Positions 1-64,000 of a stretch of DNA of 64,000 nucleotides are shown one piece after another. The position numbers and the translations under genes are program-made. The notes under the pieces were generated by a model. That model was not told the DNA's origin. It did no database searches and was given only the letters and a program-made list of their open reading frames with translations. The stretch spans positions 221,423-285,422 of the forward strand of contig NZ_JAATNG010000004.1 in assembly GCF_013184805.1 (NCBI RefSeq), written 5' to 3'. The stretch is from Pseudoruegeria sp. HB172150 (GTDB taxonomy: Bacteria; Pseudomonadota; Alphaproteobacteria; Rhodobacterales; Rhodobacteraceae). Numbering within the stretch: the first letter of the stretch is position 1; every line of letters starts with the position of its first letter.

Positions 1-2326
<2,326 letters not shown>

Positions 2327-2410
2327 ATCCAGTAGAAGCCAGGCGCCCAGCCTTGGCGGATCAGAAAGCATACACTGTGAAGTGTACGTGACTTGGAACG
2401 TGTTCTTTTC

Positions 2411-2531
2411 TTGGTTTGGTGGTCATAGCACGAGCGAAACACGCGATCCCATCCCGAACTCGACCGTTAAGCGCCGTTGCGCCGATGGTACTGCGTCTTA
2501 AGACGTGGGAGAGTAGGTCACCGCCAAACCT
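2411..2531 (+). rRNA. rrf: 5S ribosomal RNA
   Basis: A 5S rRNA of about 118-121 nt. The terminal helix is formed by GGTTTGG (2413-2419) and CCAAACC (2524-2530). The internal conserved loops are present (CGATCCCATCCCGAACTCG near 2442-2460 and GGGAGAGTAGGTCACCGCC near 2507-2525). It follows 23S by about 85 bases, as expected within one rRNA operon. Confidence 0.96.
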
Positions 2532-2876
2532 AGTAAGGAACACGTGCCGTATCTCTCTGACGATGATCCTCCCAAAACTCGAAAATTTAAGTTGTCGCTC
2601 AGCATGCGCTGCAGCGGCATATTAGAATGTCATCGAGGCTGCAAATACTATCCGGCCAGCCTAAGGCTTTTCCATAGAAGCCTGCACAGCGTTCGTCCTT
2701 ACGCGGTAAGCGTAGGAGCCTTCTGAAACCGACGGCGACTATGGCGCCTGGCGAGCACAAAGTTCCTCGCCAGGCGATTGTAAGTACGGATTGGCCAGTT
2801 CGATGGCTATCTCTGCGAATTTGCCCCCGGATGGGCACAGACCCCGAATAGCCAACCATGCCAATACTGCGTTGTG
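2532..2876. other. intergenic stretch after 5S rRNA
   Basis: 345 bases with no supportable gene. The base composition looks less GC-rich than the surrounding chromosome. It contains one strong hairpin (2745-2776, listed separately). In related rRNA operons tRNA-fMet usually follows 5S closely; here this segment starts a 1.3 kb interruption. Confidence 0.6.
2745..2776 (+). terminator. strong hairpin, possible rRNA operon terminator
   Basis: Perfect 11-bp stem, CGCCTGGCGAG (2745-2755) with CTCGCCAGGCG (2766-2776), and a 10-base loop. The following bases (ATTGTAAG) form only a weak T-run, so a Rho-independent terminator is possible but not certain. It lies between the + strand rRNA genes and the 3' end of a - strand gene, so it could serve either direction. 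Confidence 0.4.
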
Positions 2877-3482
2877 TTATTCGCAGTCGTAGAGCGGTGC
2901 TACACCCAGCCCCCAACTGTTTGGGCCGACCGCGAGACCGTTGACTGTGCCCTTGTCCTCCACCGGAAAAACGAACGGGGCGTATTTGCCATCCTTACTT
3001 TCATTGAAGCGCTTGTAGTGCTTGTCATGTTTCCATCGGACTTCAACCATCAGTTCCCAGCTCTCTTCCCAGGGCACGTTGAAAACCGCTACACCATTTT
3101 TATGAGTCGGCACTGCTACGACGATCGGAATCCAACCTTGCGCAATGTCGATACCACGGTGCACTCGGGCAAGAAGGTTGCGGTCGGCGGTGCCATCGAA
3201 CAGGAGAAGCTGAACGTCATCGATTGCTGTTCCGTCGCCGTTAGCTAAGTAAAACTTCTTCGTGGCATGGTCTTTGCTACCGCCACGTTTCACGAAGTCG
3301 TCCCTTAACGACCAGTCTTCATATTTGCGTGTGTTTCCATACGTGCTTTTTCCATAGTTGTCGAATTCGCTGCCGACCTTACAGGTGGTCCTTGCCATTG
3401 CAGGGCTCGATATCGCGGTTGCGAGCGGCAGGATTGCCGCCAGAAACAGGTGTTTTTTGCCGAGAAGCATGTGGGTTTCCAT
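2877..3482 (-). CDS. secreted hypothetical protein, unknown function
   Basis: A 201-residue protein on the strand opposite the rRNA operon. The chosen ATG (3482) opens a clear signal peptide: a positively charged start (GKKH), a hydrophobic core (LFLAAILPLATAI) and an Ala-x-Ala cleavage region (SPAMA). An ATG four codons later is an equally plausible start, and an upstream in-frame start at 3533 would only add residues before the signal. The mature part is polar and rich in Lys, Asp and Trp, with two Cys (one soon after cleavage, one near the C-terminus) that could form a disulfide. I recognise no family. It sits inside the interval between 5S rRNA and tRNA-fMet, which suggests a late insertion. 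It is probably exported to the periplasm or beyond; nothing more can be said. Confidence 0.6.
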   Translation of the reverse strand: METHMLLGKKHLFLAAILPLATAISSPAMARTTCKVGSEFDNYGKSTYGNTRKYEDWSLRDDFVKRGGSKDHATKKFYLANGDGTAIDDVQLLLFDGTADRNLLARVHRGIDIAQGWIPIVVAVPTHKNGVAVFNVPWEESWELMVEVRWKHDKHYKRFNESKDGKYAPFVFPVEDKGTVNGLAVGPNSWGLGVAPLYDCE

Positions 3483-3863
3483 TCTTTGCTGACGTTCAAA
3501 CGCCAAGCAGACCACTCCTCCGGTAGAGGCCACAGTCCGCCGGTTACTACGGCGATATTGTCACAGCCGGTTGAGCCAAACATGGAGGACGGCTGGAGTA
3601 ACCTGGGAGTTTCTCTGCAGCGCGCGTGAGCCGCTGAATGTGCCGACAATCAATCTGCCAGATAGTCGAAACCATCGTGACAGAGCCGGTATTGTTTGAG
3701 GCGCATGCGCTGATAGACGTGCCGTCGCCAAACCGAACAGGGATGGCACAGGACAGGAATGACCCAAACAAATTCTCCATCGAGGAGGACAGCAAATTCC
3801 GATGAAAAACCCTAGACAGCCCTTGCGGTTCCCCACCCTTTTGAATAATACACCGAAACTTGG
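3483..3863. other. intergenic stretch before tRNA-fMet
   Basis: 381 bases between the start of the opposite-strand hypothetical and tRNA-fMet. Open frames here have no ribosome binding site and atypical composition, and one of them runs into the tRNA, so I call none. It should hold the promoter of the - strand hypothetical, but I see no convincing -35/-10 pair. Confidence 0.5.
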
Positions 3864-3940
<77 letters not shown>

Positions 3941-3943
3941 ACA

Positions 3944-3974
3944 AAAACAGCCGCCCTTAGGGGCGGCTGTTTTG
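3944..3974 (+). terminator. Rho-independent terminator after tRNA-fMet
   Basis: CAGCCGCCC (3948-3956), TTAG loop, GGGCGGCTG (3961-3969), then TTTTG, preceded by an A-run. This is a classic intrinsic terminator 8 bases after the tRNA. Confidence 0.93.
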
Positions 3975-4203
3975 TTCCGACTCCCCCCTGAACAAGACTA
4001 GGTTGCACAACTTTGATGGAGCTTCAGGGTTCCGATCGCTGCCCGGGTTTGACCGGCTCGGAGAGATCCTGAAGTCAACTCAGTCCTTCATGACGGTTCC
4101 GCCCTTGTTGCGCCCCATGACGGACTTGCCCTCTCATCTTGTTGCGATCTGTCCCCGGCCTGCTGCATAAAGAAGCGCGGAGCATTTCGAGGAGAGCGCT
4201 TTC

Positions 4204-5100
4204 ATGGATGCACAACAGGTATTTGACGGAATAGGCGGCGGAGAGGCGCTACCCGTCATACTGCTGGCAATCTTTATTATCATCTGCATCTGGCTTGGCG
4301 TCCGCATCGTGCCGCAGTCGGAAAAGCACGTGGTGGAACGGTTCGGGCGCCTGCGGGCCGTGCTGGGCCCCGGCATCAACTTCGTCATCCCGTTCCTTGA
4401 CAAGGTGGCGCACAAGGTCTCGATCCTTGAACGGCAACTGCCGACGGCGAGCCAGGATGCGATCACCGCGGACAACGTGCTGGTTCAGGTGGAAACTTCT
4501 GTTTTCTATCGCATTCTGGAGCCCGAAAAGACGGTCTATCGGATCCGGGATGTGGACGCCGCCATTGCGACAACCGTCGCGGGGATCGTGCGGGCCGAGA
4601 TCGGCAAGATGGAGCTGGACGAGGTGCAGTCGAACCGTGCAGCCCTGATCTCTACGATCAAGACGAGCGTCGAGGATGCGGTCGACAACTGGGGGATCGA
4701 AGTGACGCGGGCCGAGATCCTGGATGTCAATCTCGACCAGGCAACGCGGGACGCGATGCTGCAGCAGCTGAACGCGGAACGCGAACGGCGGGCGCAGGTG
4801 ACTCGTGCGGAAGGTGCGAAGCGCGCGGTGGAACTGAACGCGGATGCAGAGCTCTATGCCGCGCAGAAAGCGGCAGAGGCGCGAAGAATCCAAGCGGATG
4901 CAGAGGCTTACGCTACTTCGGTCGTGGCGACGGCGATTGCCGAGAACGGTATCGAAGCGGCACAATACCAGGTCGCGCTGAAGCAGGTCGAAGCTCTGTC
5001 GGCGCTTGGTCAGGGCTCAGGTCAGCAGACGGTTGTCGTCCCGGCGCAGGCGGTCGAAGCCTTCTCTGATGCGTTCCGGATGCTGAAAGGGCGCGTGTGA
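4204..5100 (+). CDS. qmcA: SPFH/band-7 membrane protein (QmcA/stomatin-like)
   Basis: A 298-residue band-7 protein. It has one N-terminal membrane segment (about residues 17-36, LPVILLAIFIIICIWLGV), then the SPFH core (VVERFGRLRAVLGPGINFVIPF, in part near 46-67), then an Ala/Glu/Arg-rich helical region (about 185-250) that should form the coiled coil used for oligomerisation. In the QmcA/paraslipin family such proteins form large rings in the inner membrane and help membrane protease or membrane organisation; the exact role is not settled. The start has AGGAGA upstream. The next gene (NfeD-like) overlaps its stop, and SPFH-NfeD pairing is a widely conserved partnership. Confidence 0.93.
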   Translation: MDAQQVFDGIGGGEALPVILLAIFIIICIWLGVRIVPQSEKHVVERFGRLRAVLGPGINFVIPFLDKVAHKVSILERQLPTASQDAITADNVLVQVETSVFYRILEPEKTVYRIRDVDAAIATTVAGIVRAEIGKMELDEVQSNRAALISTIKTSVEDAVDNWGIEVTRAEILDVNLDQATRDAMLQQLNAERERRAQVTRAEGAKRAVELNADAELYAAQKAAEARRIQADAEAYATSVVATAIAENGIEAAQYQVALKQVEALSALGQGSGQQTVVVPAQAVEAFSDAFRMLKGRV

Positions 5101-5384
5101 TGTGGGCGCTCTGGTGGGTCTGGATGGCGGCTGCGCTGATACTGGGGACACTTGAGGTTCTGGTGCCCGGCTTCATCTTTCTCGGCTTCGCCATCGGCGC
5201 AGCCGTGATCGGACTCATGCTGCTGGTCGGCGGCCCGCTGACGGTACTGATCGCCGGATCGGTGGCGTGGATGCTGGTGGTCTTTGCGGCGATCTCGGTT
5301 ATCGCCTGGATTCTGCTGCGCTGGCTTGTCGGCGTGCGCACTGGTCAGGTGAGGATCGTGGAGCGGGACATCAACGAGGATTAA
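5100..5384 (+). CDS. NfeD-like short membrane protein
   Basis: 94 residues with two or three hydrophobic segments (about 1-25, 27-50, 54-78) and a short charged tail. The length and layout fit the short NfeD-type membrane partner of SPFH proteins, here without the longer soluble OB-fold domain of full NfeD. The ATG at 5100 shares its A with the stop codon of the upstream qmcA (TGATG), which argues for translational coupling; a GTG one codon earlier is possible. It probably scaffolds or anchors the QmcA ring. Confidence 0.85.
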   Translation: MWALWWVWMAAALILGTLEVLVPGFIFLGFAIGAAVIGLMLLVGGPLTVLIAGSVAWMLVVFAAISVIAWILLRWLVGVRTGQVRIVERDINED

Positions 5385-5450
5385 GCGTTCCCGGCCGCTT
5401 GATCCGTAGTAATTGGTCAGTCGGTTGGATCGCCGGAAGCGGAGGCGCAG

Positions 5451-5891
5451 GTGACTGAACAGGCGTTCAGCGGAGCGAAAATCGCGATCCTATGTGGCGA
5501 CGAGGTTCTGTCGCTCCTGCGCGACGACCGTCCCGATATTCCGTTTCCGGGGCTCTGGGATCTGCCCGGCGGCGGGCGCGAGGGGGCGGAAACACCAGAG
5601 GAAACCGCCCTGCGCGAGCTGGAGGAAGAGACCGGCCTGTTGCTTGATCCGGCGCTGGTGGTCTGGCGCGAGGTGTTCGACAGCTGGGTTGCGCCGGGCC
5701 GGCCGCCGAACTGGTTCCTCGTGGCCGAAGTGCCGGAAGGCGTGCTGGACGAGCCCGTTCTTGGAGATGAGGGACAGGAGTTGCGCTGGTTCGAAATCAC
5801 CGAGTTCCTGGAACTGAATGGGGCCATCCCACACATGCAGACACGGCTGCGCGTCTATCTGGCCGAACGTCAGGGACTAGGGCCATGCTGA
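5451..5891 (+). CDS. Nudix hydrolase
   Basis: A 146-residue Nudix protein. The Nudix box is intact at about residues 41-63 (GGGREGAE, then ETALRELEEETGL), carrying the RELxEExGU metal-binding helix. The start is GTG with GGAGGCGCAG just upstream. Family members hydrolyse nucleoside diphosphates linked to another group (oxidised dNTPs, NADH, ADP-ribose and others); the substrate cannot be read from the sequence. The 3' end overlaps the following GST gene by 7 bases, so the two are probably cotranscribed. Confidence 0.9.
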   Translation: MTEQAFSGAKIAILCGDEVLSLLRDDRPDIPFPGLWDLPGGGREGAETPEETALRELEEETGLLLDPALVVWREVFDSWVAPGRPPNWFLVAEVPEGVLDEPVLGDEGQELRWFEITEFLELNGAIPHMQTRLRVYLAERQGLGPC

Positions 5892-6523
5892 CGATTTGGG
5901 GCAGAAAGACATCGTCGAACGTGCAGGCGTTGATGTGGGGCATCGGCGAGATGGGGCTTGCGCACGAGCGCCACGATGTCGGCGGCCGCTATGGCGGGAC
6001 GGAAACCGAGGCGTTTTGCGAGCTTAACCCCAATCGCACCGTGCCGGTGCTGCAGGACGGATCGAACGCGCCGCTCTGGGAGACCGGGGCGATCCTGCGC
6101 TATCTGGCGACGCGTTACGGTGGCGGGGCGTTCTGGCCGTCGGACCTGCTTGCCCGGACGGAGGTCGACCGGTGGGCCGAATGGGCGAAGATCAACGTCG
6201 CACAGGGGTTTACCGTGCCGGTCTTCTGGAAGGTTGTGCGGACGCCGGCCGCCGAGCAGAATCCCGTGGAAATTCAGCGCGGTAACGACGAACTGACGAA
6301 ATATCTGCAGATCGCGGAGTCACAGCTCGGCCAGCATGCTTTCCTGACCGGCGAAGAGCTGACGCTGGCCGATATCCAGTTCGGCCACGTGCTTTTCCGC
6401 TACTACGATATCGAGATCACGCGTCCGGACCTGCCGAACCTCGCGGCCTATTACCGGCAGCTGACCGAGCGGCCGGCCTATCGCGAACACGTCATGATTT
6501 CCTACGAGGAACTGCGCGCCTAG
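5885..6523 (+). CDS. glutathione S-transferase family protein
   Basis: 212 residues with the two-domain GST layout. The N-terminal thioredoxin-like half includes the NPNRTVPVL segment with the cis-Pro loop (about 45-53) and the ETGAIL glutathione-contact motif (about 65-70). The helical C-terminal half contains the folding motif TLADIQFGHVL (about 160-170). It is cytosolic and likely conjugates or reduces small electrophiles. It starts inside the Nudix gene and converges with cysQ, overlapping that gene's 3' end by 4 bases. Confidence 0.9.
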   Translation: MLTIWGRKTSSNVQALMWGIGEMGLAHERHDVGGRYGGTETEAFCELNPNRTVPVLQDGSNAPLWETGAILRYLATRYGGGAFWPSDLLARTEVDRWAEWAKINVAQGFTVPVFWKVVRTPAAEQNPVEIQRGNDELTKYLQIAESQLGQHAFLTGEELTLADIQFGHVLFRYYDIEITRPDLPNLAAYYRQLTERPAYREHVMISYEELRA

Positions 6524-7302
6524 CGTTGCGGCTGCAACCGGGCCAGCAGCGCAGCGTGAAGTGCTGGCGGTGCGACCAGGGCGCCGGGGTTCTGGGGGAC
6601 CGGGTGGTTGAAGCGAAGCGCGCCGCCATGCCGGTCGGTAACCGCAGCCCCTGCTTCCGCCGCGATCAGGGTTCCGGCAGCAATGTCCCAATCCCAGGTC
6701 GGACGCAGGGTGAGCATGGCATCGAACCGCCCTTCGGCGACAAGGCAGAGCCGGTAGGCGAGGGACGGGCGGAAATGCCGGGTGATCTGCGGCATGCCGC
6801 CGGGCCAGTGTGCCGGATCGAAAACAGGGCGCGACGCCAAGATCCTGGCGCCGTCGGGGTCGACGCTGTTGCCGGTGCGGATAGATTCGCCGTTCAGCCT
6901 GGCGCCTTTGCCTTTGGCGGCCGCGTAGAGCTTGTCGTGCTCGGGGAGATAGACGACGCCGGCCACCGGCGCGCCGCGCTGAACGACCGACAGCGACAGG
7001 GCCCAGGTCGGCTCTCCCTGCACGTAGGCGCGGGTGCCATCGATCGGGTCGACGATGAACAGCGTCTCGGCGGTCAGTCGTGTCGGGGTATCCTCGGTCT
7101 CTTCCGAGAGCCAGGCATAACCGGGTCGCGCCGCCAAAAGCGTTTCGCGCAGCGCGCGGTCGACGGCGATATCGCCCTCGGACACCGGGCCGGCATCGCC
7201 GCCCTTGTCGGTCACCTTCTGATCGCTGCGCCAGTATCTCAAGGCGATCTCGCCGGCGTCCCGCGCCGCGTGGATCAGCAGCTCGAGATCAGGCTCCGGC
7301 AA
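6520..7302 (-). CDS. cysQ: 3'(2'),5'-bisphosphate nucleotidase / inositol monophosphatase family (CysQ-like)
   Basis: 260 residues with both inositol-phosphatase signatures. The metal-binding DPIDGTRAYV lies at about residues 85-94, preceded by SEETEDT (near 66-72) with its catalytic Glu; the second signature is WDWDIAAGTLIAAEAG near 201-216. CysQ removes the 3' phosphate of PAP(S), a by-product of sulfate assimilation; related IMPases act on inositol phosphates, so CysQ is the likelier but not the only reading. The 5' end overlaps pmbA by 14 bases, so the two are probably one - strand transcript. Confidence 0.88.
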   Translation of the reverse strand: MPEPDLELLIHAARDAGEIALRYWRSDQKVTDKGGDAGPVSEGDIAVDRALRETLLAARPGYAWLSEETEDTPTRLTAETLFIVDPIDGTRAYVQGEPTWALSLSVVQRGAPVAGVVYLPEHDKLYAAAKGKGARLNGESIRTGNSVDPDGARILASRPVFDPAHWPGGMPQITRHFRPSLAYRLCLVAEGRFDAMLTLRPTWDWDIAAGTLIAAEAGAAVTDRHGGALRFNHPVPQNPGALVAPPALHAALLARLQPQR

Positions 7303-8635
7303 GTGTCAGGCCTTCGACGAGGAGCGAGGGAACCCGGTGCGAGGTGTGCGGACGTGCGTCGTTCGCGGGCGTGATCCGGCGCAGCATGTCGCGAAGGTTG
7401 CCCGCCAGCGTGCATTCGTTGACCGGATAGGTAATCTCGCCGTTCTCGACCCAGAAGCCGCTGGCGCCACGGGAATAATCGCCGGTCGTCGGGTTGATCG
7501 AGGACCCGATGAGCGATGTGACAAGCAGGCCTGTGCCCATCTCGCGCAACAGATCCTCGCGGGTCCGGGTGCCGGGTGTCAGGGTGACGTTGTGCGCACT
7601 GGGCGACGGCGGATGGCCGGTACCACGCGATGCGTTGCCGGTGGGTGCAAGGCCAAGCTTTCGAGCGGTGGAAAGGTCGAGGATCCAGCCCGACAGGACG
7701 CCATTCGCGACGATGTCGCGCTTGACGGTCGGCAGGCCCTCGGCATCGAAGGGGCGTGAGCCGGAGGCGCGCGGTCGCAGCGGGTTCTCGGTTAGCGACA
7801 GCGCGTCGGGAAGCACAGGCTCGCCCATCGCGTTCATCAGCCAGGAAGCGCCGCGCGCGACCGAGGCGCCGTTGATCGCGCCCAGAAGGTGCCCGATCAG
7901 GCCACTGGAGATACGCTCGTCATAGAGGACCGGATAGGCGCCGGTGGGCGGTTTCTTTGCACCCTTGCGGGCCGAGGCGCGTTCGCCGGCGATGCGGCCG
8001 ATGCTTTCCGCGTCCGGCAGATCGGCGGCGTGAAGGCGCATCTCATAATTGCCGTCACGCTCCATCCCGGTGCCTTCGCCAGTTATCGCCGTGCAGCCGA
8101 TGCCGCTGCTGCTGCGCCGGTAGCCGCCGGAAAAGCCGTTGGTCGCCGCGAGATGAATGGCACGGCGGGAAAACCCGGCGGAGGCGCCGTCGCTCTGGCT
8201 GATGCCCTCGACGGCGCGCGCCGCAGCTTCGGTGCGGCGCGCGAGATCTTCCAGAGTGGCCGGATCGGGTTCCGGCGCAGGATCGTCGAGTTCAAGCGCG
8301 GCAAGATCCCAGTGCGTGGCAAGCTGATCTGGATCGGCGAGCCCGGCATTCGGATCCTCGGGTGCCTCGCGCGCCATCGCAACGGCGCGTTCCGCCATCT
8401 GCTCGATGGTGGCGTCCGAGATGTCAGAGGCGGAAACGCAGGCCTGCCGCCTGCCGATCAGCACCCGCAGGCCGATATCGATCCCCTCGGACCGTTCCGC
8501 CTGTTCCAGCGCCCCGTTCCGCACGTCGATCGAAAGCGATGTTCCGTCTACCGCAAGCGCGTCCGCCGCCTCGGCGCCGGCTTTGCCGGCGGCGTTCAGA
8601 AGGCGTTCGGTCAGCATCTGCAGGCGGTCGGACAT
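7289..8635 (-). CDS. pmbA: PmbA/TldE family metalloprotease subunit
   Basis: 448 residues, full length for the TldD/PmbA family. It resembles the PmbA (TldE) member: it lacks the HExxxH zinc site found in TldD and has the family's Gly-rich C-terminal part (GLAPTGNASRGTG near 342-354; TGDYSRGASGFWVENG near 393-408). In the known complex TldD and TldE form a heterodimer that trims peptides such as microcin precursors, and TldE is the non-catalytic partner. No tldD lies in this window. It is upstream of and overlaps cysQ. Confidence 0.92.
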   Translation of the reverse strand: MSDRLQMLTERLLNAAGKAGAEAADALAVDGTSLSIDVRNGALEQAERSEGIDIGLRVLIGRRQACVSASDISDATIEQMAERAVAMAREAPEDPNAGLADPDQLATHWDLAALELDDPAPEPDPATLEDLARRTEAAARAVEGISQSDGASAGFSRRAIHLAATNGFSGGYRRSSSGIGCTAITGEGTGMERDGNYEMRLHAADLPDAESIGRIAGERASARKGAKKPPTGAYPVLYDERISSGLIGHLLGAINGASVARGASWLMNAMGEPVLPDALSLTENPLRPRASGSRPFDAEGLPTVKRDIVANGVLSGWILDLSTARKLGLAPTGNASRGTGHPPSPSAHNVTLTPGTRTREDLLREMGTGLLVTSLIGSSINPTTGDYSRGASGFWVENGEITYPVNECTLAGNLRDMLRRITPANDARPHTSHRVPSLLVEGLTLAGA

Positions 8636-8757
8636 GGGGACAGCTTTCCTTGTGACTGGCTGTCCTCACCTAGTCTGCCGGGCCGGGGGCTGCAAGCGTA
8701 GCGCCTGTTTCGGACGGGTGGAAACAGGCGGGAACTGAGTTTGATGTACGCGAAATG

Positions 8758-8786
8758 GGGGCAAACCGACGCTCTGCGAGCGTCGG
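8758..8786 (-). terminator. terminator after pyrF
   Basis: On the - strand CCGACGCT, five-base loop, AGCGTCGG (8766-8786), followed by TTTGCCCCCATTT. It lies 35 bases past the pyrF stop codon, in the right orientation to end that transcript. Confidence 0.6.
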
Positions 8787-8820
8787 CCAGACTATCAGAT
8801 ACTCTTGGCTTGGAAAGCGA

Positions 8821-9546
8821 TCAGCCGCGCAGTTCGGCGACGATGGCTGCGGCTGCGGCGCGCGGGTCGTCGGCGGTGTGGACCGGACGCCCGACAACGA
8901 TGTGATCGGCGCCCGTCGCGATGGCCGAGGCCGGGGTCGCGACGCGTTTTTGGTCGCCGACGGCGGCACCGGCGGGGCGGATGCCGGGTGTGACGATCAG
9001 GCGGCCCGCCGCTTCGGGCAGTGCACGGATGCCCGCGGCTTCATGCGCCGAAGAGATGACGCCATCCGCGCCGGCCGCGAAGGCGGCAAGGGCGCGCGAT
9101 TGCACGATCTCGGAGACATCGCCCTTGCGGATCTGTCCGGCGTCGAGGTCGCTGCGGTCATAGGAGGTCAGGATCGTGACGGCGAGGATCTTGAGGTCCT
9201 TGCCGGCGGCGCCTTCCTTGGCGGCGGCAACGACCGAGGGATCACCCTGCACGGTCAGGAAATCGAGATCGTATTGCGCCAGCCCGCGCACCGCGGCCTC
9301 TACCGTGGCCGAGATGTCGAACAGCTTCATGTCGAGGAAGACGCGTTTCCCAAGGTCGTGCTTCAGCTCGTTGGCCAGCGCCAGCCCGCCCCCTGTCAGC
9401 ATGCCGAGGCCGATCTTGTAGAAAGAGACTGCGTCGCCGAGGCGTTCGGCCATCTCCAGCCCTTCCAGCGCGTTCGGGACATCGAGAGCGACGATCAGGC
9501 GGTCGTCCGCCGCGGCCGGCTTCTCTGCGAGCAGGGTGCTTTGCAT
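8821..9546 (-). CDS. pyrF: orotidine 5'-phosphate decarboxylase
   Basis: 241 residues. PyrF converts OMP to UMP, the last step of de novo pyrimidine synthesis, in the cytosol. The catalytic motif LDMKLFDIS (Asp-x-Lys-x-x-Asp, about residues 62-70) and the C-terminal phosphate-binding region (VTPGIRP, VVGRPV) are present. The start is the ATG at 9546 with AAAGGAT seven bases upstream; longer in-frame openings upstream lack a ribosome site and family-like sequence. Confidence 0.96.
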   Translation of the reverse strand: MQSTLLAEKPAAADDRLIVALDVPNALEGLEMAERLGDAVSFYKIGLGMLTGGGLALANELKHDLGKRVFLDMKLFDISATVEAAVRGLAQYDLDFLTVQGDPSVVAAAKEGAAGKDLKILAVTILTSYDRSDLDAGQIRKGDVSEIVQSRALAAFAAGADGVISSAHEAAGIRALPEAAGRLIVTPGIRPAGAAVGDQKRVATPASAIATGADHIVVGRPVHTADDPRAAAAAIVAELRG

Positions 9547-9638
9547 GGCGCGATCCTTTCGGGGTTTCGGCCTTTTCCCCGTTTCACGCCGTTGCGTCAA
9601 GGAAAGCCTGCCCCGGGGGCCATGATTTTGTGGCGAAT

Positions 9639-9664
9639 GCCCTCCCCAGGGACAAGGGGAGGGC
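9639..9664 (-). terminator. hairpin after the two small minus-strand genes
   Basis: GCCCTCCCC (9639-9647) pairs with GGGGAGGGC (9656-9664), a 9-bp perfect stem 12 bases past the stop of the 80-residue gene. No clear T-run follows on the - strand, so it is a probable but weak terminator or a transcript-stabilising hairpin. Confidence 0.4.
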
Positions 9665-9675
9665 AATAACGCGCC

Positions 9676-9918
9676 TCAGGCGGCGAGCGTGGGCCTGTGG
9701 GCGCGCTTTTCGGCCAGCGACTGGGCCAGACGGATCGCGTCTTCCTTCAGGCGATCCTCCAGCGGGGTGCTGCCTTCCAGCGGTTGGCTGGTCCGCATCC
9801 GCATGGAACGGGGCGGCTGACCCGCCTGCGGCTTGACCAGCAGCGAGACGGCCGCTTCGACCCGACCGAAATCGGCGTTGTACCGCATGTCGGTGATCTG
9901 TGACTCAAGGATGCGCAT
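9676..9918 (-). CDS. small hypothetical protein (80 aa)
   Basis: 80 residues, basic, with no signal peptide or membrane segment. I do not recognise a named family. The upstream 69-residue gene overlaps its start by 14 bases, a layout of translational coupling that supports both being real. Codon use is high-GC like the neighbours. The pattern of alternating hydrophobics near the start (DFGRVEAAVSLLVKP, about 15-29) suggests a small beta-rich domain. Function unknown. Confidence 0.6.
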   Translation of the reverse strand: MRILESQITDMRYNADFGRVEAAVSLLVKPQAGQPPRSMRMRTSQPLEGSTPLEDRLKEDAIRLAQSLAEKRAHRPTLAA

Positions 9919-10114
9919 GGCGGAATGCCTTTGGCTGGGTCTGGGCCGAGGCGATCAGCGCGTCGGCGATGCGGCGGTGCGGCCAGCCGGGATGCCCGGG
10001 TGCTGAAACCGTGAGAACACGGGCCTCGCCGTCGCGGCGGAGGTGAACATGACCCTCGTAGCGCCGGCTGGCGGCATCGTAGATGACCCTGGAAACGCCT
10101 GCTGTCTGCTGCAT
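9905..10114 (-). CDS. small hypothetical protein (69 aa)
   Basis: 69 residues. The start codon is supported by AGGAGCAGG shortly upstream. The sequence suggests a small beta domain (SRVIYDAASRRYEGHVHL near 8-25) followed by an Ala-rich helix. No family recognised. It forms a two-gene unit with the overlapping 80-residue gene and is separated from aroQ, which runs the other way, by a shared upstream region (10115-10293). Confidence 0.6.
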   Translation of the reverse strand: MQQTAGVSRVIYDAASRRYEGHVHLRRDGEARVLTVSAPGHPGWPHRRIADALIASAQTQPKAFRHAHP

Positions 10115-10293
10115 GTGCCTGCTCCTATATGGCGGCCGTTGGACGGCCTGCTACTATATAGACGCGCAAACCTGTGGATAAGTTCAATTGGGTGGAAAGA
10201 TTTCGTGATGGCCCGGTGATCGCGGTGGCGCGATTGCGGTGGCAATGACGGCGCGGCATGCTACACCGGCGCGGGACGCATGGCGGGGACAGC

Positions 10294-10728
10294 ATGACGA
10301 AGACGATCTACATCCTGAACGGGCCGAACCTGAACCTGCTGGGCAAGCGGCAGCCGGAGATTTACGGCCACGAGACACTGGAAGATGTCGAGCGTATGGC
10401 GCGGGACGCTCTGGCCGGCGGGTTCGATTGCAGGATGATGCAGTCGAACTGGGAGGGGCAGATCGTGGACTGGATTCACGAGGCGCGGGAAGAAGCCTGC
10501 GGCATCGTGATCAACCCCGGTGCGCTGACCCATACCTCGGTCGCGGTGCTGGATGCGCTGAATGCCTTCGAGGGGCCGGTGATCGAGGTGCACATCTCGA
10601 ACGTCCACAAACGCGAGACCTTCCGGCATCATTCCTACGTCTCGCTGCGCGCGGACGGGGTGATCGCGGGGCTGGGGCTTGAAGGTTACGCGGCCGCGGT
10701 GCGGCGGGTCTGTTCGCTGGCCGGCTGA
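10294..10728 (+). CDS. aroQ: type II 3-dehydroquinate dehydratase
   Basis: 144 residues, the usual size of the dodecameric type II enzyme that dehydrates 3-dehydroquinate in the shikimate pathway. Diagnostic motifs are present: [16 protein letters not shown] near 8-23 (with the catalytic Tyr and Arg loop), NPGALTHTS near 76-84, and [11 protein letters not shown] near 101-111 (His catalytic region). The ATG at 10294 is preferred because GGGGACAGC precedes it and the family starts a few residues before GPNLNLLG; an in-frame ATG 12 codons earlier is unlikely. Confidence 0.96.
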
Positions 10729-10751
10729 GGCGCTTTCACGGGAGGAAGTCG

Positions 10752-11525
10752 ATGGAACTGAAGAAGAACGCCTTCAAGGCGGCGATCCGCGAGGGGCGGG
10801 CGCAGATCGGGCTGTGGTGCGCGATGGGCGATCCGGTGGCGGCGGAGATGCTGGCGGATTGCGGGTATGACTGGATGCTGTTCGATACGGAGCATTCGCC
10901 GATGGACCCGCTGAGCGTGCTGCCGATGCTGCAGGCGGTGGCGACGTTCCCGGTGAGTCCGGTGGTGCGGCCGTCGTCGCTGAACCCGGCGGAGATCAAG
11001 AAGATCCTCGACTTCGGGGCGCAGACGATCCTGGTCCCCTACATCCAGACGGTGGCGGAGGCGGAGCTGGCGGTGGCGTCGGTGACCTACCCGCCGGAGG
11101 GCATCCGCGGGGTCGCGGGGATGACGCGGGCGAGCGGGTACGGGGCCGTTCAGGGCTACGCCGCGAAGGCGCGGGAGGAGATCTGCCTGCTGCTTCAGAT
11201 CGAGACCAAGGCGGCGCTGGATCGGCTGGAAGAGATCGCGGCGGTGCCGGGGGTGGACGGGATCTTCATCGGGCCGGCGGACCTTGCGGCGAGCCTTGGT
11301 TATCCCGGGCAGCCGACGCATCCGGAGGTGCGGAAGGCCTGCTGCGACGGGATCCGGCGGGTGCGGGCGGCGGGGCTGCCGGCGGGCTTCCTGACGCCGG
11401 ATGACGGCTTCCTGGAGGAGGTGACGGAGGCCGGGGCGGTGTTCACGGCGGTGGATCTGGACGTGTCGATCCTGCGGCGGGGGGCGATCGCCCGGGCGAA
11501 GGAATGGAAGGGCCGGGTCGGGTAG
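10752..11525 (+). CDS. HpcH/HpaI family aldolase
   Basis: 257 residues of the class II pyruvate-dependent aldolase family (4-hydroxy-2-oxoheptanedioate aldolase type). Expected features are a GLWCAMGDP segment near residue 20, the FDTEHSP loop near 44-50 with the catalytic His, QIETKAALD near 149-157 (metal Glu) and FIGPADLAAS near 173-182 (metal Asp). It cleaves or forms C-C bonds between pyruvate and an aldehyde; the in vivo aldehyde cannot be told. Start preceded by GGGAGGAAG. It sits 23 bases after aroQ and may be cotranscribed. Its codon use is extreme in G/C third positions. Confidence 0.9.
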   Translation: MELKKNAFKAAIREGRAQIGLWCAMGDPVAAEMLADCGYDWMLFDTEHSPMDPLSVLPMLQAVATFPVSPVVRPSSLNPAEIKKILDFGAQTILVPYIQTVAEAELAVASVTYPPEGIRGVAGMTRASGYGAVQGYAAKAREEICLLLQIETKAALDRLEEIAAVPGVDGIFIGPADLAASLGYPGQPTHPEVRKACCDGIRRVRAAGLPAGFLTPDDGFLEEVTEAGAVFTAVDLDVSILRRGAIARAKEWKGRVG

Positions 11526-11636
11526 GTTTCCGGTGCGTCCCCATGGGGACGGGGGGTCAAGTTATTGATTTCAGGCGTGTTAGCGCTAACCTATGGGTGG
11601 GGACGGGTTCAGGTTACAGGCCGTAATAGCGGTGCG

Positions 11637-11662
11637 GGTGGTGGGCAGATTGCCCACCCTAC
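11637..11662. repeat. palindromic REP-like repeat, copy 1
   Basis: A 26-base unit centred on the palindrome GTGGGCA-GAT-TGCCCAC. An identical 26-base copy lies at 12531-12556 in the same orientation. The two copies bracket the secreted hypothetical gene at 11740-12447. This looks like a short extragenic palindromic element. Confidence 0.75.
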
Positions 11663-11739
11663 GGGGCGACTGGGCGCTTGAAATGGGCGCCGACGGTGAG
11701 TTGATTGTCTAACGCAGGCAGGGCGTATCAATCGCTTTG

Positions 11740-12447
11740 TCAGGTGGGATCGGCGGCTCGGCAGGAGTGGAAATCGGTCCAACCGCCACGCAGATCAACT
11801 TCTGCCTGATCAAGATGACCTTCCAAAGCAATCGTGTCGGTAACGTCCAGACAGCGGGCAATTTCCTGCATTCTCTCTCTAATCTCGTCCAACCGTTCTG
11901 CGACGCTGCGGATGGAAGTTGGAAAATAGAACCTTGCCAGCAAGTAGAGGCCCGCATCGTGCGGGTAGTCACTCAGGACGTCACATCCGGACGGCGTGTC
12001 CAGCCTAGGCGAGGTATTGCAACGGACCGCGTAATTTACCGGGCCAGTTTCGGGAGTCAGCAGGAACCTTCTGTAGTGACCCGGTGGGGTTGCCCAGGTA
12101 TCCAAGCCATCAACGATCGCATCCGGTGGGATGTCACTGGTGTACTTGAATGATTTTCCGGGGCCCGGGTAGGACAGCCAGGACGGTAATGGGGAATTGA
12201 GCTTTCGGATCTGAATTTCAGCGCCGCGCATTACGGCGTCTTGATCGATAAGGTCCTTCAGCCATCCAATAGAGTTTAGATAAATCGTTTCTGTCTGCTC
12301 GAAAATTCCATGTTCACCCCGAACGTAAAAATAGGTCTCGTGGATGCGATAAACCCCAGAGATGTTGAATTCTTCTGCGTCGATCCGCTGAGGAAACTGG
12401 ATCAAGAGAGATACAGTCAAAGTCAAGATTGAGGCAGCTCTCACCAA
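11740..12447 (-). CDS. secreted hypothetical protein between direct repeats
   Basis: 235 residues. The N-terminus looks like a signal peptide (MVRAASILTLTVSLLIQF, cleavage probably after QRIDA near residue 24). The mature part is mixed alpha/beta with Tyr and Trp scattered through it and four Cys (near 146, 159, 191 and 231) that could form disulfides. No family recognised. The gene is visibly less GC-rich than its neighbours, with many A/T third positions, and is bracketed by two identical 26-base palindromic repeats. I infer it was acquired as a small cassette; its role is unknown. No ribosome site stands out at the start. Confidence 0.6.
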   Translation of the reverse strand: MVRAASILTLTVSLLIQFPQRIDAEEFNISGVYRIHETYFYVRGEHGIFEQTETIYLNSIGWLKDLIDQDAVMRGAEIQIRKLNSPLPSWLSYPGPGKSFKYTSDIPPDAIVDGLDTWATPPGHYRRFLLTPETGPVNYAVRCNTSPRLDTPSGCDVLSDYPHDAGLYLLARFYFPTSIRSVAERLDEIRERMQEIARCLDVTDTIALEGHLDQAEVDLRGGWTDFHSCRAADPT

Positions 12448-12530
12448 CTTCGATCCTTTGTCGCGCCGTCTTGCCCGAGCGATTTACCGGGCATTCTAGT
12501 TCAAGAGGTGAGATTTCGTACAGCCGAGGA

Positions 12531-12556
12531 GGTGGTGGGCAGATTGCCCACCCTAC
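12531..12556. repeat. palindromic REP-like repeat, copy 2
   Basis: Second identical 26-base copy of the palindromic unit at 11637-11662. It overlaps the last codon and stop codon of the ydeI-like gene (TAG at 12553-12555 lies inside it), so it could also act as that gene's transcript-end hairpin. Confidence 0.75.
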
Positions 12557-13143
12557 CGGTCCTGCATGCCCTTGCCTTCGAGGATGCGCGGCGCGAATTT
12601 TTCGATGCGGTTGGTTCGGGTCGCGGATTGCTTGGCCTGCGAGAAATGCAGGACATAGCCGCGGCGGCGGCCGGGGGTGAGGTTTTCGAAGGCTTCGCGC
12701 AGTTCCGGGTCTTCGTCGAGACGGTCGACGAGTTCCTGCGGATAGTCGAGGTCGTCCTTCGGGAAATCGACCTTGGCGCCGGATTTCTCCAGTTCGATGG
12801 CCTCGTCGATATAGGCGAGGATCGTGGGTTTCAGCTTTTCGATCTCTTCGGTGCTGGTGACCGCGATCATCCGGCTGGACCGTGAGTTCTCGCCCGGTGC
12901 GACGAGGATGCCCTCGGGGTCCTTCAGCAGTACGCCCTTGAAGAAGCCGAGTGCGCAGTGGTCGTTGAAGCCCCAGACGATGGAGACGTTGCGGCCGTCC
13001 CAGGTGTAGACCGGCGAGCGCCACTTGAAGGCCTCGTCCAGCGGGCTGTCGAGGAGGATGGCGCGGAACGCCTTCTGCTCGGCGACCCACTTGGATGCCT
13101 TCTGTTCGTAATAGACGCCCACCCTGCGGTCGGGTTTTCCCAT
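12553..13143 (-). CDS. YdeI/OmpD-associated family protein (DUF1801 type)
   Basis: 196 residues. The N-terminal half resembles the DUF1801/YdhG-like domain (AFKWRSPVYTWDGRNVSIVW near 38-57; FFKGVLL near 67-73). The C-terminal half has the YdeI signature (AFENLTPGRRRGYVLHF near 150-166, then an SATRTNRIEKF segment). Some YdeI proteins are linked to resistance to cationic peptides, but the biochemical activity is not established. It is cytosolic, with no signal peptide. The stop codon lies inside a palindromic repeat. Confidence 0.8.
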   Translation of the reverse strand: MGKPDRRVGVYYEQKASKWVAEQKAFRAILLDSPLDEAFKWRSPVYTWDGRNVSIVWGFNDHCALGFFKGVLLKDPEGILVAPGENSRSSRMIAVTSTEEIEKLKPTILAYIDEAIELEKSGAKVDFPKDDLDYPQELVDRLDEDPELREAFENLTPGRRRGYVLHFSQAKQSATRTNRIEKFAPRILEGKGMQDR

Positions 13144-13239
13144 TGGCGTATCCTCCCATCGGTCGCTGATACCGTAGGGTTTTCGCCTGTCGCGGCAAGA
13201 TGCGGCGCACCGGCAGGCGGAGCGCCGCAGAGTTCCGGG

Positions 13240-14127
13240 CTAGGCCGGGGCGGCCCTGCTTTCGCGCTGCAGCAGGAACAGCGAGGCGGCGACGATGAGC
13301 GCGGAGCCGAGCCACATGGCGCCGGGCGGAACGAAGCCGAAGACGGCGAGACCGAGCGCGACGTTGAAGGGCAGCTTCACGTGATCGAAGGGCTGCAGGT
13401 AGGCGGCGTCGGCGATGCTGTAGGCACGGGCGAGCAGGTATTGCGCCAGAGCGGTGAGCATGCCGGCGGCAACCAGCAGCAGTCCGGACGTGCCGGCGCC
13501 GAGCGACAGGCCGTCCGGCCATGCGACGACCGCGTTGATCGGCGTCAGCAGCAGGAGCAGGTAGACAGTCAGCGATTCCGGGCTTTCGCTGCGGCTCATG
13601 TGCTTGGTCAGGAGCGAGTTGAGCGCCCAGAGCGCGGCGGCCGCGACCGGAAGAAGCGCGTGCAGGCTGAAGGCGTCGGACCACGGGGCCAGAACGATCA
13701 TGCCGCCCGCGAAGCCCGTCGCGACCGCGCCGAGGCGTTCGGGCGTTATGCGCTCTCCCAGTGCTGCCCAGGCGCCCAGCGTCACGAAGAAGGGCGACAG
13801 CATCACCAGCGCGATGGCCTGCCAGATCGGCACATGGGCAAGGCCCATGACCCAGAGCTGAACCCCGAGGGCCGCCGAGGCGGCGCGGACGATGTGCAGC
13901 ACCGGGTGACGGCTGCGCAGGGCGGAGATGCCTTTGGCGAGGATCCAGGGCACCGCGAACAGGAGGGCGATCAGGTATTGCCAGAAGGCGATCCGGGGCG
14001 GGGCGATCCCCAGCACCATCGCGCCGTACTGGACGAGGATGTTGATCACCGCGAACAGCGCGCCGGCGGCGATCATCAGGCCCGCGCCGGCGGCGGCGGG
14101 GCTGAGACGGTTCAAATAGCGAGTCAT
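13240..14127 (-). CDS. ribN: DMT-family transporter under FMN riboswitch, probable riboflavin importer (RibN type)
   Basis: 295 residues with about ten hydrophobic segments in two repeated halves, the EamA/DMT layout. By fold alone the substrate would be unknown, but a complete FMN riboswitch lies directly upstream on the same strand, and DMT transporters of the RibN group in alphaproteobacteria are known to be FMN-riboswitch controlled riboflavin carriers. I therefore infer riboflavin uptake across the inner membrane. The ATG at 14127 is chosen because AAAGGACAAC precedes it; an upstream in-frame start would add 11 charged residues before the first membrane helix. The gene is monocistronic here. 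Confidence 0.85.
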   Translation of the reverse strand: MTRYLNRLSPAAAGAGLMIAAGALFAVINILVQYGAMVLGIAPPRIAFWQYLIALLFAVPWILAKGISALRSRHPVLHIVRAASAALGVQLWVMGLAHVPIWQAIALVMLSPFFVTLGAWAALGERITPERLGAVATGFAGGMIVLAPWSDAFSLHALLPVAAAALWALNSLLTKHMSRSESPESLTVYLLLLLTPINAVVAWPDGLSLGAGTSGLLLVAAGMLTALAQYLLARAYSIADAAYLQPFDHVKLPFNVALGLAVFGFVPPGAMWLGSALIVAASLFLLQRESRAAPA

Positions 14128-14178
14128 GGCGTTGTCCTTTCTTCTACGCTCACAACTCAAGGCAGACAGGACAACGGC

Positions 14179-14199
14179 GCGCGGGCCGAAGCGCCGCGC
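14179..14199 (-). promoter_or_regulatory. GC hairpin, candidate expression platform of the FMN riboswitch
   Basis: On the - strand GCGCGG-C-GC, TTCG tetraloop, GC-CCGCGC, so an eight-pair stem with one bulge. It lies between the aptamer and the ribN-like start codon. No T-run follows, so control by translation or by Rho is likelier than classic intrinsic termination. The function is inferred. Confidence 0.5.
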
Positions 14200-14210
14200 G
14201 TGTTTCTCCC

Positions 14211-14350
14211 GCTCTCTTCCATCCGGACTTTGACCGTCGGCTCCGGAGTTGCACCGGATCTGCTTGACCCCCCGGCTGGCGGGGGCGCTCGCGGGCTTGC
14301 GGCCGGGGCCGCTTACCGCCGGTGGGGAATTTCACCCCGCCCTGAGAACG
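14211..14350 (-). promoter_or_regulatory. FMN riboswitch (RFN element)
   Basis: All conserved RFN segments appear in order on the - strand: GGGCGGGGTGAAATTCCCCA then CCGGCGGTAA (from 14342 down), AGCCCGCGAGCG, a variable stem, GATCCGGTGCAACTCCGGAG, then CCGACGGTCAAAGTCCGGAT and GGAAGAGAG. In the known class FMN binding switches expression of riboflavin synthesis or transport genes off. It sits upstream of the DMT transporter at 13240-14127 and therefore controls it. Confidence 0.96.
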
Positions 14351-14456
14351 ACGCGGCCATTGGCGGCCGCCCGGTCAAGTTAGGGGGCGACGTAAGCGCG
14401 CGCAATGGCGGCTTTCCGGGTTGGCTTTCTTTCTGCGCGCCCCTAGCGTCGCCGCC

Positions 14457-15677
14457 ATGCACGAAACCCCGACTCTCGACAGCCGCTATTCGTGGATGCG
14501 GCTTGGTGTGACCCTTGCGGTCGCGTCCGTCGGCAATGTGGGGATGTGGGCCGTCATCATGGTGATGCCGGCGGTGCAGGCGGAGTTCGGGATCGACCGG
14601 GCCGATGCCTCGCTGCCCTATACGCTGACCATGATCGGCTATGCGCTGGGCAACCTGCTGCTGGGACGCGCGGTGGACCGGTTCGGCGCGACGACGACGC
14701 TGATCGCGGCGGCGGTGTCGAACGCGGCAGGCTTTGCGCTGGCCAGCATGAGCGGGTCGGTCTGGGCGATTTCGGCGTGGCAGCTGATGATCGGCTTCGG
14801 GACGGCGGCGAGTTTCGGGCCGCTGATGGCGGATATCTCGCACTGGTTCCTGAAGCGGCGCGGCATCGCTGTGGGGATCGCGGCGAGCGGCAATTACCTG
14901 TCGGGCGCGATCTGGCCCTGGGCGCTGAGCGGCGTGCTGGTGACGCAGGGCTGGCAGGTGGTCTACCTGTGCTTTGCGGTGCTGTCGCTGGCGGTGATGA
15001 TCCCGGGGGCCCTGGCGCTGCGGCGGCCGCTGCCGGCGGATGCGCATGGCGCGGCGGAGGCGATGGCGGGCGCGAACCGGGCGCGCGGCGGGCTGTCGCC
15101 CGTGGCGCTGCAATGGGCGCTGGTGGTGGCCGGGGTCGGCTGCTGCATGGCGATGTCGATGCCGCAGGTTCATATCGTGTCGTTCTGCGTGGACCTTGGG
15201 TACGGGCCCGCTGTGGGCGCCGAGATGCTGTCGCTGATGCTGATCGGCGGCGTGGGATCGCGGCTGGTGTCTGGGTTCCTTGCGGACCGGCTTGGCGGGG
15301 TGCTGACCCTGCTGATCGGGTCGACCCTGCAGTGCATCGCCCTGTTCCTGTACCTGCCGGCGGGCAGCATGGTGTCGCTTTACGTCGTGAGCCTCGTCTT
15401 CGGCCTGAGCCAGGGCGGGATCGTGCCAAGCTATGCGATCATCGTGCGGGAATACCTGCCGGCGAAGCAGGCGGGCGCGCGGGTGGGCTTCGTGATCTTC
15501 GCCACCATCCTTGGCATGGCGCTGGGCGGGTGGACGGCGGGGTGGATCTATGACCAGACCGGGAGCTACCGGCTGGCCTTCCTGAACGGGATCGCGTGGA
15601 ACCTGCTGAACATCGCGATCATCGGCTACATCTTCCTGTCCTCGCGCCGCGGGACGGGGGCGGTGCAGCATGCGTGA
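14457..15677 (+). CDS. MFS transporter
   Basis: 406 residues with about twelve hydrophobic segments in two six-helix halves, the major facilitator layout. The loop between helices 2 and 3 has the typical G-x-x-x-D-R-x-G pattern (GRAVDRFGA near 68-76), repeated in the second half as SGFLADRLGG. Similarity in style is to oxalate/monocarboxylate-like MFS carriers, but the substrate cannot be assigned. The ATG at 14457 is chosen because family proteins begin close to the first helix; there is no Shine-Dalgarno, so the transcript may be leaderless. Confidence 0.88.
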   Translation: MHETPTLDSRYSWMRLGVTLAVASVGNVGMWAVIMVMPAVQAEFGIDRADASLPYTLTMIGYALGNLLLGRAVDRFGATTTLIAAAVSNAAGFALASMSGSVWAISAWQLMIGFGTAASFGPLMADISHWFLKRRGIAVGIAASGNYLSGAIWPWALSGVLVTQGWQVVYLCFAVLSLAVMIPGALALRRPLPADAHGAAEAMAGANRARGGLSPVALQWALVVAGVGCCMAMSMPQVHIVSFCVDLGYGPAVGAEMLSLMLIGGVGSRLVSGFLADRLGGVLTLLIGSTLQCIALFLYLPAGSMVSLYVVSLVFGLSQGGIVPSYAIIVREYLPAKQAGARVGFVIFATILGMALGGWTAGWIYDQTGSYRLAFLNGIAWNLLNIAIIGYIFLSSRRGTGAVQHA

Positions 15678-15766
15678 TGCGCGTCCCGCCCGTGTCGCTT
15701 TTCGCCCTGCCGCGGCGGGCCGCGCCCTGATATACATCTGACCAAACGTCCGACCGGAGAGACCCA

Positions 15767-17152
15767 ATGAACATCAATGCCGCGATGAACGATCTGAGCC
15801 ACGTGGTTGCCGCCGACCGCGCCCATGTCTGGCACCACCTGACACAGCACAAGCCGTACGAAACCATCGACCCGCGCGTCATCGTCGAGGGCAAGGGCCT
15901 GCGCGTCTGGGACGCGACCGGCAAGGAGTTCATCGACGCGGTGTCCGGCGGGGTCTGGACGGTGAACGTGGGCTATGGCCGGACCGAGATCGCCGACGCG
16001 GTGCGCGACCAGCTGGTCAAGCTGAACTTCTTCGGCGGGTCGCTGGGGACCATTCCGGGCGCGCTGTTCGCCGAGAAGCTCTTGGAGAAGATGCCGGGGA
16101 TGAGCCGGGTCTATTACTCCAACTCCGGCTCGGAGGCGAACGAGAAGGTGTTCAAGATGGTGCGCCAGATCTCGGCGCGGCGTCATGGCGGCAAGAAGTC
16201 CAAGATCCTTTACCGCGAGCGGGATTACCACGGCACCACGATCACCGCGCTGTCGGCGGGCGGGCAGCCGGAGCGGAACGCGCTGTACGGGCCCTATACG
16301 CCGGGCTTCGTCGAGGTGCCGCATTGCCTTGAATACCGGGCGCAGTGGGATCTGTCGGGCGAGGCCTATGGCCAGCGCGCGGCGGATGCGATCGAGGAAG
16401 TGATCCTGCGCGAGGGGCCGGACACGGTGGGCGCGATCTGCCTGGAGCCGGTGACGGCGGGCGGCGGGGTGATCGTTCCGCCGCCGGGCTACTGGGAGCG
16501 GGTGCAGGAGATCTGCCGCAAGTACGAGGTGCTGCTGCATATCGACGAGGTGGTCTGCGGGCTGGGCCGGACCGGCACGTGGTTCGGCTATCAGAACTAC
16601 GGCGTGGAGCCGGATTTCGTGACCATGGCGAAGGGTGTCGCGTCGGGTTATGCCGCGATTTCCTGCACGGTGACGACCGAGAAGGTCTTCGAGCTTTTCA
16701 AGGACGATGCGGCCGATCCGCTGTCCTATTTCCGCGACATCTCCACTTTCGGGGGCTGCACGGCGGGGCCGGCGGCGGCGCTGGAGAACATGCGCATCAT
16801 CGAGGACGAGGGGCTGCTGGACAACTGCCTGGCCCGCGGCGCGCAACTGATGGAGAACCTCGAGGCGCTGAAGGAAAAGCATGCGGTCGTCGGCGACGTG
16901 CGCGGCAAGGGGCTGTTCTGCGGCGCCGAGCTGGTCGCGGACCGCGCCACCAAGACGCCGGTCGAGGAAAAGCAGGCTCAGGCGGTGGTGGCCGACTGTT
17001 CCAAGAACGGCGTGATCATCGGCGCGACCAACCGGTCGATCCCGGGGATGAACACCACGCTGTGCCTCAGCCCGGCGCTGATCGCGACGGCGGACGATAT
17101 CGACGCGATCACCGATGCCATCGACGGCGCACTGGGGCGCGTTTTCGGGTAG
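15767..17152 (+). CDS. tpa: class III aminotransferase, probable taurine--pyruvate aminotransferase
   Basis: 461 residues, PLP fold type I. Motifs seen are YYSNSGSEANEKVFKMVR near 121-138 (phosphate site), DYHGTT near 152-157, LHIDEVVCGLGRTGTWFGY near 258-276, and VTMAKGVASGYA near 285-296 with the PLP lysine. The N-terminus (VWHHLTQHKPYET and SGGVWTVNVGYGR) matches my memory of Tpa, which moves the amino group of taurine to pyruvate giving sulfoacetaldehyde and alanine. The usual partners (tauABC, xsc, ald) are absent, so an alternative omega-amino substrate is possible. Start preceded by GGAGAGACC. A DsrE-like gene follows 32 bases later. Confidence 0.8.
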   Translation: MNINAAMNDLSHVVAADRAHVWHHLTQHKPYETIDPRVIVEGKGLRVWDATGKEFIDAVSGGVWTVNVGYGRTEIADAVRDQLVKLNFFGGSLGTIPGALFAEKLLEKMPGMSRVYYSNSGSEANEKVFKMVRQISARRHGGKKSKILYRERDYHGTTITALSAGGQPERNALYGPYTPGFVEVPHCLEYRAQWDLSGEAYGQRAADAIEEVILREGPDTVGAICLEPVTAGGGVIVPPPGYWERVQEICRKYEVLLHIDEVVCGLGRTGTWFGYQNYGVEPDFVTMAKGVASGYAAISCTVTTEKVFELFKDDAADPLSYFRDISTFGGCTAGPAAALENMRIIEDEGLLDNCLARGAQLMENLEALKEKHAVVGDVRGKGLFCGAELVADRATKTPVEEKQAQAVVADCSKNGVIIGATNRSIPGMNTTLCLSPALIATADDIDAITDAIDGALGRVFG

Positions 17153-17184
17153 GATCGGCGCCATGTGCATGAGGGAGAAGACAC

Positions 17185-17544
17185 ATGGCGAAGATGCTGG
17201 TTCACATCCACACCGGTCCCGGCGACGTCAACAAGGCGACGCTGGGGCTGCTCGTCGCGCTGACCGCGAAGCGGGAAGGCCATGACGTGACGGTGTTCCT
17301 TGCCGCGGACGGGGTGCACCTGCTGAGCCAGGGCCATCGCGACGACGAGGGGCAGGGCACAGGACGTATCGGCGATCACCTGGAAGGGCATGCGAGCGCC
17401 GGAACGCCGTTTCTCGTATCCGGCAAATCGGCGCAGGCGCGCGGTTACGACGACAGCCTGCTTGGCGGGCTGACCGCCGAATTCGCGATGCCGGACCGGC
17501 TGGTGGCGGAAGCGGCGGCCGCGGATACGGTTCTGTGCTACTAG
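17185..17544 (+). CDS. DsrE/DsrF-like family protein
   Basis: 119 residues with the small alpha/beta DsrE-like fold: an opening beta strand (KMLVHIHTGPGD), a helix (ATLGLLVALTAKREGHDVTVF) and a second strand, as in DsrE/TusD proteins. The conserved sulfur-carrying Cys of TusD is not at its usual place; the only Cys is two residues from the C-terminus, so sulfur relay is doubtful. It has AGGGAGAAG before the start and lies just downstream of the aminotransferase, so it is probably cotranscribed. Its role there is unknown. Confidence 0.75.
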   Translation: MAKMLVHIHTGPGDVNKATLGLLVALTAKREGHDVTVFLAADGVHLLSQGHRDDEGQGTGRIGDHLEGHASAGTPFLVSGKSAQARGYDDSLLGGLTAEFAMPDRLVAEAAAADTVLCY

Positions 17545-17547
17545 GCC

Positions 17548-17714
17548 CTTCTTCTGGTTGAAAATATCCCGGGGGTTTGGGGGCGGAGCCCCCAACGACA
17601 AGCAAGATTCTGTGCCGAAGGCGCACAGACTGTCAGCGGCGGTTCGCTTGGCCGACCCGCCAGCCGGGGGGCTTTGCCCCCCAGACCCCCCAGGATATTT
17701 TCAACCAGAAGAAG
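17548..17714. repeat. long inverted repeat with internal hairpins (MITE- or REP-like)
   Basis: Left arm from 17548 (CTTCTTCTGGTTGAAAATAT, then CC and a G-run) and right arm ending at 17714 (its reverse complement, perfect over the outer 22 bases and near-perfect through the G-run). Each arm adjoins a short hairpin (GGGGGCGGAGCCCCC near 17579-17593; GGGGGGCTTTGCCCCCC near 17666-17682). It carries no ORF of its own. Similar A/T-core plus G-run intergenic units are common in Rhodobacterales genomes as I remember them. It may also terminate transcription from both sides. Confidence 0.7.
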
Positions 17715-17786
17715 CAGCTTACGTCCTCATTGCATCGACGCGCGGCTTTGCTATGACGCGTTGGACGTGGGCGAAGGGCCGGAACG

Positions 17787-19052
17787 ATGGATCATTTTCT
17801 GTACCGCAACGGGGTGCTGCATGCCGAGGACGTGCCTGTCCCGGAGATCGCGGCGGCTGTCGGCACGCCGTTCTACCTGTATTCCACGGCGACGCTGACA
17901 CGGCATTTCCGGCTGTTCGACGAGGGGCTGGGCGAGATGCCGCATCTCGTCTGTTACGCGATGAAGGCCAATTCGAACCAGGCGGTGCTGAAGCTGCTGG
18001 GGGATCTGGGCGCCGGGATAGACGTGGTGTCGGGCGGAGAATATGCGCGGGCGAAGGCCGCGGGCATTCCGGGGGAGAAGATCGTGTTTTCCGGCGTCGG
18101 CAAGACGCGGGAGGAGATGCGGCAGGCGCTGGAGGGCGGTGTCCGGCAGATCAACCTTGAAAGCGAGCCGGAAATGCGGGCGCTGTCGGAGGTCGCGGCG
18201 GCGATGGGCGTGACAGTGCCGGTGACGGTGCGGGTCAATCCGGACGTGGACGCGAAGACGCACGAGAAGATCGCCACCGGCAAGAAGGAAAACAAGTTCG
18301 GCATCCCGATTTCGCGCGCCAGCGAGGTCTATGCCGAGGCGGCACGCCTGCCCGGGCTGGAGGTCGTCGGAATCGACGTTCACATCGGCAGCCAGCTGAC
18401 CGAGCTGCAGCCTTTTCGCGATGCCTATTCCTTGGTCGCTTCGCTCACCAAGCAGCTTCGTGCCGAGGGGCATGAAATCCGGCGGCTGGATCTGGGCGGC
18501 GGACTTGGCATCCCCTACGAGCGGTCGAACACGGCGCCGCCGCTGCCGGTCGAATACTGCGGCGTGATCCGCGAGGTGCTGGGCGATCTGGGCTGCGAGG
18601 TCGAGATCGAGCCGGGGCGCCTGATCGCCGGGAACGCCGGGATCCTGGTGTCGAAGGTGATCTGGGTGAAGCATGGCGATGACCGGGATTTTCTTATTCT
18701 CGACAGTGCGATGAACGATCTGATCCGGCCGTCGATGTATTCGAGCTACCACGAGATCGTGCCGGTCATGGAACCCGAGCCGGGGGTGGAGCACCGTCCC
18801 TATGACATTGTCGGGCCGGTCTGCGAGAGCGGCGATACCTTTGCCAAGGACCGGCCGATGCCGCCCCTGAGCGAGGGCGAACTGGTCGCTTTCCGCTCTG
18901 CCGGGGCCTATGGCGCGGTGATGTCGTCGGAGTACAACTCGCGTCCTCTGGTGCCGGAAGTTCTGGTTAAGGGGGATGACTTTGCCGTGATCCGGGCGCG
19001 ACCGACCTTTGACGATATCATCAGCCGCGATATTGTGCCGGAGTGGCTGTAG
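17787..19052 (+). CDS. lysA: diaminopimelate decarboxylase
   Basis: 421 residues, fold type III PLP decarboxylase making L-lysine from meso-diaminopimelate. The PLP lysine is in YAMKANSN (Lys60). Other signatures are HIGSQLTE near 192-199, the DLGGGLGIPY glycine loop near 233-242, EPGRLI near 274-279 and the CESGDTFAK active-site Cys segment near 348-356. The start codon is the ATG at 17787, with GGGCCGGAACG before it. Its downstream gene begins about 38 bases later. It is cytosolic and essential for lysine synthesis. Confidence 0.96.
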   Translation: MDHFLYRNGVLHAEDVPVPEIAAAVGTPFYLYSTATLTRHFRLFDEGLGEMPHLVCYAMKANSNQAVLKLLGDLGAGIDVVSGGEYARAKAAGIPGEKIVFSGVGKTREEMRQALEGGVRQINLESEPEMRALSEVAAAMGVTVPVTVRVNPDVDAKTHEKIATGKKENKFGIPISRASEVYAEAARLPGLEVVGIDVHIGSQLTELQPFRDAYSLVASLTKQLRAEGHEIRRLDLGGGLGIPYERSNTAPPLPVEYCGVIREVLGDLGCEVEIEPGRLIAGNAGILVSKVIWVKHGDDRDFLILDSAMNDLIRPSMYSSYHEIVPVMEPEPGVEHRPYDIVGPVCESGDTFAKDRPMPPLSEGELVAFRSAGAYGAVMSSEYNSRPLVPEVLVKGDDFAVIRARPTFDDIISRDIVPEWL

Positions 19053-19089
19053 CGCACTATCCCGTGCGTCGGGCCGCTGGCAGAGGTGC

Positions 19090-21663
19090 ATGACCTTAGA
19101 GCGAACGACCTCCAACGATGCGCTGACCCGCCTGCGCTGGCCGCTGCTTCTGACCCGCTGGGGCATGGTGGCGGAGCGTGTGACGCGGGCGTTCTGGCCA
19201 TTCTGGAGCGTTGTCCTGCTGGTGCTGGCGGCGCTGATGCTGGGGCTGCACGAGTCGCTTCCGCTGGAAATCGTCTGGGGCGGGTTCGTCGTTGCCGTGC
19301 TGGCGGCGCTGGGCTCGCTCTACTGGGGTATCCGCAGGTTCCACTGGCCGCATGCCGACGAGGCGATGGACCGGCTGGACCGGACGCTGCCGGGGCGGCC
19401 GATCACGGCGCTGGCCGATACGCAGGCGATCGGCGGCGAGGATGCGGCGAGCCAGGCGGTCTGGAAGGCGCACCTTGCGCGGATGGCGGAGCGGGCCGCG
19501 TCGGCGCGCGCCGTGGAGCCGGATCTGCGGATCAGCGCGCGGGACCCTTACGCGCTGCGCTATGTCGCGGTGCTGTTCTTTGCGGTCGCGCTGCTGTTCG
19601 GATCTTTCCTGCGGGTCACCACGGTCACCGAGATGACGCCGGGCCTTGGCGGCACCGGCGCGGTGGCGGCGGGGCCGAGCTGGGAAGGCTGGATCGAGCC
19701 GCCGGCCTATACCGGCAAGCCGTCGCTTTACCTCAACGACATTCCGCCGGGCGATTTCGCGGTGCCCGAGGCGAGCCGCGTGACTTTGCGGCTTTACGGC
19801 GATGCGGGCGACCTGACCGTGGCCGAGACGGTGTCGGGCCGGACCGAGGGGCTGCAGAGCGCGGCCGATCCCAGCCAGACCTTCGAGATCCATCAGCCGG
19901 GCACGATCCGCATCGACGGGCCGGGCGGGGCGGAATGGAAGGTGGACGTGATCGGCGACACGCCGCCCGTGGTCGCGGCGCTGGGCGAGCCGGAGCGCGG
20001 CCTTGGCGGCGAGATGCGGCAGAATTTCCGGGTCGAGGACGATTACGGCGTGCGGCTGGGCCGGGCGGAGATCTCGCTGGACCTCGATGCGGTCGACCGC
20101 CGCTACGGGCTGGCGATGGAGCCGGAACAGCGCGAGATGATCGTGCTGGACCTGCCGATGACGATCTCGGGCGACCGGGCGAATTTCGAGGAGGTGCTGA
20201 TCGAGAACCTCTCGGAGCATCCCTGGGCGATGCTGCCGGTGAAGCTGGAGCTGTTCGCCGAGGATGACCTTGGCCAGACCGGGCAGTCGGAGCCGAACCA
20301 CGTGGTTCTGCCGGGGCGGCGGTTCTTTGACCCGCTGGCGAACGCGATCGTCGAGATGCGGCGCGACCTGCTGTGGAACCGCGAGAACGGGCCGCGGATC
20401 GCGCAGGTGCTGCGGGCGATCAGCCATAGGGCGGACGAGGTGTTCGACTCCGAGACCGCCTATCTGAAGCTGCGTTTCGCGCTGCGGCGGCTGGAGCTGT
20501 TCAACGATTACGGCATCACCGACGAGCAGCAGGCGGAGCTGGCGCAGGTGCTGTGGGATATCGCCACGTTGATCGAGGACGGCAATCTGACGGGCGCGCT
20601 GGAGCGGCTGCGCGAGGCGCGCGAGCGGCTGGAAGAGGCGATGCGCAACGGCGCCACCGACGAGGAAATCGCCGAATTGATGCGCGAATTGCGCGAGGCG
20701 ATGAACGACTACATGCGGCAGCTGGCCGAGCAGCAGCGGCAGGACGGCCAGCAGCAGGCCGAGCAGCAGGGCGACATGCGCGAGATCACCGGCGACCAGC
20801 TGGAAGCGCTGATGGAGCGGCTGCAGCAGCTGATGGAAGAAGGCCGGATGGACGAGGCGATGGAGCTGATGGAGCGCCTCGCCGAGCTGATGGAGAACAT
20901 GCAGGTGGCCGAGGGCGAGGGTCAGCCCTCTCCGGGTCAGCAGGCAATGGACGGGCTGGCGGACACGCTGCGCCAGCAGCAGGACCTCAGCGACGAGACA
21001 TTCGGCGACCTGCAGGAACAATTCGGCCAGCAGGGCGGCGGCCAGCAGGGCCAGGGCCAGCAGATGCCGCCGGGACAGGGTGGCAACCAGGGTCAGGGCC
21101 AGCAGCCCGGCCAGGGGCAGGGCCAGCAGGGCCAGATGGGACCGCAGGGCGGGCCGGGCGATCTGGATGCGGACACGCTGGCCGAGCGGCAGCGGTCGCT
21201 GCGCGAGGAACTGGGACGGCAGCAGGGCAACCTGCCCGGCGCCGGCACGCCCGAGGGCGATGCGGCGCGGGATGCGCTGGGCCGGGCCGGGCGCGCGATG
21301 GACGATGCCGAGGACGCTTTGCGCGAGGACGATCTGGCAGGTGCGCTCGACAGCCAGTCAGAGGCGATCGAGGCGCTGCGCGACGGCATGCGCGAACTGG
21401 GCGACATGATGGCCCAGAACCAGCAGAACCAGGGTCAGCAGGGCGAGGCGCAGGGTCAGGCGAACAACAGCCAGGCGCGCGACCCGCTGGGCCGGGAGCC
21501 CGGATCGAACGGGCAGATCGGCACCGAGGAAGAGATGCTTCAGGGTGATGACGTCTATCGCCGCGCTCGGGAACTGCTGGACGAGATCCGGCGCCGGTCG
21601 AGCGACCAGACACGGCCGGATGGCGAACTCGATTACCTGCGGCGGCTGCTGGACCGGTTCTGA
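19090..21663 (+). CDS. DUF4175 / TIGR02302-type membrane protein with Gln/Gly-rich tail
   Basis: 857 residues. Two membrane segments lie in the N-terminal part (about residues 32-75 as a pair) and a third near 160-175 (YVAVLFFAVALLFGSFL). They are followed by a large extracytoplasmic-looking domain and a long helical, acidic region (about 480-620) with Met/Glu heptads. From about 640 to 690 there is a low-complexity Gln/Gly/Pro stretch built of short QGQ and QQG units, then another acidic helical domain. This matches the DUF4175 family of alphaproteobacteria; function unknown, cell-envelope role likely. GCAGAGGTGC precedes the ATG at 19090; upstream in-frame codons overlap lysA. Confidence 0.8.
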   Translation: MTLERTTSNDALTRLRWPLLLTRWGMVAERVTRAFWPFWSVVLLVLAALMLGLHESLPLEIVWGGFVVAVLAALGSLYWGIRRFHWPHADEAMDRLDRTLPGRPITALADTQAIGGEDAASQAVWKAHLARMAERAASARAVEPDLRISARDPYALRYVAVLFFAVALLFGSFLRVTTVTEMTPGLGGTGAVAAGPSWEGWIEPPAYTGKPSLYLNDIPPGDFAVPEASRVTLRLYGDAGDLTVAETVSGRTEGLQSAADPSQTFEIHQPGTIRIDGPGGAEWKVDVIGDTPPVVAALGEPERGLGGEMRQNFRVEDDYGVRLGRAEISLDLDAVDRRYGLAMEPEQREMIVLDLPMTISGDRANFEEVLIENLSEHPWAMLPVKLELFAEDDLGQTGQSEPNHVVLPGRRFFDPLANAIVEMRRDLLWNRENGPRIAQVLRAISHRADEVFDSETAYLKLRFALRRLELFNDYGITDEQQAELAQVLWDIATLIEDGNLTGALERLREARERLEEAMRNGATDEEIAELMRELREAMNDYMRQLAEQQRQDGQQQAEQQGDMREITGDQLEALMERLQQLMEEGRMDEAMELMERLAELMENMQVAEGEGQPSPGQQAMDGLADTLRQQQDLSDETFGDLQEQFGQQGGGQQGQGQQMPPGQGGNQGQGQQPGQGQGQQGQMGPQGGPGDLDADTLAERQRSLREELGRQQGNLPGAGTPEGDAARDALGRAGRAMDDAEDALREDDLAGALDSQSEAIEALRDGMRELGDMMAQNQQNQGQQGEAQGQANNSQARDPLGREPGSNGQIGTEEEMLQGDDVYRRARELLDEIRRRSSDQTRPDGELDYLRRLLDRF

Positions 21664-21816
21664 GCCGCGCCGCGGTTCAGCGGAGCGCTACCACGAATTC
21701 CTGATCCGGCATGCGCGAGGCGACTTCTGCAACTATCATTGTCCTGACGTCGAGGCCGAGGTCAGCTTGTGGCTGACCAAGACAGTGCGTCCTCGAATGC
21801 CGGGCGCGGCGGCGCG

Positions 21817-22626
21817 TTATTCCTCGCCGCCGGTGCCGAAGCTGCCGGAGAAGTCGCGGAGTTTCGCGGCCAGATCCTCCACGGTGCCGTTCACCGTGAT
21901 CCGCGCCTTGTTCACGCCGTCGACATAGATCGACAGGACCGTTTCGGATTGCGGGACGGAGCGGACGATCAGCGGCGCGAAGGAATAGACCAGGACCAGT
22001 ACGATGCAGAGCCCCATCACCGCGAAAAAGCCGACGCGGAAGCCGGTGCGCTTCTTTTCCTCTTCGGTCGCGATCTCCGGTTCTGCCGTGGCTTCGCGGT
22101 CTTCCTGGCCGCGCAGGGTCGAATTGATCTCATCGACATCCGGCAGCAACCCGCTGCGCGGGCCAGAGTCGCCCTCGGGTTCGTCCTCCTGGCCGCGCAG
22201 CCGGGCCATTCGGGCACGGGCCGCCGCCGAACGTGTGGCAGTGACGGCGCGATCTTCCTCGGCTTCGTCCAGTCCGAGATCGGGCTGGCTTTCCAGCCCG
22301 CCAGTGGTTTCTTCGCGGCGTGCCTTCGTTTCGCGCTCGGCCTCTTCGCGGAGCACGTCGGCGACCGCCGGATCGAGGCTGCGCGGTTTCGGGGAGGCCG
22401 GGGTTTCCGGTGGCGTCTCTGCCGGGGCATCGGGCGCCGTTTCGGGAGATGCGGGGGCTTTCGCCGGATCGCTTTCGAGCGCGTCCTCGAGTTCGAGGTC
22501 GAAATCCTCGGGCCGCTGGAACCAGCTATGGCCGCAGTTGGAACATTGCACGTCCCGACCCGCCTCGGGGATCAGGCTGCCGTCTACATCGTATTGTGCA
22601 CCGCAGTTCGGACAGATCAGTCGCAT
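21817..22626 (-). CDS. zinc-ribbon (MJ0042-type) single-pass membrane protein
   Basis: 269 residues. The N-terminus is an MJ0042-type zinc ribbon: CPNCGAQYDV (Cys5, Cys8) and CSNCGHSW (Cys28, Cys31). An acidic, Pro/Ala-rich linker of more than 100 residues follows, then one membrane helix (about 200-222) and a short C-terminal domain (DUF3426-like by layout). So the zinc ribbon faces the cytosol and the tail the periplasm. The start is fixed by GAGGGATACG before the ATG at 22626. It is divergent from ftsE with a shared 168-base control region. Function unknown, though this arrangement beside ftsEX recurs in relatives as I recall. Confidence 0.8.
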   Translation of the reverse strand: MRLICPNCGAQYDVDGSLIPEAGRDVQCSNCGHSWFQRPEDFDLELEDALESDPAKAPASPETAPDAPAETPPETPASPKPRSLDPAVADVLREEAERETKARREETTGGLESQPDLGLDEAEEDRAVTATRSAAARARMARLRGQEDEPEGDSGPRSGLLPDVDEINSTLRGQEDREATAEPEIATEEEKKRTGFRVGFFAVMGLCIVLVLVYSFAPLIVRSVPQSETVLSIYVDGVNKARITVNGTVEDLAAKLRDFSGSFGTGGEE

Positions 22627-22716
22627 CGTATCCCTCGATATGCGCACAACTGCTTGTGCACCCCTCTTGCCCTGTTTCCAGAAGTTGTAGCAACCTTCCA
22701 CCTCTTTTTAAAGCAT

Positions 22717-22738
22717 TTGCAACGGGGCCGATTGCAAC
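22717..22738. promoter_or_regulatory. paired TTGCAAC direct repeats upstream of ftsE
   Basis: TTGCAAC at 22717-22723 and again at 22732-22738 (15-base period), with a related inverted GTTG-tag-CAAC at 22684-22694. They lie in the divergent region between the zinc-ribbon gene and ftsE. A regulator site is possible; the factor is unknown. Confidence 0.35.
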
Positions 22739-22794
22739 CCCTTTGTGATTTCGGCAAAAGAGCCGCAGTCTTTCCGGCAGAGTGGGGAAATTCC

Positions 22795-23472
22795 GTGATC
22801 GAGCTCGACGACGTGTCCTACAGTTACGGGGGCGGTGAACTGTTGAGCAACATAAGTCTGGACCTTCCTTCTGGATCGTTCCATTTCCTCACCGGTCCGT
22901 CCGGCGCCGGTAAGACAACCTTTCTCAAGCTTTGTTACGGGGCGCTTCTGGCCACGCGGGGGCGCGTTTCGGCCTTTGGCAGCGACCTGCGCGACATGGG
23001 GCGTGACGATATTGCCCGGCTGCGCCGGCAGGTCGGAGTGGTGCACCAGGATTGCGAATTTCTCGATCACCTGCCGGTGGAAGAGAACGTGGCACTGCCA
23101 CTGACGGTGTCGGGGCGTGACCGCGGCACGGAAGCGGCGAACCTGTCGGAGCTGCTGTCCTGGGTCGGCCTGTCGGGGCAGGCGCGGTCGCTTCCGCCGG
23201 AACTGTCAGGCGGCGAGCGCCAGCGCGCGGCGCTGGCCCGGGCGGTGATCATGTCGCCGGAGATGGTGATCGCGGACGAGCCCACCGGGAATATCGACTG
23301 GGAGATGTCGCTGCGGCTGCTGAAGCTGCTGGTGGAGCTGAACCGGATGGGCAAGACGATCCTGATCGCTACCCATGACCTGAACCTGATCCGGGCGGCA
23401 AAACAGCAGGTTTCTGCGCGGGTCCTGCGGATCAAGGACCGGTCGCTGCAGCTGGCGGGGGCGGATCTGTGA
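22795..23472 (+). CDS. ftsE: cell division ATP-binding protein FtsE
   Basis: 225 residues, an ABC ATPase with Walker A GPSGAGKTT (34-42), signature LSGGERQR (near 136-143), Walker B MVIADEPTGNID (near 156-167) and the switch His in IATHDLN. The D-loop and size match FtsE rather than other ABC ATPases. FtsE pairs with FtsX at the septum to activate peptidoglycan hydrolases. The start is GTG at 22795, preceded by GTGGGG; the much longer open frame upstream overlaps the divergent gene and is not protein-like. The stop overlaps the GTG of ftsX. Confidence 0.94.
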   Translation: MIELDDVSYSYGGGELLSNISLDLPSGSFHFLTGPSGAGKTTFLKLCYGALLATRGRVSAFGSDLRDMGRDDIARLRRQVGVVHQDCEFLDHLPVEENVALPLTVSGRDRGTEAANLSELLSWVGLSGQARSLPPELSGGERQRAALARAVIMSPEMVIADEPTGNIDWEMSLRLLKLLVELNRMGKTILIATHDLNLIRAAKQQVSARVLRIKDRSLQLAGADL

Positions 23473-24371
23473 ATGTCATCGGCGACGGGCTCGCGATCGT
23501 CCGGGGCGATGCGCAGGCGGACCGCGTGGTACCGCCGACCGGGCATACCGCCTGGCTGACCACTTTCACCGCGGGGGCGATGGCGTTCCTGGCGGTTTTC
23601 GCGCTGGCACTGTCGCTGGCCACGGGGCGGCTGGCGGAGCGCTGGTCGAACGAGCTGGCGCGGACCGCGACGGTGCGCATTTCTGCCCCGGCAGGGCAGG
23701 AGGCGGCGCAGGTGCAGGCCGCGGAGCGGGTGCTGGAGCAGACGCCGGGCGTCGCCGAGACGCGGTTGCTGGATGTCGAGGAGCAGCGGGCGCTGCTGGA
23801 GCCGTGGTTCGGGCCGGACCTGCCGGTGGAGGCGCTTCCGATCCCGCGCATGATCGAGGTGATCGAGGACCGGCAGGGATACGATGCCGAGGGGCTGCGG
23901 CTGCGGCTGGCGGCAGAGGCGCCGGGGGCGGTGCTGGACGATCACACGCGCTGGCGGCGGCCGCTGGTTTCCGCGGCGTGGCGGCTGCGGATCCTGGGCT
24001 GGCTGTCGATCCTGTTGATCGCTGGGGCGGTCGGGGCGATGATAACGCTGGCGGCGAGTGCGGCCCTGGCGGCGAATGCGCAGGTGATCCGGGTGCTGCG
24101 GCTGGTCGGCGCGCGGGACGTCTACATCGCGCGCGCCTTCGTGCGGCGGTTCACTTTGCGGGCGCTGACAGGCGCGGCGGTCGGGACGGTGATCGGGATG
24201 GCGGCGATCGCGCTTTTGCCGCGCGCGTCGGAGGAGGGCGGGTTCCTGACCGGGCTCGGGTTCCACGGCTGGCACTGGCTGCTGCCGCTGGTGATCCCGG
24301 TGCTGGCGGGGCTTGTCGCATTCGCGGCGACGCGGCAGGCCGCATTGCGGTCGTTGAGGGAGCTGATGTGA
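23469..24371 (+). CDS. ftsX: cell division protein FtsX (permease-like)
   Basis: 300 residues. Topology fits FtsX: a first membrane helix near 33-52, a periplasmic loop (about 55-165), then three further helices near 176-200, 222-245 and 266-290, with the VLRLVGARD motif (near 206-214) that couples to FtsE. The GTG start overlaps the ftsE stop (GTGA), showing translational coupling. FtsEX transmits a division signal to periplasmic wall amidases. The next gene, plsC-like, starts in its stop codon. Confidence 0.93.
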   Translation: MNVIGDGLAIVRGDAQADRVVPPTGHTAWLTTFTAGAMAFLAVFALALSLATGRLAERWSNELARTATVRISAPAGQEAAQVQAAERVLEQTPGVAETRLLDVEEQRALLEPWFGPDLPVEALPIPRMIEVIEDRQGYDAEGLRLRLAAEAPGAVLDDHTRWRRPLVSAAWRLRILGWLSILLIAGAVGAMITLAASAALAANAQVIRVLRLVGARDVYIARAFVRRFTLRALTGAAVGTVIGMAAIALLPRASEEGGFLTGLGFHGWHWLLPLVIPVLAGLVAFAATRQAALRSLRELM

Positions 24372-25096
24372 TGCGCTGGGTTCTGTCGCTGGTCTTCGTG
24401 GTTCAGATGTACCTGGCGATGGCGTTTCTGGCGATGTTCTACGTCTGGTGGGCGCTGGTGACGCCGAAGGGCGCCTATGCCGGGGTGCACACCTATTGCC
24501 GGTGGGTGCGGTTTTCGGCCCGGTGGATCGTCGGGCTGCGCAGCGAGATCCGGGGCGAGGTGCCGGTGGACGAGGTGCTGATCGCGTCGAAGCACCAGTC
24601 GTTCTTCGATATCATCCTGCTGTGTTCGGTGCTGCCGCGGCCGAAGTTCATCATGAAGAAGGAATTGCTGCGGGCGCCGATCCTGGGGTGGTTCGCGCTG
24701 AAGATCGGCTGCGTGCCGGTGGATCGCGGGCAGCGCGGCGCGGCGATCCGCAGGATGCTGGACGACGTGGCGAAGGGGCGGGCGCTGCCGGGGCAGCTGA
24801 TCATCTATCCGCAGGGCACGCGGGTGGCGCCGGAGGCTTACCTGCCCTACAAGATCGGCAGCGCGGTGCTGTACCGGGAGCTTGGGCAGGATTGCGTGCC
24901 GGCGGCGACGAATGTCGGTGTGTTCTGGCCGCGCCGCGGGATCTACCGCAAGCCGGGGCTGGCGGTGCTTGAATTCCTGCCGCGGATGGCGGCGGGGATG
25001 GAGCAGGAAGCGTTCCGGGCGGAACTGGAGGCCCGGGTAGAGGCAGCGTCGGACCGGCTGATGGCCGAGGCGGGATTCGTGAAGGAACAGGGCTGA
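24371..25096 (+). CDS. plsC: 1-acyl-sn-glycerol-3-phosphate acyltransferase (PlsC family)
   Basis: 241 residues. An N-terminal hydrophobic helix (about 5-30) is followed by the acyltransferase block HQSFFD (His75, Asp80, the H-x4-D motif), the FIMKKELLRAPILGWF segment and YPQGTR. The last motif has Gln where most members have Glu (EGTR), a tolerated variant. The family transfers an acyl chain to lysophosphatidic acid to make phosphatidic acid at the inner membrane. It starts in the ftsX stop codon (TGATG) and ends where the next gene starts, so it belongs to the ftsEX operon. Confidence 0.9.
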   Translation: MRWVLSLVFVVQMYLAMAFLAMFYVWWALVTPKGAYAGVHTYCRWVRFSARWIVGLRSEIRGEVPVDEVLIASKHQSFFDIILLCSVLPRPKFIMKKELLRAPILGWFALKIGCVPVDRGQRGAAIRRMLDDVAKGRALPGQLIIYPQGTRVAPEAYLPYKIGSAVLYRELGQDCVPAATNVGVFWPRRGIYRKPGLAVLEFLPRMAAGMEQEAFRAELEARVEAASDRLMAEAGFVKEQG

Positions 25097-25701
25097 TGGA
25101 CTATATCGAGGATTTCGCGGCGCTGGAGACGGTTTATCCGGAGCCGCCGGTGGACAGGGCGGTGACCAAGGTCGTGCCGAAGCTGACGCCGATGTACCGG
25201 AAATGGATCATGGCGTCGCGGTTCTGCGTCCTGTCGACGGTGGGGCCGGAAGGCACCGATGCCTCGCCGCGGGGCGATGACGGCCCGGTGGTGGCGGAGC
25301 TGGACGAGAGGACGCTGGCGCTGCCGGACTGGCGCGGCAACAACCGGATCGACAGCCTGCGGAATATCGTGCGGGACGGGCGGGTGAGCCTGATGTTCAT
25401 GGTGCCGGGATCGCAGAATGTGGTGCGGGTGAACGGCACGGCGCGTCTGACGGCCGACCCGGAGATGACGGCGCGGTTCGAGCAGAAGGGGATGCATCCG
25501 CGGTCCGTCATCGTGGTGACGATCGGCGAGATCTATTTCCAGTGCGCCAAGGCGCTGATCCGGTCGCGGCTGTGGAGCCGGGGCGACGAGAGCGAGGCGG
25601 TGCCGTCTGCCGGTGATTTCGTGCGCGAGATCGACGCCGGGTTCGATGGCGAAAGCTATGACAAGGGATATGAGGAATACGCCAAGCCGCGGCTCTGGTA
25701 G
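25096..25701 (+). CDS. pyridoxamine 5'-phosphate oxidase family flavoprotein
   Basis: 201 residues with the split-barrel PPOX fold: ASRFCVLSTVGPEGTDASPRG near 40-60 and LALPDWRGNNRIDSL near 73-87, the latter typical of FMN-binding members of the MSMEG_1061-like subgroup. It is not PdxH itself. It probably uses FMN or F420 in a redox reaction of unknown substrate. It starts at the last base of plsC, as the last gene of the ftsE-ftsX-plsC unit. Confidence 0.85.
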   Translation: MDYIEDFAALETVYPEPPVDRAVTKVVPKLTPMYRKWIMASRFCVLSTVGPEGTDASPRGDDGPVVAELDERTLALPDWRGNNRIDSLRNIVRDGRVSLMFMVPGSQNVVRVNGTARLTADPEMTARFEQKGMHPRSVIVVTIGEIYFQCAKALIRSRLWSRGDESEAVPSAGDFVREIDAGFDGESYDKGYEEYAKPRLW

Positions 25702-26075
25702 CCGTTATTCCGGAGCATTGCGGCAGGTTCGGCAAACGTCGCCTGCTCCGCCGTCTGGATGACCGCGTTCCGCCGGGCTCTCACGACATGAGACGCACCG
25801 GGATATTTGTAAACTGTGTAAAGAGCAGGTTCTGCAGCGCTTCGTGAAGCGCGTACAGAATCCGGTGGCCGGCACGGAGCGATTTACCATCCGCCTGTTG
25901 CACTTGTTACCCGTTGCACTTCCCAACAATGGAAGCGCCCCAAACTCGCCGCCGTGCCTCTGCCTGGCCCTGGCGGTACAGACCATATTTCTCTTTTAGT
26001 GCCGAGTTGATTAACGGTTGGTTAACATGCCGGTTTCGCGAACAGTTTCTTCAGGACTCAAGGTGATATCGGGGC
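25702..26075. other. convergent intergenic region with a CtrA-like site
   Basis: 374 bases between two converging genes. It holds a GCGCTTC-GT-GAAGCGC hairpin (25837-25852), a GTTGCACTT direct repeat (25897-25905 and 25913-25921) and TTAA-N7-TTAA at 26011-26025. A 93-codon - strand frame (25705-25986) with an AAAAGAGAA before its ATG has atypical codon use and is not called. I see no clear RNA gene. Confidence 0.5.
26011..26025. promoter_or_regulatory. candidate CtrA-binding site
   Basis: TTAA-CGGTTGG-TTAA exactly matches the spacing (TTAA-N7-TTAA) recognised by the alphaproteobacterial cell-cycle regulator CtrA. It lies in a convergent region, 25 bases upstream of an uncalled - strand frame, so its target is unclear. 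Confidence 0.35.
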
Positions 26076-27242
26076 CTACATCAGGTCCGGAAGATCGCAG
26101 TGCAGGCTGCGTTCCACGCTACAACACATGGCGCGCGTGCGGGGGCCGTAAGGACCCCCGTAGCAGGCGAGACCGCGTGGCGCGGTGATGTCGGTCAGGT
26201 CGAAGCGGGCGGCGCGGTCGCCAACAGAGCGCGCGGAGAGCGCGTTGAGATGGGCGATGGTGGCAGAGGCGCGGGCCGGCGGCGGATGGTGCGGGATCAT
26301 GTGGACGCCCTTGAGCGGCACCGCCTCGACCGCAGAGAGATGCGCGGTCCGGCCGTCGAAGCGGAAATACGCCTTTCCCATCAGACCGTAATCATGGCCT
26401 AGCGGGGCCGCGTCCTTGCCGGCGCCGCCGATGAACAGGAAATTTCCCAGGGAATAGAAGATCGCTGCATTGTCGGCCGGGCGCGCCTCCACTGCGCGTA
26501 CGACATGGGGGTGATGGCCGATGACGAGGTTGACGCCGGCCTCTTCGACGGCGCGGCGGAAGAAGGCGGCCTGGCTCCATTCCAGCTCTATCGCGTTTTC
26601 GGTGCCGTAGTGGATCGAGAGAATCCTGATGTCAGCCTCGGCGGCCTTCAGGCCCTGCAGGACGCGGTCGTACTGGCCGAGATGGGCCATGCCGGGATAG
26701 CTGTCAGACGGCGCGAAGGCGCCACCGCCGAAGCTGACCGATGACAGGGCGATGCGGACGCCTTTCACCGTGACGATGTGGGGCCGATAGGCATCCGATG
26801 TGGTGCCGATACCGGCGAACAGCAACGGACGGTCCGGCTGGTCCTCTGCCCGGAAGAAGGCCAGCGTGTCGGCGAGACCCGGCAGCCCGTGATCATAGGC
26901 GTGGTTGTTGGCGAGGCCGAAGGCGTTGACACCGGCGCGGATCAGGGCACGGAACTGCTCGGGGTGGCTGCGGAAGACGAACTGCTTGCCGTATTGCGGA
27001 TGGCCGTCGCGGGCCGAAACCACGGTTTCGACATTCACGAAGTTGATGTCGCCGGTCCATTCGGGGCGCAGGTTCTCTGTGGCTTCGTCAATGGAGAAGA
27101 AGCGCCAGCGGCGGATGCCGTCGGGCGAGGGCGTCTCGCGGTTGCCGGCGAAATTGGTGTCGCCGCCGAAGGTGATGACGATCTCCTGCGCACGGGCGGG
27201 CATGGCTGCAAGCAGCAGAAGGACGAGCGCGGCACGGATCAT
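26076..27242 (-). CDS. CapA-family protein (PgsA-like phosphoesterase fold), paralogue 1
   Basis: 388 residues with a signal peptide (MIRAALVLLLLAAMPARA). The CapA/PGA_cap fold is shown by FGGDTNF near 25-31, NFVNVETVVS near 66-75, GLANNHAYDHG near 108-118, HYGTE near 208-212 and IGHHPHVVRAVE near 239-250, the Asp/Asn/His set of this metallophosphatase-like superfamily. CapA/PgsA proteins take part in poly-gamma-glutamate export, but many family members have no known substrate. The start at 27242 overlaps the previous gene by 4 bases; a longer frame lacks a signal sequence at its front. Last gene of the envelope cluster. Confidence 0.88.
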   Translation of the reverse strand: MIRAALVLLLLAAMPARAQEIVITFGGDTNFAGNRETPSPDGIRRWRFFSIDEATENLRPEWTGDINFVNVETVVSARDGHPQYGKQFVFRSHPEQFRALIRAGVNAFGLANNHAYDHGLPGLADTLAFFRAEDQPDRPLLFAGIGTTSDAYRPHIVTVKGVRIALSSVSFGGGAFAPSDSYPGMAHLGQYDRVLQGLKAAEADIRILSIHYGTENAIELEWSQAAFFRRAVEEAGVNLVIGHHPHVVRAVEARPADNAAIFYSLGNFLFIGGAGKDAAPLGHDYGLMGKAYFRFDGRTAHLSAVEAVPLKGVHMIPHHPPPARASATIAHLNALSARSVGDRAARFDLTDITAPRGLACYGGPYGPRTRAMCCSVERSLHCDLPDLM

Positions 27243-28405
27243 CGTGATTTGCAGATCAGGTCGAGCTGTGTGCCGTTCGTCGGCAGGACGCTGGCGAAAA
27301 GATCGCGGGCCTGGGCATCGAGCGGCCATTTCGATTGCGTACCGGCGGTGCTGAGATAAGGACCTTGCGCGGTCTTGTACATGACCACGGGAATCCAGCC
27401 GGCCTGTGCCACGGCGAGCTTGCCGGTGGCGCCGCGGCAGAGTTCAAGCCAGGCGAGCGCGCCGGATCGGCGGTTCAGCGCGTCGAGCTGGCCGGAGACG
27501 AAATTGCCGAGCGAGTAGATGGCGAGGGTCTTGCCGACAGGACCGGAGAGCCAATCCCATCTCTGGACGACATGGGGGTGGGCGCCGAGGATTGCGGTGG
27601 CCCCGGCGGCGGCCATGTCTCTGGCGAGGCTGCGCTGTGCGGCGTCGGGTGTGGTGGCGTATTCGGAGCCCCAGTGCGGGGTGACGATGACTCCGGCGAC
27701 CTGAGGGTTCCGGGCCTGCTGGCGGATGATCGAGAGAAGCTCGGCCCGGTCGCGGTAGCAGCGCAGGACCTGGCGGGAGGGATCGGCGAGGCCGTTGGTG
27801 TCGAAGCTGCAGGCGATGAAGGCGACGGGACCGGCGGGCGAGTCTACGTGCGTTACGAAGCTGCGTCCGGCGCCGGCGGCGATCGTGCCGGTATGGCTGA
27901 GGCGTGCGGATTTCAGCGCGGCGATGGTGCGGTCGGCCCCCAGCGGGCCACGATCCATCGCGTGGTTGTTGGCGGTGGAGACGACATCGAACCCAGCCGC
28001 CTTGAGCTGTTTGACGATGCGGGGGTTGTAGTTGAACTGCGGGTAGCCGGTATAGACCACCTCGTCGAGTTTCGCGCCGGGATCGCGGATGTCCTGCAGG
28101 GTGCGGGAAACGCCCTGCGCGGCGGGGCCCTCGAGGTTGGCATAGGCGATGTCGGCGCGGGAGATGAAGGGTTCGGCAGTGCGCCAGATGTTCCGGAAAC
28201 CGTTTCTCGATGCATAGCCGTGGCGCTGCAGCGGGCGATGGAGGAGGACGTCGCCGACGGCGGCGATGGTGACGGTGGAGCCGCCGGTGCAGCTGTTGAC
28301 GGTGGCGGGGGCCGGTTCGATCACGGCACGGCACATGGCACCTGCCTGCGCTGTGGCCGGGAGCGCGGCAGCGGCGGCTGCCAGGAGGAGCCGCCGGATG
28401 CGCAT
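27239..28405 (-). CDS. CapA-family protein (PgsA-like phosphoesterase fold), paralogue 2
   Basis: 388 residues with an Ala-rich signal peptide (RRLLLAAAAAALPATAQA). CapA motifs: AAVGDVLLHRPL near 48-59, AYANLEGPAA near 86-95, STANNHAMDRG near 143-153, TPHWGSEY near 242-249 and ILGAHPHVVQRW near 273-284. It is a second, diverged copy of the next gene's family in tandem. The ATG shares a base with the L,D-transpeptidase stop (TGATG). It is probably periplasmic, acting on a surface or wall polymer; the substrate is unknown. Confidence 0.88.
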   Translation of the reverse strand: MRIRRLLLAAAAAALPATAQAGAMCRAVIEPAPATVNSCTGGSTVTIAAVGDVLLHRPLQRHGYASRNGFRNIWRTAEPFISRADIAYANLEGPAAQGVSRTLQDIRDPGAKLDEVVYTGYPQFNYNPRIVKQLKAAGFDVVSTANNHAMDRGPLGADRTIAALKSARLSHTGTIAAGAGRSFVTHVDSPAGPVAFIACSFDTNGLADPSRQVLRCYRDRAELLSIIRQQARNPQVAGVIVTPHWGSEYATTPDAAQRSLARDMAAAGATAILGAHPHVVQRWDWLSGPVGKTLAIYSLGNFVSGQLDALNRRSGALAWLELCRGATGKLAVAQAGWIPVVMYKTAQGPYLSTAGTQSKWPLDAQARDLFASVLPTNGTQLDLICKSR

Positions 28406-29211
28406 CAGAGATCGTCCCGGAAGATGATGAAGAGCACGGAGTAGCCGGGCTTGGTCAGGCGACTGCCGCTGTCATCGCGGAGGAAGGTGCCGTCGCGGGT
28501 GTAGTTCCAGCGCGGATTCCAGCTTTGGTCCGGTTCGGAGGTGAAGTAGCGGGGAACGGAGGCGGTCCAGAGCGGGGAGGTGTCGCCCGGCTGGCCGTCG
28601 CCGTGGAACAGGTTCCAGACCTGATCGGCGTTGGGCTGGCGCATGCGGATGCAGCCGTGGCTGTCGGGTGTGCCGAGCAGGCGGTAAAGGCCCTGGGTGG
28701 TGCCGTGCATGGCGACGCCCGAGATGCGGCCGCCGCCATAGTGCAGGTCGATGAAGATCGAGTTGTACATGCCCGGCGCGCCCCAGCCGCGGACATGGCG
28801 ATAGGCGCGGTCGTCGACGTTGAAGATGCCGAGCGGGGTGGGGCCGGAGCGGCTGTTACCGGGATAGACGCGGCCGGTGGAGACGGGCCAGGAGTAGGTG
28901 GGCTTGTCTGGCTTGTCGGCCCAGTAATCGGGGTCGTGGAGGGCGAGTTTCCAGCTGGTGCCGTCGCGGGCGACGATCCACATCTTCTGGGCGCCGGGGC
29001 CGGAGAGGGCGGCGTTGATGTAGATGGCGTGGGTGTAGGCGGGGTCGATCCGGGAGGGCGGGAGATAGGCGGTGTCAGCGGGCAGCGCGCCGGGCTGGCC
29101 GAGGCGTTCGAGATAGCCGATCCCGGTGCCGGGCGACTCTATCGCTCTGGCGGGTGCGGCAAGCGTCAGCGCCCCCAGCGCCGCCAGTACCGTCCGTCTT
29201 GTCCAATACAT
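28405..29211 (-). CDS. L,D-transpeptidase (YkuD domain)
   Basis: 268 residues. The Arg-Arg at positions 5-6 and the hydrophobic run form a signal peptide (TVLAALGALTLAAPARA). The YkuD catalytic motif is complete: His169 in AMHGTT, then SHGCIRM with Cys187. Such enzymes make 3-3 cross-links in peptidoglycan or attach proteins to it by exchanging the D-residue of tetrapeptides. The upstream small membrane gene stops one base before this ATG, so translation is coupled. Its neighbours (MBOAT, SGNH hydrolases, CapA proteins) point to a combined wall or surface-polymer modification job. Confidence 0.92.
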   Translation of the reverse strand: MYWTRRTVLAALGALTLAAPARAIESPGTGIGYLERLGQPGALPADTAYLPPSRIDPAYTHAIYINAALSGPGAQKMWIVARDGTSWKLALHDPDYWADKPDKPTYSWPVSTGRVYPGNSRSGPTPLGIFNVDDRAYRHVRGWGAPGMYNSIFIDLHYGGGRISGVAMHGTTQGLYRLLGTPDSHGCIRMRQPNADQVWNLFHGDGQPGDTSPLWTASVPRYFTSEPDQSWNPRWNYTRDGTFLRDDSGSRLTKPGYSVLFIIFRDDL

Positions 29212-29212
29212 T

Positions 29213-29455
29213 TCACAGCAATCCCAATCCCTGATGGATTGCCGTGCGCATGGCTGAAAACAGATCCGGTAAACCGAGACTGGCCTTCCAGTCTTCCGCA
29301 ACGACAACCCCGGCGATGATGGTATCGTCCACGGGCCCCAAATCTACCATTTCGAACACTGCATCGAGGAATCGTTCGCCGGAAAGTAACCAAGCTGCAA
29401 CAAGTGCGACGAAACAGGCGGCTGTGAAGCGGGTCATGGGGCGGATCCTGGTCAT
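29213..29455 (-). CDS. small single-pass membrane protein between MBOAT and L,D-transpeptidase
   Basis: 80 residues. One hydrophobic helix near the N-terminus (about 9-24, FTAACFVALVAAWLL) with positive residues before it gives an N-in orientation or an uncleaved signal anchor; the remainder is acidic then amphipathic. No family recognised. It starts 7 bases after the MBOAT stop and ends one base before the L,D-transpeptidase start, so its translation is coupled to both, which supports it being real. It could be a linker or accessory subunit of the acyltransferase; this is inference. Confidence 0.65.
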   Translation of the reverse strand: MTRIRPMTRFTAACFVALVAAWLLSGERFLDAVFEMVDLGPVDDTIIAGVVVAEDWKASLGLPDLFSAMRTAIHQGLGLL

Positions 29456-29462
29456 CGTGGCC

Positions 29463-30854
29463 TCAGAACTGGAAGTAGATGAATGGAGCGACGCCATCCT
29501 GGGCGGTCGCGAACATGATCCACACGCCGATTGCGAGGATTGCCGCCTGCAGTTCGGGGGCGAGGCGGGCGATCAGCATCTCGGCGCGGTCGCGCAGGGC
29601 GAGGGGGAGCCAGTTCATGGCGAAGCCCAGGGCGAGGAGGACCCAGACGAAGGGGATGATCTCGGGCGCGGCGTAGCCTTCGGATTTCGTGAAGGCCGCG
29701 AACATCTGCAATGTCTCGGGGAAGGAGGCGGCGCGGAACGGAATCCAGAGCAGGCCGACGATCACGAAGACGGCGGCGATTGCGAGGAGTTTCGGCAGGC
29801 GGATGCGCAGGCGGCGGAAGACGCGCTCGATGGCGAGGAAGGCGCCGTGGAAGAAGCCCCAGAGGATGAAGTTCCAGCCCGCGCCGTGCCAGAGGCCGGC
29901 AAGCGTCATCGTCAGGATCAGGGTGAAATGGCTGTGCAGCGGCGTGCCGCGGTTGCCGCCGAGCGGGATGTAGAGATAGTCGCGGATCCAGGTGGAGAGC
30001 GAGATGTGCCAGCGCTGCCAGAAGTCGCGAAGGCTGTCGGCGCGGTAGGGCTGGTCGAAGTTGATGTGGAACTGGTAGCCCAGCAGCAGGGCGACGCCGA
30101 TGGCGATGTCGGAATAGCCGGAGAAATCGCAGTAGATCTGGATCGCGTAGCCCAGCGTCGCGGCGAGGGCGGAGAGCCAGTATTGCCCGTCCGGAAGGCC
30201 GAAGACCGGGTCGACCAGCAGGACCGACAGGTAGTTGGCGACCACCATTTTCTTGAACAGGCCCGACAGGATCAGGACGACGGCGGCGGCCCGCGCCGTG
30301 GTATCGGGGCGGGTGGGCGCGTCGATCTGCGGCAGGAAATGCGCGGCGCGGACGATGGGGCCGGCGACGAGCTGCGGGAAGAGCGAGATGTAGAGGAACA
30401 CGTCCGCCGGATTCTTTCGCGCCGGGATGTGGCCGCGATCCACGTCCATCACGTAGGAGATGGCCTGGAAGGTGTAGAAGGAGATGCCTACCGGCAGGAT
30501 CAGCGTCAGCCATTGCAGGTCGCGCGCGAAGGCGGTGCCTTCGAGCAGGCGCTGCAGGTTCAGCATGAAGAAGTCGTAATACTTGAAGACCCCGAGCACG
30601 CCCAGCATCGCCACGATGGCGAGGACCTTGGACAGCTTGCGGAGGCCCGGTTTCGTGACACCGATCCCCGCGAGGTAGGCGGTGGCGGAAACGAAAGCCA
30701 TCAGGGCGAGGAAGCGAACGTCCCACGCGGCGTAGAAGACGTAGGACGCCGCGATCAGCAGCGCCTTGCGCCAGCCGTTTCTGTTCCAGACAATCAGGTT
30801 CAGCGCCAGAACAACGGCGAAGAACCCGATGAACTGGAGCGTCGGGAAGACCAT
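29463..30854 (-). CDS. MBOAT-family O-acyltransferase (AlgI/DltB/PatA type)
   Basis: 463 residues, polytopic. The MBOAT signature is intact: FWQRWHISLSTWIRDYLYIP near 279-297 and GLWHGAGWNF near 320-329, with the catalytic His at about 323. YYDFF near 92-96 and QIYCDFSGYSDIA near 239-251 are typical of the AlgI branch. These proteins move acyl (usually acetyl) groups from cytosolic donors across the membrane to a periplasmic carrier or transferase that acylates alginate, cellulose, peptidoglycan or teichoic acid. Here two SGNH hydrolases sit just upstream (3-base gap to the nearest), matching the MBOAT-SGNH pairing of polymer acetylation systems. The polymer is unknown. Confidence 0.93.
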   Translation of the reverse strand: MVFPTLQFIGFFAVVLALNLIVWNRNGWRKALLIAASYVFYAAWDVRFLALMAFVSATAYLAGIGVTKPGLRKLSKVLAIVAMLGVLGVFKYYDFFMLNLQRLLEGTAFARDLQWLTLILPVGISFYTFQAISYVMDVDRGHIPARKNPADVFLYISLFPQLVAGPIVRAAHFLPQIDAPTRPDTTARAAAVVLILSGLFKKMVVANYLSVLLVDPVFGLPDGQYWLSALAATLGYAIQIYCDFSGYSDIAIGVALLLGYQFHINFDQPYRADSLRDFWQRWHISLSTWIRDYLYIPLGGNRGTPLHSHFTLILTMTLAGLWHGAGWNFILWGFFHGAFLAIERVFRRLRIRLPKLLAIAAVFVIVGLLWIPFRAASFPETLQMFAAFTKSEGYAAPEIIPFVWVLLALGFAMNWLPLALRDRAEMLIARLAPELQAAILAIGVWIMFATAQDGVAPFIYFQF

Positions 30855-30857
30855 GCG

Positions 30858-31730
30858 TTACTGCAGGATGCCTGCAACCTCGACGCTGGGCGGAGAGAAT
30901 ATGCCGGGGTTGTCGCGCTCGATCTCGGTAAGGATCCGGTCGACGACCTTGTAGTAGCCGTTCACCGTGAAATGCGAGCCGTCGCCGGCGCGGATCGTCT
31001 CGCCATTCACGACGGTCGAGAATTCACCGCCCGGGCCCGCCGTGAAGGAGGGCAGCGAGATGAAGTTGGCGCCGTTTGCGGCGGCGGAGGCGCGGAAGAT
31101 CGAGTTGGCCTTGGTGAGCGCCGCGTTGCGGTGCGGGTCACGGTCGGGCGCGGGGCCGAGAAGATAGGTTGCGGCGCCATACTGACCGGCGACGGCAAGG
31201 ATCTTGTCGGCCTGGGCGCGATAGGCGGCCTCCCATTCCGGCGTGTCGTAGGGCACGGTGCCGGAGGGCAGGCGGATCGGCTGATCGTCGTTGGCGCCGA
31301 AATGGGCGATCACGATATCGGGCCGGATCGAGGCGGCCTGGCCCGCGAAATTCGACGGCCAGTCGTAAAAATCGACGCGCGACAGGCCGGTAGAGGTCTT
31401 GCCGCGGTTGGTGACGTTGGCAACGAGGCCGCGGTCCTTGACCCGCTGGATCATGAATATGCCAAAGCCGTCTGCGAGGGAGTCGCCGATGATCAGGATG
31501 CGCACCGGATTGTCCGGGGTCACGTCGCGGGTGACGCGGGCGGGGATCGTGCCGCCCCGGATCGTGGGATAGGACGGTGTGCTGGGCGTGCTTGGTGTCG
31601 TCACGGGCGGGGGATCCTGATGGAACTGCACGGACAGGTCCTGCGCGCGGGCCTTGTAGGGGTCCGTGGTGCTGCAGGCAGCGACGAGGCAGAGGAGCCC
31701 GGTAACGAGGGCTCTACTGAAGCTTGACAT
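30858..31730 (-). CDS. SGNH/GDSL-type hydrolase, predicted lipoprotein
   Basis: 290 residues. A lipobox LVAAC with Cys19 marks a membrane-anchored lipoprotein, followed by a Pro/Thr-rich spacer (about 40-55). The SGNH blocks are present: GDSLADGFG near 82-90 (Ser nucleophile), FGANDDQ near 143-149, and DGSHFTVNGY near 249-258 (Asp and His). In polymer acetylation systems such proteins either transfer acyl groups supplied by an MBOAT or remove them. Overlaps the upstream SGNH gene by 17 bases. Confidence 0.88.
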   Translation of the reverse strand: MSSFSRALVTGLLCLVAACSTTDPYKARAQDLSVQFHQDPPPVTTPSTPSTPSYPTIRGGTIPARVTRDVTPDNPVRILIIGDSLADGFGIFMIQRVKDRGLVANVTNRGKTSTGLSRVDFYDWPSNFAGQAASIRPDIVIAHFGANDDQPIRLPSGTVPYDTPEWEAAYRAQADKILAVAGQYGAATYLLGPAPDRDPHRNAALTKANSIFRASAAANGANFISLPSFTAGPGGEFSTVVNGETIRAGDGSHFTVNGYYKVVDRILTEIERDNPGIFSPPSVEVAGILQ

Positions 31731-32478
31731 CTTGTAGGGCGATCCTGCGATTGGTGTTGGCGATCAGCTTTTCAAGCTCGCCCAGAATGCGGCTGGCGAC
31801 AAGGTCATAGCCAGGCTTGGTAAAATGGACCTTGTCCGGGGCGCGCAGCTGCATCAGGCGGCCGTTCAGCTTTCCGTTCATCGCAAAATCGTCGGTGCCG
31901 AACTTGGTGAACTCGTGAATATCCACGAAATTGCCGCCAGCCTTGCGCACGGCATCGGCCTGCAGCTGAGAAATGATCTGGTAGGAGGGTTCCCAGCTGG
32001 TATTGCCCACGACGGGCAGGCCGAACCAGTAGACCGCGGCGGAGCGGTCGCCCAAGGCGCGGGTCAGATGCGCCACGCGCTGGGTGTATAGGGAATTCCA
32101 GGTGTCGGTGTTGAAGCTTTCGCGGGTGCGGCCGTTGCGGATGGTGGTGATGTCGTTGGCGCCGAGCTGCACGATGACAACGTCGGTTGTGTCCTCGCTG
32201 GGTTCGCCGGCGGTGGCGAAGTAGCGGCCGAGCCAGTCTTCGTCGGAGGTCTTGGCGAGGCCGTCGGACACGGAGGTGAGGCGAACGACATTCATCGTGT
32301 CGCACCGGGCGAAGGCGCGGTGGAGCGATCCCCACAGACCCTCGGCCAGGCTGTCACCCAGCACCAGCACGCGCATCGGCGTCTTCGGGCACTCGGGCGC
32401 GTCGACCGCCTCGGCGCCTGCGCCCGTGGCCAGCAGGGCCAAAAGGCCCAGCATTGCTGCCGCCAGCATTTCTCTCAT
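31714..32478 (-). CDS. SGNH/GDSL-type hydrolase, secreted
   Basis: 254 residues with a cleavable signal peptide (LAAAMLGLLALLATGAGA). SGNH blocks: LVLGDSLAEGLWG near 37-49, VQLGANDI near 102-109, and KVHFTKPGYDLVA near 218-230 carrying the Asp/His region. It is a second member of the family next to the lipoprotein SGNH gene and probably a periplasmic acyl transferase or esterase. The ATG at 32478 is chosen over a GTG one codon earlier; GAGGGG lies upstream. A 28-base gap separates it from the CxxC-repeat gene. Confidence 0.87.
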   Translation of the reverse strand: MREMLAAAMLGLLALLATGAGAEAVDAPECPKTPMRVLVLGDSLAEGLWGSLHRAFARCDTMNVVRLTSVSDGLAKTSDEDWLGRYFATAGEPSEDTTDVVIVQLGANDITTIRNGRTRESFNTDTWNSLYTQRVAHLTRALGDRSAAVYWFGLPVVGNTSWEPSYQIISQLQADAVRKAGGNFVDIHEFTKFGTDDFAMNGKLNGRLMQLRAPDKVHFTKPGYDLVASRILGELEKLIANTNRRIALQDVKLQ

Positions 32479-32506
32479 CACCGCCCCCTCGGTCGTCCCA
32501 TCCTGC

Positions 32507-34735
32507 TCAGCCCTGGCTGGTCAGCGCATCCGCGTATTCGCGAATCGCCGCCGCCGTTCCCGGACCGGGTACCCCATCAACCCGTCCACGATAAAGTCCG
32601 GCATCGCGCAGCCGCTCCTGAATTAGCCGCACAACTTCGCGATCCCTGTCGGCCAGCTGCGTTGTCAGCCGGTCGATTGCCGTCGGGTCGCCCTGTTCCA
32701 GCGCTTCCCAGTAAAGATCCGCCGCCTGATCCGGCTGCGGCGCACCGGCGTCTCCGCCACGCTCGTACAGTTCGGCGAGGAACGAGAAGGCGTGGGTATA
32801 GCCCTGCTCGACCGACTTTGTCAGCCATTCCTTCGCCTGGGTCTGCGACGGTTCCGTCCCGGTGCCCGTAAGATAGTAATAGCCAACAAAGAACTGTGCC
32901 AGCGGATTGCCCTGATTGGCGATATTTTCGGCGATGGCGAAAGCGTCCTTGCCACTCTTTCCGGGAACGAGATCCTTGGAATAGATCACCGTCAAAATCT
33001 CCTGGCTCAGCCAGTCGCCCATCTCGGCGCCCTTTGCAGCAAGCGCTTCGACCTTCTGCAGGTCGATCCGCCCACCGTCGGGCGGTGCGTATTCGGAATA
33101 CGCGGCCAAGCCATACGCGGCGGGCACCTCTGCCTCCATGCCGAAATCATAGGCAGCGCTGGCGAGCGAATAATCGCCTGCAGCCTGCGCGATCCTGCCG
33201 AGGGTGGTGCGCAGGAGCCCGTCCTCGGGGAATTCGCGGGCAGCCGATTCGCAGATGCTAAGCGCCTGCGGCTGGTCGATCTCCTCGAGTTTGCGGGGCC
33301 CGCCGAACTGCGGCAGGCCGGCGGCGTCCAGGCAGGGCTGGCGCAGGGTGTCCAGCTTGGCGAGGATTTCGAGGGTCGCGTCGACCTCGGCCTGCCCGTC
33401 GCAGACGGTGCAGGATATGAGGTACATTTCCAGCTTGTCAGGATTGCGCGTGGCGACGGCGTCATCCAGCAGATCGCGTTCGGCCCGGTAGGCGGTGTCG
33501 GCCTCTATCTCGGAGATCAGCGCGGCGGCTTCCTCGCGGTGGGTGCAGGCGATGCAGCCTTCGACATAAGCGCGCAGTTCGGGCAGGCCACGCTTTTCGG
33601 CGGCGGCGAGGAACTGCTGTTCCTCCTCGTCTCTGGCGGCGGATTTGGCGTCGATCGTGTCGATCATTGCCAGCGCCTCTTCGCGATGTTCGCACAGAGC
33701 GCAGTTCTCGACATAGATCGAGAGACGTTCGCGGCTGCTATCATTGCGGATGCGGTTCCAGATCTCGCCTTCGAGCGCGGCGGTTCGGGCGGCGTCTTCT
33801 GTCGCCTGCAGCCGGGCCTGCAGTTCTGACTCGTTCGGGCAGTAGACGCAGGTGTCGAGGAAGGTGCGCATGTCTGCTACCTCGGCCGACTGCAGCAGGA
33901 ACATCGCTTCGAACGTTTCGTGGTAGAGCCGGTTCTCCATCGCGTCGAAGGGCGTTCGGGCGGCGTGATCGACGAGGATCTGTGCGGGATCTTTCTGCGC
34001 CTTGAGGATCAGCGAATAGGCGGGGCCGCAGCCGCGCGACTTGGCGCGGTTGAGGGCGGCGGTCAGGTAGGTTTCGACCTCTGCCGCGGTCGAGATGCCG
34101 TCGCCATCACCAAACGGCGTGCGGTCGGCCAGGCCGCTGATCAGGCTGTAATGCAGGGGCTGCGCGGTGTCGCAGCCGGCGCTTTCGCCGGTCTCGATCA
34201 TCAGCACCAGCATGTCGAATTCGAGCCCGGTCAGCGCGGTCTGCAGCCCGGGCAGGGCGGCGGGGAAGACATCCGCCGTGTCATTGAGGTGCAGGAAGCC
34301 TACGCGGCGGTTTTTTGGCGCGAAGGCCTGCACTGCAGAACCGAGGCGGCCGGCGAAATCCTCGGATGTCAGGCTGTCGTCGCCGAGCGACAGGCGCACG
34401 CCTTCGCCGGACTGTTCCAGGCTGGCGCGGGCGATCAGGTAGAACTGATCGAATTGTCCGGCCTCGTCGGATGGGCCGGAGACGAAGGTGGAAACCGGGT
34501 TGGCGCGGAGGCGGGCGGCGAAGACTTCCTGCTGGACGGCGCCCGCTTCTGGCAGGGCGGGGATCGAGATCAACGGCAGGTCCGCGGGCAGCGCGCCTTC
34601 GAGGCCGGCCTCGGGCGCTGTGCCGATGAAGAGGAGTTGCATCCGGCCATCGTCCCCGGCGGAAACTGCGGGTGCGGCGGGAAGGGTAGCGATCAAAAGA
34701 CTGGCGGCAATACGAAACAAACCAGGCAAATGCAC
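32507..34735 (-). CDS. secreted protein with four CxxC repeats, Sel1 repeats and PG-binding-like C-terminus
   Basis: 742 residues with a signal peptide (about 1-26). Residues 30-260 form an alpha/beta domain with a GDGDGISTAAEV turn near 209-220 that recalls the end of caspase-fold domains, but I see no clear His/Cys dyad. Residues 285-450 carry four near-identical modules with a C-x2-C pair at 296/299, 345/348, 394/397 and 442/445, a regular 48-49 residue period; none is CxxCH, so not c-type heme. Sel1-like helical repeats follow (about 560-690), then a peptidoglycan-binding-like tail near 700-735. The GTG start has GAGAGGAG upstream. It is the likely first gene of the eight-gene envelope cluster. 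Confidence 0.7.
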   Translation of the reverse strand: MHLPGLFRIAASLLIATLPAAPAVSAGDDGRMQLLFIGTAPEAGLEGALPADLPLISIPALPEAGAVQQEVFAARLRANPVSTFVSGPSDEAGQFDQFYLIARASLEQSGEGVRLSLGDDSLTSEDFAGRLGSAVQAFAPKNRRVGFLHLNDTADVFPAALPGLQTALTGLEFDMLVLMIETGESAGCDTAQPLHYSLISGLADRTPFGDGDGISTAAEVETYLTAALNRAKSRGCGPAYSLILKAQKDPAQILVDHAARTPFDAMENRLYHETFEAMFLLQSAEVADMRTFLDTCVYCPNESELQARLQATEDAARTAALEGEIWNRIRNDSSRERLSIYVENCALCEHREEALAMIDTIDAKSAARDEEEQQFLAAAEKRGLPELRAYVEGCIACTHREEAAALISEIEADTAYRAERDLLDDAVATRNPDKLEMYLISCTVCDGQAEVDATLEILAKLDTLRQPCLDAAGLPQFGGPRKLEEIDQPQALSICESAAREFPEDGLLRTTLGRIAQAAGDYSLASAAYDFGMEAEVPAAYGLAAYSEYAPPDGGRIDLQKVEALAAKGAEMGDWLSQEILTVIYSKDLVPGKSGKDAFAIAENIANQGNPLAQFFVGYYYLTGTGTEPSQTQAKEWLTKSVEQGYTHAFSFLAELYERGGDAGAPQPDQAADLYWEALEQGDPTAIDRLTTQLADRDREVVRLIQERLRDAGLYRGRVDGVPGPGTAAAIREYADALTSQG

Positions 34736-34971
34736 AAATATACTCCTCTCGGGCAGTCAGCGGGCGGGCAAGTCCGCGCCGAGGCAGGGAAACGGTAGCC
34801 AAGCGTGCTGGCTACGACAACAGCGAGGATGTGCAAAGCCGGGGAATGCACGCCATTTCAAGGGTCTGTCACGTCGCGATTGTTGCGCGCCGGGCACAAA
34901 TCGTGCCCTCGGGCGGCGGCAATCTGCATGCATTGGCGCGCCGTGGAAGGAATCACCTGCCCCGGCGCGGC

Positions 34972-35841
34972 TCAGCCGGGTTTTCGGAAGATGCGGGTGG
35001 CCTGGAACATCTCTTCCAGACGCTCGATCCGGTTTTTGGCGGCGTCCCAGCGGCGGGTCTGCACGTCGGCGATCAACGCCTCGACGATCAGGTTGATGGC
35101 GAGAGTGGAATCCCAGCTCGACGGCACCTCGACCATGGCGTTGACGATGTAGTCGGCGGTCTTCGAGATCGGCGAGCCCCATTGATCGGTGAACAGAACG
35201 ATGGTTGCGCCGCTGTCCTTTGCCAGTGTGGCGAGCTTGGCGAGATCGCCCTCGTAGCGGCGGATGTCGAACAGGATCAGGACGGCACGCGGATCCATGT
35301 CGAGAAGGTATTGCGGCCAGACGTTCGGGGATTCCGAGAGCAGCGTCACGCCGGGACGTATGATCTGCAGGTGGTTGTAGAAGTAATCGGCGTTGGAGCG
35401 GGTAATGCGGCCGCCGGAGAGGAAGAGCGGCCGGTCGGGTTCGGCAAGGATTTCCGAGATCGCGTCGAACACCGCAGGGTCGAGGCGGTCGATGGTCTGG
35501 TTGAGGTTGTCGAAGGCGGCCTCGGCGAAATGGCGGAAGGCAGGGGAATCCGCGCGGTTTTCCGGCCAGCCATCGCGTTTCAGGATCGGGTTCTTGATCT
35601 GCGCCGCCGCCTCGTCGCGCAGCGCGTCCTGCAGTTCGGAAAACCCGTCAAAGCCCAGCTTGCGCGCCATGCGGATCACGGTGGGTGTGGAAACGCCGGC
35701 GGCCTCGGCCAGCTTGGTGATCGATTGCAGGCCCGCGACAGGATACTCGCGCATCAGAGCGGCAGTTACCTGCCGTTCCGCCGGCGTGAGGTCGGCGCTG
35801 TGATCGCGGATGCGATCCTTGACGATGCGCTTGGCGTTCAA
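34972..35841 (-). CDS. MurR/RpiR-family transcriptional regulator
   Basis: 289 residues: an N-terminal helix-turn-helix domain (about 1-77, with SITKLAEAAGVSTPTVIRMARKLG, in part, near 40-63) and a SIS sugar-phosphate-binding-like domain (about 120-260, FLSGGRITRSNADYF near 139-153). RpiR regulators respond to a phosphorylated or organic-acid ligand. It is divergent from the amidohydrolase-TRAP operon and probably controls it through the shared 108-base region. The ligand is unknown. Confidence 0.92.
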   Translation of the reverse strand: MNAKRIVKDRIRDHSADLTPAERQVTAALMREYPVAGLQSITKLAEAAGVSTPTVIRMARKLGFDGFSELQDALRDEAAAQIKNPILKRDGWPENRADSPAFRHFAEAAFDNLNQTIDRLDPAVFDAISEILAEPDRPLFLSGGRITRSNADYFYNHLQIIRPGVTLLSESPNVWPQYLLDMDPRAVLILFDIRRYEGDLAKLATLAKDSGATIVLFTDQWGSPISKTADYIVNAMVEVPSSWDSTLAINLIVEALIADVQTRRWDAAKNRIERLEEMFQATRIFRKPG

Positions 35842-35913
35842 TGCTGTGCCGCTGCGAAATGAAGCATTTTGTACAGGCTAACGTCAGGCCGTAGCAACGT
35901 CTACGAAATTTTC

Positions 35914-35942
35914 TTGACAGCGCGCGCGGCGGAACGGCTAAT
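35914..35942 (+). promoter_or_regulatory. sigma-70 promoter giving a likely leaderless transcript
   Basis: A perfect -35 TTGACA (35914-35919), a 17-base spacer, and a -10 GCTAAT (35937-35942, four of six consensus bases). The expected start of transcription, about seven bases on, falls at or next to the ATG at 35950, so the amidohydrolase message should lack a leader. No Shine-Dalgarno is seen, in agreement. Confidence 0.6.
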
Positions 35943-35949
35943 CCGGTGC

Positions 35950-36723
35950 ATGCCTGCTGCTGATGCTCCCATGATCCTTGCCGCCCAGGAAGGCCCGCCG
36001 GTCACCGTGGTGAACCCGGAGGGCAAGTCGCAGATCTGTCTGGTCTGCGAGCATGCGAGCGACTTCATTCCCGCGTCCCTGAGCGATCTGGGGCTGGCGC
36101 CGGAGCACCGGCATTCACATGCCGTCTGGGATATCGGTGCGGCAGAGCTGGCGCGGCGGATGTCGGAGGCGCTGGACGCGCCGCTGGTGATGAGCGGCGT
36201 GTCGCGGCTGGTTTATGACTGTAACCGTCCGCCCGACGCGCCTGATGCGATCCCGGCGCAGACCGAAACGATACCTGTACCGGGCAACCGCGCCCTCGGC
36301 GAAGCCGACCGGTCCGCGCGTGTCGCGGCGGTTTACGATCCTTTCACGCGCTCTCTGCGAGAGACCCTCGACCGCTTCGCCACGCCACCGGCGCTGGTTA
36401 CCGTCCACAGTTTCACCCCGGTCTGGCACGGTGCGGAGCGGGCGGTCGAGCTAGGTCTTTTGCACGATGCCGACGAGCGGCTGGCCAAGCGGATGCTGCT
36501 GGCGGCCGATCCGGCGATACGGACCGAACTGAACGCACCCTATTCCGCGGCGGACGGTGTCACGCATACACTGAAGACACATGCGATTCCGCGGGGGCTT
36601 GAGAACGTGATGATCGAGGTGCGCAACGACCTGCTGCGCGATGCGGCGGGGGTGGACAGGATTGCGGGAAACCTGATCGTCGCGCTGCGCCGCGCGCTGG
36701 CCGCGGGGGCGCACGCCGCATGA
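35950..36723 (+). CDS. N-formylglutamate amidohydrolase family protein
   Basis: 257 residues with the FGase fold signatures: LVCEHASDFIP near 29-39 (metal-binding Glu/His), HAVWDIGA near 57-64, SRLVYDCNRP near 86-95, and VTVHSFTPVWHG near 149-160. Family members hydrolyse N-formylglutamate (last step of one histidine pathway) or other N-acyl amides; here the gene leads a TRAP transporter operon rather than a hut cluster, so a different amide substrate is plausible. The ATG at 35950 agrees with a good promoter ending just before it. The stop overlaps dctQ (ATGA). Confidence 0.87.
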   Translation: MPAADAPMILAAQEGPPVTVVNPEGKSQICLVCEHASDFIPASLSDLGLAPEHRHSHAVWDIGAAELARRMSEALDAPLVMSGVSRLVYDCNRPPDAPDAIPAQTETIPVPGNRALGEADRSARVAAVYDPFTRSLRETLDRFATPPALVTVHSFTPVWHGAERAVELGLLHDADERLAKRMLLAADPAIRTELNAPYSAADGVTHTLKTHAIPRGLENVMIEVRNDLLRDAAGVDRIAGNLIVALRRALAAGAHAA

Positions 36724-37283
36724 TCGGGGCGATTCAGGGATATGTCCGCGTCGTCGACCGGGTGAACCACTTTATCGGCCGGATCGTGATGTACGGGATC
36801 TTCGTGCTGATGGGGATCCTGCTGTGGTCCTCGATCTCGAAGACCTTCTTTCTGCCGTCGCTGTGGACGCTGGAAATGGCGCAATTCACGATGGTGGCCT
36901 ATTACATCCTGGGCGGGCCCTATTCGATCCAGATGGGATCGAACGTGCGGATGGACCTGCTGTATGGCGAGTGGACCGACCGGCGGAAGGCGCAGGTGGA
37001 CGCGATCACGGTGCTGTTTCTGATCGTCTATCTGGGTTTCCTGCTGTGGGGCGGCTGGGGCAGCCTGATGTATTCCTTCAGCTATGGCGGCGAGCGCAGC
37101 CCGACGGCGTGGCGCCCGTACCTGTGGCCGATCAAGTCGGTGATGGTGTTCGGCATCTTCCTGATGCTGCTGCAGGCGGTCAGCGAGCTGTGCAAGGACG
37201 TGCTGCGGCTGAAGGGCTATGACATGGGGCCGAAGGACGGCGACGAGACCAACCTGTCCCCTGTCGAGAAGGGCGCGGATTGA
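36720..37283 (+). CDS. dctQ: TRAP transporter small permease subunit (DctQ)
   Basis: 187 residues with four hydrophobic segments (about 20-40, 55-72, 95-115, 138-158), the standard small-subunit layout. DctQ pairs with DctM to import organic acids by sodium gradient. The start overlaps the amidohydrolase stop and the stop overlaps the DctM start, so the genes are tightly coupled. Confidence 0.92.
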   Translation: MIGAIQGYVRVVDRVNHFIGRIVMYGIFVLMGILLWSSISKTFFLPSLWTLEMAQFTMVAYYILGGPYSIQMGSNVRMDLLYGEWTDRRKAQVDAITVLFLIVYLGFLLWGGWGSLMYSFSYGGERSPTAWRPYLWPIKSVMVFGIFLMLLQAVSELCKDVLRLKGYDMGPKDGDETNLSPVEKGAD

Positions 37284-38608
37284 TGTCCTACGAGATGATC
37301 GCCCTTCTGATGTTCGCGTCGATGATGCTGATGCTGATGACCGGGCAGCGCGTGTTCGGCGCCATCGGCTTCGTGGCCGTTGTGGCGGCGTTCTTCCTGT
37401 GGGGGGACCGGGGCGGCTACGACCTTGGGTTTTCCGCCGCGATCAAGCTGATGAAGTGGTATCCGCTGCTGACGCTGCCGATGTTCATCTTCATGGGCTA
37501 CGTGCTGTCGGAAAGCCGGATCGCCGACGACCTTTACAAGATGTTCCACGTCTGGATGGGCGGGCTGGCCGGCGGGCTGGCCGTGGGGACCATCGGGCTG
37601 ATGGTGCTGATCTCGGCGATGAACGGGCTGTCGGTCGCGGGAATGGCGATCGGGGCGACGATCGCGCTGCCGGAGCTGCTGCGCCGGAACTACGACAAGC
37701 GGATGGTGACGGGGGTGATCCAGGCGGGATCGTCGCTGGGGATCCTTGTGCCGCCATCTGTGGTGCTGGTTCTGTATGCGATGATCGCGCGGCAGCCGGT
37801 GGGGCAGCTTTGGCTGGCCGGCGTGTTTCCGGGGCTGATGATGGCGGCGCTGTTCGTCGTCTACATCGTGATCCGCTGCAAGATCACGCCGGGGCTGGGG
37901 CCGGTCCTGCCGAAGGCGGAGCGCGACATTCCGATGCGGGAAAAGCTGCGGCTGTTGAGCGCGGGGCTGCTGCCGCTGTTCATCTTCTTCGCGATGATGG
38001 TGCCTTTCGTGAACGGCTGGACCTCGCTGGTGGAAAGCTCTGCCATCGGCGCCATCGCGGCGTTCCTGGCGGCGGTGCTGAAGGGGCGGATGACGCGGGA
38101 GGTGTTCGAGAATTCGGTCCGGAACACGCTGGGCATCACCTGCATGTTCATGTGGATCATCCTGGCGGCGCTGGCCTTTGGCGCGGTGTTCGACGGGCTC
38201 GGGGCGGTGAAGGCCATCGAGGACCTGTTCACCGAGAAGCTGGGACTGTCCCCCTGGATGATCCTGATCCTGATGCAGCTGTCCTTCATCGTGATGGGCA
38301 CGTTCCTGGACGACACCGCGATGCTGGTGATCGTGGCGCCGCTTTATGTGCCGCTGGTGGACGAGTTGGGCTTCAACCTGATCTGGTACGGGGTGCTTTA
38401 CACGATCACCACGCAGATCGCCTATATGACGCCGCCCTTCGGTTATAACCTGTTTCTGATGCGGGCGATGGCGCCGCCGGAGATCGGGCTGCGGGATATC
38501 TATTCGTCGATCATCCCGTTCGTCTTCGTGATGGTTGTGGCGCTGACGATTGTCATGGTGTTCCCGGACATCGCGCTTTGGCTGCCGGCATACGTTTATG
38601 GATACTGA
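37283..38608 (+). CDS. dctM: TRAP transporter large permease subunit (DctM)
   Basis: 441 residues, strongly hydrophobic with about twelve membrane segments. DctM signatures include SAMNGLSVAGMAIGATIALPEL, in part, near 112-133, the GSSLGILVPPSVVLVLYA run in part near 152-169, and GTFLDDTAMLVIVAPLYVP in part near 339-357. ATG at 37283 overlaps the dctQ stop (TGATG). It forms the ion-coupled transport channel with DctQ and the periplasmic binding protein DctP encoded two genes downstream. Confidence 0.93.
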   Translation: MSYEMIALLMFASMMLMLMTGQRVFGAIGFVAVVAAFFLWGDRGGYDLGFSAAIKLMKWYPLLTLPMFIFMGYVLSESRIADDLYKMFHVWMGGLAGGLAVGTIGLMVLISAMNGLSVAGMAIGATIALPELLRRNYDKRMVTGVIQAGSSLGILVPPSVVLVLYAMIARQPVGQLWLAGVFPGLMMAALFVVYIVIRCKITPGLGPVLPKAERDIPMREKLRLLSAGLLPLFIFFAMMVPFVNGWTSLVESSAIGAIAAFLAAVLKGRMTREVFENSVRNTLGITCMFMWIILAALAFGAVFDGLGAVKAIEDLFTEKLGLSPWMILILMQLSFIVMGTFLDDTAMLVIVAPLYVPLVDELGFNLIWYGVLYTITTQIAYMTPPFGYNLFLMRAMAPPEIGLRDIYSSIIPFVFVMVVALTIVMVFPDIALWLPAYVYGY

Positions 38609-38610
38609 GC

Positions 38611-39306
38611 ATGGGCCTCGACATCATACCACTCCCACGCGCGAAGGCCGGACACGAGGCGGAGTTTCGCGAAATCTTTCTGAAGCTGCGTGCGCCCGAC
38701 ACTGATAAGCGCGCTGGATTGTGGGGAAAACTGAAGGGTCGCGTGCCGTCCGAGCGAGAGGGGCAAGTGCTGACACAGCGATTCCAGGAGATCAGCGAGC
38801 CGCATTACCTGACCATCGAAGCTCCGGAGGTCGGACGAGACGCTGCCGCCGATGAATGGGTTCGCGAAGCGTTCGCGGAGGGGAGACTAAGCGGCATTCA
38901 ATCCGTTGAAGATGCCCTGGCCCAGCTGTCCGGCTATCGCGTTCTGGAGATCATGCCTGAGAGTGATGGGTTCCCGGTTTACTCCAATGGCGATGCGTAC
39001 GAGGGCGTAGATCGCGCGAGCTTTCGTGGCTCTTTTCTGACCGAATGCGAGAATTTCTTGCCCGAAGTGCTGCTCAACAGCGCGTGGAAACCAATGCTGG
39101 CCGAAGAACTCTCTGCCTGGGGCGATGCCGTTGCTGAGGAAGCCAGAAAGTTCGCGGAGACAGAAGGTGTCGTACAGGTTCTAGGGAAGCGAGATATCGA
39201 GGAAGACTTAGAGACACCGGCCAGAAGCGCGCATATTGCCGACAGTGCCGCCCGTTGGGCATTATTCTGGTCTGCGCGGGCTCACGGCTCTGACGCCTAT
39301 TTCTGA
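38611..39306 (+). CDS. hypothetical protein inserted in the TRAP operon
   Basis: 231 residues, soluble, acidic, with no signal peptide or membrane segment. Predicted mostly helical with Trp residues near the ends of helices. No family recognised. It starts 2 bases after the DctM stop and lies between dctM and dctP, where TRAP operons normally have nothing. Third codon positions are clearly less G/C-rich than in dctM and dctP, and the start lacks a strong ribosome site. I infer a later insertion; the function could be unrelated to transport. Confidence 0.65.
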   Translation: MGLDIIPLPRAKAGHEAEFREIFLKLRAPDTDKRAGLWGKLKGRVPSEREGQVLTQRFQEISEPHYLTIEAPEVGRDAAADEWVREAFAEGRLSGIQSVEDALAQLSGYRVLEIMPESDGFPVYSNGDAYEGVDRASFRGSFLTECENFLPEVLLNSAWKPMLAEELSAWGDAVAEEARKFAETEGVVQVLGKRDIEEDLETPARSAHIADSAARWALFWSARAHGSDAYF

Positions 39307-39365
39307 ATGATAAACAAGAGGCGGGGAACCGTTCTGAACGATTAAACCGACAAGGAGAGAAGACC

Positions 39366-40397
39366 ATGACCAACAGACGCAAGTTCCTGCAGGGCGCCGC
39401 CGTTGCCGCGCCTGCCGCGCTGGCCACGCCGGCGATTGCACAATCGACCATCACCTGGCGGCTGCAGACCTATGCCGGCCCGGCGCTGGCCGAGCATGTG
39501 CTGGACCCGGCGATCGAGAAGTTCAACGCCATCGCCGGCGACCGGATGCAGATCGAGACTTATTATTCGGACCAGATCGTGCCGACCGGCGAACTGTTCC
39601 AGGCGCTTCAGCGCGGCACCATCGACGCGGTGCAGTCGGATGACGACTCGATGGCCTCGCCGACCGAGGTGACGGTGTTCGGCGGGTACTTCCCGTTCGG
39701 CTCGCGTTATTCGCTGGACGTGCCGGTGCTGTTCGACCGCTACGGGCTCGACGCGATCTGGAAGGAAGAATACGCCAAGGTCGGCGTGAAGCACATCTCT
39801 GCCGGGGCGTGGGACCCTTGCCATTTCGCCACCAAGGACCCGATCCGGTCGCTGGCCGACCTGGAAGGCAAGCGCGTCTTCACCTTCCCGACCGCCGGCC
39901 GGTTCCTGAGCCAGTTCGGCGTGGTGCCGGTGACGCTGCCGTGGGAGGACATCGAGGTCGCGGTACAGACCGGCGAGCTGGACGGCATCGCATGGTCGGG
40001 CATCACCGAGGACTATACGGTGGGCTGGGCAGACGTGACCAACTACTTCCTGACCAACAACATCTCGGGCGCGTGGATCGGCCACTTCTTTGCCAATATG
40101 GAGCGCTGGGAAGAGCTGCCGGACGACCTGAAGACGCTGTTCGAGGTGTGCTGCGCCGAAAGCCATTACTACCGCCAGTACTGGTACTGGGGCGGCGAGG
40201 CCGATCTGCGGGTCAACGGCACCAAGATGGAGCTGACCTCTATCCCGGACGAGGAATGGGCGACGGTCGAGGCCGCCGCGCGCGAGTTCTGGAACGAGAT
40301 CGCCGCGGAATCCGAGACCAAGGCGAAGGTCGTGGAGATCTTCAAGAAGTACAATTCGGACATGGAAGCGGCGGGCCGCCCCTACCGCTACGGCTGA
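39366..40397 (+). CDS. dctP: TRAP transporter substrate-binding protein (DctP), Tat-exported
   Basis: 343 residues. A twin-arginine signal (NRRKFLQGAAVAAPAALATP, cleavage near AIAQ) sends the folded protein to the periplasm. The DctP fold includes GELFQALQRGTIDAVQSDD near 76-94 and the substrate-carboxylate Arg region (GKRVFTFPTAGRFL, near 172-185). Trp- and Tyr-rich pockets (YYRQYWYWGG near 265-274) suggest a bulky or lipophilic carboxylate substrate; that is inference. AAGGAGAG precedes the ATG. An intrinsic terminator follows. Confidence 0.92.
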   Translation: MTNRRKFLQGAAVAAPAALATPAIAQSTITWRLQTYAGPALAEHVLDPAIEKFNAIAGDRMQIETYYSDQIVPTGELFQALQRGTIDAVQSDDDSMASPTEVTVFGGYFPFGSRYSLDVPVLFDRYGLDAIWKEEYAKVGVKHISAGAWDPCHFATKDPIRSLADLEGKRVFTFPTAGRFLSQFGVVPVTLPWEDIEVAVQTGELDGIAWSGITEDYTVGWADVTNYFLTNNISGAWIGHFFANMERWEELPDDLKTLFEVCCAESHYYRQYWYWGGEADLRVNGTKMELTSIPDEEWATVEAAAREFWNEIAAESETKAKVVEIFKKYNSDMEAAGRPYRYG

Positions 40398-40422
40398 TAG
40401 CCACTATCATTGTCGCAAGACC

Positions 40423-40450
40423 GGAGGGGGCCGCCTTGGCCCCCTCCTTT
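40423..40450 (+). terminator. intrinsic terminator after dctP
   Basis: GGAGGGGGCC, loop GCCTT, GGCCCCCTCC, then TTT. The 10-bp stem lies 26 bases past the dctP stop and 21 before the aldehyde dehydrogenase. It probably reduces rather than abolishes read-through, since the next genes look functionally linked. Confidence 0.8.
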
Positions 40451-40470
40451 GCCCTGAAAGGTACTGACTC

Positions 40471-41847
40471 ATGGTAAAAACGGTTGATCTCATTTCCCCC
40501 ATCGACGGGTCCGTCTATCTGAGCCGCGAGGTCCTGACGCGCGAGGCGGGGTTCGCCGCCGCGGACAAGGCGAAGGCGGCGCAGGCGGACTGGGCGGCGC
40601 GGCCGCTGGCGGAGCGCGTCGCGCTGGTCCGGAAGGCCGGTGAGATCGTCGGGCAGACGACGGACCGGATGGCGGTGGAACTGGCGCATCAGATGGGCCG
40701 CCCGGTGCGCTATGGCGGCGAATACGGCGGGTTCAACGAGCGGCTGTCCTACATGGCCGATATTGCCGAAGAGAGCCTTGCGCCGACGGTCATCGAGGAA
40801 AGCGACGCGTTCGTGCGGATGATCAAGCACGTGCCGCATGGCGTGGCTCTGGTGATCGCGCCGTGGAACTATCCCTACATGACCGCGATCAACACGGTGG
40901 CGCCGGCGCTGATCGCCGGGAACACGGTGATCCTGAAACATGCGCAGCAGACTCTGCAGGTGGGTGAGCGGCTGGCGGAGGCGTTCCACGAGGCGGGGGT
41001 GCCCGAGGACGTGTTCCAGAACCTCGTGCTGGATCACGACACGACATCCGCCCTGATTTCCGAGCGGAAGGTGGATTTCGTCAACTTCACCGGCTCTGTC
41101 GGCGGAGGCAAGGCTATGGAACAGGCGGCAGCCGGGACGTTCATCCCGGTCTCGACCGAGCTGGGCGGCAAGGATCCCGGCTATGTGCGCGCGGATGCCG
41201 ATCTGGACGCGGCGGTGGACACTCTGATGGACGGGGCGATCTTCAATTCCGGGCAGTGCTGCTGCGGGATCGAGCGGATCTACGTGCACGAGAGCCTGTA
41301 CGACGATTTCGTCGCCAAGGCGGTAGCCTGGGCCAACGCTCAGGTTCTGGGCAACCCGCTGGAGCCGGAAACGACGCTTGGCCCGATGGCGCATGCGCGC
41401 TTCGCCGCGGAAGCGCGGGCGCAGGTGGAGGAAGCGGTGGCGGATGGCGCCGTTGCGCATATCCGCACCATGGAAGCCGACGATGGCGCGGCCTATATGA
41501 CGCCACAGGTGCTGACCGAGGTAACCCACGACATGCGGGTGATGCGGGACGAGACATTCGGTCCGGTCGTGGGCATCATGCCCGTCAAGGACGACGAGGA
41601 GGCCATTGCACTGATGAACGACTGCCGCTTCGGGCTGACCGCCTCTGTCTGGACGAGGGACATCGCCGCCGCCGAGGCGATCGGCGACCGGCTGGAGACC
41701 GGGACGGTGTTCATGAACCGCTGCGATTACCTCGACCCGGCATTGTGCTGGACCGGCTGCAAGGATACGGGCCGCGGCGCGGGGCTGTCGAAACTGGCCT
41801 ACGGGGCGCTGACCCGGCCGAAATCCTACCATCTGAAGAAAGGCTGA
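40471..41847 (+). CDS. NAD(P)-dependent aldehyde dehydrogenase
   Basis: 458 residues with the ALDH set: PWNYPYM near 131-137 (cofactor site), FTGSVGGGK near 208-216, the general-base Glu in ELGGKDPGY near 230-238, and the active-site Cys in NSGQCCCGIERI (catalytic Cys264 by alignment with the FxxxGQxCxA pattern). It oxidises an aldehyde to its acid; the paired iron-type alcohol dehydrogenase 4 bases downstream suggests it handles the aldehyde that enzyme makes. AAAGG lies before the start. Confidence 0.92.
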   Translation: MVKTVDLISPIDGSVYLSREVLTREAGFAAADKAKAAQADWAARPLAERVALVRKAGEIVGQTTDRMAVELAHQMGRPVRYGGEYGGFNERLSYMADIAEESLAPTVIEESDAFVRMIKHVPHGVALVIAPWNYPYMTAINTVAPALIAGNTVILKHAQQTLQVGERLAEAFHEAGVPEDVFQNLVLDHDTTSALISERKVDFVNFTGSVGGGKAMEQAAAGTFIPVSTELGGKDPGYVRADADLDAAVDTLMDGAIFNSGQCCCGIERIYVHESLYDDFVAKAVAWANAQVLGNPLEPETTLGPMAHARFAAEARAQVEEAVADGAVAHIRTMEADDGAAYMTPQVLTEVTHDMRVMRDETFGPVVGIMPVKDDEEAIALMNDCRFGLTASVWTRDIAAAEAIGDRLETGTVFMNRCDYLDPALCWTGCKDTGRGAGLSKLAYGALTRPKSYHLKKG

Positions 41848-41851
41848 TGCC

Positions 41852-42997
41852 ATGACGCTGACCGGAAACTGGTCCTATCCCACCGCCATCCGCTTTGGCG
41901 CGGGGCGCATCAAGGAAATCGCCGACGCCTGCCGGTCCGCCGGTATCCACCGGCCCTTGCTGGTGACCGACCGCGGGCTGGCGGACATGGAGATCACGCA
42001 GAAGACGCTGGATCTGCTGGACGACGCCGGGCTGGGCCGGTCGATGTTTGCCGAGGTCGATCCGAACCCGTCGGACAAGAACGTCGAGGCGGGGCTGAAG
42101 GTTTACCGTCAAGGCGGGTTCGACGGAGTTGTGGCTTTCGGCGGCGGTTCGGGGCTGGACCTTGGCAAGACGCTGGCCTTCATGGCCGGGCAGACGCGGC
42201 CGGTCTGGGATTTCGAGGATGTCGGCGACTGGTGGACCCGCGCCGATCCGGGCGGCATCCATCCCATCGTGGCTGTGCCGACGACGGCGGGGACCGGTTC
42301 GGAAGTGGGGCGCGCGGGCGTCATCACAAATTCCGAGACGCATGAGAAGAAGATCATCTTCCACCCCAAGATGTTGCCGCAGGTGGTGATCTGCGACCCG
42401 GAGCTGACGGTGGGGATGCCGAAGCACATCACCGCCGGAACCGGTCTCGACGCCTTCGCGCATTGCGTGGAGGCCTATTCCTCGCCGCATTACCACCCGA
42501 TGAGCCAGGGCATCGCGCTGGAGGGGATGCGGCTGGTCAAGGAGTACCTGCCGCGTGCCTATGCGGACGGGACCGACCTCGAGGCGCGGGCGAACATGAT
42601 GAGCGCGGCGGCGATGGGGGCAGTTGCGTTCCAGAAGGGACTGGGGGCAATCCACTCGCTGAGCCATCCTGTGGGCGCGCATTACCACACGCACCATGGG
42701 ACGACGAACGCGGTGTTCATGCCGCCGGTGCTGCAGCTGAACGCATCGGCAATCCGGACGAAGTTCGACAGGGTCGCCGCCTATCTGGGGATCGAAGGCG
42801 GTTTCGGCGGGTTCTGCGAGTTCGTCGACACGTTCAACGACTCGCTGGGCATCCCGAAAACGCTGAGCGGGCTGGGGATCAACCATCCGGACCTCGACAC
42901 GATGGTGCGCGATGCGCTGAAGGATCCGAGTTGCGGCGGCAACCCGGTGAAGCTGACAGCGGAGAACCTGCGCGCGGCCTACGAGGCGGTGCTGTAA
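41852..42997 (+). CDS. iron-containing alcohol dehydrogenase
   Basis: 381 residues, group III alcohol dehydrogenase. Cofactor motif GGGSGLDLGK near 96-105, PTTAGTGSEV near 141-150, and the metal-binding region GLDAFAHCVEAY near 197-208 and LSHPVGAHYHTHHG near 269-282 (Asp and three His). It interconverts an alcohol and aldehyde with NAD(P). It begins 4 bases after the aldehyde dehydrogenase stop, so the two form one transcript and a two-step oxidation. Confidence 0.92.
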   Translation: MTLTGNWSYPTAIRFGAGRIKEIADACRSAGIHRPLLVTDRGLADMEITQKTLDLLDDAGLGRSMFAEVDPNPSDKNVEAGLKVYRQGGFDGVVAFGGGSGLDLGKTLAFMAGQTRPVWDFEDVGDWWTRADPGGIHPIVAVPTTAGTGSEVGRAGVITNSETHEKKIIFHPKMLPQVVICDPELTVGMPKHITAGTGLDAFAHCVEAYSSPHYHPMSQGIALEGMRLVKEYLPRAYADGTDLEARANMMSAAAMGAVAFQKGLGAIHSLSHPVGAHYHTHHGTTNAVFMPPVLQLNASAIRTKFDRVAAYLGIEGGFGGFCEFVDTFNDSLGIPKTLSGLGINHPDLDTMVRDALKDPSCGGNPVKLTAENLRAAYEAVL

Positions 42998-43162
42998 GAG
43001 ATGCTGCCGGGCCGCGAAACTGCGGCCCGGCGTGCTCTGCTTCGCTGCAAAAGCAGGCAGTCAGACTGAATTTTCGCACAACAATCAGGCAGATGCCTTT
43101 ATCTTGCGCGGTGACGTCCGGGCAGACTTTGTGCTTTTGCAGCAATCGGCTCAGATTCAAGT

Positions 43163-43282
43163 GTGCAGGGCATCTAGGGTTCCGCCTCTTCCTCCTCCCG
43201 AGGGCAGGTCCGAGAGATGCCGCCGGCCCGGCAAATTCCGGGGCGGTACACGGCGGGGCAAAAGCCCGGGAGAGCACTGCAC
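43163..43282 (+). promoter_or_regulatory. guanidine-I (ykkC subtype 1) riboswitch aptamer
   Basis: The conserved blocks are all present in order: CTAGGGTTCCG (43174-43184), GGTCCGAGAG (43207-43216), TACACGGCGGGGCAAAAGCC (43247-43266) and CGGGAGAG. A closing stem GTGCAG (43163-43168) pairs with CTGCAC (43277-43282). This class binds free guanidinium and turns on genes for its export, breakdown or uptake. It sits 88 bases upstream of the transporter gene cluster. Confidence 0.93.
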
Positions 43283-43298
43283 CAAGGGTTTGACCGGA

Positions 43299-43363
43299 CT
43301 CTCCAGGTTCCGCCACGGTCGACCCCCTTTTAAGCGCCCGAGGCGGAACGCCGTAACAGGGGG
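43299..43363 (+). promoter_or_regulatory. expression platform of the guanidine riboswitch
   Basis: GTTCCGCC at 43307-43314 can pair with GGCGGAAC at 43342-43349. The same GTTCCGCC also occurs inside the aptamer (43179-43186), so the downstream strand could pair with either. CTCTCC (43299-43304) is complementary to GGAGAG (43269-43274) of the aptamer. The putative ribosome site GGGGG (43359-43363) is complementary to CCCCC (43323-43327). These alternatives fit translational control; the mechanism is inferred. Confidence 0.5.
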
Positions 43364-43370
43364 ATTACCC

Positions 43371-44420
43371 ATGCTTGCCAAACGTATTGCTGCCGCCGCC
43401 GTGCTGGCGCTGGCCGCCGTGCCCGCGCTGGCGCAGGAAAAGACCGAATTTCGCGTAGCCTGGTCGATCTATGTCGGCTGGATGCCCTGGGGGTACCTGG
43501 AAGAGTCCGGGATCATGGACAAATGGGCCGAGAAATACGGCATCGACGTCGAGATCGTGCAGATCAACGACTATGTGGAATCGATCAACCAGTACACGGC
43601 AGGCGCATTTGACGGCGTAACGGCGACGAACATGGACACGCTGTCGATCCCGGCGGGGTCGGGCGTGGACACCACGGCGCTGATCGTGGGCGACTATTCC
43701 AACGGCAATGACGCGGTGATCATGAAGGGCGACGGCGTGCTGGCCGACCTTGCCGGCAAGCCGGTGAACCTGGTGGAGCTGTCGGTGTCGCATTACCTGC
43801 TGGCGCGCGGATTGGACCAGGTGGGACTTTCCGAGGCCGATCTGGGCGGCGTCATAAACACATCCGACGCGGACATGATCGCGGCTTATGCGACGAATGA
43901 CGTGGAAGCGGTGGTGACGTGGAACCCGCTGGTTTCGACGATCATGGAAGAGCCGGGTGCCAACAAGGTCTACGACTCGGCGGATATTCCGGGCGAGATC
44001 ATCGACATCATGTGGGTCAACACCGAGACGCTGGCGGCGAACCCGGATTTCGGAAAGGCGCTGGTGGGTGCGTGGTACGAACTGATGGGCCTGATGGAAT
44101 CGGGCGATGAAGAGGCGCTGACGGCGATGGCCGAGGCGTCGGGCACCGATCTCGATGGCTACAAGGCGCAGCTTGACGCGACCAAGATGTTCTGGACCCC
44201 GGCCGAGGCGGTGGAGTTCACCTCTTCCGACGGGCTGAAGGACACGATGGTCAACGTTGCCGAGTTCCTGTTCGACAAGGGCATTCTGGGCGAGGGCGCG
44301 CCGTCGCCTGATTTCGTCGGCGTCGAATATCCCGACGGGTCGACCACGGGCGACGCGAACAACGTCAAGATGCGCTACGACACCACCTACATGCAGATGG
44401 CCGCCGACGGCGCGTTGTGA
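43371..44420 (+). CDS. NitT/TauT-type ABC transporter substrate-binding protein (urea/guanidine region type)
   Basis: 349 residues with a signal peptide (MLAKRIAAAAVLALAAVPAL, cleavage near AQ). It is the SBP type annotated as putative urea ABC transporter binding protein, first noted beside urea carboxylase genes that are now known as guanidine carboxylase genes. Trp-rich pocket residues lie near the start (WSIYVGWMPWGYLEESG, about 29-45), followed by ATNMDTLSIP near 85-94. The upstream guanidine riboswitch makes guanidine or a guanidino compound the likely ligand. CAGGGGGATTACCC precedes the ATG. First gene of the five-gene operon. Confidence 0.88.
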   Translation: MLAKRIAAAAVLALAAVPALAQEKTEFRVAWSIYVGWMPWGYLEESGIMDKWAEKYGIDVEIVQINDYVESINQYTAGAFDGVTATNMDTLSIPAGSGVDTTALIVGDYSNGNDAVIMKGDGVLADLAGKPVNLVELSVSHYLLARGLDQVGLSEADLGGVINTSDADMIAAYATNDVEAVVTWNPLVSTIMEEPGANKVYDSADIPGEIIDIMWVNTETLAANPDFGKALVGAWYELMGLMESGDEEALTAMAEASGTDLDGYKAQLDATKMFWTPAEAVEFTSSDGLKDTMVNVAEFLFDKGILGEGAPSPDFVGVEYPDGSTTGDANNVKMRYDTTYMQMAADGAL

Positions 44421-44484
44421 TCTGCGCGGAACGCCCTGCCGGTGGCGGGGCGTTCCGGCGTGCAAGTAGCGAGCGTAACCGCAG

Positions 44485-45297
44485 ATGCGTCTGATCAACA
44501 GACAGCCGAGCCGCGCGCTGACGGTGTTTCTGGCGATGCTGCCCTTCGCGGCGCTGCTGATCGCCTATTCCGTCGCGTCGGAAATCCGGCTGGCCGCGAA
44601 CCCCTCGGACCGGCTGCTGCCGTCGTTGTCGACCATCGGTGAGACGGCGGTGCGGCTGTTCACCGAACCGGACAAGCGGTCGGGCCGCATCCTGCTGTGG
44701 TACGACACCGGGGTCAGCCTGCTGCGGCTGTTCATCGGGGTGTTCTGCGCCTCTTTCGTCGGGCTGACGGTCGGGCTGCTGATCGGGCTGCTGCCGCATG
44801 TGCGCGCGATGCTGGGGGTGTTCGTCGCGGTGATCTCGATGATCCCGCCGCTGGCGATCCTGCCGATCCTGTTCATTACCTTCGGGCTCGGCGAGCTGGC
44901 GAAGGTGGTACTGATCATCATCGGGATCACCCCGTTCCTGATCCGCGATGTCAGCCAGCGGGTCGTGGACATACCGCACGAGCTGATCGTCAAGGCGCAG
45001 ACGCTGGGGGCGTCGTCGCTGGTGATCGCGCTGCGCGTGGCGCTGCCGCAGATCATGCCGCGGCTGATCCAGTCGGTGCGGCTGTCGCTGGGGCCGGCGT
45101 GGCTGTTCCTGATCGCGGCGGAGGCAATCGCGTCGGACCTGGGGCTCGGCTACCGGATCTTCCTGGTGCGGCGGTACCTGGCGATGGACGTGATCCTGAC
45201 CTACGTGATCTGGATCACCCTGCTGGCCTTCCTGATCGACTGGCTGCTGCGGGTGGCGTCGCGCAAACTGTACCCGTGGGCGGGGAAGGGGCTATGA
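44485..45297 (+). CDS. ABC transporter permease (NitT/TauT family)
   Basis: 270 residues with about six membrane helices and the BPD-transport EAA-like loop (ELIVKAQTLGASSLVIALRVA in part, near 163-183; Gly in the usual position), which contacts the ATPase. It belongs with the preceding binding protein and the following ATPase. The stop overlaps the ATPase start (ATGA). It imports the riboswitch-linked substrate, presumably guanidine, through the inner membrane. Confidence 0.92.
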   Translation: MRLINRQPSRALTVFLAMLPFAALLIAYSVASEIRLAANPSDRLLPSLSTIGETAVRLFTEPDKRSGRILLWYDTGVSLLRLFIGVFCASFVGLTVGLLIGLLPHVRAMLGVFVAVISMIPPLAILPILFITFGLGELAKVVLIIIGITPFLIRDVSQRVVDIPHELIVKAQTLGASSLVIALRVALPQIMPRLIQSVRLSLGPAWLFLIAAEAIASDLGLGYRIFLVRRYLAMDVILTYVIWITLLAFLIDWLLRVASRKLYPWAGKGL

Positions 45298-46061
45298 GCT
45301 TCGTCAGCGTCGACAACATCTTTCTGCGCTACGGCACCTTCTCGATCCTCGAACGGGTCAGCCTGTCGGTGGAGGAGGGCGAGTTCATCTCTATCGTCGG
45401 GGCGTCGGGCTGCGGCAAGTCGACCTTCCTGCGGCTCTTGCTGGCCGAGGAGCAGCCGACGCGGGGCGAGATCCGGATCGAGGGGCGGGAACCGGCGGTG
45501 GAGCCGGGACGCGAGCGGGGCATCGTGTTCCAGCGCTATTCGGTCTTTCCGCACATGTCGGTGCGCGACAACATCGTGGCCGCCGAGAGTTTCGACAAAC
45601 CGCTGGGGCGGCTGAAGCGCGGAGAGCGGGTGGCGGCGCGGGAGCGGGCGCAGGCGACGCTGGACCGGATCGGGCTGGGCCATATGGGCCATGCCTATCC
45701 CACGGCGCTGTCGGGCGGCATGCAGCAGCGGCTGGCCATCGCGCAGGCGCTGACGGCACGGCCCCGCATCCTGCTGCTGGACGAGCCGTTCGGAGCGCTC
45801 GACCCGGGCACGCGGTTGCAGATGCACGATTTTCTGACCGAGTTGCGGGAAGAAACGAAGATGACCGTCTTCATGGTCACGCACGACCTGCAGGAAGGCT
45901 TCAAGCTGGGCGACCGCGTGATCGTGTTCGACAAGCCGCGCTGGGACCCGACCGATCCGAGCGCCTATGGCGCGACCATCACCTATGATTTCGATGCCCG
46001 GAACAACGGCATCCCGTTTCAGGACATACTGGAGGCAGACCATGCACATCCCCCCGCGTGA
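45294..46061 (+). CDS. ABC transporter ATP-binding protein (NitT/TauT family)
   Basis: 255 residues. Walker A GASGCGKST (36-44), signature LSGGMQQR near 140-147, Walker B ILLLDEPFGALD near 160-171, and switch His in MVTHDLQEGF. A C-terminal extension (about 215-255, DKPRWDPTDPSAYGAT and following) is longer than in generic TauB and resembles the ATPases of this guanidine/urea carboxylase-region transporter group. The ATG overlaps the permease stop. The following ureohydrolase starts 20 bases before its end. Confidence 0.92.
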   Translation: MSFVSVDNIFLRYGTFSILERVSLSVEEGEFISIVGASGCGKSTFLRLLLAEEQPTRGEIRIEGREPAVEPGRERGIVFQRYSVFPHMSVRDNIVAAESFDKPLGRLKRGERVAARERAQATLDRIGLGHMGHAYPTALSGGMQQRLAIAQALTARPRILLLDEPFGALDPGTRLQMHDFLTELREETKMTVFMVTHDLQEGFKLGDRVIVFDKPRWDPTDPSAYGATITYDFDARNNGIPFQDILEADHAHPPA

Positions 46062-47307
46062 CCGTTCGCGGTCCCATCACCCGGCAGACCGGCGCCATGA
46101 CGAGCGGCGGCAGCACCACCCGGACCTGTCCAAGCTTCTGGGCTGGAAGGCGGCGCGGGCCGAGGCGGACATTCCGCACGGCGAGTGGAAAAAGGAGCAG
46201 GCCTGGGCGCTGCGGATGGGGCTGACGGCGGCGGATTCGATCGAGGACCGGTCGATCCCCACCTTCGCGCGGGGCGAACTGCCGCATTACGCGGGCATCA
46301 ACACCTTCCTGAAAGCGCCCTATACCGAGGACGTGCAGGAGGTGGGCATGTATGACGCCACCGTCCTAGGCGCGCCGTTCGACGGGGGTACGACCTATCG
46401 TCCCGGCACGCGGTTCGGGCCGCAGGGGGTGCGCAAGATCTCGGCGCTCTACACGCCCTACAACTACGAGATCGGGGTCGATCTGCGCGAGCAGATGTCG
46501 CTGTGCGACGCGGGCGACATTTTCACCATTCCGGGGAATATCGAGAAGACCTTCGACCAGATCAGCCGGGCGGTGTCTCATGTGTTCTCGTCGGGTTCGC
46601 TGCCCATCATCATCGGCGGCGACCATTCAATCGGGTTTCCCTGCGTGCGCGGGATCGCGGAATGTACCTCGAAGAAGATCGGCATCGTCCATTTCGACCG
46701 GCATGCGGATATCCAGGAAAAGGACCTGGACGAGCGGATGCACACGACGCCGTGGTACCATTCGACGAACCTGCCGAACGTGCCGGCGAAGAACCTCGTT
46801 CAGGTCGGTATCGGCGGCTGGCAGGTGCCGCGCCCGGCAGTGAAGGAAGCGGTCAAGCGCGAGACCAACATCATCACCATGTCCGACATGGAGGAGATGG
46901 GCATCGACAAGACCGCCGAGATGGCGCTGGAGATGGCATGGGATGGGGTCGACATGGTCTACATGTCCTTCGACATCGACTCCATCGACTGCGGTTTCGT
47001 GCCGGGGACCGGCTGGCCCGAACCGGGCGGGTTCCTGCCGCGTGAGGCGCTGGCGCTGGCGTCGAAGGTGGCGGCAGAGGGGATCTGCGGCATGGAGCTG
47101 GTCGAGGTTTCGCCGCCCTACGACACCTCGGATATCACGGCGCTGATGGGGACACGGGTGATCGTGGACGTGCTGGGTTCAATGGTGTCGGCCGGAACGC
47201 TGGGCAAGCACAAGGTGCATATCGACAAGCCGGTGGACCTGCCGATGGGCGATTACGACGAGGCGCGGGACGGCAAACGCTGGACCACGCCGGCGAAGCA
47301 GAAGTAA
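46042..47307 (+). CDS. gdmH: ureohydrolase, probable guanidine hydrolase (GdmH-like)
   Basis: 421 residues of the arginase/agmatinase superfamily. All six dinuclear-metal ligands are present: His195 (GGDHSIGF), Asp219, His221 and Asp223 (HFDRHADIQ), Asp311 and Asp313 (SFDIDSIDCG). FDRHAD in place of the common FDAHxD, the long N-terminal extension (about 70 residues) and GTGWPEPGGF near 319-328 set it apart from agmatinases. Guanidine hydrolase (GdmH) is a known nickel-dependent member of this family, giving urea and ammonia. The guanidine riboswitch and transporter make guanidine the best substrate; agmatine or guanidinobutyrate remain alternatives. GGAGGCAGACC precedes the ATG. Cytosolic. 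Confidence 0.85.
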   Translation: MHIPPRDRSRSHHPADRRHDERRQHHPDLSKLLGWKAARAEADIPHGEWKKEQAWALRMGLTAADSIEDRSIPTFARGELPHYAGINTFLKAPYTEDVQEVGMYDATVLGAPFDGGTTYRPGTRFGPQGVRKISALYTPYNYEIGVDLREQMSLCDAGDIFTIPGNIEKTFDQISRAVSHVFSSGSLPIIIGGDHSIGFPCVRGIAECTSKKIGIVHFDRHADIQEKDLDERMHTTPWYHSTNLPNVPAKNLVQVGIGGWQVPRPAVKEAVKRETNIITMSDMEEMGIDKTAEMALEMAWDGVDMVYMSFDIDSIDCGFVPGTGWPEPGGFLPREALALASKVAAEGICGMELVEVSPPYDTSDITALMGTRVIVDVLGSMVSAGTLGKHKVHIDKPVDLPMGDYDEARDGKRWTTPAKQK

Positions 47308-47312
47308 CCGCC

Positions 47313-47798
47313 ATGCCCCACGATCATCCGCATCACCACCATCATCACCACCACCACGACCATGCGCACGGGCATACCCATGCGCATGATCACCCGCATG
47401 ACCACAATCATCCCGACGATCACCTGCATTCGCATATGCACGGGCCGGACGAGGCGGCGGAGCTGCAGGTTCTGACCGACCAGTTCATCGACGGCTTCGT
47501 GCAGGCGAAGGACAAGATGTCCTACCTGCGGCTGGCGGGCGTGCCGCTGGAGAAGCCGGGGATCGATGGCGGCCCGTCGCTGAAGCTGGTGGACGTGAAG
47601 CTGACCACCGAATGGCAGGTGGGGACGGCGTCGCCTTCGTTCGGGTCGCGCGAGCTAAGCTACCTGCCGTTTCCCGGCGAAATGGTGGTGGAGCGCACCA
47701 ACATGGAGCTGGTTTATGTGTCGCTGCAGGAGAAGCAGCTGACCGATATCCGGCAGTTCCTGCTGCGGCAGAGCGCCGAGGGCCGGATCGCGACTTAG
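47313..47798 (+). CDS. His-rich protein, candidate nickel chaperone for the ureohydrolase
   Basis: 161 residues. The first 43 residues contain 24 His (nine in a row at 7-15), mixed with Asp, the pattern of nickel/zinc storage or delivery tails. The rest (about 47-161) is a compact, mainly beta domain with no P-loop and no CxxC zinc site, so it is neither HypB-like nor HypA-like. I recognise no family for it. It begins 5 bases after the ureohydrolase stop and is the last gene of the riboswitch-controlled operon. A metal-loading role is inferred from composition and context only. Confidence 0.75.
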   Translation: MPHDHPHHHHHHHHHDHAHGHTHAHDHPHDHNHPDDHLHSHMHGPDEAAELQVLTDQFIDGFVQAKDKMSYLRLAGVPLEKPGIDGGPSLKLVDVKLTTEWQVGTASPSFGSRELSYLPFPGEMVVERTNMELVYVSLQEKQLTDIRQFLLRQSAEGRIAT

Positions 47799-47981
47799 GC
47801 GGGTGTTCTGTATACACTGGGCGGTAACCCGGCGTGCGCCGTGGGAGTGATCACAAATCGGGCAGTCGCGGCGTCACGCCGCGGCTGAGGTGGCGCGATC
47901 TGATAGATTGCGCTTGACCGCCCTGCCGCGCCCTGCGCCCATGCGCGCAAACAAGACTAGGCAAGGCGAGCGGGACAGGAC

Positions 47982-48803
47982 ATGCATTTCAAGGTAACCC
48001 ACGAGACCTGTTACCGATATTCGTCACCGGTCCGTTTCGGGCCGCAGACCCTTCGTATGCTGCCGCGGCTGGATAGTCTGGCCTGGTGCGACCAGGAGTT
48101 GACCGCGGAGCCGGAGCCGGCCAAACGGCAGGACCGGGTGGACGCCTTCGGCAACACCGTGACCGAGCTGACCTTCGACCGGCCGTCGGACATCCTGCGT
48201 GTATCCTCGTCCTTCGAGCTGGAAACGCTGTTGCCGGGGCCGATGCCGCAGCTGCCGCCGCTGCCCTGGCCACCGGGGTTGGTGAAGGGGTCCGAGCCAT
48301 ATCTCGCACGCGCGCCGATCGACGAGACCGTCCGCGCCTATGCGGCGGCACTGGCGGTGAAAAGTGGCGGGTCGGCGAGCGGGTTTCTGGAACGACTGAA
48401 CATGTCACTGTTCGAGCAGACCGACCGGCATATCCGGCCCAAGGGCTATGCCCGCACCGCCGCAGATACGCTGGAACTGGGCAGCGGCGCCTGCCGCGAC
48501 CTGACGGTGCTGTTCATGGAATGCTGCCGCAGCCTGGGCATCCCGGCGCGGTTCGTCAGCGGGTATCAGGCACAGTCGGAGTCGCCGGACGGCAAACGGC
48601 ACCTGCATGCCTGGCCGGAGGTCTGCCTGCCGGACGGGCAATGGCGCGGATTCGATCCGACACATGGCCAGCCGGTGATCGACGGGCATGTCGCCCTGTG
48701 TGCCGCACCGGCGCAGGAACAGACGATGCCGCTGGAAGGCGGGTTCTGGGGCGAGAGCGTGACCTCGACGCTGGAGTACCACGTCGAGATCGAAGCCGGT
48801 TGA
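47982..48803 (+). CDS. transglutaminase-like cysteine peptidase family protein
   Basis: 273 residues: an N-terminal bacterial transglutaminase-associated beta domain (about 1-85, VTHETCYRYSSPVRFGPQTLR near 5-25 in part) and a transglutaminase core with the triad Cys171 (GACRDLTVLF), His209 (HLHAWPEVCL) and Asp225 (FDPTHGQPV). No signal peptide, so cytosolic. Members of this group are usually proteases or amide hydrolases rather than cross-linkers, often found with circular-peptide ligase-like genes, absent here. It is not obviously linked to its neighbours. Confidence 0.9.
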   Translation: MHFKVTHETCYRYSSPVRFGPQTLRMLPRLDSLAWCDQELTAEPEPAKRQDRVDAFGNTVTELTFDRPSDILRVSSSFELETLLPGPMPQLPPLPWPPGLVKGSEPYLARAPIDETVRAYAAALAVKSGGSASGFLERLNMSLFEQTDRHIRPKGYARTAADTLELGSGACRDLTVLFMECCRSLGIPARFVSGYQAQSESPDGKRHLHAWPEVCLPDGQWRGFDPTHGQPVIDGHVALCAAPAQEQTMPLEGGFWGESVTSTLEYHVEIEAG

Positions 48804-48849
48804 CCGGCGGCGCGCTGCGGCGCTATGCGGCGCCTGCAGGGAGGCGCCC

Positions 48850-49584
48850 ATGGAAGGCTGGACGGCAAATAGCTTCGGCGAACTGAACGCGGACGGGTAC
48901 GACGCGCTGAACGATCCCGGCACGACCGCCGAGAGCGTGGAGCTGATCGCGGATATCGCAGGGACCGACCGGGTTCTGGAACTGGCGGTCGGCACCGGGC
49001 GGATTGCCCTGCCGCTGGCGGAACGCGGGGTCGACGTGACCGGGCTGGAGGTTTCGCCCGAGATGGTGGCCGGGCTGCGCGCCAAGCCCGGCGGCGCGGA
49101 CCTGCCGGTGGTGCTGGGAGACATGGAGGAGGTCGCCGTTGACGGGACATTCGACCTTGTCATCCTGGTCTTCAACACGCTGTTCAACCTGCCGTCGCAG
49201 GAAGCTCAGGTGAACTGCTTCCGGAACACCGCGGCGCGGCTGGCGCCGGGCGGGCGGTTCCTGATCGAGACCTTCGTGCCGGACCTGACGGGGTTCCGGG
49301 GCAATCAGGACGTGAAGCTGAAGCACATGTCGCTGGATCACCTGTCGCTGGACGTGGTGCGGCACGATCAGGTGCGGCAGTTGCTGGAGCACCAGCGCCT
49401 GCATGTGCGTGACGGGCGGGCGGACCTGATACCGCTGGTGATGCGCTATGCCTTCCCGGCGGAACTGGACCTGATGGCGCGGCTGGCGGGGATGGAGCTG
49501 GAACACCGCTGGGGCGGCTGGCACCGCCAGCCCTTCACGCGCGAAAGCAGGATGCACGTGTCGGTCTGGCGGAAGCCGGAGTAG
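48850..49584 (+). CDS. class I SAM-dependent methyltransferase
   Basis: 244 residues. The SAM-binding motif I is VLELAVGTGRIALPLAERG near 41-59, followed by the acidic ribose loop (VTGLEVSPEM near 62-71) and FDLVILVFNTLFNL near 100-113. Substrate unknown; the fold is the small-molecule methyltransferase type. GGGAGGCGCC precedes the ATG. It is separated from the transglutaminase-like gene by 46 bases and may be cotranscribed. It converges with trpS. Confidence 0.88.
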   Translation: MEGWTANSFGELNADGYDALNDPGTTAESVELIADIAGTDRVLELAVGTGRIALPLAERGVDVTGLEVSPEMVAGLRAKPGGADLPVVLGDMEEVAVDGTFDLVILVFNTLFNLPSQEAQVNCFRNTAARLAPGGRFLIETFVPDLTGFRGNQDVKLKHMSLDHLSLDVVRHDQVRQLLEHQRLHVRDGRADLIPLVMRYAFPAELDLMARLAGMELEHRWGGWHRQPFTRESRMHVSVWRKPE

Positions 49585-49590
49585 GCGCCG

Positions 49591-50607
49591 TCAGGCGCCT
49601 ACCATTCCCACGATCTCGTAGGTTTTCTTCAGGATCGGCGCGGCGATCTCGCGGGCGCGTTCGGCGCCGCGGGCCAGGATGCGGTCGATCTCTGCCTGGT
49701 CCTGCATCAGGCGTGACATCTCGGTCGAGATCGGGGTGAGCCGGTCGACCGCGACATCGGCCAGCGCGGGCTTGAAGGCGGAGAACTGGCTGCCGCCATG
49801 TTCCGCCAGCACCTCGGCCACCGTCATGTCGGCGAGTGCCGCATAGATGTTGACCAGGTTGCGCGCCTCCGGACGGTCCTCCAGCCCCGCGACCGTTTCC
49901 GGCAGCGGTTCGGGATCGGTCCGGGCCTTGCGCAGCTTCTGCGCGATGGCGTCGGCATCGTCCGACAGGTTGATGCGCGACTGGTCGGACGGATCCGACT
50001 TCGACATCTTCTTAGACCCGTCCCGCAGCGACATGACCCGCGTCGCAGTCCCTTCGATCACCGGCTCGGTTTCAGGGAAGAAATCGACGCCGAAATCGTT
50101 GTTGAACTTGATCGCGATATCGCGGGTCAGTTCCAGGTGCTGCTTCTGGTCCTCGCCCACCGGCACGTGGGTGGCGTGGTAGACGAGAATGTCCGCCGCC
50201 ATCAGCGCAGGGTAGGCGAAGAGGCCCAGCGAGGCGTTCTGCTGGTTCTTGCCCGCCTTGTCCTTCCACTGGGTCATCCGCTGCATCCAGCCCATGCGGG
50301 CCACGCAGTTGAAGATCCAGGCCAGTTGCGCGTGCTCGACGACCTGGCTCTGGTTGAACAGGATCGACTTTTCCGGATCGACGCCGGAGGCGATGAAACC
50401 GGCGCAAAGCTCGCGGGTGGCGCGGGCCAGCGTTGCCGGGTCCTGCCAGACGGTGATCGCGTGCAGATCGACCATGCAGAAGATCGTTTGCCACGATCCC
50501 TGATCCTGCATGGTTGCGAAGCGCTTGAGCGCGCCCAGGTAGTTCCCCAGGGTCAGCCCGCCCGAAGGCTGGATGCCCGAGAATACACGCGGCGTGAACT
50601 CGGCCAT
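49591..50607 (-). CDS. trpS: tryptophanyl-tRNA synthetase
   Basis: 338 residues, class I synthetase. The HIGH-like site is [13 protein letters not shown] near 13-25 and KMSKSDPSD is the KMSKS loop (near 202-210). The central segments VDLHAIT and [20 protein letters not shown] (near 46-52 and 138-157) are typical of bacterial TrpRS. The start at 50607 is chosen because the family starts shortly before the PSGG motif; a longer frame upstream does not look conserved. Charges tRNA-Trp. Confidence 0.96.
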
Positions 50608-50686
50608 TTGGCGATATCTCCGTCTGGAATTCTGTGCCGGGGTCGCGTAACGCAAGGTCCCGAGGCCGTCAAGGAAGGGCAGCGAG

Positions 50687-51373
50687 ATGCGACACCCGCA
50701 CGAAGAATCCCCGTTCAATGCGTTGCCGCCGGTGGTGGTGGTACTGGCGCTGGCGATCTTCGGGGTCGAGGCCGCATTGCAGCTGGGTGAGCGCGGGCTG
50801 ATCGGCGGACCGGCGGCAATAGGCTGGCGAATCGATCTGATCCAACGGTTCTCGGTCGTTGGTGAGGTGTTCAGGCAGATGTGGGATCTGGGAATCTGGC
50901 CGCCCGAGCACGTGATGCGGCTGGTGACCTATCCGTTCGTCCACGCGAGTTTTACCCACGCGATCTTCGTGATCGTCTTCATTCTGGCGCTCGGCAAGAT
51001 GGTTGGAGAGATCTTTGCCTGGTGGGCGGTGCTGGCAGTCTTCTTCGGCGCGTCGATCGCGGGCGGGCTGGTCTATGCCTTTGTGCTGAGCACACCCTAT
51101 CCGCTGATCGGTGGCTATCCGGCGGCCTACGGGCTGATCGGGGCGTTCACCTTCCTGCTGTGGATCCGGCTGGCTTATACCGGCGGGCCGCAGATCAATG
51201 CGTTTTACCTGATCGGTATGCTGATGGGCATACAGCTGCTGTTCAGCCTGTTTTTCGAGGTGGGTATGGACTGGGTGGCGGAGCTGACCGGGTTCTGCGC
51301 CGGATTCCTGCTATCCTTCGTGGTCAGCCCCGGCGGGTGGCAGCGGGTTATGTCGCGGATGCGGCAACGATAA
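50687..51373 (+). CDS. rhomboid-fold membrane protein lacking catalytic residues
   Basis: 228 residues with six or seven membrane segments and rhomboid landmarks: the helix-2 entry [16 protein letters not shown] near 79-94, a TM4 glycine-rich start at 142-151 ([10 protein letters not shown]) and TM6 [13 protein letters not shown] near 198-210. In active rhomboids TM4 has GxSG and TM6 has His; here these positions are Pro145/Ala146 and Glu199, and the helix-2 Asn is Val. So it is a probable pseudoprotease. An inactive rhomboid could bind or chaperone membrane clients. An intrinsic terminator follows its stop. Confidence 0.8.
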
Positions 51374-51400
51374 AGGGGGCCGCGGCCCCCTTTCTTTTCT
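51372..51400 (+). terminator. terminator after the rhomboid-like gene
   Basis: AAAGGGGGCC, loop GC, GGCCCCCTTT (from 51373), then CTTTTCTT. A strong GC stem flanked by A- and T-runs, usable in both directions, between the + strand rhomboid-like gene and the convergent - strand CTERM gene. Confidence 0.85.
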
Positions 51401-51420
51401 TCCGGTCGGTCGGCTGTGCG

Positions 51421-51987
51421 TCAGGCCTGCGGCCTGGCGTTGCGACGCCGGCGCAGCAGGCCGAGCGCGCCAAGCCCGGTGGCGCCAAGCAGGATGCCGG
51501 AGGGCAGCGGAACCGCAGCGGGTTCGTCAAAGGTGATGCCGGCCTTGATGAACTCGGGCTTGTGCGGGTGGTCGCCGACTGCCTTGCTGAGCACGAAGGT
51601 CAGCTTCAGCACACCGTCGGAGATCAGCGAGGCGAGGGCGGTTTGCGACAGGAACCCGAAGGTGGTCTTGGCCTTGCCGTAGTCGCGGCCGCGGTCCGGA
51701 CCGAAGAAGATGTCGTCGAAGCGGCGGTTGTTGAACAGCGTGCCGAGGAACTTTCCTTCGGCGAAGACGCTCACGTTCTCTTTCCGCTTGCCGAAATCGC
51801 CGTAGGCGGTGATGGACAGCAGCCCGGGGCCGGTTGTCTTGGTCGGAACCGCCAGATCAATGTCGAAGCTGCCGCCGCCGCACGTGGCGATGTGGCAGAA
51901 GTGATACCGCGTATCGGTGACCGTCACCGCATCCGCAGGTTGGAGATTTGCCAAAAGGCAAGCCGCAGCCAGCAGCAGTTTTTTCAT
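51421..51987 (-). CDS. VPLPA-CTERM sorting-signal protein
   Basis: 188 residues. A signal peptide (KKLLLAAACLLANLQPADA) leads to a beta-rich mature domain with a Cys pair (HFCHIATC, near 29-36). The C-terminus is a textbook three-part sorting tag: VPLPSG, a hydrophobic helix (ILLGATGLGALGLL) and RRRR near 162-186. Such proteins are processed by an exosortase-type transpeptidase and sent to the surface or extracellular matrix. No exosortase gene lies in this window, so it must be elsewhere if present. Function of the mature domain unknown. Confidence 0.88.
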   Translation of the reverse strand: MKKLLLAAACLLANLQPADAVTVTDTRYHFCHIATCGGGSFDIDLAVPTKTTGPGLLSITAYGDFGKRKENVSVFAEGKFLGTLFNNRRFDDIFFGPDRGRDYGKAKTTFGFLSQTALASLISDGVLKLTFVLSKAVGDHPHKPEFIKAGITFDEPAAVPLPSGILLGATGLGALGLLRRRRNARPQA

Positions 51988-52057
51988 GATTTACCCACTT
52001 TGCTCGATGAAGGGTTGTTCCCTTCGCACCCAACTTGAGCGTGCAGGTGGAGCGACG

Positions 52058-52072
52058 TTAAGTCAATCTTTA
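52058..52072. promoter_or_regulatory. imperfect CtrA-like site upstream of the CTERM gene
   Basis: TTAA-GTCAATC-TTTA, one mismatch from TTAA-N7-TTAA, about 70 bases upstream of the - strand VPLPA-CTERM start. Weak evidence on its own. Confidence 0.25.
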
Positions 52073-52086
52073 GACGCAAAACTTGG

Positions 52087-53637
52087 TTAATTAGCCGGAC
52101 GGCGACGCAAGGTGTTGCGAAATTCGCTGAATCGGAATGCACCCAGAAGGTGACCGATTAAAAAATAGCCAACGATACCGGTTGCAACGAGAATCGCGAG
52201 GGCGAGGTAGCGAAGCCGCCCGGCGCCGAAGAGCGGACCAAGCACCAGGTTTACGGCCCAGAGCAGGGCGCCCATCAGCGCCGCCGCCAGCAGGATACGC
52301 CAGATGCGCCGGCGGAAGCGGTCATCAAGCCGCGCGGCATCGCCCATCCTGCGTGAGCCGGCCCAGAGCAAGCCGACCATTGCCCAGCCAGCCAAAGTGG
52401 TGCCGAAGGCGGCTGCGATGTAGCCGATGACCGGCGCCAGCCCGATGGCCACGCCGGCGTTCACCAGCATCGCGGCGAGCGCGTAGTAGAACGGCGCCTT
52501 GGTATTTTCGCGCGCGAAGAACAGCGGCTGCAGTACCTTCTGCAGGACGAAGGCAGGCAGTCCCAGGCCATAGACGGCGGTTGCGAGCGCCGTGGCGGCC
52601 GTGTCGTCGGGGCCGAAGGCGCCGCGCTGGAACAGGACCTGAACCAGTGGCAGCGGGATCACGACCAGCGCGACCGCGGCCGGGATGGTCAGCGACAGGC
52701 TGATCTCGGCGGCGCGGTTGAACGCGTCGCGGCCGCCGGCCTCGTCCCCGGCGCCGAGGCGGCGCGAAAGGTCGGGCAGCAACACCACGCCAATGGCGAT
52801 GCCGACCACGCCGAGCGGAAGCTGGTACAGCCTGTCGGCGTAGTTCAGCCAGGCGACGGCGCCCTCGAAAAAGCTGGCCACCTGTCGGCCGATCAGCAGG
52901 TTGATCTGTACCACGCCGCCCGCCAGCATCGCCGGCCCGGCGATGATCGCGAGGCGTTTGAGGTCGGGCGTCAGTTTCGGGCGCTGCAGGGTCAGGCGGA
53001 ACCCGGCCTTCGCGGCGGCGATCCAGACCAGCGTCATCTGCGCGATGCCGGCGACCGGCACGGTGATTGCAAGAGTGAGGCCCATGTCCCAGCCGAACCG
53101 TGAAGCGAGGGTCATCGCGGCAATGAACAGCACGTTCAGCAGGACCGGCGCGGCGGCGGCAGCTGCGAAGCGGCCGGTCGCGTTCAGGACGCCAGACAGC
53201 AGCGCGGCCAGCGAGATGAACAGGATGTACGGAAAGGCGATGCGGCCGTAGAGGACGGCCATCGGGAACCGCTCGTCGCCGTAAAAGCCGCTGGCCATGG
53301 CGAGGACAAGCCAGGGCATTGCAAGCGTCGCGATGAAGGCGAAGACGACCAGCACGGTCGCGAGGCCGGCAAAGGCGTCCTTGGCGAAGGCGAGCGGGTC
53401 CTCGTCGCGTTCCACCTTTTTCGAGAACATCGGCACGAAAGCCATGTTGAACGCGCCTTCGGCGAAGAAGCGGCGGAACATGTTGGGTAAGGAAAAGGCG
53501 ATCAGGAACGCCTCTGCCACCGGCCCGGCGCCGAGAAAGGCGGCAATCAGGATGTCGCGGACAAAGCCGAGCAGGCGGCTGGCCAACGTCCAGACGCCGA
53601 CCGTGAAGAACGCCGCCATCAGGCGGATGGGTTTCAT
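52087..53637 (-). CDS. murJ: lipid II flippase MurJ
   Basis: 516 residues with about fourteen membrane helices (MOP superfamily). The N-terminal SRLLGFVRDILIAAFLG near 19-35 and the FSLPNMFRRFFAEGAFNMAF block in part near 47-66 are the MurJ signature; the latter lines the lipid II cavity. It flips undecaprenyl-linked peptidoglycan precursor across the inner membrane. The ATG at 53637 (with GGAGCATACAGG before it) is chosen over an upstream start 14 codons earlier. It lies about 95 bases after glnD. Confidence 0.95.
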   Translation of the reverse strand: MKPIRLMAAFFTVGVWTLASRLLGFVRDILIAAFLGAGPVAEAFLIAFSLPNMFRRFFAEGAFNMAFVPMFSKKVERDEDPLAFAKDAFAGLATVLVVFAFIATLAMPWLVLAMASGFYGDERFPMAVLYGRIAFPYILFISLAALLSGVLNATGRFAAAAAAPVLLNVLFIAAMTLASRFGWDMGLTLAITVPVAGIAQMTLVWIAAAKAGFRLTLQRPKLTPDLKRLAIIAGPAMLAGGVVQINLLIGRQVASFFEGAVAWLNYADRLYQLPLGVVGIAIGVVLLPDLSRRLGAGDEAGGRDAFNRAAEISLSLTIPAAVALVVIPLPLVQVLFQRGAFGPDDTAATALATAVYGLGLPAFVLQKVLQPLFFARENTKAPFYYALAAMLVNAGVAIGLAPVIGYIAAAFGTTLAGWAMVGLLWAGSRRMGDAARLDDRFRRRIWRILLAAALMGALLWAVNLVLGPLFGAGRLRYLALAILVATGIVGYFLIGHLLGAFRFSEFRNTLRRRPAN

Positions 53638-53731
53638 ACCTGTATGCTCCGAGGCGTGACCTGCCAGGGTTTCGGCCACCGCGTGGGAGCGGCGTGACGA
53701 TGCGGGAAGAGAGCCGGCGAAACGTGCGCGG

Positions 53732-56551
53732 TCATTCTTCCTTGGCCCGGATCGCGCCCTGTTCGATGGCGTCGCGCAGTTTCCGTTCCAACGAGCGCTG
53801 GCGGTTTTCGGAATAGAGTTTCAGCCCGAACATGTCCTTCACGTAGAAGCTGTCGACCACCTGCTCACCGTATGTCGCGATCACCGCACTGGAGATCTGG
53901 ATATTGTCGTCTGCCAGTGTCCGCGTCAGGTCGTAGAGCAGGCCGGCGCGGTCGCGGGTATCGACCTCGATGATCGTATAAATCTCCGATCCGTCGTTGT
54001 CGAAGGCAATCGAGGTGGGGACGTTGAACGCCTTTTCGCGCTTCTTCATCTTGTCGCGCGAGCGCATCGCCTCGGTCGGCTGGATCTCTCCCCAAAGGGT
54101 GCGTTCGATCATGTTTCGCAGGCGCGGCAGGCGTCGCGCCTCGTAGGGCGAGCCTTCGCTGTCCTGGATCCAGAAAGCGGCGGTAGCCCAGCCGTCCTTG
54201 GAGGTGAAGGTGCGGGCGTCCTTGATGTCGGCGCCGACCAGAGCCAGCGCGCCGCACATGCGGCTGAAGATGCCCGCGTGGTCGGCCATGGCAAAACAGA
54301 CGCGGGTGGCATCGCGGTCCTCGTCGGGCGTCAGCTTCAGGCGGATCTCGTCATTGGCAATGCCGCGCAGCAACTCGGCGAAATCGGCATGCGCGGTGAC
54401 ATGCAGGCCCTGCCAGTAAGGCGGATAATGGCGGTCGAGTTCGGTCTTGATGTCCTTGGCGGGCCAGCCTGCCAGCGCCTCGCGCAGGTTGCGCTTGGCC
54501 TCGGTGCCGCGCTGCGAGCGGTTAAGTGCTTCGAGCCCCTCGTCCAGGCCGCGGCGGGTCTGCCGGTAGAGCGCACGCAAGAGCGCGGCCTTCCAGTTGT
54601 TCCAGACGCCAGGGCCGACACCCATGATGTCGCAGACAGTGAGCACGGTCAGCATGTCGAGCCGTTCGCGGGTCTGCACCGCCTTGGCGAAATCGCGAAC
54701 GGTGCGCGGGTCGGCGATGTCGCGCTTCTGCGCCATGTCGGACATCAGCAGGTGATAGCGGACCAGCCATTCCACCGTCTCGCATTCCGCCGGCTTCAGC
54801 CCGAGGCGCGGCGCGATCACGCGGGCGATCTTGGCGCCAAGCACGGAATGATCCTCGTCCCGCCCCTTGCCGATATCGTGACAGAGCAGCGCGACATAGA
54901 GGACCCGGCGGTTCACCCCGTCTTCGAGGATGTGGGTGGCGACCGGGAGTTCCTCGAGCAGCTCTCCCCTTTCGATCCTGGCGAGGATCGAGATGCACTG
55001 TATGGTGTGCTCGTCCACCGTGTAGGCGTGATACATGTTGAACTGCATCATCGCCACGATCGGCTTGAATTCGGGGATGAAGGCGCCCAGCACGCCCAGT
55101 TCGTTCATCCGCCGGAGCGCGCGTTCCGGGTTGCCGTGTTTCAGCAGCAGGTCGCGGAAGATGCGGGTCGCTTCCTTGTTCGCACGCATCTCGTCGTCGA
55201 TCATGTCGAGGTGCGCGGTGATTAGGCGCATCGCGTCCGGGTGGATCAGGAGGCCGGTCCTGAGCCCTTCCTCGAAGATCCGGAGCAGGTTCAGCTTGTC
55301 CGACAGGAACGCCTTTTCATCGACGATTGCGAGTCGATTGTGGATGACCGTGTAGCCCTCGCGCACCTTCTTGCGACGCTTGAACAGTCCGACGAGTTTC
55401 GGCTCTTTCTTGACATGGCGCGCTTCCAGCGCGGTCAGGAAAATGCGGGTCAACTCGCCCACGGCGGTTGCGTGCAGGAAGTAGTCCTGCATGAAATGCT
55501 CCACCGCCCGGCGGCCGCCCTTATCCTTGTAGCCCATTCGGTCGGCAACCTCGACCTGCATGTCGAAGGTCAGCTGGTCCATTGCGCGACCGGCGATCAG
55601 GTGCAGGTGGCAGCGCACCGCCATCAGGAAGTTCTCGGCGGCAAGGAAGCTGTCGTACTCGTCCTGCCGGAACACGCCGAGCTGCACGAGGTCGGCGGCG
55701 TTTTCGACGCCGTGGACGTACTTGTCGATCCAGAACAGGGACTGCAGGTCGCGCAGGCCGCCCTTGCCCTCTTTGACGTTGGGCTCGACCATATAGCGCT
55801 GGCCGCCCTGCTTGCGGTGCCGCTTGGCGCGTTCTTCCAGCTTGGCCTCGATGAACTCGGTGGCGGTGCTGGAAAACAGCTCGTTCCAGAGGCGGCGCTT
55901 CAGCTCTTTCTCGAGCGGCTTGTAGCCGCCGATGAAGCGATGCTCGAGCAGGGCCGTGCGGATCGTGTAGTCGGCGCGGCCGAGACGGATGCAGTCCTTC
56001 ACGGTGCGGCTGGAATGGCCGACCTTCAGGTGCAGGTCCCAGAAGATGTAGAGCATCGATTCAATCGCGCTCTCGGCCCAGGGGGTGATCTTGTAGGGGG
56101 TCAGGAACAGCAGGTCGACATCGGAAAACGGCGCCATCTCGGCCCGGCCGTAGCCGCCGACGGCGAGCAGGGCGAGGCGTTCGGATTCCGTCGGATTGGG
56201 CAGCGGGTGCAGCCAGCGGCGGGCGACATCGAACACCGCCATCACGACGCCATCTGTCAGGTAGGCATAGGCCCGCACCGTCGGCCAGGCGTTCAACGGG
56301 TTGGCGGTGAAGGCGGCGGCGATGGCGTCACGACCGGATTGCAGCGCCGCCTGCAGGATCTCGACCGTCGCGGCGCGCACGGCCCGGCCGTCTTCGGCGG
56401 CCTTGCAGGCGCGGTCCAGGCTGGCGCGGACTGTGGCGGCGTCGAAGATCTCCGCCGCCGGACAGATCAGGTCGTCGGGCAGGTCGGCCGGTGTGGCCAC
56501 CGGCTCCGGTTCAGAAACCAGGGCCGGTGAAGCTTCTGGGGGCGGGGTCAA
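53732..56551 (-). CDS. glnD: [protein-PII] uridylyltransferase / uridylyl-removing enzyme
   Basis: 939 residues, full length. Domains in order: nucleotidyltransferase (VGGYGRAEMAPFSDVDLLFL in part, near 129-150), GlnD-specific helical region, an HD phosphohydrolase domain (CHDIGKGRDEDHS near 553-565) and two C-terminal ACT domains. It senses glutamine and adds or removes UMP on PII proteins, setting nitrogen assimilation. The first ATG (56551) overlaps the LpoA-like gene by 41 bases; a GTG at 56500, 11 bases after that gene's stop and preceded by CCGGAGCC, is a plausible true start. Confidence 0.95.
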   Translation of the reverse strand: MTPPPEASPALVSEPEPVATPADLPDDLICPAAEIFDAATVRASLDRACKAAEDGRAVRAATVEILQAALQSGRDAIAAAFTANPLNAWPTVRAYAYLTDGVVMAVFDVARRWLHPLPNPTESERLALLAVGGYGRAEMAPFSDVDLLFLTPYKITPWAESAIESMLYIFWDLHLKVGHSSRTVKDCIRLGRADYTIRTALLEHRFIGGYKPLEKELKRRLWNELFSSTATEFIEAKLEERAKRHRKQGGQRYMVEPNVKEGKGGLRDLQSLFWIDKYVHGVENAADLVQLGVFRQDEYDSFLAAENFLMAVRCHLHLIAGRAMDQLTFDMQVEVADRMGYKDKGGRRAVEHFMQDYFLHATAVGELTRIFLTALEARHVKKEPKLVGLFKRRKKVREGYTVIHNRLAIVDEKAFLSDKLNLLRIFEEGLRTGLLIHPDAMRLITAHLDMIDDEMRANKEATRIFRDLLLKHGNPERALRRMNELGVLGAFIPEFKPIVAMMQFNMYHAYTVDEHTIQCISILARIERGELLEELPVATHILEDGVNRRVLYVALLCHDIGKGRDEDHSVLGAKIARVIAPRLGLKPAECETVEWLVRYHLLMSDMAQKRDIADPRTVRDFAKAVQTRERLDMLTVLTVCDIMGVGPGVWNNWKAALLRALYRQTRRGLDEGLEALNRSQRGTEAKRNLREALAGWPAKDIKTELDRHYPPYWQGLHVTAHADFAELLRGIANDEIRLKLTPDEDRDATRVCFAMADHAGIFSRMCGALALVGADIKDARTFTSKDGWATAAFWIQDSEGSPYEARRLPRLRNMIERTLWGEIQPTEAMRSRDKMKKREKAFNVPTSIAFDNDGSEIYTIIEVDTRDRAGLLYDLTRTLADDNIQISSAVIATYGEQVVDSFYVKDMFGLKLYSENRQRSLERKLRDAIEQGAIRAKEE

Positions 56552-57689
56552 GGACGCTCACCTGCTTGTCGATGATGGTGGCGATCGCCAGTCCGCGCTC
56601 GTTCGTGCCGTCGGGTTTCAGGCGGAAGATGCCGCTGACGCCGGCAAAACCGGAGGGCTGGGTCAGGGCGGTCACCGTCAGCGCATCGGCGCTGCCGGCG
56701 CTGGCCAGCGCGCCGATGGCGGCGATCCCGTCATAGGCCAGCCCGGCGATCGGATGCGGCGGCTCGCCATAGGCGGCGGAATAGCGGCTTTCGAACTGCG
56801 CATTGAGCGCGGGCGAGGGCAGCGCGAACCAGCCGTTCTGCAGCCCCGGCAGTTCCAGCGCGCCGGGCGGGATATCCCAGCGCTGCAGGCCGATGAACTT
56901 GGTGACTTCCTTGTCGACGCCGTTCTCGCTGACCAATTGCGACAGGATCGGCAGGGCACCGGCGGTGCCGGAGGTCATGAACAGCGCGTCGGCGCCGGTC
57001 GCCTGGACGGTGCTGGTCACCTGTTCGACCGCCTGCACGACGCCGTTCTGCGACAGTTCGAAGGTCACGTCGCCGCCGACGGTGGCGCCGGCGCGCGAGA
57101 CCGAGGCCGCGATGGCATCGCGGCCCTTCCGTTCCGCAGCATCGTTGCCGTAGGCGATGACGAAATTGCGGCGGCCCTGGCCGACGGCATAGCTGACCAG
57201 CCGGCCGGCGGAATTCTCGAAGGTGTGGCCGAGGACGAAGACATTGCCACCGGCGATGTCGGTATTGTTGGAGAAGCTCAGCACGTTGACGCCGCGGCCC
57301 CGGACGGCGGTGCCGGCGGCGTTGGCGGCCGCGGCATAGACCGGCCCGAGTATGATCTTGGCGCCGCCGTTGACCGCCTCGCCGGCGACGGTTGCGGCGG
57401 TCTGGGCGTCGCCCCCGGTGCGGTAGACGCGCAGGTCGATCTCCACCCCCTGCAGGTCGCCCATCGCGAGCCGTGCGGCGTTTTCCAGCGAGCGCGCAAG
57501 CGCCTCGTCCCCCGCCTGGCCGGAGCCGGCGGGCACCAGCAGGGCCACGGGCACCGGCCGGCCGGTATTGATGCTGGGTCCGTCGAACCCGCCGATCGGG
57601 GCTCCGCCGCAGGCGGCAAGCCAGAGAACGCTGGAAATGGCAAGAAGGCGCACCGCTTTGCGGCGTGCCCGGCTGAAATAGGCAGTCAT
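56511..57689 (-). CDS. LpoA/LppC-like penicillin-binding protein activator lipoprotein
   Basis: 392 residues. A lipobox LAAC (WLAACGG, Cys near 27) marks an outer-membrane lipoprotein. The rest is a type I periplasmic-binding-protein fold (ALLVPAGSGQAGDEA near 49-63, GAKIILGPVYA near 108-118), like the C-terminal domain of LpoA, which activates penicillin-binding protein 1A. It lacks the long TPR N-terminal domain of the E. coli protein, as is common in alphaproteobacteria. The ATG at 57689 is preferred over a TTG four codons earlier. Divergent from rsmI, and overlapping glnD at its end. Confidence 0.85.
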   Translation of the reverse strand: MTAYFSRARRKAVRLLAISSVLWLAACGGAPIGGFDGPSINTGRPVPVALLVPAGSGQAGDEALARSLENAARLAMGDLQGVEIDLRVYRTGGDAQTAATVAGEAVNGGAKIILGPVYAAAANAAGTAVRGRGVNVLSFSNNTDIAGGNVFVLGHTFENSAGRLVSYAVGQGRRNFVIAYGNDAAERKGRDAIAASVSRAGATVGGDVTFELSQNGVVQAVEQVTSTVQATGADALFMTSGTAGALPILSQLVSENGVDKEVTKFIGLQRWDIPPGALELPGLQNGWFALPSPALNAQFESRYSAAYGEPPHPIAGLAYDGIAAIGALASAGSADALTVTALTQPSGFAGVSGIFRLKPDGTNERGLAIATIIDKQVSVLDPAPRSFTGPGF

Positions 57690-57735
57690 ATTACGATCCA
57701 AGCTCCGGTGCTGCGCTTGCGGACCCGGCCAGACT

Positions 57736-58641
57736 ATGCGCTACAACGGGGAGAGTAAACGTCTGCCTAATGTGGAGGCGCCCGTGTTGCCGGAGAAAAA
57801 GCAGCTGCCGCCGGGGCTTTATTTCGTGGCTACGCCGATCGGCGCTGCGCGGGATATCACGCTGCGCGCGCTCGACGTGCTGGCCTCTGCCGACGTGCTC
57901 GCGGCGGAGGACACGCGTACGTTGCGGCACCTGATGCAGCTGCACGGCCTGAGCGCCGGAGAGCGGCCGGTGATCGCCTATCACGACCATAACGGCGCCG
58001 AGGTGCGGCCGCGGCTGATTCGACTGATGCGGGAGGGGCGGTCGGTGGCCTATGCCTCGGAAGCCGGGACACCGCTAGTGGCAGATCCGGGCTATCCGCT
58101 GGCGCGGGAAGCGATCGCAGAGGGGCTGCGCGTGGTGCCGGTGCCGGGTCCGTCCGCGGTGACAGCGGCGCTGACCGTCGCCGGGCTGCCGACCGACCGG
58201 TTCCTGTTCGCGGGCTTTCCGCCGGCGGCCCCCGGCGCACGGGCGGCATGGATGCAGGAACTGAAGGCGGTGCCGGCGACGCTGGTTTTCTATGAATCAC
58301 CGAAGAGGATTCACCGAACATTAGGTGAATTGTGCGAGGTGTTGGGAAGTGAGCGGCAGGCGGCTGTCTGCCGGGAACTGACCAAACGTTTCGAGGAGGT
58401 GCTGCGCGGTACGCTCTCGGAGCTGGAGGAACAGGTGGCGGAGCATCCGCCGAAAGGAGAAATCGTGCTGGTCGTGGATCGCGGCCGGGCGGTGGCAAGC
58501 GAAGAAGACATGGAGACGGCCTTGCGGGACGCCTTGCAGCAGATGTCGGTCAAGGATGCGGCGGCGGAAGTGGCGCGCGCGCTGGGCCTGCCCCGCCGTC
58601 AGGTCTATCAGGCAGCGCTGGAGTTGGAGAAACAGCGATGA
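57736..58641 (+). CDS. rsmI: 16S rRNA 2'-O-ribose C1402 methyltransferase
   Basis: 301 residues, tetrapyrrole-methylase fold. Signatures are LYFVATPIGAARDITLRAL in part near 28-46, AAEDTRTLRHLM near 56-67, SEAGTPLVADPG near 107-118 and VPGPSAVTAALTVAG near 134-148. It methylates C1402 in the 16S rRNA decoding site. The ATG at 57736 leaves a long non-conserved front; a GTG at 57772 or 57784 may be the true start. Its end overlaps yraN by 4 bases. Confidence 0.93.
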   Translation: MRYNGESKRLPNVEAPVLPEKKQLPPGLYFVATPIGAARDITLRALDVLASADVLAAEDTRTLRHLMQLHGLSAGERPVIAYHDHNGAEVRPRLIRLMREGRSVAYASEAGTPLVADPGYPLAREAIAEGLRVVPVPGPSAVTAALTVAGLPTDRFLFAGFPPAAPGARAAWMQELKAVPATLVFYESPKRIHRTLGELCEVLGSERQAAVCRELTKRFEEVLRGTLSELEEQVAEHPPKGEIVLVVDRGRAVASEEDMETALRDALQQMSVKDAAAEVARALGLPRRQVYQAALELEKQR

Positions 58642-58991
58642 GCGGCGCGCTGTCCTATCATGCGGGTGTTGCGGCCGAGGAGACTGTTGCCTCCGATTAC
58701 CTGCGGCGCGGCTTTGCCCTGCGCGAAAGCCGCTGGCGCGGGCCGGGGGGCGAGATCGACCTGATCTTCGAGAAGGCCGGCGCGCTGGTCTTTGTCGAGG
58801 TCAAGAAGGCGGGCGATTTCGCGCGGGCGGCGGCGCGGATCACGCAGGCGCAGATTGCCCGCATCTACGCCTCCGCAGGCGGATACCTGGCGACGATGCC
58901 AAGCGGGATGGATACCGAAACCCGGTTCGACGCGGCGCTGGTCGATGCGACAGGGGCGGTGGAGATTCTGGAAAACGCCTTCGGGCTTTAG
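58638..58991 (+). CDS. yraN: YraN family protein (UPF0102, nuclease-like fold)
   Basis: 117 residues of the UPF0102 family. The fold is like Holliday-junction resolvases: GGEIDLIFEK near 37-46 and FVEVKK near 52-57 supply the Glu-Asp-Glu-x-Lys catalytic-like set, with an N-terminal helix holding AAEETVASDYL near 12-22. The function is not established; a DNA-associated role is likely. It overlaps rsmI by 4 bases and lies 167 bases before gshB, in the order common to many proteobacteria. Confidence 0.92.
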   Translation: MSGALSYHAGVAAEETVASDYLRRGFALRESRWRGPGGEIDLIFEKAGALVFVEVKKAGDFARAAARITQAQIARIYASAGGYLATMPSGMDTETRFDAALVDATGAVEILENAFGL

Positions 58992-59083
58992 GGCGTTACT
59001 GGAAAACCCGGACCGCAGGCAACGTGCCGCGCATCCCGCTTCCGGGCCGCTGGTGGTGAGACTTTCCGCAGCCGGTTCCCGAA

Positions 59084-59107
59084 ACGCCGCAGGCACCTTG
59101 CCTGCGG
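59084..59107. terminator. hairpin between yraN and gshB
   Basis: CCGCAGGCA, loop CCT, TGCCTGCGG, a 9-bp perfect stem (about 59086-59106) about 95 bases after the yraN stop. No T-run follows, so terminator function is uncertain. Confidence 0.35.
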
Positions 59108-59158
59108 CAGGCGGCTACGCCATGTAGGGCGGGTACGCCGCTGCCCGGAGCCTGCCCC

Positions 59159-60106
59159 ATGTCCCTGAAAGTTGCCATCCAGATGGATCCGATCGGACCC
59201 ATCAACATCGACGCCGACAGCACCTTCCGGCTGGCGGAAGAGGCGCAGGCGCGGGGGCACGAGCTGTTCTATTACACGCCCGAGCACCTGTCGTGGCAGG
59301 AAGGCCGGGTCACGGCGACCGGCTGGCCGCTGACGGTGCAGCGGGTGAAGGGCGATCATTTCACGCTGGGCGAGCGGCAACAGGTGGATCTTGGCGATTT
59401 CGACGTTGTCTGGCTGCGCCAGGATCCGCCCTTCGACATGGGATACATCACGACCACCCACCTGCTGGAGCGGCTGATGCCCGGCACGCTGGTGGTCAAC
59501 GACCCGTTCTGGGTGCGGAACTGCCCCGAGAAGCTGCTGGTCCTGCAGTTCCCCGAACTCATCCCGCCGACCACCATCGCCCGCGATCTTAGCGTGATCC
59601 GTGCCTTCAAGGAGGCGCATGGCGACATCATCCTGAAGCCGCTTTACGGCAATGGCGGCGCCGGGGTGTTCCGGCTGGACCCGAACGACCGCAACCTGTC
59701 CTCGCTGCACGAGCTGTTTACCGGCATGAGCCGCGAGCCGCTGATCGTGCAGAAATTCCTGCCCGACGTCTCTAATGGCGACAAGCGGGTGATCCTGGTC
59801 GACGGCGAGGCGGTCGGCGCGATCAACCGCGTGCCGCAGCCGGGCGAGACCCGCTCGAACATGCATGTGGGCGGCCGCGCCGAGAAGGTGGAACTGACCG
59901 CGCGCGACCGCGAGATCTGCGAGACCATCGGCCCGGTGCTGAAGGAATACGGCCAGATCTTCGTCGGCATCGACGTGATCGGCGACTACCTGACCGAGAT
60001 CAACGTGACCTCTCCCACCGGCCTGCAGGAGCTGGAGCGGTTCGACGGCACCAACGCCGCCGGGCTGATCTGGGACGCGATAGAGGCGCGTCGCGCCGCG
60101 GCATGA
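59159..60106 (+). CDS. gshB: glutathione synthetase
   Basis: 315 residues, ATP-grasp fold. It joins gamma-glutamylcysteine and glycine. Signatures: [18 protein letters not shown] in part near 5-22, [20 protein letters not shown] in part near 83-102, [16 protein letters not shown] near 157-172 (ATP grasp) and [19 protein letters not shown] in part near 272-290. The length equals the typical prokaryotic enzyme. A single gene; the downstream esterase overlaps its last 4 bases. Confidence 0.96.
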
Positions 60107-61020
60107 GCGCGCGTCTGAGGACGCTGAACCGGATGCTGCGCGCCGGCGTGCGGCCCGTCGTCCGGCGTCTGCGCAACTGGGACCTGGCCCGCGGCATGTT
60201 CCGGACCGGCGCGATGCTGACCTTTCGCCGGGTAAAGGGCACGCGCTATGCGCCGGCGGAGGGCGTGCTGGCGCCCGGCCTGTGGGTCATGGGCGCGGAA
60301 GAACCGCTGCCCGGCGTGATCCTGTACCTGCATGGCGGCGCCTATATCGTCGGCAGCCCGGGCGGCTACTGGGAGCTTGCCGGCCGCCTGGCACGGCAGA
60401 CCCGGCGCAGGGTCTACCTGCCTGACTACCCGCTTGCGCCGGAACGTCCGGCGCCGGCGGCGTTCTACGCGGCGGTGTCGTGCTGGCAGACGCTGCTCGG
60501 GCAGGGTCTGCGGCCGGAACAGATCGTCATCGGCGGCGACAGCGCGGGCGGCGGACTGGCACTGGCGCTGCTGTCGCATGTGCTGGGGCAGGGGCAGCGG
60601 CCCGCGGCATGTTTCGCCTTTTCGCCCTGGACCGACCTGACCATGTCGGGTCCGTCGCTGGAATCGAATGCCGAAAGCGACGTGCTGCTGCCCGTGGAAC
60701 GGTTCGAGGAAATCCGCGACGTGGTGCGCGGCGCGCTGGCGCCGGACGATCCGCGTATCTCGCCCTTGTTCGCGTCGTACCCGAACTGCCCGCCGGTCTA
60801 CCTGTCATGGTCCGAGACCGAGATCCTGCGCGACGACGCGCGGCGGATGGCGGAGCATCTGCGCCGCTCCGGCGCGGTGGTCGAGACCGAGGTGCAGCGC
60901 GACGCGCCGCATGTCTGGCAGCTGTTCCACGGCTGGGTGCCGGAGGCGAACGCCTCTCTGAACAAGACCGCCGCCTTCATTGTGTCAGCGCTTCCTTCGC
61001 CTCCGCGATCCGGTAGCTGA
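60103..61020 (+). CDS. alpha/beta hydrolase, hormone-sensitive-lipase type esterase
   Basis: 305 residues. The oxyanion-hole motif HGGA (77-80), nucleophile elbow GGDSAGG with Ser147, and a C-terminal Asp/His pair ([11 protein letters not shown] near 244 and [10 protein letters not shown] near 268-277) place it in the HSL family that hydrolyses short acyl esters. No signal peptide, so cytosolic. The ATG overlaps the gshB stop. The 3' end overlaps the convergent comM gene by 44 bases. Confidence 0.9.
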
Positions 61021-62500
61021 CCGCCTCGGCGATGTGGGGCCGCAGCACGCCGTCGCAGCCCTCCAGATCGGCGATGGTGCGGGCTACCCGCAGCACCCGG
61101 TGATAGCCGCGCGCCGATAGTCCGAAGCGGTCGGCGACCCTCGACAGCAGCGCGCGGCCCGGCTCGTCGGGCGTCGCGACCCGTTCCAGCAGCGCGCCCT
61201 CGGTGTCGGCGTTGACGCGGACGCCTGTTGCGTCGACATACCGCGCCGCCTGTACGTCGCGCGCCGCAGCGACGCGGGCAGCGACCGCGGCGGAGCTGTC
61301 GCCCGAGTCGGGCAGGTCGAGATCGGTGTAGGCCACGGGCGGGACATCGATGCGAAGGTCGAAGCGGTCCATCAGCGGGCCCGAGATGCGGCCGATATAG
61401 TCGTCGCCGCAATTCGGCGCGCGGCCGCAGGCGCGGGACGGGTCAGAGAGGTAGCCGCATTTGCAGGGGTTCGCCGCGGCGACCAGCAGGAAGCGGCAGG
61501 GATAACGGACATGGGCGTTGGCGCGGGCGACGACGACCTCGCCGGTCTCGACTGGCTGGCGCAGGGTTTCGAGGACAGCGCGGGGGAATTCGGGGAACTC
61601 GTCCATGAACAGAACGCCATTATGGGCGAGGCTGATCTCTCCGGGCTTGGCGCTGCGCCCGCCGCCGACGATGGCGGCCATCGACGCGGTGTGGTGCGGT
61701 TCGCGGAAGGGACGGGTGCGCGAGATGCCGCCCTCGTCCAGAAGCCCGGCAAGCGAGTGGATCATCGAGGTTTCCAGCGCCTCGGCGGGGGAGAGCTGCG
61801 GCAGGATGCCGGGCAGGCGCGCGGCGAGCATCGACTTGCCGGAACCGGGGGTGCCGATCATCAGCATGTGGTGCCGGCCCGCGGCGGCGATCTCCAGCGC
61901 TCGCTTGGCGCGCTCCTGACCCTTCACGTCGCGCAGGTCGCGCGAATGGTTGTCGCGGGTGACCTCGCCCGGGTCGGCGGGCGACAGCATGCGCTGGCCG
62001 GTATAGTGCTGTACCGCCTCGGTCAGCGAGGCAGGGGCAAGCACCCGGACGGCACCGACCCATGCGGCCTCTGCTCCGCAGGGCTTCGGGCAGAGAAGGG
62101 TCCTGTCCTCCTCTCCGGCGGCCATGGCGGCGGGCAGGGCGCCGATGACCGGGACGAGGGTGCCATCGAGCGACAGCTCTCCGAGGGCCACGGTCTGTTC
62201 CACCTCGTCCTTCGGCAGGATTTCCAGCGCCGCCAGCAGCGCCAGCGCGATGGGCAGGTCGAAATGCGAACCCTCCTTCGGCAGGTCGGCGGGGGAGAGG
62301 TTGATCGTGATCCGCTTCGACGGCAGCGCAATGGACATCGCCGTCAGCGCCGCGCGCACCCGTTCCTTGGCCTCGCTGACCGCCTTGTCGGGCAGGCCGA
62401 CCAGTGCGAAGGACGGCAGCCCAGCCGAGACCGCGCATTGCACCTCGACGATGCGCGCCTCGACGCCCTCGAATGCGACCGTATAGGCGCGCGCGACCAT
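60977..62500 (-). CDS. comM: YifB/ComM family Mg-chelatase-like AAA+ ATPase
   Basis: 507 residues. The N-terminal S5-like/LonC-type domain (GLPSFALVGLPDKAVSEAKERV in part, near 29-50), then the AAA+ core with Walker A IGTPGSGKSM near 216-225 and Walker B VLFMDEFPEF near 294-303, and a C-terminal Mg-chelatase domain with a Cys-rich insert (CKCGY and CGRAPNC). ComM is a helicase that extends heteroduplex during natural transformation. A functional competence system would be encoded elsewhere. Confidence 0.93.
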   Translation of the reverse strand: MVARAYTVAFEGVEARIVEVQCAVSAGLPSFALVGLPDKAVSEAKERVRAALTAMSIALPSKRITINLSPADLPKEGSHFDLPIALALLAALEILPKDEVEQTVALGELSLDGTLVPVIGALPAAMAAGEEDRTLLCPKPCGAEAAWVGAVRVLAPASLTEAVQHYTGQRMLSPADPGEVTRDNHSRDLRDVKGQERAKRALEIAAAGRHHMLMIGTPGSGKSMLAARLPGILPQLSPAEALETSMIHSLAGLLDEGGISRTRPFREPHHTASMAAIVGGGRSAKPGEISLAHNGVLFMDEFPEFPRAVLETLRQPVETGEVVVARANAHVRYPCRFLLVAAANPCKCGYLSDPSRACGRAPNCGDDYIGRISGPLMDRFDLRIDVPPVAYTDLDLPDSGDSSAAVAARVAAARDVQAARYVDATGVRVNADTEGALLERVATPDEPGRALLSRVADRFGLSARGYHRVLRVARTIADLEGCDGVLRPHIAEAVSYRIAEAKEALTQ

Positions 62501-62545
62501 TCCGGACCCTCCGCTGGAATGGTTAACGGGTAGCAGCGCGGGCGT

Positions 62546-63418
62546 TTACGATTGGTAAATGGCCATGAATTTCGGCCAGGCTTCCGGGTCCTGCACGGTC
62601 TTGTCGCGGCAGCCCGGGTTGCAGAAGCCAAAGATCTTGCCGCCGAGCTCCAGGTAGTCCGTGACCGGCTTGCCGGAATAGGGGCAGGCGTCATTAACCG
62701 AGGGGCCCGCATCGACGGCGCGGGCGGGCAGTGGTTCCGGGCCAGGCCAGGGGCCGGTGGGCATGTCCTTGGCATAGGGAACGGGGTCGTATTTCACGGT
62801 CATCCCCATGGCGCGCCAGCGGCGGAAGGCGGGATCGGACAGCTGCGCATCGACATAGGCCCGCGCCTCTGCACTCACGGGCAGGCCGTAGCCGGCAACA
62901 CGCGCGGCAACAGGGGCAAAGAACACGTCGGCCAGTGAATAGGGGCCGAAGAGCCAGGGCGTATCGGTGCCGTGGCGGCTGCGTGCGAGGGACCAGAGCG
63001 TTTCGATCCGGTCCAGATCGGCGAGCACGGCGTCGGAGGGCTGGAAGCCCTGATACTGATAGAGCAACTGCATCGGGCAGTCGCCGCGAAGCGCGGTGAA
63101 GCCGGAATGCATTTCGGCCACCATCCAACGCGCGAAGCCGCGCGCGGCGGGATCGGCAGGCCACAGCCCGGAATCGGGGTGACGCTCGTTCAGTGTTTCG
63201 GCCATGGCCAGCGTGTCGCCGATCACGGTGCCCTCGGGCGTCCGCATGACGGGGACGAGGCGTGCGGGGGCAAGCGGCGCAAGATCCTCGGCGAAAGTGC
63301 CGGAATAAAGCCCGACCATGTGGGTGCGGACGGGCAGGCCGAAGCCCTCGAACATCAACCATCCCCTGAGGGACCAGCTGGAAAAGGCGCGGTCGCCGAT
63401 GAACAGATCGTATGTCAT
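62546..63418 (-). CDS. glutathione S-transferase fused to a small Cys-rich (YHS-like) domain
   Basis: 290 residues. The first about 230 have a GST layout: thioredoxin-like start (GDRAFSSWSLRGWL near 8-21), ARLVPVM near 52-58, and the helical half ending LADVFFAPVAARVA near 162-175. The C-terminal 50 residues (CPYSGKPV, then FGFCNPGCRDK) form a three-Cys YHS/treble-clef-like domain able to bind metal. The fusion is unusual for a GST. Such a domain may sense or carry a metal; the enzyme's substrate is unknown. The 3' end lies 45 bases from the comM start. Confidence 0.85.
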   Translation of the reverse strand: MTYDLFIGDRAFSSWSLRGWLMFEGFGLPVRTHMVGLYSGTFAEDLAPLAPARLVPVMRTPEGTVIGDTLAMAETLNERHPDSGLWPADPAARGFARWMVAEMHSGFTALRGDCPMQLLYQYQGFQPSDAVLADLDRIETLWSLARSRHGTDTPWLFGPYSLADVFFAPVAARVAGYGLPVSAEARAYVDAQLSDPAFRRWRAMGMTVKYDPVPYAKDMPTGPWPGPEPLPARAVDAGPSVNDACPYSGKPVTDYLELGGKIFGFCNPGCRDKTVQDPEAWPKFMAIYQS

Positions 63419-63478
63419 GGGCGCGACCCTAGCCGCGCTGCGGCGAAGTCGGGAAACGCTATTTTGTGGAGAAGGCCA

Positions 63479-64000
63479 TCACGGCCTGTGATTAAGGACT
63501 TCCAGACGCCATACGCCGTCCCAGGAGAGGCAGGTCACCGACAGGTTGTCGATCTTGCGGGCGAAAGTGTCATAGGCCGACAAGCCGAGCGCACGCTGCA
63601 CCTGTGTCAGGATGGTGCCCATATGCGCAACGAGGATGACATCCGGTCCGTTGCGGGAAACACGTTCGACGGCCGCATTCACTCGGTCGCAGAGCTCGTT
63701 CCAGCATTCGCCGCCGGGTGCGCTGACATCGCCCGGGGTTTCGTAGAAGGCGCGGATCAGCGGTTCGTCCTTGATATCGCCGAAGCGGCGGGTCTCCCAG
63801 TCACCGAAGTTCAGTTCCCGCAGGTCGGGGTCGTTGGGCAAGCGCGGGCGAGAGCGTTCGATGGCATCGGCGGTCGTAACGGCGCGCTGCAGGTCGGAGG
63901 AAACGACCGGAGCCTTTGGCAGATAGTCGGAAAGACGAGTAAGCCGAACCTCGTCGGACAGGTCCGCGGGCAGGTCCGTCCACCCGGTCATACCCTTCGC
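63479..64000 (-). CDS. histidine phosphatase family protein, 5' end cut by window edge
   Basis: 174 codons are visible and the frame stays open to the window edge. The phosphoglycerate-mutase-like fold is shown by SSDLQRAVTTADAI near 31-44 of the called frame (substrate Arg), the Glu in ELNFGDWE near 59-66, and VAHMGTILTQV with the second His near 121-131. The N-terminal RHG motif with the phospho-acceptor His should lie beyond position 64000. It could be a cobalamin-synthesis (CobC-type) or general phosphatase; the visible part cannot decide. Confidence 0.85.
   Translation of the reverse strand, partial: AKGMTGWTDLPADLSDEVRLTRLSDYLPKAPVVSSDLQRAVTTADAIERSRPRLPNDPDLRELNFGDWETRRFGDIKDEPLIRAFYETPGDVSAPGGECWNELCDRVNAAVERVSRNGPDVILVAHMGTILTQVQRALGLSAYDTFARKIDNLSVTCLSWDGVWRLEVLNHRP

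Follow-up and report, generated by a model that had tools for sequence, protein, structure and literature searches.

The window, by which we mean the whole 64 kb stretch of DNA that was analysed, carries on its plus strand an operon in which a guanidine-I riboswitch aptamer is followed by genes for the binding protein, permease and ATPase of an ABC transporter, for a ureohydrolase and for a His-rich protein (Table 1). Sequence comparison identifies the ureohydrolase as a guanidinase (GdmH), and the His-rich protein, termed the partner here, represents an apparently undescribed protein family and is a candidate for loading nickel into GdmH. Taken as a whole, a model in which guanidine induces the operon, is imported and is hydrolysed, with the partner loading nickel into GdmH, has in our judgement a slightly better than even chance of being right. 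The last gene is the part of the operon for which we found no report; the rest is a known architecture of the Synechocystis type.

Table 1. Features of the guanidinase operon, in window coordinates.
Feature	Position	Strand	Evidence
Guanidine-I riboswitch aptamer (RF00442)	43163-43274	+	cmscan, 77.5 bits
Leader, aptamer to first start codon	43275-43370	+	Sequence, RNA fold
ABC substrate-binding protein, NitT/TauT type, of the predicted guanidine importer	43371-44420	+	TIGR03427, NMT1_2
ABC permease	44485-45297	+	BPD_transp_1, 65 bits
ABC ATPase	45294-46061	+	ABC_tran, 119 bits
Guanidinase (GdmH), ureohydrolase superfamily	46042-47307	+	PDB relatives, T/H/W signature, metal ligands, tree
Guanidinase N-terminal arm motif HHPDLSKLLGW, found with the His-rich partner	46114-46146	+	Pattern match across loci
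Partner protein, 161 amino acids, apparently undescribed family, candidate nickel-loading factor	47313-47798	+	No accepted family; co-occurrence with GdmH
Partner N-terminal tail, His-rich and variable, LHSH motif at its end	47313-47441	+	Alignment A1
Conserved folded domain of the partner	47442-47795	+	Alignment A3; AlphaFold2

A sequence-only reading had described this arrangement of aptamer, NitT/TauT-type importer, ureohydrolase and His-rich protein on one strand with overlaps or short gaps, and Rfam, Pfam/NCBIfam and the open reading frames confirm it: the ATPase gene overlaps that of the permease by 4 bases, the ureohydrolase gene overlaps that of the ATPase by 20 bases and a gap of 5 bases separates the ureohydrolase gene from that of the His-rich protein. 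The aptamer is complete, as had been stated; the match covers the RF00442 model in full (positions 1-107), scores above the gathering threshold (63 bits) with an E value of 4.6e-12 and is the sole RF00442 match in the 5.06 Mb genome. The leader has a predicted hairpin (43307-43314 with 43342-43349) upstream of a G-rich stretch that is the likely ribosome-binding site, and its fold is no more stable than those of shuffled sequences (z = -0.25 and -0.70). No U-run terminator was seen by eye in the leader after the aptamer, so that control of translation by the riboswitch is possible, this being only a guess. A terminator-type expression platform was rejected in view of the missing U-run and the shuffle-like folding.

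The binding protein passes the NCBI model TIGR03427 with 520.5 bits against a cut-off of 333.9; the NCBI name of this model is 'putative urea ABC transporter substrate-binding protein'. It also matches NMT1_2, and the permease and ATPase are assigned to BPD_transp_1 and ABC_tran. On sequence grounds we predict that this transporter imports guanidine.

The closest solved relatives of the ureohydrolase are the guanidinase from Nitrospira inopinata (PDB entry 9fek, 548 bits) and GdmH from Synechocystis (PDB entries 7esr and 7oi1, 546 bits); the third-ranked relative, proclavaminate amidinohydrolase, scores 175 bits. The protein lies below both NCBI agmatinase cut-offs (TIGR01230, 167.2 versus 174.3 bits; NF002564, 206.4 versus 302 bits), and its assignment as an agmatinase was rejected. 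The choice between GdmH and agmatinase that the earlier reading had posed thus falls to GdmH, and the six metal ligands that it had noted are indeed all kept as His or Asp by sequence comparison. The published signature for guanidinases consists of T105, H222 and W313, numbered as in the N. inopinata enzyme (PMC11410670). The window enzyme has T, H and W at these sites, which were matched via their sequence context on the assumption that the chain numbering of 9fek is shifted by two; the genome encodes three further ureohydrolases, each with T in the position of the W. A 29-row tree puts 20 partner-linked alphaproteobacterial enzymes, that of the window included, on one side of a branch with support of 100/99, adjoining the Synechocystis, Nitrospira and actinobacterial enzymes. 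The paralogs lie far away in this tree, in which they are the only outgroup, come from the same genome, sit on very long branches and leave the root to be placed by midpoint only. By score, tree and signature the window ureohydrolase is a guanidinase, for which hydrolysis of guanidine is the predicted activity. It is very improbable that the enzyme acts on some other guanidino compound that the operon serves. The 'putative urea' name of the importer family would suit such a substrate; the signature residues, the gap in scores and the tree place the enzyme among the guanidinases, and a very high specificity is ascribed to the guanidine riboswitch (PMC11410670).

The enzymes linked to a partner carry an N-terminal arm with the pattern HHP[DN]...GW. 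It was matched in 89 of 90 loci, a set that includes two loci (L119 and L130) in which the partner is not seen, and the gene of the 90th locus appears to be frameshifted, with the motif in a different frame. The pattern is absent from all eight partner-less ureohydrolases that were read, L148 having a looser HHHPE. Three ureohydrolases that are 53-58% identical are encoded beside LysR-type genes (LysR by Pfam). One of these, L189, was rejected as a guanidinase, since it lacks a partner gene and has T in the position of the W; the other two, L188 and L190, run into contig ends upstream of the W site.

In the proposed pathway guanidine would switch the operon on via the riboswitch, the ABC importer would take it up and GdmH would cleave it to urea and ammonia, with a urease encoded elsewhere in the genome completing the release of nitrogen. 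The genome has a single match to the urease alpha subunit, which is on another contig than the operon, in keeping with the earlier remark that the window has no urease. No urea or guanidine carboxylase scores over its family cut-off in the genome; the best partial matches, at no more than 557 bits where the cut-off is 1304, seem to be biotin-dependent carboxylases of other kinds. As a urease is present and no carboxylase passes the cut-off, the suggestion from the sequence-only reading that hydrolysis takes the place of carboxylation fits. The pathway fits the use of guanidine for nitrogen, with a predicted enzyme activity and a predicted transport step.

The layout of riboswitch, ABC importer and GdmH is known from Synechocystis and is thus not new: the gdmH operon of Synechocystis sp. 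PCC 6803 (sll1077 and neighbours) likewise has a guanidine-I riboswitch, a NitT/TauT-type ABC importer and GdmH (PMC12186494, PMC8390497). It differs in containing HypA/HypB-type chaperones, which are absent here, where a single, unrelated His-rich protein follows gdmH. Synechocystis GdmH is reported to depend on these chaperones for the delivery of nickel (PMC12186494), and for marine picocyanobacteria a comparable cluster that includes homologues of hypA and hypB is described (PMC10119275). The metformin and dimethylguanidine hydrolases MefH and DmgH are also nickel-dependent ureohydrolases, and their activation depended on co-expressed HypA/HypB chaperones; they differ from the enzyme described here in being heteromeric, in their substrates and in using chaperones of this kind (PMC11399263). 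The guanidinase operon of N. inopinata resembles ours in combining a guanidine-I riboswitch with GdmH, and has an APC permease where the window has an ABC importer (PMC11410670). According to that paper, no HypA/HypB-type chaperone was found for the N. inopinata enzyme and its nickel loading is called unclear; the enzyme is active, though apparently under-loaded, without known chaperones (PMC11410670), and a loading factor therefore need not be required.

HypA and HypB models are not among the Pfam and NCBIfam matches listed for the five proteins of the operon (up to 25 matches for the ATPase), and genome-wide searches for HypA and HypB gave below-cut-off matches only. The HypA-like match lies in a zinc-ribbon protein of the window (21817-22701, minus strand). 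The best HypB-like match scores 76 bits, short of the cut-off of 121; it is located some 4.2 kb beyond the match to the urease alpha subunit and probably represents UreG. HypA was found over the cut-off in 16 of the 57 genomes that have both GdmH and the partner and was absent over the cut-off in 41, some of the 57 genomes being incomplete.

The partner consists of a His-rich tail, with 24 His among the first 46 residues of the protein, and a conserved domain of about 110 residues (in the partner sequences the residue of a GTG start is written as M). No accepted Pfam or NCBIfam family was found for it. For 40 members the best E values were 0.013 (Pfam) and 0.0054 (NCBIfam), and a relationship to HypA, HypB or UreE was rejected because these families are absent from the matches. 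NCBIfam gave four weak matches, of which two are to nickel/cobalt efflux proteins (DmeF, E = 0.0054; PRK10019, E = 0.042) and probably arise from the His-rich stretches. The partner profile found no relative among the PDB sequences (best E = 0.29). The AlphaFold2 model of the conserved domain has a mean pLDDT of 92.8 and the order helix-helix-five strands-helix; a Foldseek search of the partner model against the PDB gave nothing below an E value of 0.18. A COMM-domain fold, which recurred near the top of the Foldseek results, was rejected, with TM-scores of about 0.25 taken as chance level. Seven positions of the domain are invariant in the 73 rows of alignment A3, and the otherwise invariant K is replaced in the three members whose alignments were inspected, all from one divergent rhizobial-type cluster (domain scores of 56-71 bits).

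The tail usually ends with LHSH, which is nearly invariant in alignment A1, and its His richness recurs in most of the aligned members. Its length varies, and in L133 the His-rich tail is at the C-terminus instead, as expected for a metal-binding appendage. Only a few His are present in the tails of L135, L139 and the SAR116-type loci, against 24 in the window, and a large reservoir is thus not essential. A His-rich stretch, in several cases joined to a folded domain, is a feature of nickel proteins such as UreE, HypB, SlyD and those of the Hpn type. The likeness of the partner to these would be one of function only, with no profile match and no PDB fold match at E <= 0.001. No description of the partner was found in the PMC literature searched; it could figure among the operon members in Supplementary Data 3 of PMC8390497.

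Of 295 genomes of the family, 44 encode GdmH, and these are also the 44 that give a full match to the partner (E <= 9e-48). Partner matches were obtained in 48 of these genomes, the additional four being weak and without GdmH; three of them are confined to query residues 5-77 and cover chiefly the His tail, and the fourth, in genome G159, covers 27 residues of the conserved domain at 85% identity. GdmH matches were found in 14 of 385 genomes of the class. Eleven of these are at least 72% identical and all 11 are accompanied by the partner; the other three are partial (57-62% identity) and have no partner match. The 13 partner matches in the class set comprise these 11 genomes together with L186, a remnant with an internal stop and no gdmH, and L187, which lies close to the end of a contig after a truncated binding-protein gene, with no GdmH seen. 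GdmH was found in seven of 398 genomes of the phylum, all from this class; three are in the family set and the other four also have the partner.

A set of 80 named loci was picked by patterns from the window GdmH and thus holds its near relatives. In 78 of them gdmH is followed on its own strand by the partner gene; the remaining two, L119 and L130, break off within gdmH and are uninformative on the partner. Building the partner HMM with the tails and then from the conserved domain alone retrieved identical loci. In Sinorhizobium fredii NGR234 the domain profile finds a partner directly after gdmH (56 bits) that tblastn did not, and the partner profile gave no match in three actinobacterial plasmid loci (L148-L150). 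The aptamer was found in 62 of the 80 loci, a count that rests on a custom model (R1) and on contig ends; R1 was built from six source sequences, among them that of the window, whose aptamer it scores at 108 bits. Of the 80 loci, 65 have a gene for a binding protein no more than 3 kb upstream. Neither a riboswitch nor an importer gene is within 3 kb in 13 loci and the partner is still present in these, so that its association is with the enzyme and not with uptake; a role as an accessory of the transporter or the riboswitch was set aside for this reason. Ten of the 13 are from SAR116 or alike (eight are so named; L118 and L121 are not), and every one of the ten has members of the amidase and binding-protein clusters. 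The neighbours of gdmH in L118 encode an amidase and two transporters, one an ABC transporter of the amino-acid type and the other a TRAP transporter. L083 and L095, also among the 13, have a more divergent importer farther upstream. Protein distances over 65 loci correlate with those of GdmH with r = 0.86 for the partner and r = 0.47 for the importer; after three divergent importers had been removed (62 loci) the values were 0.87 and 0.76, respectively. Where both are present, the lead of the partner over the importer in following GdmH is modest.

The most likely role of the partner, to which the sequence-only reading had assigned none, is to bind nickel, to dock on GdmH and to deliver the metal to it. 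The His-rich tail would bind nickel and the conserved domain would dock on GdmH, probably near the HHP-motif arm of the enzyme, and hand the metal over, so that one protein would do the work of the HypA/HypB-type pair of Synechocystis, which we take to be GhaA and GhaB. The pairing with GdmH, the low share of partner-bearing genomes with HypA and the sub-threshold HypB score in this genome count for nickel loading. The genomes that do have HypA count against it, as do a fold without a recognizable metal-chaperone relative, the partner matches without GdmH in L186 and L187, the piece in G159 and the divergent rhizobial-type domain. A more specific proposal is that the partner is the founder of a new single-component nickel-insertion family with a fold absent from solved structures, which takes the place of the HypA/HypB-type pair for GdmH of the alphaproteobacterial clade and acts at the HHP-motif arm of the guanidinase; we put it forward tentatively, as somewhat short of an even bet.

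Co-inheritance with GdmH would equally be seen if the partner were a stable subunit or a regulator of the guanidinase, serving its structure, stability or activity, with the His tail as a secondary trait. Such a role would also suit a fold that matches no known chaperone and a core domain that is kept where the tail has few His. We consider it unlikely, if still a serious candidate, as purification of the N. inopinata guanidinase yielded a homohexamer similar to the Synechocystis enzyme (PMC11410670). The recurrence of His richness in most members, and at the other terminus in L133, also speaks against a secondary trait. His-rich tails are known in storage and detoxification proteins too, and the partner might be a nickel buffer or detoxification protein that is induced together with a nickel enzyme and has no direct part in handing over the metal. 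The two nickel/cobalt efflux matches point this way, for what probably are matches to His-rich stretches; a general buffer would be expected in genomes without GdmH as well, and the 385 class genomes yielded only two matches of this kind, the one with the internal stop and the one near a contig end. We regard a buffer as rather improbable.

As a nickel-loading factor, the partner family would be a concrete and testable candidate for the supply of nickel to guanidinases that lack HypA/HypB, and it might matter when alphaproteobacterial GdmH is expressed alone. The partner gene may also serve as an annotation marker for guanidinases: in a plasmid record of Limimaricola variabilis the guanidinase is labelled 'agmatinase family protein' and is followed by a 'hypothetical protein'.

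Three alphaproteobacterial loci (L188, L189 and L190) carry ureohydrolases with 53–58% identity to GdmH, the guanidinase of the operon. Genes classified by Pfam as LysR-type adjoin all three ureohydrolase genes, and no match to the His-rich partner protein was found at these loci. The L189 ureohydrolase has a threonine where guanidinases have the signature tryptophan; because of this replacement, its substrate may, judging from the sequence, differ from that of the guanidinases.

Both gdmH and the partner gene are present at the SAR116-type loci (L118, L120–L127 and L132), where neither a riboswitch nor a NitT/TauT importer is found; the opposite strand carries genes for an amidase and for an ABC transporter of the amino-acid type, and at L118 a TRAP transporter lies downstream. 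At L073, L083 and L095 the ABC importer is more divergent (binding protein ∼45% identical), and a search for a riboswitch at these loci found none. The importer at L083 is separated from gdmH by genes for two short-chain dehydrogenases and one for a polysaccharide-deacetylase-type protein. Partner-gene matches lacking gdmH are listed below.

Partner-gene matches without gdmH and other features of the window
Feature	Position	Strand	Remark
Partner-gene match without gdmH	L186, 7118-7360		Internal stop
Partner-gene match without gdmH	L187		Near contig end, behind cut-off binding-protein gene
rRNA operon end (23S part, 5S, a tRNA)	Window 1-3937
EamA-like transporter	Window 13240-14160	-	Behind FMN riboswitch; Pfam
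FMN riboswitch	Window 14207-14353	-	107.7 bits
Genes for an aldehyde dehydrogenase and an iron-type alcohol dehydrogenase	Window 40471-42997	Same as guanidine-I riboswitch	Directly 5' of guanidine-I riboswitch

For the aldehyde and iron-type alcohol dehydrogenases, no NCBIfam model scored over its cut-off among the matches listed. The EamA-like transporter is possibly a riboflavin importer.
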